From Vulcanimicrobiota bacterium (GTDB taxonomy: Bacteria > Vulcanimicrobiota > Vulcanimicrobiia > Vulcanimicrobiales > Vulcanimicrobiaceae), in the NCBI GenBank assembly GCA_003161555.1, contig PMOG01000113.1, positions 1-36,146 of the forward strand: a stretch of DNA of 36,146 nucleotides, in the 5' to 3' direction. Positions 1 to 36,146 of this stretch are shown here, piece by piece. The position numbers and the translations under genes were made by a program. The notes beneath the pieces are model-generated. The model was not told the origin of the DNA. It was given only the letters and a program-made list of their open reading frames with translations, and ran no database searches. How positions within the stretch are numbered: position 1 is the stretch's first letter; each line of letters starts with the position of its first letter.

Positions 1-321
1 AACATCATGCTGGTCTCGGTCACCGAGCGGACGCGAGAGATCGGGCTTCGCATTGCCGTGGGCGCACGGGCGGCAGCGATCCTCGAGCAGTTCTTGATCG
101 AAGCCGTGGTCCTCTCAACCGCCGGCGGCGCGATCGGCATCGCCGTCGGCATACTCGGCGCGGGAGCCATCTCGGCGTTCGGCCGCTGGCCGATGGTGGT
201 GCCGCCGGAGGCGATCGCGCTCGCGTTTGCCTTCTCCGCACTCACGGGTGTTTTCTTCGGCTACTACCCCGCCCTAAAGGCGGCGCACCTCAATCCAATC
301 GACGCGCTGCGCTTCGAGTAA
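1..321 (+). CDS. ABC transporter permease, MacB/FtsX type (C-terminal fragment)
   Basis: The reading frame is open from the first base, so the gene starts before the window and only the last 106 or so residues are seen. The fragment opens with the cytoplasmic motif TEREIGLRIAVGA typical of MacB/LolC/FtsX permeases (here TERTREIGLRIAVGAR). Two hydrophobic stretches follow, and it ends with the family signature FGYYPALKAAHLNPIDALRFE-like tail (PALKAA..NPIDALR). MacB-type permeases work with an ABC ATPase and often a periplasmic adaptor to export peptides, antibiotics or lipoproteins by mechanotransmission; the substrate cannot be told from this piece. Its ATPase partner is not in the window: the ATPase remnant just downstream is on the other strand and belongs to a different (nitrate/taurine-type) subfamily. 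Confidence 0.88.
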   Translation, partial: NIMLVSVTERTREIGLRIAVGARAAAILEQFLIEAVVLSTAGGAIGIAVGILGAGAISAFGRWPMVVPPEAIALAFAFSALTGVFFGYYPALKAAHLNPIDALRFE

Positions 322-342
322 AGGACGGCCTTCGACGCCCGA

Positions 343-470
343 TTCTCGAAATTGTGCGAGACCATCACGATGGTCTTTTTGTTTCGAACCAGATCCGCTG
401 CAGATCCTGATGCAATTCGTCGGTCATCACCGGGTCGAGGGCAGAAAAGGGCTCATCCATAACGGTCAGC
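343..470 (-). pseudogene. Remnant of an ABC importer ATPase (nitrate/sulfonate/taurine type), frameshifted
   Basis: Read on the minus strand from about 470, the sequence gives VMDEPFSALDPVMTDELHQD followed by LQRIWFETK. This is the Walker B plus D-loop region of SsuB/TauB/NrtD-like ATPases. The frame then breaks at a run of five A's. Adding one A restores KKTIVMVSHNFEN, the beta strand and H-loop expected next in this family. So the piece is a real gene scrap with a one-base homopolymer deletion (or a sequencing error there). Nothing upstream matches: the Walker A, Q-loop and ABC signature are missing, and the homology stops abruptly near 470. No start or ribosome site belongs to it. It is best read as a decayed leftover. 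Confidence 0.7.
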
Positions 471-590
471 GAGCTCGTCGACTTTGCGCGAATCGAAGCC
501 GGCGTCGGAATCGCTTCTGGAGGAGCAGCATATAGTCGCCCGAACCGGGAGGTAGTTTCGCTCAGCAACCCGAGGGTTTGGGGGTTCTGA
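468..590 (+). pseudogene. Possible histidine-kinase fragment (very short, uncertain)
   Basis: A plus-strand frame from about 468 reads SELVDFARIEAGVG, which resembles the end of the dimerisation helix of histidine kinases (LLDFSRIEAG-type). The rest, about 25 codons to a TGA at 588-590, is not recognisable. It abuts the ABC-ATPase remnant on the opposite strand, so the two may mark an old recombination or deletion junction. The match is only about ten residues and could be chance. Confidence 0.2.
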
Positions 591-591
591 A

Positions 592-1683
592 ATGGATGCT
601 GCCGGCGTGCGCGACCCGATCACCGCTCTCGTGCTCAGCGGCGGAGGTGCGCGCGGTGCGTACGAAGCCGGCGTCGTTTCGCAGCTGTACGACCAAGGCG
701 AAGAATTCGACATCATCTGCGGGACGTCGATCGGCGCGATCAACGGGGCGCTGATCGCGCAGCGTCCGGCTGCCGCGACGCTGCGCACGGTTTGGAGCAC
801 GATCAGCACCGTCGGTGTGATCAAGGAGATTCCGGCGGTCGAATCGGGACAGAAGCTCCTTGCCGACTTGCAGGACGTGCGCACCGACAGCACTTTGCGA
901 AAAGTCGGTGACGTACTCCACGCGGTGGAGGATGCCGCCGGCCTTTTCCCGCTATCGCAATTCCTGACGATCAGTGGCGGCCTCGATCCAAATCCGATCA
1001 TCGCCTTCCTAAAGACTAACCTGAATTTCGCGCAGCTTATGCTGCCGTTTGTCTTTGCTGCGACGAACCTCACCCACGGCTCATCGCAGGTGTTCTACAA
1101 ATTTCCCGAAGGCTTTCCCGGAACCACCAACTTCCTGACGGCGGAGAACGATGCGGTTCAGCTCACGGGCGATTGCTATACCGAGGCCGTACGCGCTTCG
1201 GGCGCGATCCCCATCGCCTTTCCGCCGGTTGCAATTCCCGCGCTTCCAGCGGCACAAGCCGGATCGCAGTACGTCGACGGCGGCGTAGCAAACAACACGC
1301 CGATCGGACAGGCCGTGCATGCAGGCGCCGAACGCATCACGGTGATCTTCATGGACCCCGAAACGGACGGGCCCGATCACTATCCGAGCGGCAATCTCGC
1401 GCAGGTTGCTGCCGCCTGCTATGCCGTGATGGCCCAAACAATTCTTCAGGCCGACTTTGACCTCGCGCTTCGCACGAACCAAGCTGTTGCGGCGACGGAC
1501 GCCGCAGCGAAGGACACCTCAGCGAACGGCGTCAAAGGAAAACGCCAGATCGGGCTTCGGGAAATCCGGCCGCAGGCCGCGCTGCCGCTCACCATCCTGG
1601 ACTTCGACAAGCAGGATCTCATCAACCGCGCCTTCGCACTCGGCGTCGAAGACGCGAAAAACGCGCCCCCATATCGCACCTGA
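592..1683 (+). CDS. Patatin-like phospholipase
   Basis: A 363-residue serine acyl hydrolase of the patatin/RssA/NTE family. It cleaves acyl esters, usually of phospholipids, with a Ser-Asp dyad. Visible motifs in order: the oxyanion-hole loop GGGARG at residues 17-22; the nucleophile elbow GTSIG with Ser46; and DGG with the catalytic Asp at about 229, followed by VANNTP. There is no signal peptide, so the enzyme is probably cytosolic or membrane-associated from inside. The ATG at 592 is preceded by a weak purine-rich stretch (GAGGGTTTGGGGG). It stands alone, convergent with the next gene 21 bp away. The natural substrate is not shown by the sequence. Confidence 0.9.
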   Translation: MDAAGVRDPITALVLSGGGARGAYEAGVVSQLYDQGEEFDIICGTSIGAINGALIAQRPAAATLRTVWSTISTVGVIKEIPAVESGQKLLADLQDVRTDSTLRKVGDVLHAVEDAAGLFPLSQFLTISGGLDPNPIIAFLKTNLNFAQLMLPFVFAATNLTHGSSQVFYKFPEGFPGTTNFLTAENDAVQLTGDCYTEAVRASGAIPIAFPPVAIPALPAAQAGSQYVDGGVANNTPIGQAVHAGAERITVIFMDPETDGPDHYPSGNLAQVAAACYAVMAQTILQADFDLALRTNQAVAATDAAAKDTSANGVKGKRQIGLREIRPQAALPLTILDFDKQDLINRAFALGVEDAKNAPPYRT

Positions 1684-1704
1684 CCGACTCGGCGCACCGC
1701 CGAA

Positions 1705-2721
1705 TTAGCGAATCGCGATACCGCGGAGACCGTTGAAGCCGGTATTGCTGCCCGAGATGACTTGCACCGGTGCCACATTCCCCGTGGCTCCGGGTGCAAA
1801 GACCAGCACGGCCGCGGCGTTGGCGTCCGCCACGTAGATGTAGCCGGAAGCGTCGACCGCAACGCCGGCCGGGAACGATATCATCGTGTTGGCGCCGGCG
1901 ATGACGCGCGACGGTGTCGCGTTCCCGCTGCTTCCGGCAGCGAACACCAAGACATTGGGGGCGCCGACATTGCCGACGTACATGTTGCCCGCGGCGTCGA
2001 GGGCCAGCCCGAGCGGCGAACTCAGCAGCGTGTTAGCGCCGGTGATGGTCCTCGTCGGCGCGACGTTGCCGCTCGCGCCCGGGGCGAACGTATCGATGGC
2101 GGCGGTGGTGAAATCCGTCACGTCGATGTTCGCGCTGCCGTCCAGCCAGATGCCGGCGGGTTGCACGAGCGTCGTAGTCGCGCCGCTGATGATCGTCGTC
2201 GGCGCCACATTCCCCGTTGCGCCCGATGCGAAGATCCGAATCGAAGCGTTGCCCGGATCGGCGACGAACGCAGTACCGGCGGCGTTCACGTACACGCCCG
2301 CCGGATGCGTAAAGCCTGCATTCGCGCCCGCAAGGTTCACCACGGGAGTGGCGTTACCGGTGGCGCCCGCAGCGTATGCGGTCACGCTTGGGATGGAGAA
2401 GTTCGGCGACCAGATGCGGCCCGTGCTGTCGTCGTAGATCAGATACGGGGTGAGGACGGTACTGCCGCCGGTGATCGAGGTGGTCGGCGTCAGGTTACCG
2501 GTCCCCGTCGCCGGGAACGCCGGGATCGTCGACCCGCCGAAGTTACCGACGAAGATCGAGGTGGGGCGTGCCGGCGAGGGTGATGGCGAGGGCGACGCGC
2601 TCGCCGAACCGCTGGGCCGCGGCGTCACCGTGCCGCTGCCGCCGGAACTGCTGCACTGGGCCAGCGTGATGGAGAGTGCCGCGAGAGTGAATAACGTCGC
2701 GCCGGTACGGGTTATCCGCAT
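1705..2721 (-). CDS. Exported NHL/beta-propeller-like lipoprotein with Ser/Pro linker
   Basis: A 338-residue protein. It starts with a signal peptide that ends in LAQCSSSGG, a plausible but atypical lipobox because Q precedes the Cys. A short Ser/Pro/Ala linker follows (about residues 36-52). The rest is a run of five to six degenerate repeats of about 45 residues, each with a core like FA.GATGNVAP, ISGANT, P.GIALDA.GNIYVAD. This pattern, with the recurrent D..GN.YV segment, is typical of NHL/SMP-30-type propeller blades. The final repeat ends almost at the stop codon. Such proteins are usually surface or periplasmic; ligand and role are unknown. It shares its layout with the protein at 3179-4459. 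Confidence 0.78.
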   Translation of the reverse strand: MRITRTGATLFTLAALSITLAQCSSSGGSGTVTPRPSGSASASPSPSPSPARPTSIFVGNFGGSTIPAFPATGTGNLTPTTSITGGSTVLTPYLIYDDSTGRIWSPNFSIPSVTAYAAGATGNATPVVNLAGANAGFTHPAGVYVNAAGTAFVADPGNASIRIFASGATGNVAPTTIISGATTTLVQPAGIWLDGSANIDVTDFTTAAIDTFAPGASGNVAPTRTITGANTLLSSPLGLALDAAGNMYVGNVGAPNVLVFAAGSSGNATPSRVIAGANTMISFPAGVAVDASGYIYVADANAAAVLVFAPGATGNVAPVQVISGSNTGFNGLRGIAIR

Positions 2722-2827
2722 GTCCGTCTCCTCGATTCAGCAGCCTTCTCTACGCGGGCGTCGTAAGAAAGCCTCCCTACTCAGAGCGAGCGGGTAACCA
2801 GCCGTTCGGGTCGCTATCGCGATCCGC

Positions 2828-3067
2828 CTACGGCTGGTAGCCGTCGCTCATCCATTTTTCGAACAGCTCGATTTGCGATTGCGACCAGTACGGGCCGCCG
2901 GGCGGCATGTGCGGCGGCGCTCCGGTGAGCGAGTCGAGCACGGGCTGGGCGTTCGCCGGATCCGACATGTAGGCGTACGAGTCGAGCAGCACGCCCGGGC
3001 CTTTCATATGCGCGATGTCGATGGCCCGAAACAGCGGCAGAATATCGCGCGCGAATGAAACCGCCAT
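2828..3067 (-). CDS. Small cytochrome-c-like protein lacking the haem-binding motif
   Basis: A 79-residue protein if translated from the ATG at 3065-3067. That ATG has a good ribosome site (GGAGAAAGG, six bases upstream), which is why the longer frame to 3118 is rejected. The start MAVSFARDILPLFR and the end MPPGGPYWSQSQIELFEKWM resemble the first and last helices of small c-type cytochrome domains of the planctomycete/DUF1588-like kind. However, the CxxCH haem site expected after the first helix is replaced by IDIAHMKGPG, and the protein has no cysteine. There is also no signal peptide. I infer a haem-free relative of that fold, acting in the cytoplasm, of unknown function. It may be co-transcribed with the lipoprotein gene upstream, although a hairpin lies between them. 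Confidence 0.7.
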   Translation of the reverse strand: MAVSFARDILPLFRAIDIAHMKGPGVLLDSYAYMSDPANAQPVLDSLTGAPPHMPPGGPYWSQSQIELFEKWMSDGYQP

Positions 3068-3124
3068 GGTGACCTTTCTCCAAACGAGTCGATGAGGTTC
3101 ATGTGTTACGTCGTTCAAAATCCC

Positions 3125-3164
3125 CCTCTACGTCGACATTCATCTCATCATGCCGACGTAGAGG
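3125..3164 (-). terminator. Stem-loop downstream of the lipoprotein gene, possible terminator
   Basis: An 11-bp perfect inverted repeat (CCTCTACGTCG / CGACGTAGAGG) flanks an 18-nt loop. On the minus strand it lies just after the stop of the gene ending at 3179 and is followed by GGGATTTTG, a short T-rich tract. This is compatible with a weak Rho-independent terminator or an attenuator ahead of the small gene at 2828-3067. The G between stem and T's and the short tract keep the call tentative. Confidence 0.45.
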
Positions 3165-3178
3165 CGTTGCTCGCGGCT

Positions 3179-4459
3179 TCAGGGCACAAACGGGCCTCGG
3201 ACGATGTAATTCCCGAGATGTGTCCCGTCGAAAGCCGGGACGCTCGACCCGAACCGCGCGGAGGTCGGAGTCGGCGACGTCCCGGCATATTGTACCGGCG
3301 TATACTCCTTGAGCACGTTTGACGCGGAACTCGTGTTGTTGGTTGAATTGGCGATGAGATCGTTCGCGGAATCGAACGCTAGAGCGTAGCCCGGAAGGAT
3401 TTCCGTATTGCCGCCTTGCTGTTCGGACGGATAGGCTTGGAACCCGGTCGTGGGAGCTGACGGCGAGGCATGCAGAATATTCTGTGCATACTCGAAATAG
3501 AATCCGTTGAAGACCGACCAGAGGTTCCCGTTGCCGTCGAATGCGATCTCGTTCGTCGATGTAAAAATGGCCGCTTGGCCGGAGAGAACCGATGGCCCGT
3601 TAGCCTGCAGCATGTACGCCGCGGCCGGCGAACCGGACGTCGCCAGCTGAGCCGGCGCTAAACCGAAAACAAGTCCACCGCTCGGGCCGAAAACGACCTC
3701 GGGTGTGTACCAGAGCGTTCCATCGCTCGCGAACGCGACCGCTCCGAATTCCTGTCCTTGAATGATGACCGTCGCCGTCGGAGTTCCACTCACTCCAATT
3801 TGCGCTGCCGAGAACTCCTGTATCGTGCCTCCGGCGAAGGGGAAGACGGACGCCCAGAGATTTCCGCTAGCGTCGAAGGCGATACCATACACCGCTCCGA
3901 TCGTGGTGAGCGTTACCGCGGGTGACGGGTTCGGCACGACCGTCAGTGCCGCCAATTGGGCAGCGCTAAACTCGAGGATTCGCCCGGAATAGTTCCCGGT
4001 AGAAGGGTTGATGTTCAAGTCACCCTGGACGATCCAAAGATTTCCCAGGCGATCGAATGCCATGCCAAAGGAAAGGGTGAGGTTCGGATCGGCGATCGAG
4101 AATTGGTGGATGGGGTTGACTGTCCCACTTGCAATCTGCGCGGTGGTGAATTCGACCACCGCCGCTCCGTCGATCGCCCAGAGCGCGTTGACCGGCTGCG
4201 GGGAGGGCGTCGCGGAAGGCGTCGGACTCGGGGAGGGGCGCGGCGTCGCGGAGGGCGTGCCGGTCGGCGACGCGCTGCCGGTCGGTCTGGCAGTCGGACT
4301 CGGACTCGTACTCGGGCCCGCGCTCGGACTCGCGCTTGGGCTCGCCGTCGTGCTCGAGGGATGCGCGGTAATGGCCGATCCGCCCCCGCCGCTGCAGGCG
4401 GCAAACGCGGCGACGAGCGACAGACCAAAGGCCGCGCGGCCAACAAGCAGTGCGTTCAC
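3179..4459 (-). CDS. Exported beta-propeller-like lipoprotein with long Ser/Pro/Thr linker
   Basis: A 426-residue protein with a lipoprotein signal peptide ending FAACSGGGG, a good lipobox. A low-complexity Ser/Pro/Thr/Ala linker follows (about residues 30-90). The globular part of about 335 residues repeats segments such as GMAFD.LGNLWIV, GIAFDASGNLWAS, VAFASDGTLWYT and IAFDGNGNLWSV at intervals of 45-55 residues, the D..GNLW signature of NHL or two-component-regulator-propeller blades. The linker would hold the propeller away from the outer membrane. It is a paralogue-like companion of the protein at 1705-2721, but with a different blade sequence. Ligand and function are unknown. The start ATG at 4459 lacks a strong ribosome site. 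Confidence 0.75.
   Translation of the reverse strand: MNALLVGRAAFGLSLVAAFAACSGGGGSAITAHPSSTTASPSASPSAGPSTSPSPTARPTGSASPTGTPSATPRPSPSPTPSATPSPQPVNALWAIDGAAVVEFTTAQIASGTVNPIHQFSIADPNLTLSFGMAFDRLGNLWIVQGDLNINPSTGNYSGRILEFSAAQLAALTVVPNPSPAVTLTTIGAVYGIAFDASGNLWASVFPFAGGTIQEFSAAQIGVSGTPTATVIIQGQEFGAVAFASDGTLWYTPEVVFGPSGGLVFGLAPAQLATSGSPAAAYMLQANGPSVLSGQAAIFTSTNEIAFDGNGNLWSVFNGFYFEYAQNILHASPSAPTTGFQAYPSEQQGGNTEILPGYALAFDSANDLIANSTNNTSSASNVLKEYTPVQYAGTSPTPTSARFGSSVPAFDGTHLGNYIVRGPFVP
4195..4375 (-). repeat. Low-complexity SPSPT-coding tract
   Basis: The DNA repeats degenerate units of GTCGGACTCG/GGGCTCGCG type that encode the Ser/Pro/Thr linker of the lipoprotein at 3179-4459. Units vary in length and sequence, so it is not an exact tandem array, but such tracts can expand or shrink by slippage. 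Confidence 0.6.
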
Positions 4460-4518
4460 CTGACCGCTGTTAGGGGAAAGCGCGTTGCCACCCCTAAGGA
4501 CTCACTCGATCACGTCCG

Positions 4519-4971
4519 TCATCGTCGAGATGTGGCTCGCGTCCGGCGTTTGTTGATCGTGCCTCGGCAATCGGACGCGACGCAGGTGCACCGTTTCTGG
4601 TCGGAGTGCATCGAGTCGACGTAGTCGAGCGTGATTTCCTCGCCAGCGCGGATGTCGCGTAAAGCGAGCACGAGCAATCGCCCGTGCACCGTTTGCAAGA
4701 AGCAATTGGGCCGGCAGGAGTGATTGATGTAGTGGGTTCCGTTCCCGCCGACGCTCCCGTCGATACTGTAGCGTCCGTCGAGCCCGCTGATCCGGAGTAC
4801 CCGCCGGTGCGCCCGTCGCTGGGCCTCGGCATTCGTGATCTTCTCGCCGGTGTATTCGGCGATCTTCTTCCGGCGCGCGAAGCGAACCGCCGCGAAACAC
4901 CCGTTCCCGTGAATCGGCGACTGCGCGATCGTCAGTCCGGGCGCGAGGTTTCGTTTCGTCGAGGCCGCCAT
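4519..4971 (-). CDS. SET-domain protein (putative lysine methyltransferase)
   Basis: A compact 150-residue protein made of little more than a SET domain. Visible landmarks: HGNGCFAA at 21-28 (SET-N beta strands), AEYTGE at 38-43, the pseudoknot motif YINHSCRPNC at 81-90, the RDIRAGEEITLDYV segment at 105-118 with the conserved Tyr, and a post-SET-like CTCVASDC at 128-135. The NHSC and post-SET cysteines would bind zinc as in eukaryotic SET enzymes. These enzymes move a methyl group from S-adenosylmethionine to lysine; in bacteria the target may be a DNA-binding or ribosomal protein, but none is indicated here. It is divergent from the gene at 5050 and ends 60 bp before the next minus-strand start. 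A longer upstream start is possible but adds no homology. Confidence 0.85.
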   Translation of the reverse strand: MAASTKRNLAPGLTIAQSPIHGNGCFAAVRFARRKKIAEYTGEKITNAEAQRRAHRRVLRISGLDGRYSIDGSVGGNGTHYINHSCRPNCFLQTVHGRLLVLALRDIRAGEEITLDYVDSMHSDQKRCTCVASDCRGTINKRRTRATSRR

Positions 4972-5049
4972 CGGTGCGGGCTCTTCGGCGCGCCGGCGGT
5001 GGAATCAGGCTGCACAAGAGAGAAAGTCCCGTACAAAAGGAGACCTCCG

Positions 5050-5574
5050 TTGAACCGATTCTTCATCGTTTGCCTGACGGTTGCCGGTCTGGCACTTCCG
5101 CGCACGGCCCTTGCCGACGGCCTGCCGCCGGTCGAAGGCTGTATGAACTCGTGGGTTTCCAACGGTACCTGGGCCTTACGGGTCACGAAGGTGCAGAACT
5201 CGGCCGACCGGTTCGACGTCTGGGTCGTCTACCGGAACGGCACCGCGAAGACGCTGCGTCTGCTGCAGAATCCCGATGGGACGATCGGCCTGACCGGCGG
5301 TTTCCTCGGATATCGCGGTGACGATCCCGAGGACACACTCGGTGAAGTGGAGACGTTCCGCGATCATCCGGAGCGTCTAACTCAGCTCTCCGCCCAGGAT
5401 CCCAAGGCACCGCTCAAGCCGGGCGCGACGTTCCGGAAAGTCGTGCGCTTCTACTACCCCGACTATTGGAAGACCGCGCTACGGGCGCGGAAACCGATTC
5501 TGTATTCGCAAGCGAACGGCACCGACAACCCGGCCGTTGCGGAACTCCACGTCAAACTGACCTGCACGAAGTAG
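5050..5574 (+). CDS. Small exported protein of unknown function
   Basis: A 174-residue product read from a TTG at 5050. That start is preceded by AAAGGAG with seven bases of spacing and is followed directly by a signal peptide (LNRFFIVCLTVAGLALP.. cleaved near ALA-DG), which decides it against upstream GTG codons. The mature part has two cysteines, near the start (EGC) and the end (LTC), that could form a disulfide. It is rich in beta-type segments such as WALRVTKVQ, RFDVWVVYRNG and FRKVVRFYYPDYW. I do not recognise the family; the fold looks like a single periplasmic immunoglobulin-like sandwich. It is convergent with the next gene, with only three bases between. Confidence 0.72.
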   Translation: MNRFFIVCLTVAGLALPRTALADGLPPVEGCMNSWVSNGTWALRVTKVQNSADRFDVWVVYRNGTAKTLRLLQNPDGTIGLTGGFLGYRGDDPEDTLGEVETFRDHPERLTQLSAQDPKAPLKPGATFRKVVRFYYPDYWKTALRARKPILYSQANGTDNPAVAELHVKLTCTK

Positions 5575-5577
5575 CGG

Positions 5578-6450
5578 TTACCTTCGCACCGTCATGACGG
5601 GAACCGGTGAAACGCGCACCACTTCCTCGGCGACACTCCCCATCGCCAGGCGACTAATAAAGTTGCGCTGGTGCGTTCCGATCGCGATGAAGCGCGCCTC
5701 GGCGCGCGACGCGACATCGGCGAGCTGAGCGGCCGGTTCGCCTTCGACCATTTCCATCGAAAACGGAACGCCCGCAGCTCGCAGTCGATCGGCGACGTCG
5801 TCGCATTCGTCGGTGACGGCCGTCATCGCTTGACGGCGAGTCGTCTCGGGATCGTAACCGATGTGCTCCGGAATCCGCGCGAGATCGCTATCGTCGAAGA
5901 TGTGCACGACCTGCAGCGTGGCGCGCTGCGAGCGCGCTAGCGACACCGCCGCCGTCAGCGCTGCCTCCGCCGGAGCCGACGCATCCATCGCGACAAGGAT
6001 CGGGCCCGTGCCGTCGATCCGCGCCTGTCCGCTCACGCTGAAGACGGGGACATCGGCACTCCGGATGATGGCGAGGGCGTCGCTCCCGAGCCTGTTTCGC
6101 TGCAGCGGGCTCGAACCGTCCGTACCGATGACGATTGCATCTGCCCGTTGCGCGCGCGCGTATTTTTCCATTGCGAGCGGCGAGTCCGACACGACGGCGT
6201 TCGCCGGAACGCCGGCCGCGGCCGCTTGGGTCAGCGCTTCGCGTTCGTATTCATCCGCGCCATCCCCGGGCACCGCTTCGGCCGGCGATGCGGTCCGCCG
6301 GCCAACGGCGCCCATGGGAACCGCTACCCGAGCGCGACAGAACGAGACGCGTGCCCCTTCGGTTTTCGCCAGGGCTACGGCGAAGGCGACGGCTCGCACG
6401 GACGGCGGGGAGCCGTCGACGCCGACGACGATGTGCCGCAAGTTTCCCAT
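5578..6450 (-). CDS. Tandem universal stress protein (two UspA domains)
   Basis: A 290-residue protein with two UspA domains, about residues 1-145 and 146-290. The first starts HIVVGVDGSPPS, the second GPILVAMDASAPAEAA; both carry the Asp and Ser/Ala near the first strand. The second ends with GTHQRNFISRLAMGSVAEEVV, close to the G-2x-G-9x-G(S/T) nucleotide-binding signature though with the second Gly replaced. The first domain has GTDGSSPLQRNRLGS. Usp proteins bind ATP or AMP and support survival under stress, hypoxia or starvation. It is last in the minus-strand run that begins with phosphoketolase, and follows the hybrid kinase after 83 bp. Confidence 0.92.
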   Translation of the reverse strand: MGNLRHIVVGVDGSPPSVRAVAFAVALAKTEGARVSFCRARVAVPMGAVGRRTASPAEAVPGDGADEYEREALTQAAAAGVPANAVVSDSPLAMEKYARAQRADAIVIGTDGSSPLQRNRLGSDALAIIRSADVPVFSVSGQARIDGTGPILVAMDASAPAEAALTAAVSLARSQRATLQVVHIFDDSDLARIPEHIGYDPETTRRQAMTAVTDECDDVADRLRAAGVPFSMEMVEGEPAAQLADVASRAEARFIAIGTHQRNFISRLAMGSVAEEVVRVSPVPVMTVRR

Positions 6451-6533
6451 GCCGAAAGGTTGTCACGGACAGGGGAACATTGTGCGAACAGCGCTTCCCC
6501 GCACGTTCACAAGAAGCTACGGCCGGCTTCGGT

Positions 6534-8669
6534 TTACCCTTGGGACGCGGCTGCGTGCAACCAGCGCTCGGTCATTCTCCGGATATCCGCCAGCCGGACC
6601 GGCTTGGCGAGGTAATCGTCCATGCCGGCCGCCATGCACGCGTCCCGGTCCTCGGCGAACGCGTTGGCGGTCATTGCGACAATAGGGACGTGACCGCCGG
6701 TGTGCCGTTCCCGTTCGCGAATCGCCTTCGTGGCGGCCAAGCCGTCCATGTTCGGCATCAGGCAATCCATGAAAATCAGGTCGTACCCGTCTTCGGCGGC
6801 CTCGACCGCCTGCAGCCCATCGGAGACGAACGTCGCCGGAACGCCGACGTCGTTGAACTGCAGGCGCAGTAGCTGCTGCAGCCGCTCGTTGTCCTCGACC
6901 ACCAGAACCCGGCCGACCACACCAGCTCGCGGCTCAACTGCCGTTGGGCGAGCGGGCACTGCGGTCTCAGCGGATATTGCCCGCGACACCGCATCGAAGA
7001 GGTTGGACTGCCGCAGCGGCTTTCGGAGCGCACCGTCCGTCCCAATCGTGATCACGCGGCTGGGGTGGAGGGCGCGCAGAATATCGACGGTCACGCCAAT
7101 GTCTGAGATTCCGATGTCGTCCAAGTCGACGATCGCCACCCACGCCGGGCCGTCGTTCGTCTGCAGTCCGTCCGCGACGTCGCTCCCCGAGACGGCGCGC
7201 CGGGTTTTCATCGCCCAGGACGTCAGGTAACGTTCGACGATCTGCGCGAAGGTGTCATCGCCCGAAATGATCAGCCCGCCGGCGCCTTCGAGTCCGGAAT
7301 CGCTTCTCGCGCGTTCTTCGGCAATCGCGAACGCCGCCGTGAACCAAAACAGGGATCCAGCCCCCGGGGTGCTCGTTACGCCGATTTCGCCGCCGAGCAG
7401 TTCGGCGAGACTTTTTGAAATCGACAGGCCCAGACCCGTCCCGCCGACGTTTCTCGCGGCCATCCGGTCGACTTGAGAAAAAGGCTCGAACAACTGCGGC
7501 AGCATCTCCGCCGGGATGCCGATCCCCGTGTCCTCGACCTCAAACCGGAGCACGATATCCGATCCGCTTTGCCGAAACGGGGAGGCTCGCACGACTACCC
7601 GGCCGCCCTCCGTGAATTTCACGGCGTTGGCGAGCAGGTTCAGTAGAATCTGCTTCAGGCGGTCGGCATCGCCCTCGACTCGCGGAATCAGCGGATCGAC
7701 GAACGCATGCAAGGTGGTTCCCTTTTCGCGCGCCATCTGGGCAACGACCTCGGCCGCGCCCTCGACCACCGTCTGAACCTCGAAGATGCGCTTCTCCAAA
7801 TCAACTTTGCCCGCTTCGATCTTCGAAAAATCGAGGTTGCTCCTGATCAGCGCGAACAGCGCCTCCGCCGCCTCGCTGATCGTCTCGACACTGATCCGCT
7901 CCCGCTCGCCGAGCTTCGCGGTACTCAGCAGTTCCGCGGCGCCGATGATCGCCGTAAGCGGCGTGCGGAGCTCGTGGCTCATCGTGGCGACGAATTGGGT
8001 CTTGAACCGGGAAGCGCTCGCGAGTTCGCGATTGAGCTCCTCCAGTGCCGTCGCATGCTGCTGCACACCGGCATGGATCAGCCGTAGTTCCTCGGCACGC
8101 TTGCGCTCGGTGATGTCGCTGATCGCCGCCAACGTGAACGACCCCGTCTCGGATGCGATCGGATTGAGGCCGATCTCGATGGGGACTTCGCTGCCGTCCT
8201 TGCGTCGGCCGTAGAGATCGCGACCGGCGCCCATCGGGCGCGCGATGGGAGACTCGTTGAACGAGTCGCGCAGTGCGGGATGTCCGCGTCGAAAGCGCTC
8301 CGGCACGAGAACATCGATCGTTTGACCGAGCAGCTCAGCGCGAGAGTAGCCGAAGAGCTTTTCAGTCTGCGCGTTGATCAGCGCAATGCGGCCCTGAGCG
8401 TCGACCAGGATCTTGGCGTATGGCGACCCCTCAACGATCGCACCCAGCAGGGCTTCGTTGCCGGCGCTCGCGGGTGCCCGCAATCCGGGCGCGAGGGAAG
8501 ACACCTTCGCGCTGACCTCGTAGAGCGAATCCAATACGCGCTGACAGTTGGGCGCGCTGGGCTCGAGTTTTCCGTCGATGAAAGCTTCAAGGCTTGCGAT
8601 CGCGACGGCCAAGTCGTTCCGCAGGTCGTGGAGCGCGGTGTCCATACTCGACCATTCGCGGGCAACCAT
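6534..8669 (-). CDS. PAS-containing hybrid histidine kinase with two receiver domains
   Basis: A 711-residue cytosolic sensor kinase with no membrane segment. Domains in order: an N-terminal helical region with HDLRNDLAVA at 14-23; PAS at about 72-190; a linker coiled coil at 190-222; HisKA with the H-box FVATMSHELRTPL (phosphoacceptor His232); HATPase_c with the N-box LLNLLANAVKF at 342-352, G1 DTGIGIP at 380-386 and G2 GGTGLGLSI at 409-417; a divergent receiver at about 463-568 (Asp515, Lys550); and a canonical receiver at about 586-705 (Asp635, Thr667, Lys689). The PAS may bind haem, flavin or nothing; no ligand residue is evident. Its place behind xfp, the regulator gene and ackA suggests it senses redox or energy state and signals to the OmpR-type regulator at 10102-10803, perhaps through other proteins. 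Start may instead be the ATG at 8645. Confidence 0.92.
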   Translation of the reverse strand: MVAREWSSMDTALHDLRNDLAVAIASLEAFIDGKLEPSAPNCQRVLDSLYEVSAKVSSLAPGLRAPASAGNEALLGAIVEGSPYAKILVDAQGRIALINAQTEKLFGYSRAELLGQTIDVLVPERFRRGHPALRDSFNESPIARPMGAGRDLYGRRKDGSEVPIEIGLNPIASETGSFTLAAISDITERKRAEELRLIHAGVQQHATALEELNRELASASRFKTQFVATMSHELRTPLTAIIGAAELLSTAKLGERERISVETISEAAEALFALIRSNLDFSKIEAGKVDLEKRIFEVQTVVEGAAEVVAQMAREKGTTLHAFVDPLIPRVEGDADRLKQILLNLLANAVKFTEGGRVVVRASPFRQSGSDIVLRFEVEDTGIGIPAEMLPQLFEPFSQVDRMAARNVGGTGLGLSISKSLAELLGGEIGVTSTPGAGSLFWFTAAFAIAEERARSDSGLEGAGGLIISGDDTFAQIVERYLTSWAMKTRRAVSGSDVADGLQTNDGPAWVAIVDLDDIGISDIGVTVDILRALHPSRVITIGTDGALRKPLRQSNLFDAVSRAISAETAVPARPTAVEPRAGVVGRVLVVEDNERLQQLLRLQFNDVGVPATFVSDGLQAVEAAEDGYDLIFMDCLMPNMDGLAATKAIRERERHTGGHVPIVAMTANAFAEDRDACMAAGMDDYLAKPVRLADIRRMTERWLHAAASQG

Positions 8670-8690
8670 TACCGCGCATGCCGGGCTCGC

Positions 8691-8930
8691 TCAGCGCCCG
8701 TAGTCGAGGTCACCGATCTGCGCCTGACGATCGGCGACGTAGACCAAGCGTCGATAGCCCGGATCGTCGTCCGAACCGAGCTCGAAGAGCTCACCCAGCT
8801 CGGCGTCGGGACGAATCGAGAGCACCGTGCCGCTATAGAGCATTCCTGCGGTCGAATGAATCACCACCCGGCGCCCGATCATCGCAGGGCTTGAGGACGG
8901 TTTTCCACGATCCGAGTATCGCCTCGGCAC
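8691..8930 (-). CDS. Small conserved-looking protein of unknown function
   Basis: A 79-residue frame from a GTG at 8930, or 63 residues from the ATG at 8882; neither has a strong ribosome site. The likely core, IGRRVVIHSTAGMLYSGTV followed by acidic and YRRLVYVADRQAQIGDLDY segments, looks like a small beta-barrel (SH3-like) rather than a random frame. It sits 24 bp after ackA and 21 bp before the hybrid kinase on the same strand, so it is probably part of the same transcript. I do not recognise the family. It might be an adaptor or regulator of the kinase, but that is only a guess from position. Confidence 0.55.
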   Translation of the reverse strand: MPRRYSDRGKPSSSPAMIGRRVVIHSTAGMLYSGTVLSIRPDAELGELFELGSDDDPGYRRLVYVADRQAQIGDLDYGR

Positions 8931-8954
8931 GTGAAGCCTGCGCGAAGCGCGTCT

Positions 8955-10055
8955 TCACGAGACGTTCGCACGCCCGGAGGAGGCTGCGGTTCGCGCCAAC
9001 TGCCAGCCTTCGCGAGCCGCGACAACGCAAACGGCTACGGGCGAAGCGCCGGCATCGATGCGTCCCTCGCCGGCGGTTCCGTTGCGCTCCTCGTCGATGG
9101 CGATGCCCAGACCGAGTCCGCCCTCGACCGCGGCGGCCCGAATTGCGCCGGCATTCTCACCGATTCCGCCCGTGAAGACGAGGACGTCGATCCCGCCCAG
9201 AACGGCAGCCATCGCGCCGAGCGCGGCCCGCAGCCGCCACGCGAGCACGTCGAGCGCAAGCGTGGCCGCCGGCGCGCTTCGCGCGGCGAGCAACTCGCGA
9301 ACGTCGCCGCTGATCCCCGATATTCCGAGCAAACCCGAGCGGCGCTCGAGCATTTCGTCCAGCGCATCGACGCTCGTCCCGGAGCGCAACAGATGGATCA
9401 GCAGCCCGGGATCGACTGACCCGCTGCGGGTCGCCATCGGCAAGCCGTCGAGCGGCGTGTAACCCATCGTCGTATCGATGCTCGCGCCGCGCAAGACGGC
9501 GCACAGCGACGAGCCGCCGCCCAAGTGCGCCGTAACGACGCGCGCCGAAGCGAGATCCACGCCTGCCAGTGCCGACCCGCGATGGGCGGCGTACTCGTGG
9601 CTCAACCCATGATAGCCGCGCCGCCGCAGCCCACTCTGGGTGAGCGCTCGCGGGATGGCGTACGTCGTCGCGGCTTCAGGCATCGCGCTGTGGAACGCGC
9701 TGTCCGACACGGCGAGCTGCGGAATGCCCGGCCGCAGGCGCTCCACTGCCTGGACGGCGCGCAGGGCGATTGCATCGTGCAGCGGAGCGTCCGCACCGCA
9801 CGCGACGATCCGGTCGAGTTCACGTTGATCGAGGCGCCGCGCCTCGCCGGTGCCGTCGGGCATCCGGACAAACCGGTGCGCCACGACGTCGACGGCCGGG
9901 CCGAGACTCTCGGCGAGTATGTCGTCGTCAAGCTCAGGCGGTGCGGCAATGTATGCCGGCGAGGGTGGATCGGCGATCGGCGGCAGTACCCCTGAAAGGT
10001 CATACCGCTCGACCTTCACCGAGGTCGAGCCGGCGTTGATGGTCAGAACGCGCAT
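8955..10055 (-). CDS. ackA: Acetate kinase
   Basis: A 366-residue member of the acetokinase family, a little shorter than the usual 390-400. It interconverts acetyl phosphate plus ADP with acetate plus ATP. Landmarks: the N-terminal LTINAGSTSVK; VVAHRFV in the region of the substrate-site Arg; RRRGYHGLSHEY with the catalytic-region His; AHLGGGSSLCAV, the phosphate-binding loop; TTMGYTPLDGLPMATRSGSVDP, the second family signature; and VFTGGIGENAGAIR near the C-terminus. Just upstream are the response regulator and phosphoketolase genes. Phosphoketolase makes acetyl phosphate, so the pair would form a short substrate-level ATP-yielding route. No phosphotransacetylase gene is seen nearby. Confidence 0.95.
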   Translation of the reverse strand: MRVLTINAGSTSVKVERYDLSGVLPPIADPPSPAYIAAPPELDDDILAESLGPAVDVVAHRFVRMPDGTGEARRLDQRELDRIVACGADAPLHDAIALRAVQAVERLRPGIPQLAVSDSAFHSAMPEAATTYAIPRALTQSGLRRRGYHGLSHEYAAHRGSALAGVDLASARVVTAHLGGGSSLCAVLRGASIDTTMGYTPLDGLPMATRSGSVDPGLLIHLLRSGTSVDALDEMLERRSGLLGISGISGDVRELLAARSAPAATLALDVLAWRLRAALGAMAAVLGGIDVLVFTGGIGENAGAIRAAAVEGGLGLGIAIDEERNGTAGEGRIDAGASPVAVCVVAAREGWQLARTAASSGRANVS

Positions 10056-10101
10056 GGACGGCGGGCCTCATCGCCGGTGCGCGAGTCCTCGCTCGCAGGC
10101 C

Positions 10102-10803
10102 TCAGGTCGGGTCGACCATCTTGTAGCCTACGCCGAAGACGGTGATGATGTGCGTCGGGTTGCCGGCGTCTGGTTCGACGCGTGCACGCAGGTTCGCGAT
10201 GTGGCGGTCGAGCGTCCGATCGAAGACGTCGCCGTCGGTCGTCACGCGCTCCAGGAGCTGGTCGCGCGTCAGCGTTTGTCCCACGTGCGAAGCCAGGATT
10301 TCCAGCAGCTTGAATTGGGTCGGCGTCAGCCCTACCGGCCGCCCGTTCACGCGCACCTCGTGTCCCACCGGATCGATCAGGATTGCACCGATTCGCCGGT
10401 GGTGCGCGTCGGAGGCATGCTCGGCGCGTTCGTTGCGGCGCAGCACACTCTTCACCCGCGCGACGAGCTCGCGTGGGCTGAACGGTTTGCTGACGTAGTC
10501 GTCCGCCCCGAGTTCGAGGCCAACAACACGGTCCACTTCGCTGTCGCGGGCCGTGAGCATGATGACCGGAACGTCGCGCTCGGCGCGGATGCGCCGCAGC
10601 ACTTCAGTTCCGGGAAAGCCGGGCAGCGTGAGGTCGAGAATAACCAAGTCGGGAGCCTGTTCGCGAAACAGTTCCACCGCCTGCGGCCCGTCGACGGCCC
10701 GGACGACCCGGAATCCTTCATCGGCAAGGTACTGCGCGAGCACGTCCACCAGCGTCGGCTCGTCGTCGACGATCAGGACGACGCGCGGCGGCGCCGTTAT
10801 CAT
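10102..10803 (-). CDS. OmpR/PhoB-family response regulator
   Basis: A 233-residue transcription regulator read from the ATG at 10801-10803; a longer frame overlaps phosphoketolase and has no homology. The receiver at about residues 5-118 has the acidic pair in LIVDDEP, the phosphoacceptor in VILDLTLP, Thr in MLTAR and Lys in VSKPF, all intact. The C-terminal winged helix (about 135-230) has LTPTQFKLLEIL, the DNA-recognition part FDRTLDRHIANLRARVEP and the closing ITVFGVGYKM. It lies between xfp (47 bp upstream) and ackA (46 bp downstream), an unusual place for a regulator. That suggests it controls the phosphoketolase pathway and is autoregulated. The most likely partner kinase in the window is the hybrid kinase at 6534-8669. 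Confidence 0.93.
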   Translation of the reverse strand: MITAPPRVVLIVDDEPTLVDVLAQYLADEGFRVVRAVDGPQAVELFREQAPDLVILDLTLPGFPGTEVLRRIRAERDVPVIMLTARDSEVDRVVGLELGADDYVSKPFSPRELVARVKSVLRRNERAEHASDAHHRRIGAILIDPVGHEVRVNGRPVGLTPTQFKLLEILASHVGQTLTRDQLLERVTTDGDVFDRTLDRHIANLRARVEPDAGNPTHIITVFGVGYKMVDPT

Positions 10804-10850
10804 CGTGATCCAAGATTGGCGCTGCAGCGCGCCTTCCCCTGTGCCGAATG

Positions 10851-13226
10851 TTAGCCCCACGTCCACGAGGTGATCTCCGGCATGTCGCAGCCTTCGCGAC
10901 GGATGTACGCAGCATGACGCGCAAGCGCGTCTTCGCAAAAGGGGAGCGCTTCCGGCGGAACAATGCAACCGCGCTGCTCCGCGCGCAGCAGCACTTCAAG
11001 CACGAGATGAAAGCGGCTGGCCCGGTTGAGTACCAGCATGTCGAACGGCGTCGTGGTGGTGCCCTCCTCGATATACCCGCGCACGTGGAAGCGTTCGTCG
11101 TTTGCACGCCGATACACGAGCTCGTGAACCGTCCGCGGGTAACCATGATAGGCGAACACGACCGGGCGATCGGCGGTGAACAAGTCGTTGAACTGCCGCT
11201 CGCTCAACCCGTGCGGGTGCAATTCCGGCGAGGTGAGCGCGAACAGGTCGATCACGTCGACAACCCGCAGGCGAAGCGCCGGTGCATGGCGGCGCAACAG
11301 CGACACTGCGGCGAGCGTCTCGACCGCCATCACGTCGCCGGCGCAGCCGAGGACGACGTCAGGCTCGACGTCGTCGGCCGCCCACGTCCAACGGGCGGCG
11401 CCCGCCGCGACTTGCGCGCGCGCGGCGTCGAGCGTCAGCCACTGGGGCGCGTCCTGCTTCGGCGCGACGATGACATTGATCCGATTCGTCGCCGCCAGCG
11501 CGCGTTCCATGACGCATAGCAGCGAGTTGGCATCAGGCGGGAAGTACACCCGCACGAATTCCGCCTTCTCGTTCATCACCGTGTTGACGAAGCCGGGGCC
11601 TTGGTGCGAGTAACCGTTGTGTTCCTGCCGCCAGACGTGTGAGGTCATCAGGAAATTCAAGGACGATACCGGCGCCCGCCAGGCCGTTTCGCCGGCCATC
11701 TTGAGCCACTTCGCGTACTGCGAGACCATCGAATCGACGATCGGCACGAAGCCTTCGTACGAGGCGAAGATTCCGTGCCGTCCGGACAGCACATAGCCCT
11801 CCATCCAGCCCTCGCACGTGTGCTCGCTGAGCATCTCCATCACACGGCCGGTCCGGGCTAGCCCCTCGTCCGTTGCGACGCGCGGCAGATCCCAAGCGCG
11901 CGAAGTCACCGAAAAGACGTCGTCGAGTTTGTTGGACGCCGCCTCGTCGGGTGAGAACAGCCGGAAGTTGCGCTCGCCGGTGTTGGCGGCAAAAACGTCC
12001 GCGAGCCAGCCCCCCAGAACGTGCGTCGCAGAACAACTTGAGCCGCCCGCGACGGAGCATTCGAGGGCATGCGGTTCCAGCGCCGGCAGATGCAGCGGGA
12101 TGCGGCGCGTCCCGCCGTTCGCGCGCGCGCTGCGGCCGAGTTGCAACTCGGCGGTCGGAAGCGTCGCCAAGACGTCGGGCGCCGGATGCCCGGCGTCGTC
12201 AAACAGTTCGGCCGGCCGGTACGAACGCAGCCACCCTTCGACCGCGTGGCGGTGTCCCTCGTTTCCGACCGGGTCGGTAATCGGAATACCGTGCGACCGC
12301 GGCGTGTCGAGCACAGGAAGTCCGTCGATCGCACGCGGGCCCGTCATTCCCTTGGGCGAGCGCAGGATGAGCGCCGGCGGTGCGATCGGGGGGTCACCAT
12401 GCTGCGCAGCGCTGCGACGCGCGACGAGTCCCTCGTATGCCGCCTCAAATGCCTGCCACAGCCGGGCGTGCATTTGGTCGCGCGGCTCGTCTTCGGTGAC
12501 GCGCACCAGGATCGGTTCGTAGCCCATGCCGCGTACGTACGCACACACCCCGTCGTCACCGAGCCTCGCTAACACCGAGGGACCCGAAAGCTTGTAGCCG
12601 TTGAGATGCAAAATCGGCAAAACCATACCAGACTGCGCCGGATCGACGAACGCATGCGAGAGCCATGACGCCGCCAGCGGGCCGGTCTCGGCTTCGCCAT
12701 CTCCGATAACGCAAGCCACCAACAACGCCGGGTCGTCGAGCGCCGCGCCGTAGGCGTGCGAAAGCGAATAGCCTAACTCGCCGCCTTCGTGAATTGCACC
12801 GGGACAGTGCGCCGTCAGGTGGCTCGGCCGACCGCCCGGCCACGAGAACTCACGCAGCAAGATCGCCGTGCCGCTTTCGTCTCGTGCGAGTCGCGGGTCG
12901 ATTTCGGCGAGCGTTCCTTCGAGAAACAGGTTGGCATAGATCGCCGGCGCGCCGTGTCCGGGGCCGACGACCAGCAGCGTTTCGCAGCCACGGTCCACGA
13001 TAAGGCGGTTGAGGTGGGCGTAGACGAGGTTCAAGCCGGGTTGGGTGCCCCAATGCCCGAGTACCCGCGCCTTACAGTCGGCCGCCGCGAGCGGCCGGCG
13101 CAAGAGGGCGTTGTCCCGCAGGTAGAGCTGGGCGGCACCGAGGTAGTTGGCGGTACGCCAGTAGCGGTCGATGGCCGTCAGGCGCTCGCTGCGCGTCACC
13201 GGTCGTGCCTCGGTTGTCGTCGTCAC
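10851..13226 (-). CDS. xfp: Xylulose-5-phosphate/fructose-6-phosphate phosphoketolase
   Basis: A 791-residue thiamine-diphosphate enzyme from a GTG at 13226, the usual length for the family. The frame extends to 13337, but that part overlaps the divergent stress-protein gene and lacks homology. It splits xylulose 5-phosphate (or fructose 6-phosphate) with phosphate into acetyl phosphate and glyceraldehyde 3-phosphate (or erythrose 4-phosphate). Landmarks: HWGTQPGLNLVYAHLNR at about 58-74, GPGHGAPA at 88-95, the TPP-binding GDGEAETGPLAASW at 175-188, and HLNGYKLSGPSVLAR soon after. The later part has PDEAASNKLDDVF and FMTSHVWRQEHNGYSHQGPG, and the protein ends PEITSWTWG, the usual C-terminus. 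It is the first gene of the minus-strand module with the regulator and ackA. Confidence 0.96.
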   Translation of the reverse strand: MTTTTEARPVTRSERLTAIDRYWRTANYLGAAQLYLRDNALLRRPLAAADCKARVLGHWGTQPGLNLVYAHLNRLIVDRGCETLLVVGPGHGAPAIYANLFLEGTLAEIDPRLARDESGTAILLREFSWPGGRPSHLTAHCPGAIHEGGELGYSLSHAYGAALDDPALLVACVIGDGEAETGPLAASWLSHAFVDPAQSGMVLPILHLNGYKLSGPSVLARLGDDGVCAYVRGMGYEPILVRVTEDEPRDQMHARLWQAFEAAYEGLVARRSAAQHGDPPIAPPALILRSPKGMTGPRAIDGLPVLDTPRSHGIPITDPVGNEGHRHAVEGWLRSYRPAELFDDAGHPAPDVLATLPTAELQLGRSARANGGTRRIPLHLPALEPHALECSVAGGSSCSATHVLGGWLADVFAANTGERNFRLFSPDEAASNKLDDVFSVTSRAWDLPRVATDEGLARTGRVMEMLSEHTCEGWMEGYVLSGRHGIFASYEGFVPIVDSMVSQYAKWLKMAGETAWRAPVSSLNFLMTSHVWRQEHNGYSHQGPGFVNTVMNEKAEFVRVYFPPDANSLLCVMERALAATNRINVIVAPKQDAPQWLTLDAARAQVAAGAARWTWAADDVEPDVVLGCAGDVMAVETLAAVSLLRRHAPALRLRVVDVIDLFALTSPELHPHGLSERQFNDLFTADRPVVFAYHGYPRTVHELVYRRANDERFHVRGYIEEGTTTTPFDMLVLNRASRFHLVLEVLLRAEQRGCIVPPEALPFCEDALARHAAYIRREGCDMPEITSWTWG

Positions 13227-13304
13227 AGCCTCACTGTAGGTACCGGCTACGCCACCGGCCGTGAAGGCGATGTGAATGCCCGGGGGGCTGCGTTCGCTGA
13301 ACCT

Positions 13305-13320
13305 TCGCACGGCCGTGCGA
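13305..13320. promoter_or_regulatory. 16-bp perfect palindrome in the xfp / usp divergent gap
   Basis: TCGCACGGCCGTGCGA is a perfect palindrome with no spacer. It lies ten bases before the usp start at 13331 and 79 bases before the xfp start. The position, between two divergent genes of one functional module, suits an operator for a dimeric regulator acting on both. GC-rich palindromes do occur by chance in such DNA, so the role is an inference. Confidence 0.45.
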
Positions 13321-13330
13321 CGATGGCCGC

Positions 13331-14230
13331 ATGACATCAGTCTTTGAGCACGTCATCGTCCCCGTTGACGGGTCCTCGACCGCCGAACGCGGTATCGCTC
13401 TGGCGCTGGAATTGACGGCGGGCGGCGGCAGCATCACCTTCTGCAGCGTCGTCGACCCGACGGTTCTCTGCGTGCCCGCGGCCGAAGTGGGAGGGCTCGA
13501 TTTCGGACCGCTCCTGACGGTGCTCGACGAAGACGCCGAGACGTTCTGCCGCGACGCTCAGGCGAAGAGCGACGCCGCCGGCGTGAAATCGGACACCATC
13601 GTGCTGCACGGTCAGTGCGTCAGTGTCATCGAGCAGCTGGTTCGAGACAACCGCTGCGATGCCGTCGTGCTCGGAACCCACGCCAGAACCGGATTGGACC
13701 GCATGGTGCTCGGAAGCGTCACCGAGGGTCTGCTGCGAGCGATCGACGCACCGATCGTGGTCGCGCACCAAGACGACGAAGCGCGCACCGGACCGGTTCT
13801 GGTCGCGGTCGACGACTCGCCGGCAGCTGCCGCCGCCGTCAAAGAAGCAATCGTCATCGCGGCCTCACGGGGAAATGCGTTGGCGCTGGTTCACGTTTTG
13901 AATCCGGACCACCCCGACGCGGCCGCCGCCAATGCGGCGCTGGAACGGGCAGCGCACGAGGCCCGCGAACGCGGCCTCGCCGTTTCCCTCATGCTGCGAC
14001 GCGGCGACCCCTGCGACGAACTGATCGCGGCGGCGGACGCGCTCGAAAGCTGCATGATCGTGATGGGCACGCACGGCCGTTCGCTCGTGCCGCGGCTGGT
14101 GCTCGGGAGCGTCGCGGCGGCCGTCGTCGAACGTGCGCGGGTCCCGGTGATGACGATCCGGCGTTCGGGGCGCGTATATCGCCCCGCTTCGGTCAGCTTA
14201 GCGCAGGCGGTGACCGGAATACACGCCTGA
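13331..14230 (+). CDS. Tandem universal stress protein (two UspA domains)
   Basis: A 299-residue protein with two UspA domains, about 1-150 and 151-282. The first begins HVIVPVDGSSTAERG and has GTHARTGLDRMVLGSVTEG, a full G-2x-G-9x-G(S/T) ATP-binding pattern. The second begins GPVLVAVDDSPAAAAA and has GTHGRSLVPRLVLGSVAAAVV, also intact. Both nucleotide sites therefore look functional, unlike the partner at 5578-6450. It is divergent from phosphoketolase across about 104 bp that contain a 16-bp palindrome. Its last 38 bases overlap the 3' end of the convergent SCO gene, so strong expression of both would produce antisense-overlapping transcripts. Confidence 0.93.
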   Translation: MTSVFEHVIVPVDGSSTAERGIALALELTAGGGSITFCSVVDPTVLCVPAAEVGGLDFGPLLTVLDEDAETFCRDAQAKSDAAGVKSDTIVLHGQCVSVIEQLVRDNRCDAVVLGTHARTGLDRMVLGSVTEGLLRAIDAPIVVAHQDDEARTGPVLVAVDDSPAAAAAVKEAIVIAASRGNALALVHVLNPDHPDAAAANAALERAAHEARERGLAVSLMLRRGDPCDELIAAADALESCMIVMGTHGRSLVPRLVLGSVAAAVVERARVPVMTIRRSGRVYRPASVSLAQAVTGIHA

Positions 14231-14939
14231 ACGCCGCCGTCAGACCAGCGAGCATTCCAGTCAAGATCGCGAGACCGGCGCCGACCGTCAGCGGCGTTGC
14301 ACCGCGGCCTCCGCACAGCGCGCTCGCACTGCCGGCCAGCCACATCCGAACCGAGCGCAGCGGATTCCCGGAAACGCCGGCAACCTCTTCGCCGTTCGCG
14401 GCGAGATCGCCGGGCAGCCAGCTTGAGCCGTCGATGATTTTCGCGATCCGTCCGCGCCCATCGAGCACGATCGCGGCTTCCGTGTGACCGACGACGCCGG
14501 GCCGAGGGTGCTCGGCCACGATACCGAAACGCGCCGCGAGTTCGTCGATGCGCGCGGCAGGCCCGGTTACGAGCGACCAGCGCGAGGGATCGGCGCCGTA
14601 CGCGCGTCCGTAGCGCGCGAGCACGGCGGGTGTGTCGAACACCGGGTCGATCGTCATCGTGACCAACCGCACCGGCACGCCGCGGAGCAAACGCTGCAGG
14701 CGCGCAAATTTGGCCATAACCAGCGGGCACGCGTCGGCGCAACGCGTGTAGATGAACGAGACGATGGTCGTACGGCCGCCGGGCGCGGCAAACGAAAACC
14801 GACGACCGCCCTGATCGAGGAGAGCGAGCGCCGGCACGGCATCGCCCTCGCGCAGAACTGGGACAAACGGCCGCCGCGAGGGCACGGTCGTCGCGGAGCG
14901 GAACGGCGCGACGATCGGAGGCGGCGCGGTCGCTACCAC
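14193..14939 (-). CDS. SCO1/SenC-family copper chaperone for cytochrome oxidase
   Basis: A 248-residue protein with a thioredoxin-like SCO domain at about 45-190. Copper ligands are visible: the CxxxC in YTRCADACPLV and the distal His in VVGHTEA. SCO proteins deliver copper to the CuA site of oxidase subunit II outside the membrane. The start is a GTG at 14939 that overlaps the subunit I stop (GTGGTAG), so translation is likely coupled to ctaD. Oddly, I see no N-terminal signal or membrane anchor; the only hydrophobic helix is at the C-terminus (LTVGAGLAILTGMLAGLTAA). A tail anchor with the domain outside would be an unusual topology. The 3' end overlaps the convergent stress-protein gene by 38 bp. 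Confidence 0.88.
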   Translation of the reverse strand: MVATAPPPIVAPFRSATTVPSRRPFVPVLREGDAVPALALLDQGGRRFSFAAPGGRTTIVSFIYTRCADACPLVMAKFARLQRLLRGVPVRLVTMTIDPVFDTPAVLARYGRAYGADPSRWSLVTGPAARIDELAARFGIVAEHPRPGVVGHTEAAIVLDGRGRIAKIIDGSSWLPGDLAANGEEVAGVSGNPLRSVRMWLAGSASALCGGRGATPLTVGAGLAILTGMLAGLTAAFRRVFRSPPALS

Positions 14940-16603
14940 GTCTTCATGCCGGGCGCCAGGTACGCGTGGGCGTGCAGCTGGGCGATCACCGGGCCCGCGT
15001 AGGCAAGGACCGCAAGACCCACCGCCACGAGTCCCCAGCGCCCAAGCCGGTCGAGCACCGGCGGCGTGTCCATCGCATCCTCGTTCGTGGGAGCAAATGC
15101 GAAGCGCGGCTCTTCTGTTGATCGGCGATCGGCGAAGTACGTGCCCGTGGCCACGATGATGAACATCAGCACGGAGAGCGCGACGATGATCCCGCCGACC
15201 GCGGCCCACACCATCTCCGGGTGCCACGTCGACGCCCCTTGGGCGCCGAAGTAGCTGACATCGGACGTGCGGCGCGGTGAGCCGAGCAGGCCCGCCCAGT
15301 GCATCGCAAGCGACATGATGCTCATGCCGACGAACCAGGTGTAGACCTGAATCAGCGCCAGCCGGGGTGCGAACAGCGCCCGTCCCGTCAAGGCCGGCAC
15401 CAGACCGTAGGTCGCGCCGATGAACGTGAGTGCCACCGGACCGCCGACCGTGATGTGGAAGTGCCCAACGATCCACATCGTGTTGTGCACGAGCACGTCC
15501 ATCGAATACGAGTTGTTGACGATGCCTCCGAAGCCGCCGAAGATGAACAGGATCATGCCGAGCGCAGGTCCGGCGAACACCGGGTTCCTCCACGGCAGCC
15601 AGCGCACGGTGCCGATAAACCCGCGCACGCCGGCCTTCCGGGCGGCCAGCTCAAAGGTCGCGAAGATCGCGAAGGCCGTCATGAACGACGGGATCACGAC
15701 GCCGTAGGTCGTGACGGTATGCAGCCACTTCCAACCCGCCGCGATACCGGGATCGAGATACTGGTGATGGAGTCCGACCGGCGTCGAGAGCAGCAGCAGC
15801 ATGATGAACGTCAGCCGCGTCAGCGCGTCGCTGAAGATCTTGCCGCCAAATGTCGCCGGAACGACCGCATACCAGATCGCGTAGGCGCCCATGATCCAGA
15901 AGTAGACGAGCGGGTGGCCGAAATACCAGAAGAACATTCGCGTGAGGCCGACGTCGACGCCGGGCGTCCAACCGAGTGACCACGGGATCAGCAGGCACAT
16001 CTCCGCGACGACCCCGAGCGTCGCGATGATCCACATCGTCATCGTGCAGGCGGCGAGAAACGCCGGCAGCGGGATGCGCGCGTCGCGGTTTTCGGACTTC
16101 CAGCGCGCGACATTGAGGAAGATGTCGGCGGCCACGACCCAGGTCCCGAGAATCAGAAAGGTCGCCCCGAAATAGAAAAGCGGGCTCGCCTTGAGCGGCG
16201 CGTAGAACGTATAGAGCACGCTCGCGCTGCCGTCCAAGATCGCGACGGTTGCCATCGCGGTGCCGACGAGCATCACGCAGTACCCGATCCAGCCGAGCCG
16301 TACCGAGCGGATCCGCGGCATTGTGGTGTAGGTGCTGTACGTGAAGAAGCCGGTGATGAAGAACGTGGTAAACACGAGTGCCATCAGCACCCCGTGCGCC
16401 GTCAGCATGCGGTAGTAGTCGAACGATGGCGGCATCACGATGAAATTCGCGCGCGAGAGGCCTTGGAGCATGCCGAACAGCGCTCCGACGCCGAGGACCA
16501 GCGTCGCCGTGTAGATGTGGGTGAGAACGAGCAGGTCGCCCTGCGCGCGGGACAGCGCGAGGGCGTCGGCGGCCGTCGGAATTCGCGGCGTAGTCGAGGC
16601 CAT
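14933..16603 (-). CDS. Cytochrome c oxidase subunit I, B-family (ba3-like)
   Basis: A 556-residue polytopic membrane protein, the catalytic subunit of a haem-copper oxidase that reduces O2 to water and pumps protons. Features: MLTAHGVLMALVF holds a low-spin haem His; WYFGHPLVYFWIMGAYAIW gives the CuB His and the cross-linked Tyr in the B-type form; a His pair follows in VGLHHQYLD; and GHFHITVGGP holds the haem a3 and second low-spin haem His. The absence of the helix VI Glu of A-type enzymes and the HPLVYFW form point to the B (ba3) class, often used at low oxygen. The ATG at 16603 overlaps the subunit II stop (TGATG), with GAGGTGA just upstream; a GTG three bases earlier is the alternative. 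Confidence 0.95.
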   Translation of the reverse strand: MASTTPRIPTAADALALSRAQGDLLVLTHIYTATLVLGVGALFGMLQGLSRANFIVMPPSFDYYRMLTAHGVLMALVFTTFFITGFFTYSTYTTMPRIRSVRLGWIGYCVMLVGTAMATVAILDGSASVLYTFYAPLKASPLFYFGATFLILGTWVVAADIFLNVARWKSENRDARIPLPAFLAACTMTMWIIATLGVVAEMCLLIPWSLGWTPGVDVGLTRMFFWYFGHPLVYFWIMGAYAIWYAVVPATFGGKIFSDALTRLTFIMLLLLSTPVGLHHQYLDPGIAAGWKWLHTVTTYGVVIPSFMTAFAIFATFELAARKAGVRGFIGTVRWLPWRNPVFAGPALGMILFIFGGFGGIVNNSYSMDVLVHNTMWIVGHFHITVGGPVALTFIGATYGLVPALTGRALFAPRLALIQVYTWFVGMSIMSLAMHWAGLLGSPRRTSDVSYFGAQGASTWHPEMVWAAVGGIIVALSVLMFIIVATGTYFADRRSTEEPRFAFAPTNEDAMDTPPVLDRLGRWGLVAVGLAVLAYAGPVIAQLHAHAYLAPGMKTW

Positions 16604-17085
16604 CACTTCACCTCGACCTTCGCGGCCATCAGCTGGTGGCCGGATCCGCAGTACTCATTGCAGACGAGCAAGTACGTGCCTCGATCGCGAAACGTGTGCG
16701 AAACCTCGCTCACCCAGCCCGGCGTCACCATGGTGTTCACGCCGGTCGCCGGTATGCTGAAGCCGTGCTCGACGTCCGCGCTGGTAACGTAGAAGGTCAC
16801 CCGCGATCCGACGGGCACCTCAATGTCGGACGGCGTGAACGAGAAGATCCGCGCGACGTAGTATGCTTCATAGGCCCCGTCGGCGACCTTGCGCAGCCCC
16901 GGATGGTCGAAGGGCGGCGTTTCGGAGACCTTGGTCGGATCTATGCTCTGGACGTGGCTCGGCGGCACGAATCCGTCAACGACGGCCGCGGTCGTGATCA
17001 CGGCCAGGAAAACGACCAGCATAGCCAAGCCGAAGGCCATCCAGATCTTCTCTTGCCGGTGTAGGTGGATGTGCACGCCTACCAC
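16603..17085 (-). CDS. Cytochrome c oxidase subunit II, CuA-containing
   Basis: A 160-residue subunit with one N-terminal membrane helix (MAFGLAMLVVFLAVITTAAV) and a periplasmic cupredoxin domain that takes electrons from a cytochrome c or other carrier. The CuA ligands are all present: His in VEHGFSI and the cluster CNEYCGSGHQLM (C-x3-C-x3-H-x2-M). The single helix fits ba3-type subunit II. The reported start is a GTG at 17085 that overlaps the stop of the 38-codon gene; the GTG at 17076, giving MHIHLHRQEKIW, is equally likely by comparison with relatives. Its stop overlaps the start of subunit I. Confidence 0.95.
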   Translation of the reverse strand: MVGVHIHLHRQEKIWMAFGLAMLVVFLAVITTAAVVDGFVPPSHVQSIDPTKVSETPPFDHPGLRKVADGAYEAYYVARIFSFTPSDIEVPVGSRVTFYVTSADVEHGFSIPATGVNTMVTPGWVSEVSHTFRDRGTYLLVCNEYCGSGHQLMAAKVEVK

Positions 17086-17195
17086 CGGGCCCGCAGCAGC
17101 GCGAACATGGCAAACCAGCCGATCAGGATGAAGGCCCCGATCCCAAAGACGAAGGCGAGCGTCGCGGGAAGCGGCTCGTCGGGCAGCGGTTTCAT
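17079..17195 (-). CDS. 38-residue single-helix membrane peptide at the head of the oxidase operon
   Basis: An ATG at 17195 opens a 38-codon frame, MKPLPDEPLPATLAFVFGIG, followed by a hydrophobic stretch AFILIGWFAMFALL and RARW at the end. This is a short cytoplasmic (or periplasmic) tail, one transmembrane helix of about 22 residues and a positive C-terminus. Its TAG overlaps the GTG of subunit II. Position, size and coupling match the small subunit IIa of ba3 oxidases (CbaD type), a single-helix peptide that packs against subunits I and II. I infer that role; the sequence is too short for certainty. Automated gene callers would often skip it. Confidence 0.75.
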   Translation of the reverse strand: MKPLPDEPLPATLAFVFGIGAFILIGWFAMFALLRARW

Positions 17196-17202
17196 TCGGT
17201 CT

Positions 17203-17208
17203 ATTCTA
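17203..17208 (-). promoter_or_regulatory. Possible -10 element of the oxidase operon (leaderless start)
   Basis: On the minus strand TAGAAT lies seven bases before the ATG at 17195, and no Shine-Dalgarno sequence is visible. If it is the -10 box, transcription would begin at or next to the start codon, giving a leaderless message. No convincing -35 was found at the right distance, so this is tentative. Confidence 0.3.
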
Positions 17209-17236
17209 ACGCCGGCCGGCCCAAATGTTGTGAATG

Positions 17237-17250
17237 GCCCGTGAACGGGC
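17237..17250. promoter_or_regulatory. Inverted repeat between the oxidase operon and the 17290 gene
   Basis: GCCCGT-GA-ACGGGC forms a 6-bp perfect inverted repeat with a two-base centre. It lies about 30 bp upstream of the putative oxidase -10 box and 40 bp before the divergent gene. It could be an operator shared by both, or chance in GC-rich DNA. Confidence 0.3.
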
Positions 17251-17289
17251 GTTCCATGGATTTGCCGTCCCGGGCGCTAGCATCGGCAC

Positions 17290-17766
17290 ATGACGAACAT
17301 CCACGAACGCATGTACCTCGATGCTCCGTACGCGCAGGCGCAAGGCGCCCTGGAACGCCGGCTCGGGCTGTGGCTGGGGCGCGGAGACTGCACCCTGACG
17401 CTCGTCGCTCCGGTGAACGGCCGCGAGGTCGCTCGCACGGTAACGGCACACGCCGAGCAGATCCCCGGCACTGCGAATTATACGGTGGCCTATTTCGTCC
17501 GGTGGAAGGCCGGCGACACACCCAGCGGAATTCCGACGCCGGGCTTCGCCGGGACGCTGACCCTCAGTGCAGGCGAGGATTATAACGAGTGCTCGCTGCG
17601 GCTGGACGGGGCGTACGAGCCTCCGGGCGGCCTTCCCGGGGCGCTCTTCGATGAGCTCGTCGGACGCCGCATCGCGCACTCGACCTTGACGGGTTTGCTC
17701 GAAGGCGTCGCGCAGGAGCTTCACCGCGAGCACACGTTGGTCGAAGCGGCCAAACACGCGCGCTAA
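17290..17766 (+). CDS. Unknown cytosolic protein, possibly SRPBCC-like
   Basis: A 158-residue protein starting [18 protein letters not shown], with no signal peptide or membrane helix. It has an N-terminal strand-helix ([16 protein letters not shown]), a central part of alternating strands ([50 protein letters not shown]) and a long amphipathic C-terminal helix ending [20 protein letters not shown]. This order of elements resembles START/SRPBCC small-molecule-binding folds. I do not recognise a named family, so that is only a fold guess. It is divergent from the oxidase operon and is followed 62 bp later by the DNA glycosylase gene. Confidence 0.65.
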
Positions 17767-17828
17767 AACCCGGCTGCGGCCGGCGAGATAAGGGTTTTCC
17801 GGCGTCGAGCGGGCACATCCGGAGTCCG

Positions 17829-18728
17829 ATGCCGGAGCTGCCGGATATTGCCGCCTACCTCAGCGCGCTCGAGCCGCGCATCGTCGGGCAGCGGCTCGAA
17901 CGCGTGCGCCTCGCCAGTCCCTTTCTCTTGCGCACCGCCGAGCCGCCGCTTTCGAGCGTTGAGGGCCGCGTCGTGCGCGAGCTGCGCCGTATCGGCAAAC
18001 GCATCGCCATCGGCTTCGACGACGACCTGTGGCTGGTGCTCCACCTGATGATCGCCGGCCGGCTGCACTGGCGTCCGCCGGGCGCGAAGCTGGCAGGCCG
18101 CAACCAGCTGGCAGCGTTCGATTTCCCGGACGGTTCGCTGGTTCTCACCGAAGCCGGTACCAAGCGCCGCGCGTCGCTGCACGTCGTCCGCGGTGAGGAC
18201 GCGCTGCGCGCCGTCGACCCCGGCGGCATCGACGTCTTTGCTGCCGACCTCGATGCCTTTCGGCGGGCGCTCAGCGTCGAGAACCGGACGCTCAAGCGCG
18301 CCTTGACCGACCCGCGCATCGCAAGCGGCATCGGCAATGCCTACTCCGACGAGATCCTCCACGCCGCTGGGCTGTCGCCGATCGCGCTGACGCACAAGCT
18401 GACGCCGCAGGAATGGGAACGCCTGTACACGGCGACGCGCGCGACGCTGCAGCTCTGGATCGACCGGCTCCGCGACGAGGCGGAGGGCGGGTTTCCGGAG
18501 GGCGTCACCGCCTTCCGCAAGGACATGGCCGTCCACGGGCGTTTCGGCGAACCGTGTCCGCGCTGCGGCGAGCCCGTGCAGCGCATTCGATTCGCCGACA
18601 ACGAAACGAACTATTGCGCGCGCTGTCAGACCGAGGGCCGGCTGCTCGCTGACCGCAGCTTGTCGCGGTTGCTGAAAGCCGATTGGCCGCGCACCCTCGA
18701 AGAACTCGACGAACTCAAACGGCGTTGA
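17829..18728 (+). CDS. Fpg/Nei-family DNA glycosylase/AP lyase
   Basis: A 299-residue base-excision repair enzyme. It begins [14 protein letters not shown], giving the N-terminal Pro2 nucleophile and Glu3 of the family (PELPE/D form). Lys57 in [11 protein letters not shown] corresponds to the conserved Lys, and [13 protein letters not shown] to the strand after it. The helix-two-turn-helix contains [22 protein letters not shown] zinc finger lies near the C-terminus, CPRCGEP and then [11 protein letters not shown]. It removes oxidised bases, such as 8-oxoguanine or pyrimidine lesions, and cuts the abasic site. The finger is followed by about 30 extra residues with no obvious domain. Whether it is closer to Fpg or Nei cannot be fixed by eye. 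Confidence 0.93.
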
Positions 18729-18784
18729 CCCGCCGCAATTGGGAAAGAACGTGCGGAACGCAGTCGCCGACCCCCGAGGGCTCC

Positions 18785-19234
18785 ATGCAGTATCGTGAGA
18801 TCTTCTCCAATTCCGGCCTCGCGACGTACGCCTTGATATTCGATCAAGGCGATGAGGCCGTCGCTGAGTTGAGCCGGTTCGCGCGCGAGACCGGCGTCAA
18901 CGGCGCCTCGCTGAGCGGCGTGGGCGCCGCATCCAGCGCGACCCTGGGATGGTTCGATTTCGCCGCCAAGTCCTACGAACCGAACCGCATCGACGAGCAA
19001 GTGGAAATCGTCTCGGTCCTCGGCGACATCGCGACGACCGAAGATGGGACGCCGCAAGTCCATGCCCACGCGGTCGTGGCCAAGCGGGGCGGCGGCGCAT
19101 TCGGCGGACATCTCCTCGAGCTGCACGTGAAGCCGACCCTCGAGATCATCGTGACCGAAACGCCGACCCATCTGCGCAAACGCATCCTGCCCGGACTTCC
19201 CATCGCGACCATTCGCCTGAGCGAAAGTTCCTGA
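18785..19234 (+). CDS. PPC/DUF296-domain protein
   Basis: A 149-residue protein that is a single PPC (plants and prokaryotes conserved, DUF296) domain. It is read from the ATG at 18785, preceded by GAGGG; upstream sequence in frame carries no homology. Landmarks are YALIFDQGDEAVAELSRFA, the GVGAASSATLGWFD strand pair, VHAHAVVA, the His-rich metal-site segment of this fold, and GGHLLELHVKPTLEIIVTE. Bacterial members form trimers and have been described as DNA-binding because plant relatives carry AT-hooks. No AT-hook is present here, so the DNA role is not supported by this sequence. It follows the glycosylase gene by 56 bp. Confidence 0.85.
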   Translation: MQYREIFSNSGLATYALIFDQGDEAVAELSRFARETGVNGASLSGVGAASSATLGWFDFAAKSYEPNRIDEQVEIVSVLGDIATTEDGTPQVHAHAVVAKRGGGAFGGHLLELHVKPTLEIIVTETPTHLRKRILPGLPIATIRLSESS

Positions 19235-19304
19235 AGCAAGGGCGGGACGATTCAACGAGCACGCCAGGAACAGACCTGCCGCGGCAGCGAACCCGTTTCG
19301 CCTT

Positions 19305-21848
19305 GTGTTGAAGCGCGTTTTTCGGTTATGCCTAGCCGCCTCGTTTGCCGTGCTGCTCCTGCCGAGTGCGCTGCAGGCACAGGACGCTTCACCCAGCGCC
19401 GGACCGGGCGGCGCCGCCCCGAGCGGGCCCGCTCCCTACGACGTGTTCGTCAAGGGCGCCGACGTCTCGTCGGGGATGATCCCGGTCGTGCGCAAGGCGG
19501 GGAAGGTCTATCTCGTCATTGCGACCACGCAGTTTGACCAGGATTTCATCGAGACGTCGGTGCCCTGGACCGGGCTGGGCGGCTTCGGTCCGGCGGCGGG
19601 TGAGCCGTACGTCGCCCCGGCGCGCATCATGCGCTTTGCGCGCGTCGACGATACCGTCGTCATTCGCTGGCCCAATACGTTTGCCAAGGTCGACCAGTTG
19701 ACGCCGCAGGCGCTCGGCACGCAAACGTCACTGCCCAGTTCGGTCGTGGCGGTTGTACCGGTGGTGGCCCAGTCGAAGACGGCCGTCGTCGTTCCGGCCG
19801 CTCCGTTCCTGGGTGATCTTGCGGACATCAACGCCCAGTTCGAAACCGTCGCCTCGAAGCCCGGCCACTCGTACCGGCTCGATCCGTCGCGGTCGTTCTT
19901 CATGGATGCGAAGAGTTTTCCGGACAATACGCTGCTACGCGTGAGCCAAACCTGGACGACCGATTCGCCCGACACGATCGACAACGCACCCGATCCGCGC
20001 AGCATCGAGGTCCGCATGACCTACAACATCATCGCGGCCCCGCACGACGGCTACCTGCCTCGGATCGCCGATCCGCGCGTGGGGTACTTCGAACAGCCGC
20101 TGATCGACTTCTCCACCGACCGCAACGTGTCGCGCAACGTCTACTATGTGGCTCGCTGGAACTTCATGCCCGAACATCCCGGCCAGCCGTCGGTCGCCAA
20201 GCACCCGCTGGTCTACACGCTCAACAACAATATCCCGCTCGACTACCGCGATGTCATCAAGCAATCGCTGCTGCAGTGGAACGCGGCGTTCGAGAAGGTC
20301 GGGATCTTGAACGCCATTCAAGTTCAGCAGCAGCCGAACGACCCCAGCTTCGACGTCGACGATATCCGGAACAACATGGTCAGCTGGGTGAGCTCGACCT
20401 CGCCGCAGTACGGCGCTGAAGCCCTGATCATCGACGATCCGCGCACGGGCGAAGAGATCAACTCCGGCGTCAACGTTGACGCGGTAATGGGTCTTCAGGG
20501 GTGGCGCTACAAGTACTACGTTGCGCCGGCGCGGGGTTTGCCCGACAACGACGCCTTGGAAAAGCAGTTCGCGATCGACTACCTCCATGCGGTCGTGCTG
20601 CATGAAGAAGGCCACGACTTCGGACTCCAGCACAACTTCATCGGCTCGATGGCGTACACCGCCAAGCAGCTGCAAGACCCCGCGTTTACGGCGAAGTACG
20701 GCATCGCCAGTTCGGTGATGGAGTACGCGCCGGTCAACGTGTGGCCCAAGGGCACGCCGCAGGGCGCGTACAATCAGCCGGTGCTCGGTCCGTACGACTA
20801 CTATGCGATCGCATACGGGTACAGCTACATACCGAATGCATCGACACCGGAGGACGAGCTGCCGGCCCTCAATCGTCTCGCCTCACGATGGTCCGATCCG
20901 ATGTACCGGTTCGCATCCGACGAGGATTCCTTTTTCGACCGCGGTCATGCCATCGATCCGCGCGTGCAGCAGAATGACCTCACCGACCATCCGCTGGTCT
21001 GGGAAGCGACGCAGCTCCGGATGCTCCACGGCATCCTCAATGCCGTCGACCAGCGGTTTCCGAAGCCGGGTCAGTCTTACGAGGAGGCACGACGCGCGTT
21101 TTCGAGTCCGCTGCGCATGTACGTGAACTTTGCCACGATGCCGGCGCACGTGATCGGCGGCGAATACATTTCCCGGGCCAACGCCGGCGATCCGCACAGT
21201 TCGCCGCCCTTGCAGCCCGTCTCGCGGTCGGACGAGTATACGGCGTGGAAGATGCTCGAGACGTATCTCTTCGCCGACGATGCCTGGCATTTCAGCCCGA
21301 ACGTCCTCAACAAACTCATATATAACGAAGTCAGTTCGTTCACGGACGCCGGGTGGGTGTACAGCCCGTCGCCGCGGCACGACATTCCGGTCGTGCAGGT
21401 TGCCGCGCAAGCACAGGAGCTCGCGCTCAACGAGCTCTTCGCCCCGCTGACGCTGCAGCGCATCGACGAACTCTCGACGAAATACGCGCCGGGAACGACG
21501 ATGACCCTGTCGGATCTCTTCGATTGGACGCGCGCCGGGATCTTCGGCGACTTCCAAAACGGCGGAATCGCGCGGGCCGGGGTCGTACGGCGAAACGCGC
21601 AGATGCGTTTTGCCAAGCGGCTCTCGCAGCTGTGGACCTCGCCGGCGGCCGGCACGCCGACTGATGCGCAATCTCTCGCGCGCCTCCAATTGCGCTATCT
21701 GGAACAAACGTCCACGCAAGCCCTCAACGGAAAACTCGACGAACTCACACGCGCCCACGTTGAGGCGTTGCAGGCGATTGCGAAACAGGCGCTGGAGGCC
21801 AAGGCGACCATTGCGACGCCGGCTCCGCCGCCGCCGGGCAGGATGTAG
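19305..21848 (+). CDS. Exported zinc-dependent metalloprotease (DUF4953/DUF5117-like)
   Basis: An 847-residue protein with an N-terminal signal peptide (RVFRLCLAASFAVLLLPSA, cleaved near LQA-QD). It starts at GTG 19305 or the TTG next to it. The zinc site VVLHEEGHDFGLQHNF has the HExxHxxGxxH metzincin pattern, with His433, catalytic Glu434, His437 and His443; the usual V after HE is replaced by E. The downstream SSVMEYAPVN segment corresponds to the Met-turn. An N-terminal domain before it has PVVRKAGKVYLVI and the TSVPWTGLGGFG segment of the associated DUF5117 type, and the C-terminal 300 residues are largely helical. It probably works in the periplasm or outside the cell on proteins. It is followed 18 bp later by a second exported metallopeptidase. 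Confidence 0.85.
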   Translation: MLKRVFRLCLAASFAVLLLPSALQAQDASPSAGPGGAAPSGPAPYDVFVKGADVSSGMIPVVRKAGKVYLVIATTQFDQDFIETSVPWTGLGGFGPAAGEPYVAPARIMRFARVDDTVVIRWPNTFAKVDQLTPQALGTQTSLPSSVVAVVPVVAQSKTAVVVPAAPFLGDLADINAQFETVASKPGHSYRLDPSRSFFMDAKSFPDNTLLRVSQTWTTDSPDTIDNAPDPRSIEVRMTYNIIAAPHDGYLPRIADPRVGYFEQPLIDFSTDRNVSRNVYYVARWNFMPEHPGQPSVAKHPLVYTLNNNIPLDYRDVIKQSLLQWNAAFEKVGILNAIQVQQQPNDPSFDVDDIRNNMVSWVSSTSPQYGAEALIIDDPRTGEEINSGVNVDAVMGLQGWRYKYYVAPARGLPDNDALEKQFAIDYLHAVVLHEEGHDFGLQHNFIGSMAYTAKQLQDPAFTAKYGIASSVMEYAPVNVWPKGTPQGAYNQPVLGPYDYYAIAYGYSYIPNASTPEDELPALNRLASRWSDPMYRFASDEDSFFDRGHAIDPRVQQNDLTDHPLVWEATQLRMLHGILNAVDQRFPKPGQSYEEARRAFSSPLRMYVNFATMPAHVIGGEYISRANAGDPHSSPPLQPVSRSDEYTAWKMLETYLFADDAWHFSPNVLNKLIYNEVSSFTDAGWVYSPSPRHDIPVVQVAAQAQELALNELFAPLTLQRIDELSTKYAPGTTMTLSDLFDWTRAGIFGDFQNGGIARAGVVRRNAQMRFAKRLSQLWTSPAAGTPTDAQSLARLQLRYLEQTSTQALNGKLDELTRAHVEALQAIAKQALEAKATIATPAPPPPGRM

Positions 21849-21866
21849 CCGGAAGAACTCGCGCGC

Positions 21867-23639
21867 ATGCAGCTTGTCTCCCTCGGAAAGCGCGTCGCGT
21901 GCGTGCTCGTCGCCTTCGTCATTGCCGCAGCGGGACCGTCACCCGCGGCCGACTCTTCCTACGACCGGCTGCAAGGGCTGGCGCGCGACATGACGTTTCA
22001 CTGGGCGAAGCTGCATCCGTTCGTCGCCACCGAGCTCGGGATTCCGGGCGAAGACGGCATGGTCGACGCGCCGTCGCAGGCCGCCGACGACCGCGATCTG
22101 GCGCTGATTCATACCTGGGAGGCCCGGCTGGCCGCGATCCTCGTCGCCGGCGCATCGCCCAAGGTGCGCGACGATGCGGCCCTGCTGCGCGCGCAGCTGA
22201 CGGCGCAGGAGCGTCAGTTCACCGTCTACCGATACGATCGCAAGGATTACTCGGCGCCGGGCATCGCGATCACGAACGCGATCTACACGCAGTTCGAGCA
22301 CCTGCCGGCCGGCGGTTCCGCGCCGGCTTGGAACGACATCATCTCGCGCCTCGCACAGGCGCCGGCCTACATCACGGCCGGTGAATCGCTGGTCACCGAA
22401 CCCGGTCATCTGCAAGGCGTCGTCGGTGCGCAGCAGCTCGACGGCGTGCCGGATTTTCTCGGCCGTGCGTTGACGGCCGCCGCCAAGGCGCAGCTGCCGC
22501 GTGCGCGTTTCCTGCGTTTCGCCGCCGTACGCGACGCGACGCTGCGTGCCGTCCGCGAAGAGAAACGCTACATCGACGCGCACGCTGCCGGATGGCCCGA
22601 AAACTTCGCGATGGGACGTGCGGCCTACGAGGCGATGCTTCGCGACGAGCTCCTGGTGCCGTATGGCACCGAGGCGATCGAAAAGATGGCCGCCGATGAA
22701 CTCGCGCACGGGTGGGCGCAGTCGTACTGGTACCTGCACGTGGCGAAGGAACGTGGTACGCCGATCGGTCCGGCAACAGGGGGAGGTCTCGCGCCGAGCG
22801 GTCTCGCGCTCATCCCCTACTACCGCGCCCAAGTCGCGCATCTACGCCGCTTCGTGGCCGAGCATCACGTCGTCGACGTGCCGGCGTGGCTGGGGCGGAT
22901 CGACGTCGTCGAAACGCCGAAATTTCTGCAGCCCGTTTCGCCCGGCGCTTCGATGGAATCGCCGCGCCGCTTCGCCCGCGAGGCGACCGGCTTCTATTAC
23001 ATCACCCCGCCAGTCTCGCTCGCGCGCGCGGCGGCGGAACTCGACCCGAACCAGGATTTCGACCGCGACCGCATTCTCTCGACGGCCGCGCACGAGGTGA
23101 TGCCGGGGCATTTTCTCCAGCTGTCGATCGCGCGTCGTCATCCAGACTTCGTGCGGCGCATCCAGGACAGCGCCTCGTTCGCCGAAGGTTGGGCCTATTA
23201 CGGTGAGGAGATGTTCGTCGACCTCGGCCTGTACGGCGACGACCTGGATCCGCGTTACTATACGGCGCAGTGGGAACGGATTCGCGGAGCGCGGGCGATC
23301 GTCGACGCCAAGCTCGCGTCGGGCGAAATGACCGAGCCGCAAGCCGCGGCGTATTTCCACCAGGAGACCGGCTTCAGCACGAGCGCCGCCAAAGCCGAGG
23401 TCGACGGGATCGCGCTCGGCCCCGGATACGTCATCTCGTACACCGTCGGCCGTCAGCAGCTCGAGCTGCTCGAACACGACTACTTCGTCGCGATCGGCGC
23501 GCGCGGATCGCTGGCGCATTTCCACGACCGCTTGATGTGCTACGGCACGGCGCCGCTGTCGATCGTCGCGCCGGAGTTGCTCGCCGACCTCTCCAAGCCC
23601 CTGTCCGCGGTGCAAGCCGCGGCCGGTGTCTCGCGCTAG
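21867..23639 (+). CDS. Exported DUF885-family metallopeptidase
   Basis: A 590-residue protein with a signal peptide (RVACVLVAFVIAAAGPSPAAD). It belongs to the DUF885 family of predicted zinc peptidases. The active-site motif TAAHEVMPGHFLQLS gives His409, Glu410 and His415 in the HExxxGH form, and ASFAEGWAYYGEEMFVDLG supplies the third ligand region (EGWAxY). The C-terminal FSTSAAKAEVDGIALGPGYVISYTVGRQQL is also typical. These proteins are thought to be carboxypeptidase-like enzymes outside the cytoplasm, but substrates are mostly unknown. The close spacing to the preceding metalloprotease suggests one transcript and a joint role in degrading external protein. Confidence 0.88.
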   Translation: MQLVSLGKRVACVLVAFVIAAAGPSPAADSSYDRLQGLARDMTFHWAKLHPFVATELGIPGEDGMVDAPSQAADDRDLALIHTWEARLAAILVAGASPKVRDDAALLRAQLTAQERQFTVYRYDRKDYSAPGIAITNAIYTQFEHLPAGGSAPAWNDIISRLAQAPAYITAGESLVTEPGHLQGVVGAQQLDGVPDFLGRALTAAAKAQLPRARFLRFAAVRDATLRAVREEKRYIDAHAAGWPENFAMGRAAYEAMLRDELLVPYGTEAIEKMAADELAHGWAQSYWYLHVAKERGTPIGPATGGGLAPSGLALIPYYRAQVAHLRRFVAEHHVVDVPAWLGRIDVVETPKFLQPVSPGASMESPRRFAREATGFYYITPPVSLARAAAELDPNQDFDRDRILSTAAHEVMPGHFLQLSIARRHPDFVRRIQDSASFAEGWAYYGEEMFVDLGLYGDDLDPRYYTAQWERIRGARAIVDAKLASGEMTEPQAAAYFHQETGFSTSAAKAEVDGIALGPGYVISYTVGRQQLELLEHDYFVAIGARGSLAHFHDRLMCYGTAPLSIVAPELLADLSKPLSAVQAAAGVSR

Positions 23640-23691
23640 GACAAAACCGCCTTCGCAGACTTTCCTCAGACCTCGGCGCTAGGCTGACGGA

Positions 23692-24270
23692 ATGTTTCAG
23701 CTTGCCATCGTCGCCCCGTTCGCTATTGCCGCAGCACTCGGAGGCGCGACTCCGGTCGACGGCGTCGCGTGGTCGACGGACGCGGCACATTCGAACGTCA
23801 CGCTGAGCGTGTCGCAGATGTTCTTCTCACGCCTCACCGGAACGCTCCCGGTCGCGTCGGCGACGGTCGTCACGGCTCCCGATTCGGACCTTCCGCTGGA
23901 GTTCGGCGTCGTGCTCGACTCCGCGGACATGACCACGCACGACACGGGTCGCGACGCGGCGCTGCACAGCGACCGCTTCTTCGACGTCGCGCGCTATCCG
24001 ATCATCCGCTTCACCAGCGACCAGATCGTCGGGTCGAACGCCGATACGTTCACCATTCACGGTCAGTTATCGATGCGTGACCAGACGCACCCGATCGTGT
24101 TCACGACGCATCGGGTGCAGTTGGGGTTCGACGGCGACGGCAAACGCCGCATCCGGTACGAGGCGACCGGCGGCTTCCACCGTTCCGATTACGGGATGGC
24201 GGCCGACCCCGGAGTCATCGGCAACGAGGTCGCGCTCCGCGTCGAGATCGAGGCTGTCGACCTGCGCTGA
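23692..24270 (+). CDS. YceI-family periplasmic protein
   Basis: A 192-residue protein with a signal peptide (MFQLAIVAPFAIAAALGGA). The YceI lipocalin-like barrel is marked by the start WSTDAAHSNVTLSVSQMF, the LDSADMTTHDTGRDAALHSDRFFDVARYP stretch in two parts, and TIHGQLSMRDQTHPIVF. The last is the TIxGxLTixGxTxPV hallmark. It ends with FHRSDYGM and a final strand. Family members bind isoprenoid lipids such as polyprenyl chains in the barrel; some are induced by base or acid stress. The gene follows the two metallopeptidases by 53 bp and is convergent with the TraB-like gene 16 bp away. Confidence 0.92.
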   Translation: MFQLAIVAPFAIAAALGGATPVDGVAWSTDAAHSNVTLSVSQMFFSRLTGTLPVASATVVTAPDSDLPLEFGVVLDSADMTTHDTGRDAALHSDRFFDVARYPIIRFTSDQIVGSNADTFTIHGQLSMRDQTHPIVFTTHRVQLGFDGDGKRRIRYEATGGFHRSDYGMAADPGVIGNEVALRVEIEAVDLR

Positions 24271-24286
24271 CGCGAGTCTCGCCGGG

Positions 24287-25189
24287 CTACTGCACGCGCC
24301 TTACGCGGTAGCCGCGTTTCGTCAGGTTGGCCTGCACGCTGCCCGCACCGGCCAGATGACCGGCACCCACCGCGACGAAGCTCACGCCGGACCCGTGCAG
24401 CAGCGTATCGAGACGCTGCGCCCAGGCGGCATTGCGGTCGACCACGAGCTCCTTGTAGAGCGCCGGCGAGCGGCGGAAGATCTCGTCGTCCTCGATGCCG
24501 GCCAGCTTCTCGACGTTTCCGTTCGCCCACAGCGCGACGAGCTGGTCGGTCGACGCAGTGCTCGAGTCGATTTCGTCGAGGGTCGCGTCGAGAAAGGCGA
24601 CTTCCTGATCCTGCGGCAGGTCGGCGAAGAAATGCAGCTGCTGCTGGAGCGTCTCGAAGCCGTACACGGGCTTTCCGCTCGACGCGAAGGTGCTGCGCAG
24701 TTGACGGTCGACGCCGTAGCTGGGATCGTACCCGGCCTTGAGCAACGGAACCGTCGAGAGCATCACCGCCGCGAACCAGGGGCGAAACGGTTCGAACATC
24801 GCCTCGCCGGGGGCGCCCATGGCGCGCGAGGCGGCGTCGACCCGCGCGAGGTCGGCCGGAGTCAGCTTCGTCGAGAGCGGATGCGCCGCGTCCATCCCCA
24901 ACGACTGCAGGCTCGGCAGAATGCTGGTCGGATCCTCGCCGTCCGGAACCTCGAGCCACAAGTCGCGGCTTTGCGCGATCGCGGCGTCGAGCGCCGGCGA
25001 ATGCCACTGCCGATCCGCTTTGAGGATGTGAATCGTGCCGAACAGGTACACCTTGGCGTGCGCCGACTCGACGACCCACAAGGCAGGATAGGCCGAGGCG
25101 GCGCGTGTCGCCGCCAGCACGATCGCACCGGCAAGCGCGATGCAGCGCAAGAGCCGGAGCGTTCTAGACGCGGGCGGCGTTTCGTGCAA
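24287..25189 (-). CDS. TraB/GumN-family protein (exported)
   Basis: A 300-residue protein with a signal peptide-like start (LLRCIALAGAIVLAATRAASA). The TraB/GumN domain begins LWVVESAHAKVYLFGTIHIL, containing the first GxxH motif. It ends FVAVGAGHLAGAGSVQANL, the second GxxH, and then a short KRGYRVRRV tail. Both motifs carry His residues that in the related TIKI metalloproteases bind metal. The bacterial function is not established. The TTG at 25189 lies inside the MBL gene; a TTG at 25150 would avoid the overlap and keep the signal peptide, and is an equal candidate. It is co-directional with the MBL gene. Confidence 0.85.
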   Translation of the reverse strand: MHETPPASRTLRLLRCIALAGAIVLAATRAASAYPALWVVESAHAKVYLFGTIHILKADRQWHSPALDAAIAQSRDLWLEVPDGEDPTSILPSLQSLGMDAAHPLSTKLTPADLARVDAASRAMGAPGEAMFEPFRPWFAAVMLSTVPLLKAGYDPSYGVDRQLRSTFASSGKPVYGFETLQQQLHFFADLPQDQEVAFLDATLDEIDSSTASTDQLVALWANGNVEKLAGIEDDEIFRRSPALYKELVVDRNAAWAQRLDTLLHGSGVSFVAVGAGHLAGAGSVQANLTKRGYRVRRVQ

Positions 25190-26096
25190 TCGTGAGCGTC
25201 GTCGTTTCGCCGGGACGCAGCAGGGTCACGGCGATCTTCGGATCGATCCGTCCCATAGCGGAACGGAAGAGCTCGCCGCAATGGATCCCCACAACGAGCG
25301 GGTTGTGCGCGTAATGAACCGGGATCGCTTGGCCCACGCCGGCGAGCTTGCAGGCATAGGCTGCATCATCAGGCCCCATCGTGAACGCGCCGTTCCCCGA
25401 GCACACGACCGCCAGATCGGGATGATAGCGCATGCCGACCAAGGCCATGTCGCCGTACACATCGGTATCGCCCGAAGCGTAGATCCGAGCGCCGCCGATG
25501 TCGATGATGAACCCGGCCGGCGGAAAGCCGGACGCCGTCGAGTGCACGGCCGGCACCAGTTCGAACTTCGTTTCTTTGTAGGCGGCGGTTCCGCCCATAT
25601 TGATGCCGGCGCCGCCGTTGAGCACGACTTGCGTACTGTCGACTCCGGCAGCCTTGAACTTCGGTACCAAACCGACGCGCATGAGGTCGCTCTGTCCCAC
25701 CGTCTTCACCTCAACGCCGGCGGCGAGAAGTGCGGGCAGCAGTTCGAAGTAGTCGCCCATATGGTCGCCGTGATCGTGCGTCAACGCCACGACCATCGCT
25801 TCGGGCCGGCGTCCCTTGATGTGCGCGACATATGCGGCCGGACTCGAGAGCTCGGCTGGCTTCTCGATGCCGAACGCTTTGAAGCCCGTGTTGTTCCAGA
25901 TCCAGGCGTCAACGAGCACGATGGTTTTGTCGTCCGGCGTCGCCAGTTCATAGACCCCGCCGCCGTACCAGCGTATCCTCAGCGTCGCCGGCGGACCCGA
26001 TGCCGCGGCGAACTCGTGGCCTGAAACGCTCGCGCCTGCGGCGCCGGCGACTGCGGTTACCCCGAAAAATTCACCACGCGAAAGCGGATCGCTCAT
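25164..26096 (-). CDS. Exported MBL-fold metal-dependent hydrolase
   Basis: A 310-residue metallo-beta-lactamase-fold protein, UlaG-like by layout. The ATG at 26096 is chosen because AGGAG lies five bases upstream. The first 30 residues (LSRGEFFGVTAVAGAAGASVSG) look like a Tat-type signal with only one Arg. The metal motif HDHGDH is at 107-112 in VVALTHDHGDHMGD. A GDTDVYGD segment follows, then QAIPVHYAHNP. Related proteins hydrolyse lactones, phosphodiesters or N-acyl compounds; the substrate is not evident. Its 3' end overlaps the next gene by 26 bp if that starts at 25189. It is divergent from the TRAP binding-protein gene. Confidence 0.9.
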   Translation of the reverse strand: MSDPLSRGEFFGVTAVAGAAGASVSGHEFAAASGPPATLRIRWYGGGVYELATPDDKTIVLVDAWIWNNTGFKAFGIEKPAELSSPAAYVAHIKGRRPEAMVVALTHDHGDHMGDYFELLPALLAAGVEVKTVGQSDLMRVGLVPKFKAAGVDSTQVVLNGGAGINMGGTAAYKETKFELVPAVHSTASGFPPAGFIIDIGGARIYASGDTDVYGDMALVGMRYHPDLAVVCSGNGAFTMGPDDAAYACKLAGVGQAIPVHYAHNPLVVGIHCGELFRSAMGRIDPKIAVTLLRPGETTTLTIARNAARV

Positions 26097-26174
26097 CTTC
26101 ACTCCTGGGCGGCAACGACGATGTACTCGGCATCTTACGCTCGGCGGCCGCACGACCCTGGGGCGCTCCCCTTC

Positions 26175-26203
26175 TTGACCCGCCGCAACCGGTCTGCTAC
26201 AGA
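26175..26203 (+). promoter_or_regulatory. Candidate sigma-70-type promoter of the TRAP binding-protein gene
   Basis: TTGACC, a 17-base spacer and TGC-TACAGA (extended -10 form) lie 38 bases upstream of the ATG at 26241, with GGCGGGGGG as the ribosome site in between. The -35 and spacing are good and the -10 is weak. Confidence 0.4.
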
Positions 26204-26240
26204 AGGATGCAATGGCCGGCGAGTTCCGGCGGGGGGCAAG

Positions 26241-27257
26241 ATGACTCTATCTCGTAAGCGATTGCTCGCACTCGGTGCCGGCGCCGGAGCGTTCGCATCG
26301 ATCGGTGTGCTCCGCTGGCCCGGCGAGGCGGCGCAGTTTACCTTGAAGCTGGCAAACGATCAGACGCCGACGCATCCGATGAACGTCGCGACGGCCGACG
26401 CGATCAAACGCATCGGGGATGTCACCGGCGGTCAGGTCGAGGTCAAACTCTTCCCCAGCAGCCTGCTTGGGGGCGACCCGCAGATGCTGGCTCAGGTGCG
26501 GACGGGTGCGATCGAGCTGGTGCAGATGGGCAACAACATCGTGGGCTCGGTGATCCCGTCGGCGGCGCTGCTGAGTATGCCGTTCGCATTCACCAGCCCG
26601 CAGCAGTACCAAGCCGCCGCAAACGGTCCGCTCGGCGCCTATATCGGGACCGCCGCCGCAAAGATCGGCCTGCGAAAATTCGACACCTCGTTCTACGGCG
26701 GGTTCTTCGAAGTCCAGAACCGTGTCCGTCCGATCAACGCGCCGGGCGATCTGAAAGGCCTGAAGATCCGCGTACCGCCCGGCCCGATCGACGTCGGCAC
26801 CTTCAAGGCGTTCGACGCGGCGCCGACCGTCATCACGCTCGGGGAAGTATACACGTCGCTGCAGACGCACCTGATCGACGGCATCGAGGTGCCGCTGCCG
26901 ACCGTTCGCAATTTCAAGTTCTACGAACAGTTGAAGTACTGTTCGCTCACGCACCACAGCGGGCTCTCGTACCTGCTCTTCGCGAACGCCGACGTCTGGG
27001 GGCGCTTGCCCAAGAACCTCCAAGATGTCCTCGACCGCGAGTTCAATGCGGCCGCGGCAACGGCCACCAAGTCGATGGCCGGTCAGGAAGTCAGCGTCGA
27101 AGCGGAACTCACGGCCGATGGCATGGTGTTCAACCGGCCCGCGCTCGAGCCGTTCAGCCAAGTGATTCGCGGCTCGGGCCTGTATCGTCAGTGGCGCGAC
27201 CAGTACGACCCCAAGGGCTGGGAGATGCTCGAAAGGACGACCGGGAAGCTCGTCTAG
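26241..27257 (+). CDS. TRAP transporter solute-binding protein (DctP type), orphan
   Basis: A 338-residue periplasmic binding protein from the ATG at 26241 (GGGGGG ribosome site four bases upstream). A Tat-like or Sec signal (SRKRLLALGAGAGAFAS) precedes the DctP domain. Family marks are FTLKLANDQTPTHPMNVATA at the start, VEVKLFPSSLLGGD, FEVQNRVRPINAPGDLKGLKIRVP with the substrate-carboxylate Arg, and LGEVYTSLQTHLIDGIEVPLP. DctP proteins capture C4-dicarboxylates, keto acids or other organic acids and hand them to a DctQM permease. No DctQ or DctM gene lies in the window, since both sides are occupied by unrelated genes. The permease must therefore be elsewhere, or the protein is a sensor-type binding protein. 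Confidence 0.93.
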   Translation: MTLSRKRLLALGAGAGAFASIGVLRWPGEAAQFTLKLANDQTPTHPMNVATADAIKRIGDVTGGQVEVKLFPSSLLGGDPQMLAQVRTGAIELVQMGNNIVGSVIPSAALLSMPFAFTSPQQYQAAANGPLGAYIGTAAAKIGLRKFDTSFYGGFFEVQNRVRPINAPGDLKGLKIRVPPGPIDVGTFKAFDAAPTVITLGEVYTSLQTHLIDGIEVPLPTVRNFKFYEQLKYCSLTHHSGLSYLLFANADVWGRLPKNLQDVLDREFNAAAATATKSMAGQEVSVEAELTADGMVFNRPALEPFSQVIRGSGLYRQWRDQYDPKGWEMLERTTGKLV

Positions 27258-27264
27258 CGCAGCG

Positions 27265-28536
27265 TCACTGCGTTTGGACCGTCACGCTGGTCGAGCCAAG
27301 CGGCACGCCGTTCATGTCCTGGAAAGTCACGGTCACGGTGCCGCCGTTGATCGGCGTGCCCTGTGAGGTTAAGAACACCGAGAACGTCTCCGACTGTCCG
27401 GGCGTGAACGAGTCGGGAATCGGGTTTGCGGGCGCCGCCAGGCATTGACCGGACATCGCGGTTTGGCAGATCGTCCCGGTCAGCGGCAGCGACCCCACGT
27501 TCACGACGACTTGCCCGTTGGCATACGTATTCAGCGTGTTGTTCGCGGCCAAGACGGCGAACGCGCCCGTTCCCCCGGCCGCCACCGGCAAGTTGACCAC
27601 GCCGTTCCCGCTGGCGGTCGCGTTCTGCACCACGAACCCGGCCGACGGACTCGGCGACGGCGAGGGAGTTGCGGTCGGGCTCGCAGTCGGGCTTGGTGAC
27701 GCGGTTGGGCTCGGCGTCGGGCTCGGTGTCGGCGTCGCGCTCGCCGACGGACTCGGTGTCGGCGTTGGCGTGGCGCTCGGCGATGCGGTCGGACTCGATG
27801 AGGGGCTCGCGGTCGGACTTGACGATGCCGTTGGGCTCGGTGTCGAAGTCGGCGCCGGCGTCGGCGTGGAAAGCGTCGAGGTCGTGCTGAACAGCACCAG
27901 TTCGTACGACGTCCCCGCGACGAGCGTCAGCGGCGCACTCAGCTCCGGCCAGTCGAAGAATATGTCGCCCGCGGTGTCGGTGGCCTGCACGGCCGGCCCC
28001 AACAGCACCCTCCAGCCGGCGGTGGGATCGTTCGGGTTGGCGGGGTTGTTCGGATCGTAGATCGCGACGTACGAGTGAGTCGGATCGGGCAACGTCACGT
28101 TTTGCGGGAATTTCCACACGATGACGAACGAGTCGGGGAGTGTGACGCTAGTATCCGGTGTGAAGGTGACGTAGCCGAACGGGTTGATGTTCGCCGCACC
28201 GATGTTCTTCGGCGCACGGCGCACGTTCTGCACGGTCGGGGTCCCGGCCGGCTGCGTGACCGACATCGTCGTCAGTAAATGCGAGACGGCGCTCGCGGCC
28301 GGAACGGTGAGCGTCCCCGTATATCCGCCGTCGAACGGCCCGAGCGTAAGTGACGAAGACGCCGTCGTGCTAGTGGTCAGCGTCCCGGTCGAGCTCGGCG
28401 CGTTCGTCGGCGCCGCAAGGACCGGCGGGTTCATATTCGCCCGGCTCGAGCACGATGAAAGCGCAAATCCAAGACCACCGACGATCAAAAGCATCGACGG
28501 CAGAAGGGATCGCATTATGGACGTGCGGGTCAGCAT
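27265..28536 (-). CDS. Exported lipoprotein with central Ser/Pro/Thr linker
   Basis: A 423-residue protein, with signal peptide and lipobox (GFALSSCSS). Residues about 30-225 form an N-terminal beta-rich domain ([34 protein letters not shown]). A linker of about 65 residues follows, made of [12 protein letters not shown] units. The C-terminal 125 residues form a second beta domain, ending with [20 protein letters not shown] and TVQTQ. I do not recognise either domain; both look like immunoglobulin-like or adhesin-type sandwiches. The linker is in the middle of the protein, unlike the two N-terminal linkers of the propeller lipoproteins. It is convergent with the TRAP protein gene, seven bases away. 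Confidence 0.72.
27645..27875 (-). repeat. Low-complexity tract coding the Ser/Pro/Thr linker
   Basis: Degenerate units of CTCGGTGTCGG and GTCGGACTCGC type recur for about 230 bp and encode the central linker of the lipoprotein at 27265-28536. Units are 6-18 bases and not identical. A tract of this kind could change in length by replication slippage while staying in frame only for multiples of three. Confidence 0.6.
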
Positions 28537-28610
28537 AACCGGGATTTCGATGAGTACACTCCCTCAGCCGAGCTAACCTTTCGCAGAGCGATGTTACCGT
28601 GCACCCATCG

Positions 28611-28628
28611 GCCCGTACCGGAACGGGC
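28611..28628 (+). promoter_or_regulatory. Small hairpin in the 5' region of the haem operon
   Basis: GCCCGT-ACCGGA-ACGGGC is a perfect 6-bp stem with a hexaloop, about 65 bp before the hemE start. It may be part of the leader RNA, but no T-tract follows and no known riboswitch class is recognisable. Confidence 0.3.
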
Positions 28629-28694
28629 ACGCTTGCTTGGTCCCGGGAAGCGCTCACGCGGGCGCGGAAGATCGCGGCGAGTGAAGGGTTTGTA

Positions 28695-29720
28695 GTGCCG
28701 GCGGCACCCGCAATGAACTTGTTCTTGGACACCGTGCGCGGGTCCGCAGGCCGGCAAACGCCGATTTGGATCATGCGCCAAGCCGGACGCTATCTGCCGG
28801 AGTACCGGAAGATCAAAGAACGCGCGACCTTCCTCGAGATGACGCACGATCCGGCGCTGGCAGCCGAAATCACCCTGCAGCCCTTGCGACGATTTCCGCT
28901 CGACGCCGCGATCATCTTCAGCGACATCATGACGCCGCTCGAAGCGTTGGGAATTCCGGTCGACTTCACGCCCGGCCCGGTGATCCGCGAGCCCTTGCGG
29001 TCGCGCGCGGCGATCGAAGCACTGGCGCTGCGGGACGAGGTCGCGCCGTTCGTGGGCGAGGCACTGCGCATCGTGCGGGCCGCGCTGACCGGCGAGGTCG
29101 CCCTGATCGGCTTTGCCGGCGCCCCGCTCACGCTAGCGGCATACCTGGTCGAGGGCGGCGGCAGCAAGGAATACGAGCACTTCCGCCGGTTCCTGCGCAG
29201 CGAGCCGGCGGCGATGCACCTGCTGCTCGAGAAACTGACCGACCTGACGATTCGTTATCTGCAAATGCAGATCGCGTCGGGCGCGCAGGCCGTCCAGTTG
29301 TTCGACAGCTGGGCCGGGCTGCACGACCTGCGCACCTACCGCGAGTACGGTCTCCCGTACAACGCCAGGATCCTCGCGGCGCTGGCGGACGCCGGTGCGG
29401 CGCGCATCTACTTCGCGCTCGGCGCAGCACATTTGCTCGAGGCCGTCGCAGAACTTCCGGCCGATGCGGTCGGAATCGATTGGCGGACCGACCTTGCGGC
29501 GGCGCGCGCTGCGCTGCCGGGCAAAGCGCTGCAAGGGAATCTGGATCCGGCGTTGCTGTTCGCCGACCACAGCGCGATCGCGGCCGAAGCGCGGCGCATC
29601 TTGGATCAGGGGAACGGCGGAGCCCACGTCTTCAATCTCGGCCACGGTATTTGGCCCGCCACGCCGATCGACGCCGTCGCGCACCTGGTCGAGACGGTGC
29701 ACGCGTACCGGCGTCCATGA
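28695..29720 (+). CDS. hemE: Uroporphyrinogen decarboxylase
   Basis: A 341-residue enzyme that removes four carboxyl groups from uroporphyrinogen III to make coproporphyrinogen III. The GTG at 28695 is preceded by GAAGGG with good spacing; the ATG at 28713 (MNLFLDTVRG) is the alternative. Signatures: PIWIMRQAGRYLPEYR, the first family motif with the substrate-binding Arg residues, then IIFSDIMTPLEALGI with the catalytic-site Asp. GFAGAPLTLAAYLVEGGGSK is the second family motif, and VFNLGHGIWPATP lies near the end with its conserved His. It heads the haem operon hemE-hemF-hemH-hemY; its TGA overlaps the hemF start (ATGA). Confidence 0.96.
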   Translation: MPAAPAMNLFLDTVRGSAGRQTPIWIMRQAGRYLPEYRKIKERATFLEMTHDPALAAEITLQPLRRFPLDAAIIFSDIMTPLEALGIPVDFTPGPVIREPLRSRAAIEALALRDEVAPFVGEALRIVRAALTGEVALIGFAGAPLTLAAYLVEGGGSKEYEHFRRFLRSEPAAMHLLLEKLTDLTIRYLQMQIASGAQAVQLFDSWAGLHDLRTYREYGLPYNARILAALADAGAARIYFALGAAHLLEAVAELPADAVGIDWRTDLAAARAALPGKALQGNLDPALLFADHSAIAAEARRILDQGNGGAHVFNLGHGIWPATPIDAVAHLVETVHAYRRP

Positions 29721-30700
29721 ATTTCGCCGCCTCCGCGACGCGGCAGCGTGCTGCCGGCCTGGTCGCCGAACTCCAGGAACGCATCTGCAGCCGCATCCTC
29801 GATCTCGAACGCGCGACTGCGGCGGCGGCGGAGCGCGCTGCGTCCGCGTTCACCGTCGATGACTGGGAAAGTCCCCCCTCGGAGCGCGGCATCGCGGGCT
29901 ACGGCTCGACGCGCGTCATCGCCGGCGGTGCGCCGCTCGAGAAAGCCGGCGTCAACACCTCGGTCGTGACCGGCGCTCAGCTGCCGCCCAGCGTCGTGGC
30001 GCAGCGGCCGGAACTCGAGGGTCACGGCTTCTTCGCGGCCGGCGTGAGCGTCGTGTGCCATCCCTGCAACCCCCACGCGCCGGCGGCACACTGCAACTAT
30101 CGCTATTTCGAAGCGCAAGCGCCCGACGGGTCGCGCAGCGCCTGGTGGTTCGGGGGCGGTGCCGACCTGACGCCGTACTATCCGGTACTCGACGACGTGC
30201 GCGACTTTCATCGCGCGCTCAAAGCTGCGTGCGATCGCACTAACGACGATTTCTACGCCGAGTTCAAGAACTGGTGCGATCGGTATTTCTACTTGCCGCA
30301 TCGCAACGAGGCGCGCGGCGCCGGCGGTATCTTCTACGATTACATCGACGCCGAGCGCGGCACGCGCGACGAGTTGTTCGCATTCTCGCGCGCAGCCGGC
30401 GAAGCGTTCGTTCGCGGCTACTTCCCCATCGTCGAACGCCGCGCGGCGCAAGCGTTCGGCGAACGCGAACGTTCCTTCCAACTTTTGCGCCGCGGACGGT
30501 ATGTCGAGTTCAACCTGCTATACGATCGCGGGACGCTCTTTGGATTGCAAAGCGGGGGCCGCGTCGAATCCATTCTCATGTCGCTGCCGCCCTTGGTTCG
30601 CTGGGCGTACGACGAACGGCCGCAACCCGGTTCGGTCGAGGACGCGCTGCAGGAGTATTTGCAACCGCGCGACTGGTTTGCGGAGGATCCGTTCGCATGA
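29717..30700 (+). CDS. hemF: Oxygen-dependent coproporphyrinogen III oxidase
   Basis: A 327-residue cytosolic enzyme that uses O2 to convert coproporphyrinogen III to protoporphyrinogen IX. The ATG at 29717 overlaps the hemE stop as ATGA; longer frames upstream are antisense-like shadows of hemE. Signatures: GVNTSVVTG, FFAAGVSVVCHPCNPHAP, AWWFGGGADLTPYYP (the typical metal/substrate segment), KNWCDRYFYLPHRNEARGAGGIFYDY, and GRYVEFNLLYDRGTLFGLQSGGR, each matching family blocks in order. The choice of the O2-dependent enzyme rather than HemN marks an aerobic or microaerobic route. Its stop overlaps the hemH start, again as ATGA. Confidence 0.97.
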   Translation: MNFAASATRQRAAGLVAELQERICSRILDLERATAAAAERAASAFTVDDWESPPSERGIAGYGSTRVIAGGAPLEKAGVNTSVVTGAQLPPSVVAQRPELEGHGFFAAGVSVVCHPCNPHAPAAHCNYRYFEAQAPDGSRSAWWFGGGADLTPYYPVLDDVRDFHRALKAACDRTNDDFYAEFKNWCDRYFYLPHRNEARGAGGIFYDYIDAERGTRDELFAFSRAAGEAFVRGYFPIVERRAAQAFGERERSFQLLRRGRYVEFNLLYDRGTLFGLQSGGRVESILMSLPPLVRWAYDERPQPGSVEDALQEYLQPRDWFAEDPFA

Positions 30701-31692
30701 AATCTGCGGTGCTGCTCGTCAATCTCGGTTCCCCGGCGTCAACCAGCATACCGGACGTGCGTCGCTATCTCGATCAGTTTCTCATGGATCCGTACGTCAT
30801 CGACGTGCCGTGGCCGTTGCGCGCGCTAATCGTGAAAGGACTCATTCTGCCGACGCGGCCGCCGAAGACGGCGCACGCGTATCAGAGCATTTGGACCAGC
30901 GACGGGTCGCCGTTGATCGTCATCTCCGAGCGACAGCGGCGTGCGTTGGAAGCGCGACTGCAACGACCGGTGGGCCTGGCAATGCGGTACGGCGAGCCGT
31001 CGATTCCCAATGCGGTCGCGGAACTCGTCGCACGCGCGAAAGACTGCGACGAGATCGTGGTCGTGCCGCTCTATCCGCAGTACGCAATGGCCACGACGAA
31101 GACGGTGGAGGTCGAAGCGGAGCCCGCGCTGCGCGCAACCGGCATCCCGTTCCGCTTCGTCCCGCCATTTTACGGCGATGAGCGCTACTTGGATGCCATG
31201 GAAGCGCGGATCCGCTGCGACTATCCCGTGGACATCCAGTATCTGCTCTTCAGTTACCACGGTATCCCGGCGCGACATCTGCGTAAGACCGACCCGACAC
31301 ACGGTCATTGCCTGACGCCCGACTGCTGCACGACACCGTCGCCCGCGCACGCGACCTGCTATCGTCATCAAGCGATCGTCACGACGCAACGGCTCGCGCA
31401 ACGCCTCAATCTTACGCCGGAGGGGTACGGCTTTTCGTTTCAGTCGCGGTTGGGCAGCGGCTGGCTCGAGCCGTTTACCGACGTGCTGCTCGAACAGTTC
31501 CCTGCGCGCGGCATTACACGGCTCGCCGTCGTCTGTCCGTCGTTCGTCGCCGATTGTTTGGAGACGCTTGAGGAGATCGCGATCCGCGGCCGTGCGTCAT
31601 TCCTAGCCGCCGGCGGTGAATCGCTGCACTACGTTCCGTGCCTCAACGACGACCCGCTGTGGATTGAGGCGCTCGCCGCGCTCTGCGAATGA
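30697..31692 (+). CDS. hemH: Ferrochelatase with Cys-rich insert
   Basis: A 331-residue enzyme that inserts ferrous iron into protoporphyrin IX. It begins KSAVLLVNLGSP; FSYHGIP at 186-191 supplies the metal-binding His188, and ETLEEI at 289-294 the conserved Glu. Between them lies HCLTPDCCTTPSPAHATCYR, with Cys205, Cys210, Cys211 and Cys221. Comparable Cys clusters in some bacterial ferrochelatases have been linked to a [2Fe-2S] centre, so one is possible here, though the ligand set must be tested. The ATG at 30697 overlaps the hemF stop, and its TGA overlaps the next start at 31689 in the same ATGA form. The frame extends upstream to 30274 but without homology. Confidence 0.96.
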   Translation: MKSAVLLVNLGSPASTSIPDVRRYLDQFLMDPYVIDVPWPLRALIVKGLILPTRPPKTAHAYQSIWTSDGSPLIVISERQRRALEARLQRPVGLAMRYGEPSIPNAVAELVARAKDCDEIVVVPLYPQYAMATTKTVEVEAEPALRATGIPFRFVPPFYGDERYLDAMEARIRCDYPVDIQYLLFSYHGIPARHLRKTDPTHGHCLTPDCCTTPSPAHATCYRHQAIVTTQRLAQRLNLTPEGYGFSFQSRLGSGWLEPFTDVLLEQFPARGITRLAVVCPSFVADCLETLEEIAIRGRASFLAAGGESLHYVPCLNDDPLWIEALAALCE

Positions 31693-33014
31693 AGATCGCC
31701 GTTGCCGGCGGCGGCCTCGCGGGCCTCGCCGCCGCGCTCCGTGTGCGAGACGATCACGACGTCACGGTGTTTGAGCGCGAAGCGCAAGCCGGCGGGAAAA
31801 TTCGTTCGCAATCCTTCGACGGTTTTCTCTTCGAATGGGGACCGAACGGCTTCTCCTCATCGTCGCCCGAGCTGCGCGACGTCATCCGCGTTTGCGGATT
31901 GGAAAACGAGATCGTCCCTGCTGACGCCGCCGCCGTCAAGCGGTACGTGTATTTCGGCGGCCGTTTGCACGCGCTACCGTCGCGTCCGCAGGAGGTGCTG
32001 CGCTTTTCGCTTTTGAGCGGTCGCGGAAAACTGGGCGCGTTGCGCGGTCTCGTCGCGCGAGCGCCGAAAGGCGAGCGCGACGAAAGCGTGTACGATTTCT
32101 TTGCGCGACGGTTTGGCGACGAGGTTGCCGAACGCGTCGTGCGGCCCGCGCTGCTCGGTATTACCGCTGGCGATGCGCGCGCGACGAGCATGGACGCACT
32201 CTTTCCGCGCTTGCGCGAACTCGAGCGCCGGCACGGCTCGCTGGTTAAGGGATTGATGCGCGCACGAAGCGCACCCGGACGGCTTTCGACGCTGCGCGGC
32301 GGCATGACGCGTTTGATCGACGGCATGGCCGGCGTACTCGGCGCACGCATCGAGCGGTCGTGCGAGGTGCGGCGGGTCGCCCGCAACGGCACGCAGTGGC
32401 GCGTCGAACACACGCGCGGCGCGAATGACTTCGACGCCGTCATGCTCGCGGTGCCGGCGTACGCCGCGGCGGAACTTCTCCGCGACGTGGATACCGACTT
32501 GCCCGGCCTGTTGGAACGCATTCCGTACGCGCCGATGCGCGTTTGCGGCATTGCGTTTCGCGCGCAGGACGTCGCCGCACCGTTGGACGGTTTCGGTTTC
32601 TTGGTAGCGCGCGATCAAAACGTGCGCATTCTCGGCGCGCTCTACACCTCGACGATCTTTCCGCAACAGGTGCCGCGGGATTGCGTCTATCTTCGTGTAT
32701 TCTTGGGCGGAACGACCGACCCGCAGGCTATGGATCTTTCCGAAGGCGAGGCACTGGCGATCGTCCGCCGCGACCTCGCGACGACGCTCCATATCACCGC
32801 AGAACCAATCGGCTACCATGAGCATCTCTGGGCGCGAGCGATTCCGCAGTACGGGATCGGTCACCGCGAAATATTGCGGGAAATCGATGTTAGGCTTGCC
32901 TCACTTTCAGGCATGGCGCTGACGGGCAATGCGTATCGCGGCGTGGGCGTCGGCGACGTGGTGCGCGACGCCGTCGTACAGGTTGACAGGCTGCGTTTTC
33001 AGGGTAACGAATGA
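31689..33014 (+). CDS. hemY: Protoporphyrinogen oxidase, HemY type
   Basis: A 441-residue FAD enzyme that oxidises protoporphyrinogen IX, using O2 in most members of this class. The N-terminal Rossmann motif IAVAGGGLAGLAAALRVR ends in a helix and then VTVFEREAQAGGKIRS, the second FAD segment. FEWGPNGF follows at about 50, typical of HemY/PPOX. The C-terminal LTGNAYRGVGVGDVVRDA closes the FAD site. It could in principle be a coproporphyrinogen oxidase (the Gram-positive use of HemY), but hemF and a protoporphyrin-type ferrochelatase in the same operon favour the protoporphyrin route. Its TGA overlaps the ATG of a 13-codon mini-ORF. Confidence 0.93.
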   Translation: MKIAVAGGGLAGLAAALRVRDDHDVTVFEREAQAGGKIRSQSFDGFLFEWGPNGFSSSSPELRDVIRVCGLENEIVPADAAAVKRYVYFGGRLHALPSRPQEVLRFSLLSGRGKLGALRGLVARAPKGERDESVYDFFARRFGDEVAERVVRPALLGITAGDARATSMDALFPRLRELERRHGSLVKGLMRARSAPGRLSTLRGGMTRLIDGMAGVLGARIERSCEVRRVARNGTQWRVEHTRGANDFDAVMLAVPAYAAAELLRDVDTDLPGLLERIPYAPMRVCGIAFRAQDVAAPLDGFGFLVARDQNVRILGALYTSTIFPQQVPRDCVYLRVFLGGTTDPQAMDLSEGEALAIVRRDLATTLHITAEPIGYHEHLWARAIPQYGIGHREILREIDVRLASLSGMALTGNAYRGVGVGDVVRDAVVQVDRLRFQGNE

Positions 33015-33052
33015 AGACGCACTACTTCCATTTAAGGAGAAACGGCACGTGA
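33011..33052 (+). CDS. 13-codon mini-ORF coupling hemY to the HiPIP gene
   Basis: The ATG at 33011 overlaps the hemY TGA as ATGA, reads MKTHYFHLRRNGT and stops at 33050-33052, where the TGA overlaps the HiPIP GTG start as GTGA. The HiPIP ribosome site AAGGAG lies inside it. This would let ribosomes pass from hemY through the mini-ORF to the HiPIP. There is no homology to judge the peptide itself; it may be chance. Confidence 0.35.
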   Translation: MKTHYFHLRRNGT

Positions 33053-33324
33053 ACGGTTCCGGAAAGTACACGCGTAAAGACGTCATCGGTCACCTGATTG
33101 CGCTTCCCGCGTTCGCAGCGGCGATTGCGATGGCGGCCGCACCCGCGCAGGCAAAATCCAGTCAAGCCGCGATGAAGTATCAAAAATCGCCGAAGAACGG
33201 CCAAAAATGTTCCGGCTGCAAATTCTTCGTTGCCGGTGCGAGCAAAACGGCCAACGGTACGTGTAAGGTCGTCGACGGTTCGATAAGCCCGAACGGCTGG
33301 TGCATGGCCTATTCGCCCAGGTAG
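33049..33324 (+). CDS. High-potential iron-sulfur protein (HiPIP)
   Basis: A 91-residue small electron carrier. The GTG at 33049 is preceded by AAGGAG with nine bases of spacing. An N-terminal TRKDVIGHLIALPAFAAAIA segment with a basic pair resembles a Tat signal, as expected for HiPIPs, which are exported folded. The mature part carries the four cluster ligands Cys54, Cys57, Cys72 and Cys85 in CSGCKFF, GTCKVVDG and SPNGWCMAY, the exact HiPIP spacing style. The [4Fe-4S] cluster cycles between 2+ and 3+ and could feed electrons to the oxidase subunit II or another periplasmic acceptor. It is the last gene of the haem operon. Confidence 0.9.
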   Translation: MNGSGKYTRKDVIGHLIALPAFAAAIAMAAAPAQAKSSQAAMKYQKSPKNGQKCSGCKFFVAGASKTANGTCKVVDGSISPNGWCMAYSPR

Positions 33325-33371
33325 TCGCGCGCTTTAGTCTTTTTTCACACATTAACTCCAAAGTGTGTGCG

Positions 33372-33782
33372 ATGTATCTTTTAAAACGAATTCTGGCCGT
33401 CGCGGCGCCGCTTGGGGTCATGTTGGCCTCAACGGCGTTCGCGCCGTTGACCGTCACTTACACCGGGAGCTACCCCGTGACGATCTCCCACGCGAAGGTC
33501 GGCGACGGCACGTACTGTCTGACGCTCGATCAAACGGCGAAAAATGGCGGGTCCGCTTCGCTCGTCGAAGGCACACAGAAATTCCCGTATGGCACATTTC
33601 AGATCTTTAACCACACGCTCGTGGCGACGATTCAAGCGCAGGGGTACGGTCAAAACGCCGGCTTGGTCTTCATCGGGTCGACCAGACGCGGCAACATTGG
33701 CCCCGGCGTCTTCGATGAAGTGTACGGCGGTGAAGCGTTCGTCGAAGGCGCGCTGACCTTCGGCATGAAGGGCGGCTGCTAA
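33372..33782 (+). CDS. Small exported protein of unknown function
   Basis: A 136-residue protein from an ATG at 33372; no clear ribosome site is seen. A signal peptide (LLKRILAVAAPLGVMLASTAFA) is followed by strands and Gly-rich turns (LTVTYTGSYPVTI, GTYCLTLDQT, SASLVEGTQKFPYGTF). The protein ends GALTFGMKGGC. Two cysteines, near the middle and the last residue, might pair. The family is not recognised. It starts 48 bp after the HiPIP stop, so it may share that transcript, and its stop codon overlaps the convergent stop of the aquaporin-ArsC gene. Confidence 0.65.
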   Translation: MYLLKRILAVAAPLGVMLASTAFAPLTVTYTGSYPVTISHAKVGDGTYCLTLDQTAKNGGSASLVEGTQKFPYGTFQIFNHTLVATIQAQGYGQNAGLVFIGSTRRGNIGPGVFDEVYGGEAFVEGALTFGMKGGC

Positions 33783-34861
33783 GCTCCTCGGCAAACCTCG
33801 CCGCACCACGCGTCAATCCGTGCTTCGATCGCATCGCGGATACGTCGAGTCTGAGCGAGTCGCTCGTCGCACGAGCCTTCGAGTGTCGCAGGGTCTCGAA
33901 AACTCCAATGGAGCCGTCGCGATTCACCGAGGAAGATCGGGCAGCGTTCCGCGCTGGTTTCGTCGCACACGGTAACGACGTAGGAGTATTGCTTTCCGCT
34001 TGCGAGCACGCTGGACGTACTCTTGGTGCCACTTCGCGAAATGTCGATGCCGACTTCGCGCATCGCGGTCACAGCCAGTGGGTTGAGCGTGCCGGGCTCC
34101 AAACCGGCACTATCGGCGACGAAGTCGTTCGGGCAACGACGATTGAGAAACGCTTCCGCCATTTGACTTCGCGCCGAGTTGTGTACGCAGACGAACAAGA
34201 CGGAACGCTTCACGGCCCAAAGCCAGGTGAAGAGCGCCGTGGCCGCCAGCGCACCGAGTAACTCCGCGATAATGAAGCCCGGAACGTCGATCGGCGCTAT
34301 TCCGGCAAACGTATCACTCAAAGAGCGGGCGACGGTCACGGCCGGGTTTGCAAACGAGGTAGATGCCGTAAACCAATAGGCACCGACGATATACGCCGCA
34401 ACGGCAAACGCCGTCACGTTTGGGCGAGTACGCGAACAACCCCAGATAACGGCAAGCAGCCCGAATGTCGCGACAAACTCGCTCAACAGGACGGGAAAGC
34501 CGTGCCGAGCGTGATGCGACGCGAAGAACAACGGCTCGGCAAACATCGCGTTGGCGATCGCAACGCCCGCGAGCGCTCCACTGAGTTGCGCGACGATATA
34601 CGCGGGAACCTCGCGCCAGGGTAGGCCGCCCTGTAATGCGTCGGCCAGTGTGATCGCGGGGTTGAAATGCGCGCCCGATATCGGGCCGAGTGCCAGGATG
34701 ATGGCGACGAGGACTCCACCGGTCGCGAGTGTGTTGGCGAGAAGTGCGATCGCGGCATTGCCGCCCGCGAGCCGATCGGCCATTATGCCCGAACCGATGA
34801 TTCCCGCGAGCAATAAAGCAGCGCCGAGCGCCTCTGCAGCGGAGCGCTTCAGTAGCGTCAC
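33779..34861 (-). CDS. Aquaporin-arsenate reductase fusion protein
   Basis: A 360-residue fusion. Residues 1-215 are a six-helix MIP channel with both half-helix motifs, NPA at 67-69 (HFNPAIT) and NPA at 172-174 (FANPAVT). Residues 219-360 are a low-molecular-weight-phosphatase-fold arsenate reductase: the CX5R loop CVHNSAR at 225-231, the redox cysteines C299 and C307 (VTVCDETSAERCP), and the general acid in HWSFRDP. The Arg that normally follows the second NPA is Val here, which opens the selectivity filter. Channel-ArsC fusions were shown in Salinispora to confer arsenate resistance, so arsenate would be reduced and arsenite released through the channel. The GTG at 34861 overlaps the upstream stop (GTGA). 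Confidence 0.93.
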   Translation of the reverse strand: MTLLKRSAAEALGAALLLAGIIGSGIMADRLAGGNAAIALLANTLATGGVLVAIILALGPISGAHFNPAITLADALQGGLPWREVPAYIVAQLSGALAGVAIANAMFAEPLFFASHHARHGFPVLLSEFVATFGLLAVIWGCSRTRPNVTAFAVAAYIVGAYWFTASTSFANPAVTVARSLSDTFAGIAPIDVPGFIIAELLGALAATALFTWLWAVKRSVLFVCVHNSARSQMAEAFLNRRCPNDFVADSAGLEPGTLNPLAVTAMREVGIDISRSGTKSTSSVLASGKQYSYVVTVCDETSAERCPIFLGESRRLHWSFRDPATLEGSCDERLAQTRRIRDAIEARIDAWCGEVCRGA

Positions 34862-35283
34862 GGGGTGCAACACGATGTGGGCTCGTCGCCGCAACACGAG
34901 GAATCGCCGTCGCGTCGATCGGTCTCGCTGTGTACCGTGTAAATCTCCCAGTGCCGTCCATCCGGATCCGTTGCCCACACTTTGGACTGATTGGCGTAGC
35001 AACACGTTTCGTCACGCTCGATCGATGCAACGAGCCCCGCGTTCCTCAGCCGATCGATAGCGCGTTCGACGTCATGCGACGTCTCGACACAGACGCCGTA
35101 ATGCGCGTCACTCGCCGCGCGCACGTTATGGCGAAAATCGAGCGCCAGCTCTAACGCAGGCTCTTCGGTGACGAACAACGCATAGTCGGGAAGCACATTC
35201 GCCGGCCGTGCGTCGAGCAAGGTTGAATAAAACGACACGCTCTTTCCCAGGTCCGACGTCGCGAGGTTCAAGTGCGTCTTCAC
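34858..35283 (-). CDS. ArsI/CadI-family VOC metalloenzyme
   Basis: A 141-residue vicinal-oxygen-chelate protein. Likely metal ligands are His4 in KTHLNLATS, His61 in AHYGVCVET and Glu114 in RHWEIYTVH. Vicinal Cys94-Cys95 in DETCCYANQ match the thiol pair of ArsI, the C-As lyase that cleaves trivalent methylarsenicals and roxarsone products. The CadI relatives bind cadmium or simply metals, and the two cannot be separated by eye. The C-terminal tail DSSCCGDEPTSCCTP adds two Cys pairs typical of this group. The GTG at 35283 overlaps the arsR stop as GTGA, so expression is coupled to the regulator. It lies between arsR and the channel fusion. Confidence 0.88.
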   Translation of the reverse strand: MKTHLNLATSDLGKSVSFYSTLLDARPANVLPDYALFVTEEPALELALDFRHNVRAASDAHYGVCVETSHDVERAIDRLRNAGLVASIERDETCCYANQSKVWATDPDGRHWEIYTVHSETDRRDGDSSCCGDEPTSCCTP

Positions 35284-35612
35284 GCCGCGACCTTCTGTCG
35301 CAGGAGCTTGCCGAGCGCGCCTTCGAGGCGATCGTACGCATCCGGCTCGATGCTGTAGTACACCCACGTTCCCCGTCGTTCAGAACTCACGAGTCCCGCC
35401 TCCCGCAAAATTCGCAGATGATGCGATACCGTAGGCTGATTCAACGGAAGAGCGTCGGTGAAATCGCAGACGCAGACTTCGGCGCGCGCTCGAGCAAGCG
35501 TTGCCAACATTCGCAGGCGGTACGAGTCGCTTATTGCCTTAAAGAGCGCAGCCTCTTTGTCGAACGATTTGGCGACAACATGTGCAGGCGGACAACATCT
35601 CTGTATCGACAT
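35280..35612 (-). CDS. arsR: ArsR-family metalloregulator (arsenite-responsive)
   Basis: A 110-residue winged-helix repressor. The sensor motif EVCVCDF (Cys47, Cys49) is the ELCVCD type at the start of the recognition domain, with PTVSHHLRILREAGLV as the DNA-reading helix region. An extra N-terminal Cys pair (RCCPPA, residues 6-7) could add As(III) or Sb(III) ligands. Binding of arsenite would lift repression of the operon arsR-arsI/cadI-aquaporin::arsC. The start at 35612 falls on the palindromic operator and is six bases after a -10 box. No ribosome site is present, so the message may be leaderless. Confidence 0.93.
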   Translation of the reverse strand: MSIQRCCPPAHVVAKSFDKEAALFKAISDSYRLRMLATLARARAEVCVCDFTDALPLNQPTVSHHLRILREAGLVSSERRGTWVYYSIEPDAYDRLEGALGKLLRQKVAA

Positions 35613-35646
35613 ATTTCGATACTACCATGGCATCGAAACTTGTCAA
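35605..35646 (-). promoter_or_regulatory. arsR promoter with overlapping operator
   Basis: On the minus strand TTGACA (35646-35641), a 16-base spacer and TAGTAT (35624-35619) form a good sigma-70 promoter. Inverted repeats cover it. ATCGA-n6-TCGAT lies at 35605-35620, and TTTCGAT-n11-ATCGAAA at 35614-35638. These share three ATCGA half sites, the style of ArsR operators. Binding would block the -10 box and the start codon. Confidence 0.65.
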
Positions 35647-35682
35647 TACAATAGGACAGCTCCGAAAAGCCCCTGGCAGGTT

Positions 35683-35982
35683 TCAATCTTTCAGCTCCAC
35701 GAAGATCACGTGCGAGTCGGCGGTCCCGATGTTCTCGCCGACGTGGACTTGAGCGGGTGACCACAACGCTTGACCTGCCGTCACGGTCACTTCTCGAACG
35801 TCGTCTCCAATAGTCAGGCGACGCTGGAAGTCAGAAAGCATTAACAGCACGCTGTTGGGATGCTGATGCGCCTGCGTCTTTGCACCCGGCGTATCGCGGT
35901 AGTCGAGAACCCGTACTCGCTCGTTCTCGAAGATGACTTTGTACTTGTCCGGATCGGTTCGAATCGGGTCTAGAGCGCTCAT
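35683..35982 (-). CDS. Small cupin-domain protein
   Basis: A 99-residue single-domain cupin from the ATG at 35982, with AGGAGG six to seven bases upstream, which rules out the longer frame. It starts MSALDPIRTDPDKYKVIFEN and has the conserved ERVRVLDYRDTPGA strand. The metal-binding cupin motif 1 is seen as AHQHPNSVLLMLS, where only two His are evident, and motif 2 as VTAGQALWSPAQVHVGENI. It ends with a strand HVIFVELKD. Small cupins of this type may be oxygenases, isomerases or binding proteins; no substrate is indicated. It lies between the arsenic operon, which it does not overlap, and a tRNA gene on the same strand. Confidence 0.8.
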   Translation of the reverse strand: MSALDPIRTDPDKYKVIFENERVRVLDYRDTPGAKTQAHQHPNSVLLMLSDFQRRLTIGDDVREVTVTAGQALWSPAQVHVGENIGTADSHVIFVELKD

Positions 35983-36077
35983 GGTCGATCCTCCTAAGTA
36001 CTGGAGCCTCGGTACTTTCGGCCGTGCGGTTAAGGCGCGGCCGGTACCTCTCGAAGCCACCACAATCGGAAACATAC

Positions 36078-36146
36078 TGCGCAAGACTGGACTCGAACCA
36101 GCACGAGATTGCTCCCGCTAGCCCCTCAAGCTAGTGCGTCTACCAA
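36078..36146 (-). tRNA. tRNA-Leu (anticodon GAG), 5' end cut by the window
   Basis: On the minus strand the sequence runs from within the D-arm (TTGGTAGACGC) through the anticodon arm CTAGC-TTGAGGG-GCTAG. The anticodon is GAG. A long class II variable arm follows (GGGAG-CAA-TCTC), then the T-arm CTGG-TTCGAGT-CCAG and the 3' acceptor strand CTTGCGC with discriminator A at 36078. No CCA is encoded. The 5' acceptor strand lies beyond 36146. Confidence 0.9.

Follow-up and report, generated by a model that had tools for sequence, protein, structure and literature searches.

What controls the two genes that diverge from the short gap at 13227–13330, and which element in that gap serves the control? 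In the window, the whole stretch of 36,146 nucleotides analysed here, xfp (10851–13226, minus strand) encodes a phosphoketolase with domains PF09364, PF03894 and PF09363, and usp1 (13331–14230, plus strand) encodes a tandem universal stress protein (PF00582). The distance of about 104 bp given in the initial annotation holds for starts at GTG 13226 and ATG 13331. We infer the former: the gene caller preferred 13199, but when the xfp products of four relatives are aligned with the 13226 version, the match begins at its residue 2. For usp1, ATG 13331 is the only in-frame start codon back to TGA 13298. A scan of 13150–13420 for sigma-70 promoters and terminators found none. The initial annotation proposed a 16-bp palindrome in the gap as the site from which a regulator could control both genes. 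Our main reading, to which we assign a probability of roughly 0.74, is that the gap is a two-sided promoter region under an OmpR/PhoB-family regulator that would bind direct repeats and not the palindrome.

A check of the sequence confirmed that the palindrome, TCGCACGGCCGTGCGA, is perfect and occupies 13305–13320; T13304 and C13321 flank it without pairing, so that its length is exactly 16 bp. Such an element is no rarity in DNA of 65% G+C: the window holds four perfect palindromes of at least 16 bp, compared with a mean of 2.05 expected from 60 first-order Markov sequences, and nine of at least 14 bp, compared with 7.5. A longer one (18 bp, GCCGAGTTGCAACTCGGC) lies at 12135–12152 within the xfp coding sequence. 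The 300 contigs of the genome itself (73.5% complete) contain no second exact copy of the 16-mer, and with up to two mismatches it occurs at four places, compared with 15 for the reversed pattern. Nor is it kept in the aligned usp and xfp upstream regions of relatives. Because the 16-mer neither recurs nor is conserved, the two outcomes that the initial annotation had itself named as refuting, we reject the palindrome as the operator. Its further suspicion of a regulator outside the OmpR family, on the grounds that OmpR sites are direct repeats, loses its footing, since 11-bp direct repeats face both usp and xfp and an OmpR/PhoB-type regulator is encoded directly downstream of xfp. The idea of one regulator serving both sides through the shared gap survives in that a direct-repeat site faces each gene, but the palindrome is not supported as that site. 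In short, the initial annotation pointed to the correct gap for the wrong reason.

The conserved element of the gap is an 11-bp direct repeat, TTCNCA-N5-TTCNCAC, a consensus picked after viewing the xfp/usp alignment. On the usp side it reads TTCGCT-GAACC-TTCGCAC (13293–13310, plus strand; one mismatch), as located by the alignment of relatives; it begins 38 bp ahead of the start codon, and 8 bp after it comes a –10-like hexamer, GACGAT (NANNNT; 13319–13324, –12 to –7 from the ATG). On the xfp side, the alignment and a matrix scan place TTCACA-TCGCC-TTCACGG at 13259–13276 (minus strand), and the –10-like hexamer TACAGT (13233–13238) follows 20 bp after the operator and 6 bp before GTG 13226, so that xfp, too, is predicted to be leaderless. 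The palindrome runs from the second base of the second usp half-site (TTCGCAC, 13304–13310) through the spacer to the second base of the hexamer. It is probably incidental, a chance product of that half-site and the bases preceding the hexamer.

Among the 98 genomes searched, our own included, xfp had a match in 56 and usp in 71, and the relatives with islands of usp, phosphoketolase and oxidase genes belong to Candidatus Eremiobacterota (WPS-2). The divergent xfp-usp gap is also present in two of the ten relatives from the genus, G001 and G004. In G010 the two genes lie on two contigs whose ends both carry the same gap sequence, in G009 a 41-residue xfp match adjoins usp, and in G002 xfp diverges from a less similar usp (37%), each with a site of up to two mismatches. 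We compared the upstream regions of ten usp genes (the window's among them; that of G010 is truncated by the contig end, and the G005 protein has an identity of just 41%) and of nine xfp genes. TTC-N8-TTC is aligned in seven of the ten usp regions. All seven continue with NCAC (in G004 and G009, NTAC) and have AT six bases ahead of the ATG; the repeat is shifted in G005, partial in G008 and absent from G003. In six of the nine xfp regions we found GTGAA-N6-GTGAA, the complement of TTCAC-N6-TTCAC (GCGAA in G008), the exceptions being G001, with a repeat at 9 bp, and G005 and G007, with none. The G004 and G009 sites are not independent, since these genomes are close relatives.

The same repeat recurs well beyond this gap. 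Exact matches to TTCNCANNNNNTTCNCAC number 25 in the 11 genomes of the genus, at least one in nine of them, compared with four for the reversed pattern; G002 has the regulator and lacks the exact operator. Across 21 island regions, in which 416 genes were called, pairs at a period of 11 bp with up to one mismatch number 32 in 52 kb of upstream sequence and eight in 326 kb of coding sequence, both strands counted. This amounts to a 47-fold difference in density, compared with 0–3 upstream pairs and 0–11-fold for other periods. Without the 17 genes that had defined the motif, the remaining 397 island genes still have 24 such pairs at period 11 and 0–3 at the other periods from 7 to 16. By comparison, 408 control upstream regions of the same genus, drawn from 400 kb of G001, G009, G008, G005 and G006, have two at period 11 and 0–3 elsewhere; control set B includes a second regulator copy of G001 (in L231). 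With up to two mismatches the island upstream regions have 74 pairs at period 11 versus 8–19 at other periods, and the controls 11 versus 4–16. Further contigs of the genus, at up to one mismatch, have eight versus 0–1.

Outside the genus, at up to two mismatches, the surroundings of the regulator in G013, G031 and G040 have 20 pairs at period 11 versus 2–5, and another family of the order (G061–G063) has 26 versus 0–6. The signal is weaker in family f3 of the same class (21 versus 3–13), and six family members whose regulator is 56–61% identical have 7 versus 1–7.

Scans of the window on its own say less. It holds four matches with up to one mismatch, one of them within the COX2 coding sequence, and at up to two mismatches five pairs at period 11 versus 0–3 at other periods. 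The usp1 site was listed in one gene-based count and was missing after the gene caller had been retrained, usp1 evidently having been called otherwise. A matrix was built from 19 hand-picked sites without the window: five from the usp side, five from the xfp side and nine of the 25 exact matches. It left out the xfp site of G001, whose period is 9, the usp upstream regions of G003, G005 and G008, and the G009 usp site, a near copy of that in G004. It gave 17 window matches above threshold, compared with 12.1 in simulated sequence, and none scored above the best simulated matches; the usp operator ranked third with 13.5, compared with a median best score of 13.7 for shuffled windows. A profile of operator plus hexamer, model R1, placed the usp operator second in the window (E = 0.18). 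The 26 sites behind it were taken from the very genus that was searched, which makes the search partly circular. Across whole genomes the model is weak, with a best E of 0.0037, it does not separate G006 (six matches at E ≤ 5, best 0.29) from G000 (five) or G010 (four), and we do not count it as proof. The top match of both window scans, at 8954–8985 (plus strand), falls on the 3′ end of ackA, and no gene was called behind it on the plus strand.

The position of the repeat relative to the genes is as regular as its period. In the 83 unique period-11 sites that relatives contribute, TANNNT follows the second TTCNCA mainly at two distances: offset 9 (21 sites) and, one 11-bp unit further, offset 20 (10 sites). 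No other offset has more than two. The distance from the start of the operator to the start codon is 38 bp in 15 cases and 49 bp in seven. The layout is thus operator, 8 bp, NANNNT, 6 bp, start codon. It also emerges without gene calls. At offset 21 the genus islands have a start codon for 30 of their 222 pairs (with a mean of 8.2 per offset), G013, G031 and G040 for 7 of 67 (2.0), and the order's other family for 18 of 53 (3.0). The corresponding figures are 3 of 97 in f3, where there is no start-codon peak (3.0), 6 of 121 in the controls (3.3) and 2 of 40 near phoU (0.7). In PhoB promoters, too, the site lies directly upstream of the –10 region. Because the operator typically begins 38 bp ahead of the start codon and a –10-like hexamer follows it by 8 bp, the operator-bearing genes look as if they give leaderless transcripts; the hexamer stands 6–7 bp before the start codon, as in leaderless genes of Deinococcus (PMC12340547).

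The protein that most likely reads these sites is encoded within the window. The response regulator at 10102–10803 (minus strand) combines a receiver domain (Response_reg, PF00072) with a winged-helix domain (Trans_reg_C, PF00486), and its closest solved structure is RegX3, followed by MtrA. Matches of 70–78% occur in nine of the ten genus relatives and in G013 and G040. All 11 genome islands examined encode a regulator with this DNA-binding half, and no other protein in the 21 island regions matches that half at E = 1e-5. G003 has two regulators, the second on another contig, and G001 carries a second copy (73%) away from its island, at G001:C4:1009846-1010532. Among the 12 aligned copies (15 were found), the helix DRTLDRHIANLR is identical in 11 and reads DRTIDRHIANLR in one, and a 45% paralog differs. 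G006, a single contig that is 99% complete, has no regulator match at E = 1e-60, no usp match at E = 0.001, no intact xfp and no exact operator; xfp is present there as fragments only, one with a stop (G006:C1:3200199-3200867, in L295). Taken together, the sequence data make it likely that regulator 10102–10803 binds the direct-repeat operator.

The repeats, their spacing, their recurrence and their conservation are read from the sequences themselves, and from them we propose the following mechanism. Each side of the gap offers a pair of TTCNCA(C)-like half-sites at an 11-bp interval, on which a regulator, most likely 10102–10803, would bind as a head-to-tail dimer at the position of the –35 box and recruit RNA polymerase, thereby acting as an activator rather than a repressor. 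Since the usp half-sites span –38 to –21 and the NANNNT hexamer –12 to –7, transcription would start at the usp ATG and yield a leaderless mRNA. On the xfp side the hexamer lies farther out, at 20 bp, a difference of roughly one 11-bp unit, which would place it on roughly the same face of the DNA. Similar operators may control usp2 and the operon of the ba3-type oxidase, and perhaps also the kinase, and the signal could be oxygen or energy status.

Three other readings of these data deserve consideration. The palindrome itself might be the operator of a symmetric dimeric repressor (TetR-, GntR-, LexA- or NtrC-like), acting in this species only and overlapping the direct-repeat promoter. Its perfection is compatible with this, as is its place between operator and hexamer, from which a repressor could shut off transcription, and comparison of the usp genes of nine relatives at the same distance from the start codon (6, 2, 4, 2, 4, 3, 1, 0 and 1 complementary pairs of 8) finds six of the eight pairs retained in G001. 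However, the other eight relatives retain only 0–4, the number of palindromes in the window is at chance level and the genome has no other exact copy. Inverted repeats are also not enriched upstream of island genes: TCGCAC-N4-GTGCGA with up to two mismatches occurs six times there and eight times in controls, and perfect palindromes with arms of at least 6 bp occur 32 and 36 times, respectively. We consider such a repressor site highly improbable. A more substantial objection accepts the operator and assigns it to another OmpR-type regulator from outside the island, with different targets for the local protein. Each genome of the genus has 23–63 response regulators among first-look candidates, so there is no shortage of contenders, but the local regulator is co-located in all 11 islands, its recognition helix is nearly invariant, and regulator and operator are jointly absent from G006, which together make an outside regulator unlikely.

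The direct repeats might instead be PHO boxes read by a phosphate regulator akin to PhoP or RegX3, which would make the island part of a phosphate-starvation response. The kinship with RegX3 and the Streptomyces PHO box, whose core GTTCACC in 11-nt units resembles TTCNCAC (PMC4415409), lend this idea some appeal. The test, partial because the position of the pst genes was not established, took the surroundings of phoU in eight genomes (nine loci, 144 kb). These stretches contain nothing that matches the regulator at E = 1e-5 and no pair with up to one mismatch upstream of their 159 genes, and for this reason membership in a Pho regulon is disfavoured. At up to two mismatches there are four pairs, versus 0–4 at other periods, and four pairs with up to one mismatch elsewhere in the phoU stretches look like background. 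The island genes, moreover, are concerned with stress, acetyl phosphate and electron transfer, and we regard a phosphate regulon as very unlikely.

If the gap is a two-sided promoter region served by direct repeats, other genes of the window would belong to the same system. The tandem universal stress protein gene usp2 (5578–6450, minus strand) has TTCGCA-CAATG-TTCCCCT at 6471–6488 on its strand, starting 38 bp before the gene, and the hexamer CAACCT (6457–6462) ahead of ATG 6450. The oxidase operon (COX2, COX1, SCO) on the minus strand has TTCACG-GGCCA-TTCACAA upstream at 17228–17245 and TAGAAT (17203–17208) 19 bp after it; its first ORF (17079–17195, ATG 17195) encodes a single helix of 38 residues that we take to resemble subunit IIa of ba3 oxidases, and is so short that the ORF list does not include it. 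An operator-like sequence with two mismatches, TTCGCG-CAGGC-TTCACGT (8929–8946, minus strand, with hexamer GATACT at 8915–8920), lies upstream of the ORF at 8691–8882 and of a PAS hybrid histidine kinase with a C-terminal receiver (6534–8669, minus strand), a candidate sensor that may pair with the regulator. The acetate kinase gene ackA occupies 8955–10055 on the minus strand. Elsewhere in the window, a weak operator-like pair at 23652–23670 (plus strand) stands 40 bp before a YceI gene, with TAGGCT six bases ahead of its ATG at 23692, and a plus-strand haem synthesis cluster at 28766–33014 encodes coproporphyrinogen oxidase, ferrochelatase and an amine-oxidase-family enzyme.

In the islands as a whole, 54 genes have a site of up to two mismatches within 160 bp, about a quarter of them presumably by chance according to a rough estimate from other periods. 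Of the 28 scanned for families, nine had none; the others include four universal stress proteins, cupredoxin/COX2-like proteins, a cation P-type ATPase, HSP20, pyridoxamine-phosphate-oxidase-like proteins, BON, GNAT, PAS, SpoIIE, cytochrome c and radical SAM. A broader reading, which we hold to be an even chance, is an old regulon of Candidatus Eremiobacterota, common to at least one order, in which one OmpR-type regulator would activate leaderless stress and energy genes through a repeat at a fixed 38 (or 49) bp from the start codon. Its members would include universal stress proteins, xfp as the maker and ackA as the user of acetyl phosphate, and a ba3-type oxidase, and acetyl phosphate might feed back on the regulator. 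The operator is of a known kind, a direct repeat, and the regulon looks undescribed in a poorly known phylum: judged by titles and abstract openings, no paper among those listed on Eremiobacterota or WPS-2, or on stress proteins with response regulators, leaderless genes and direct repeats, describes such a regulon, in a collection with few subscription journals. In place of a chance palindrome there is now a testable regulon map with a named regulator to test, and the consensus and promoter grammar can be used to annotate start sites and regulons.

Several known systems share parts of this arrangement. The island genes with xfp and ackA resemble the low-oxygen-activated (lxa) locus of Burkholderia cenocepacia, where six universal stress proteins are grouped with a cytochrome and metabolic genes (PMC6127331), and here as well usp genes cluster with respiratory and metabolic genes. 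The signal of the regulon may be low oxygen or low energy. The suggested oxygen sensor of lxa is the CRP-type BCAM0049 (PMC6127331), whereas the sequences here point to an OmpR-type direct-repeat operator. Two-component control of several oxygen-related operons is also known from the NmpR regulon of Myxococcus xanthus, but NmpR is NtrC-like and works with sigma-54 at the inverted site GCGCA-N5-TGCGC (PMC11841059); the window palindrome spaces CGCA and TGCG by 6 and does not recur. Known sites of the OmpR/PhoB family consist of direct repeats to which dimers bind in tandem, and for PhoP their spacing is strict (PMC4832192). The present operators share with the PHO box and other PhoB/PhoP operators two 11-nt direct-repeat units in which the core is conserved and the bases between are loose, together with a response regulator of the winged-helix type (PMC4415409, PMC4832192); they differ from the PHO box in the core TTCNCA(C), in a fixed distance to the start codon and in that no link to phoU was found. 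Leaderless genes of Deinococcus-Thermus have an adjacent TANNNT –10 motif, with the hexamer about 6–7 bp before the ORF, much as here (PMC12340547). Unlike those genes, the promoters described here, as known from sequence, combine the hexamer with a direct repeat at a fixed position.
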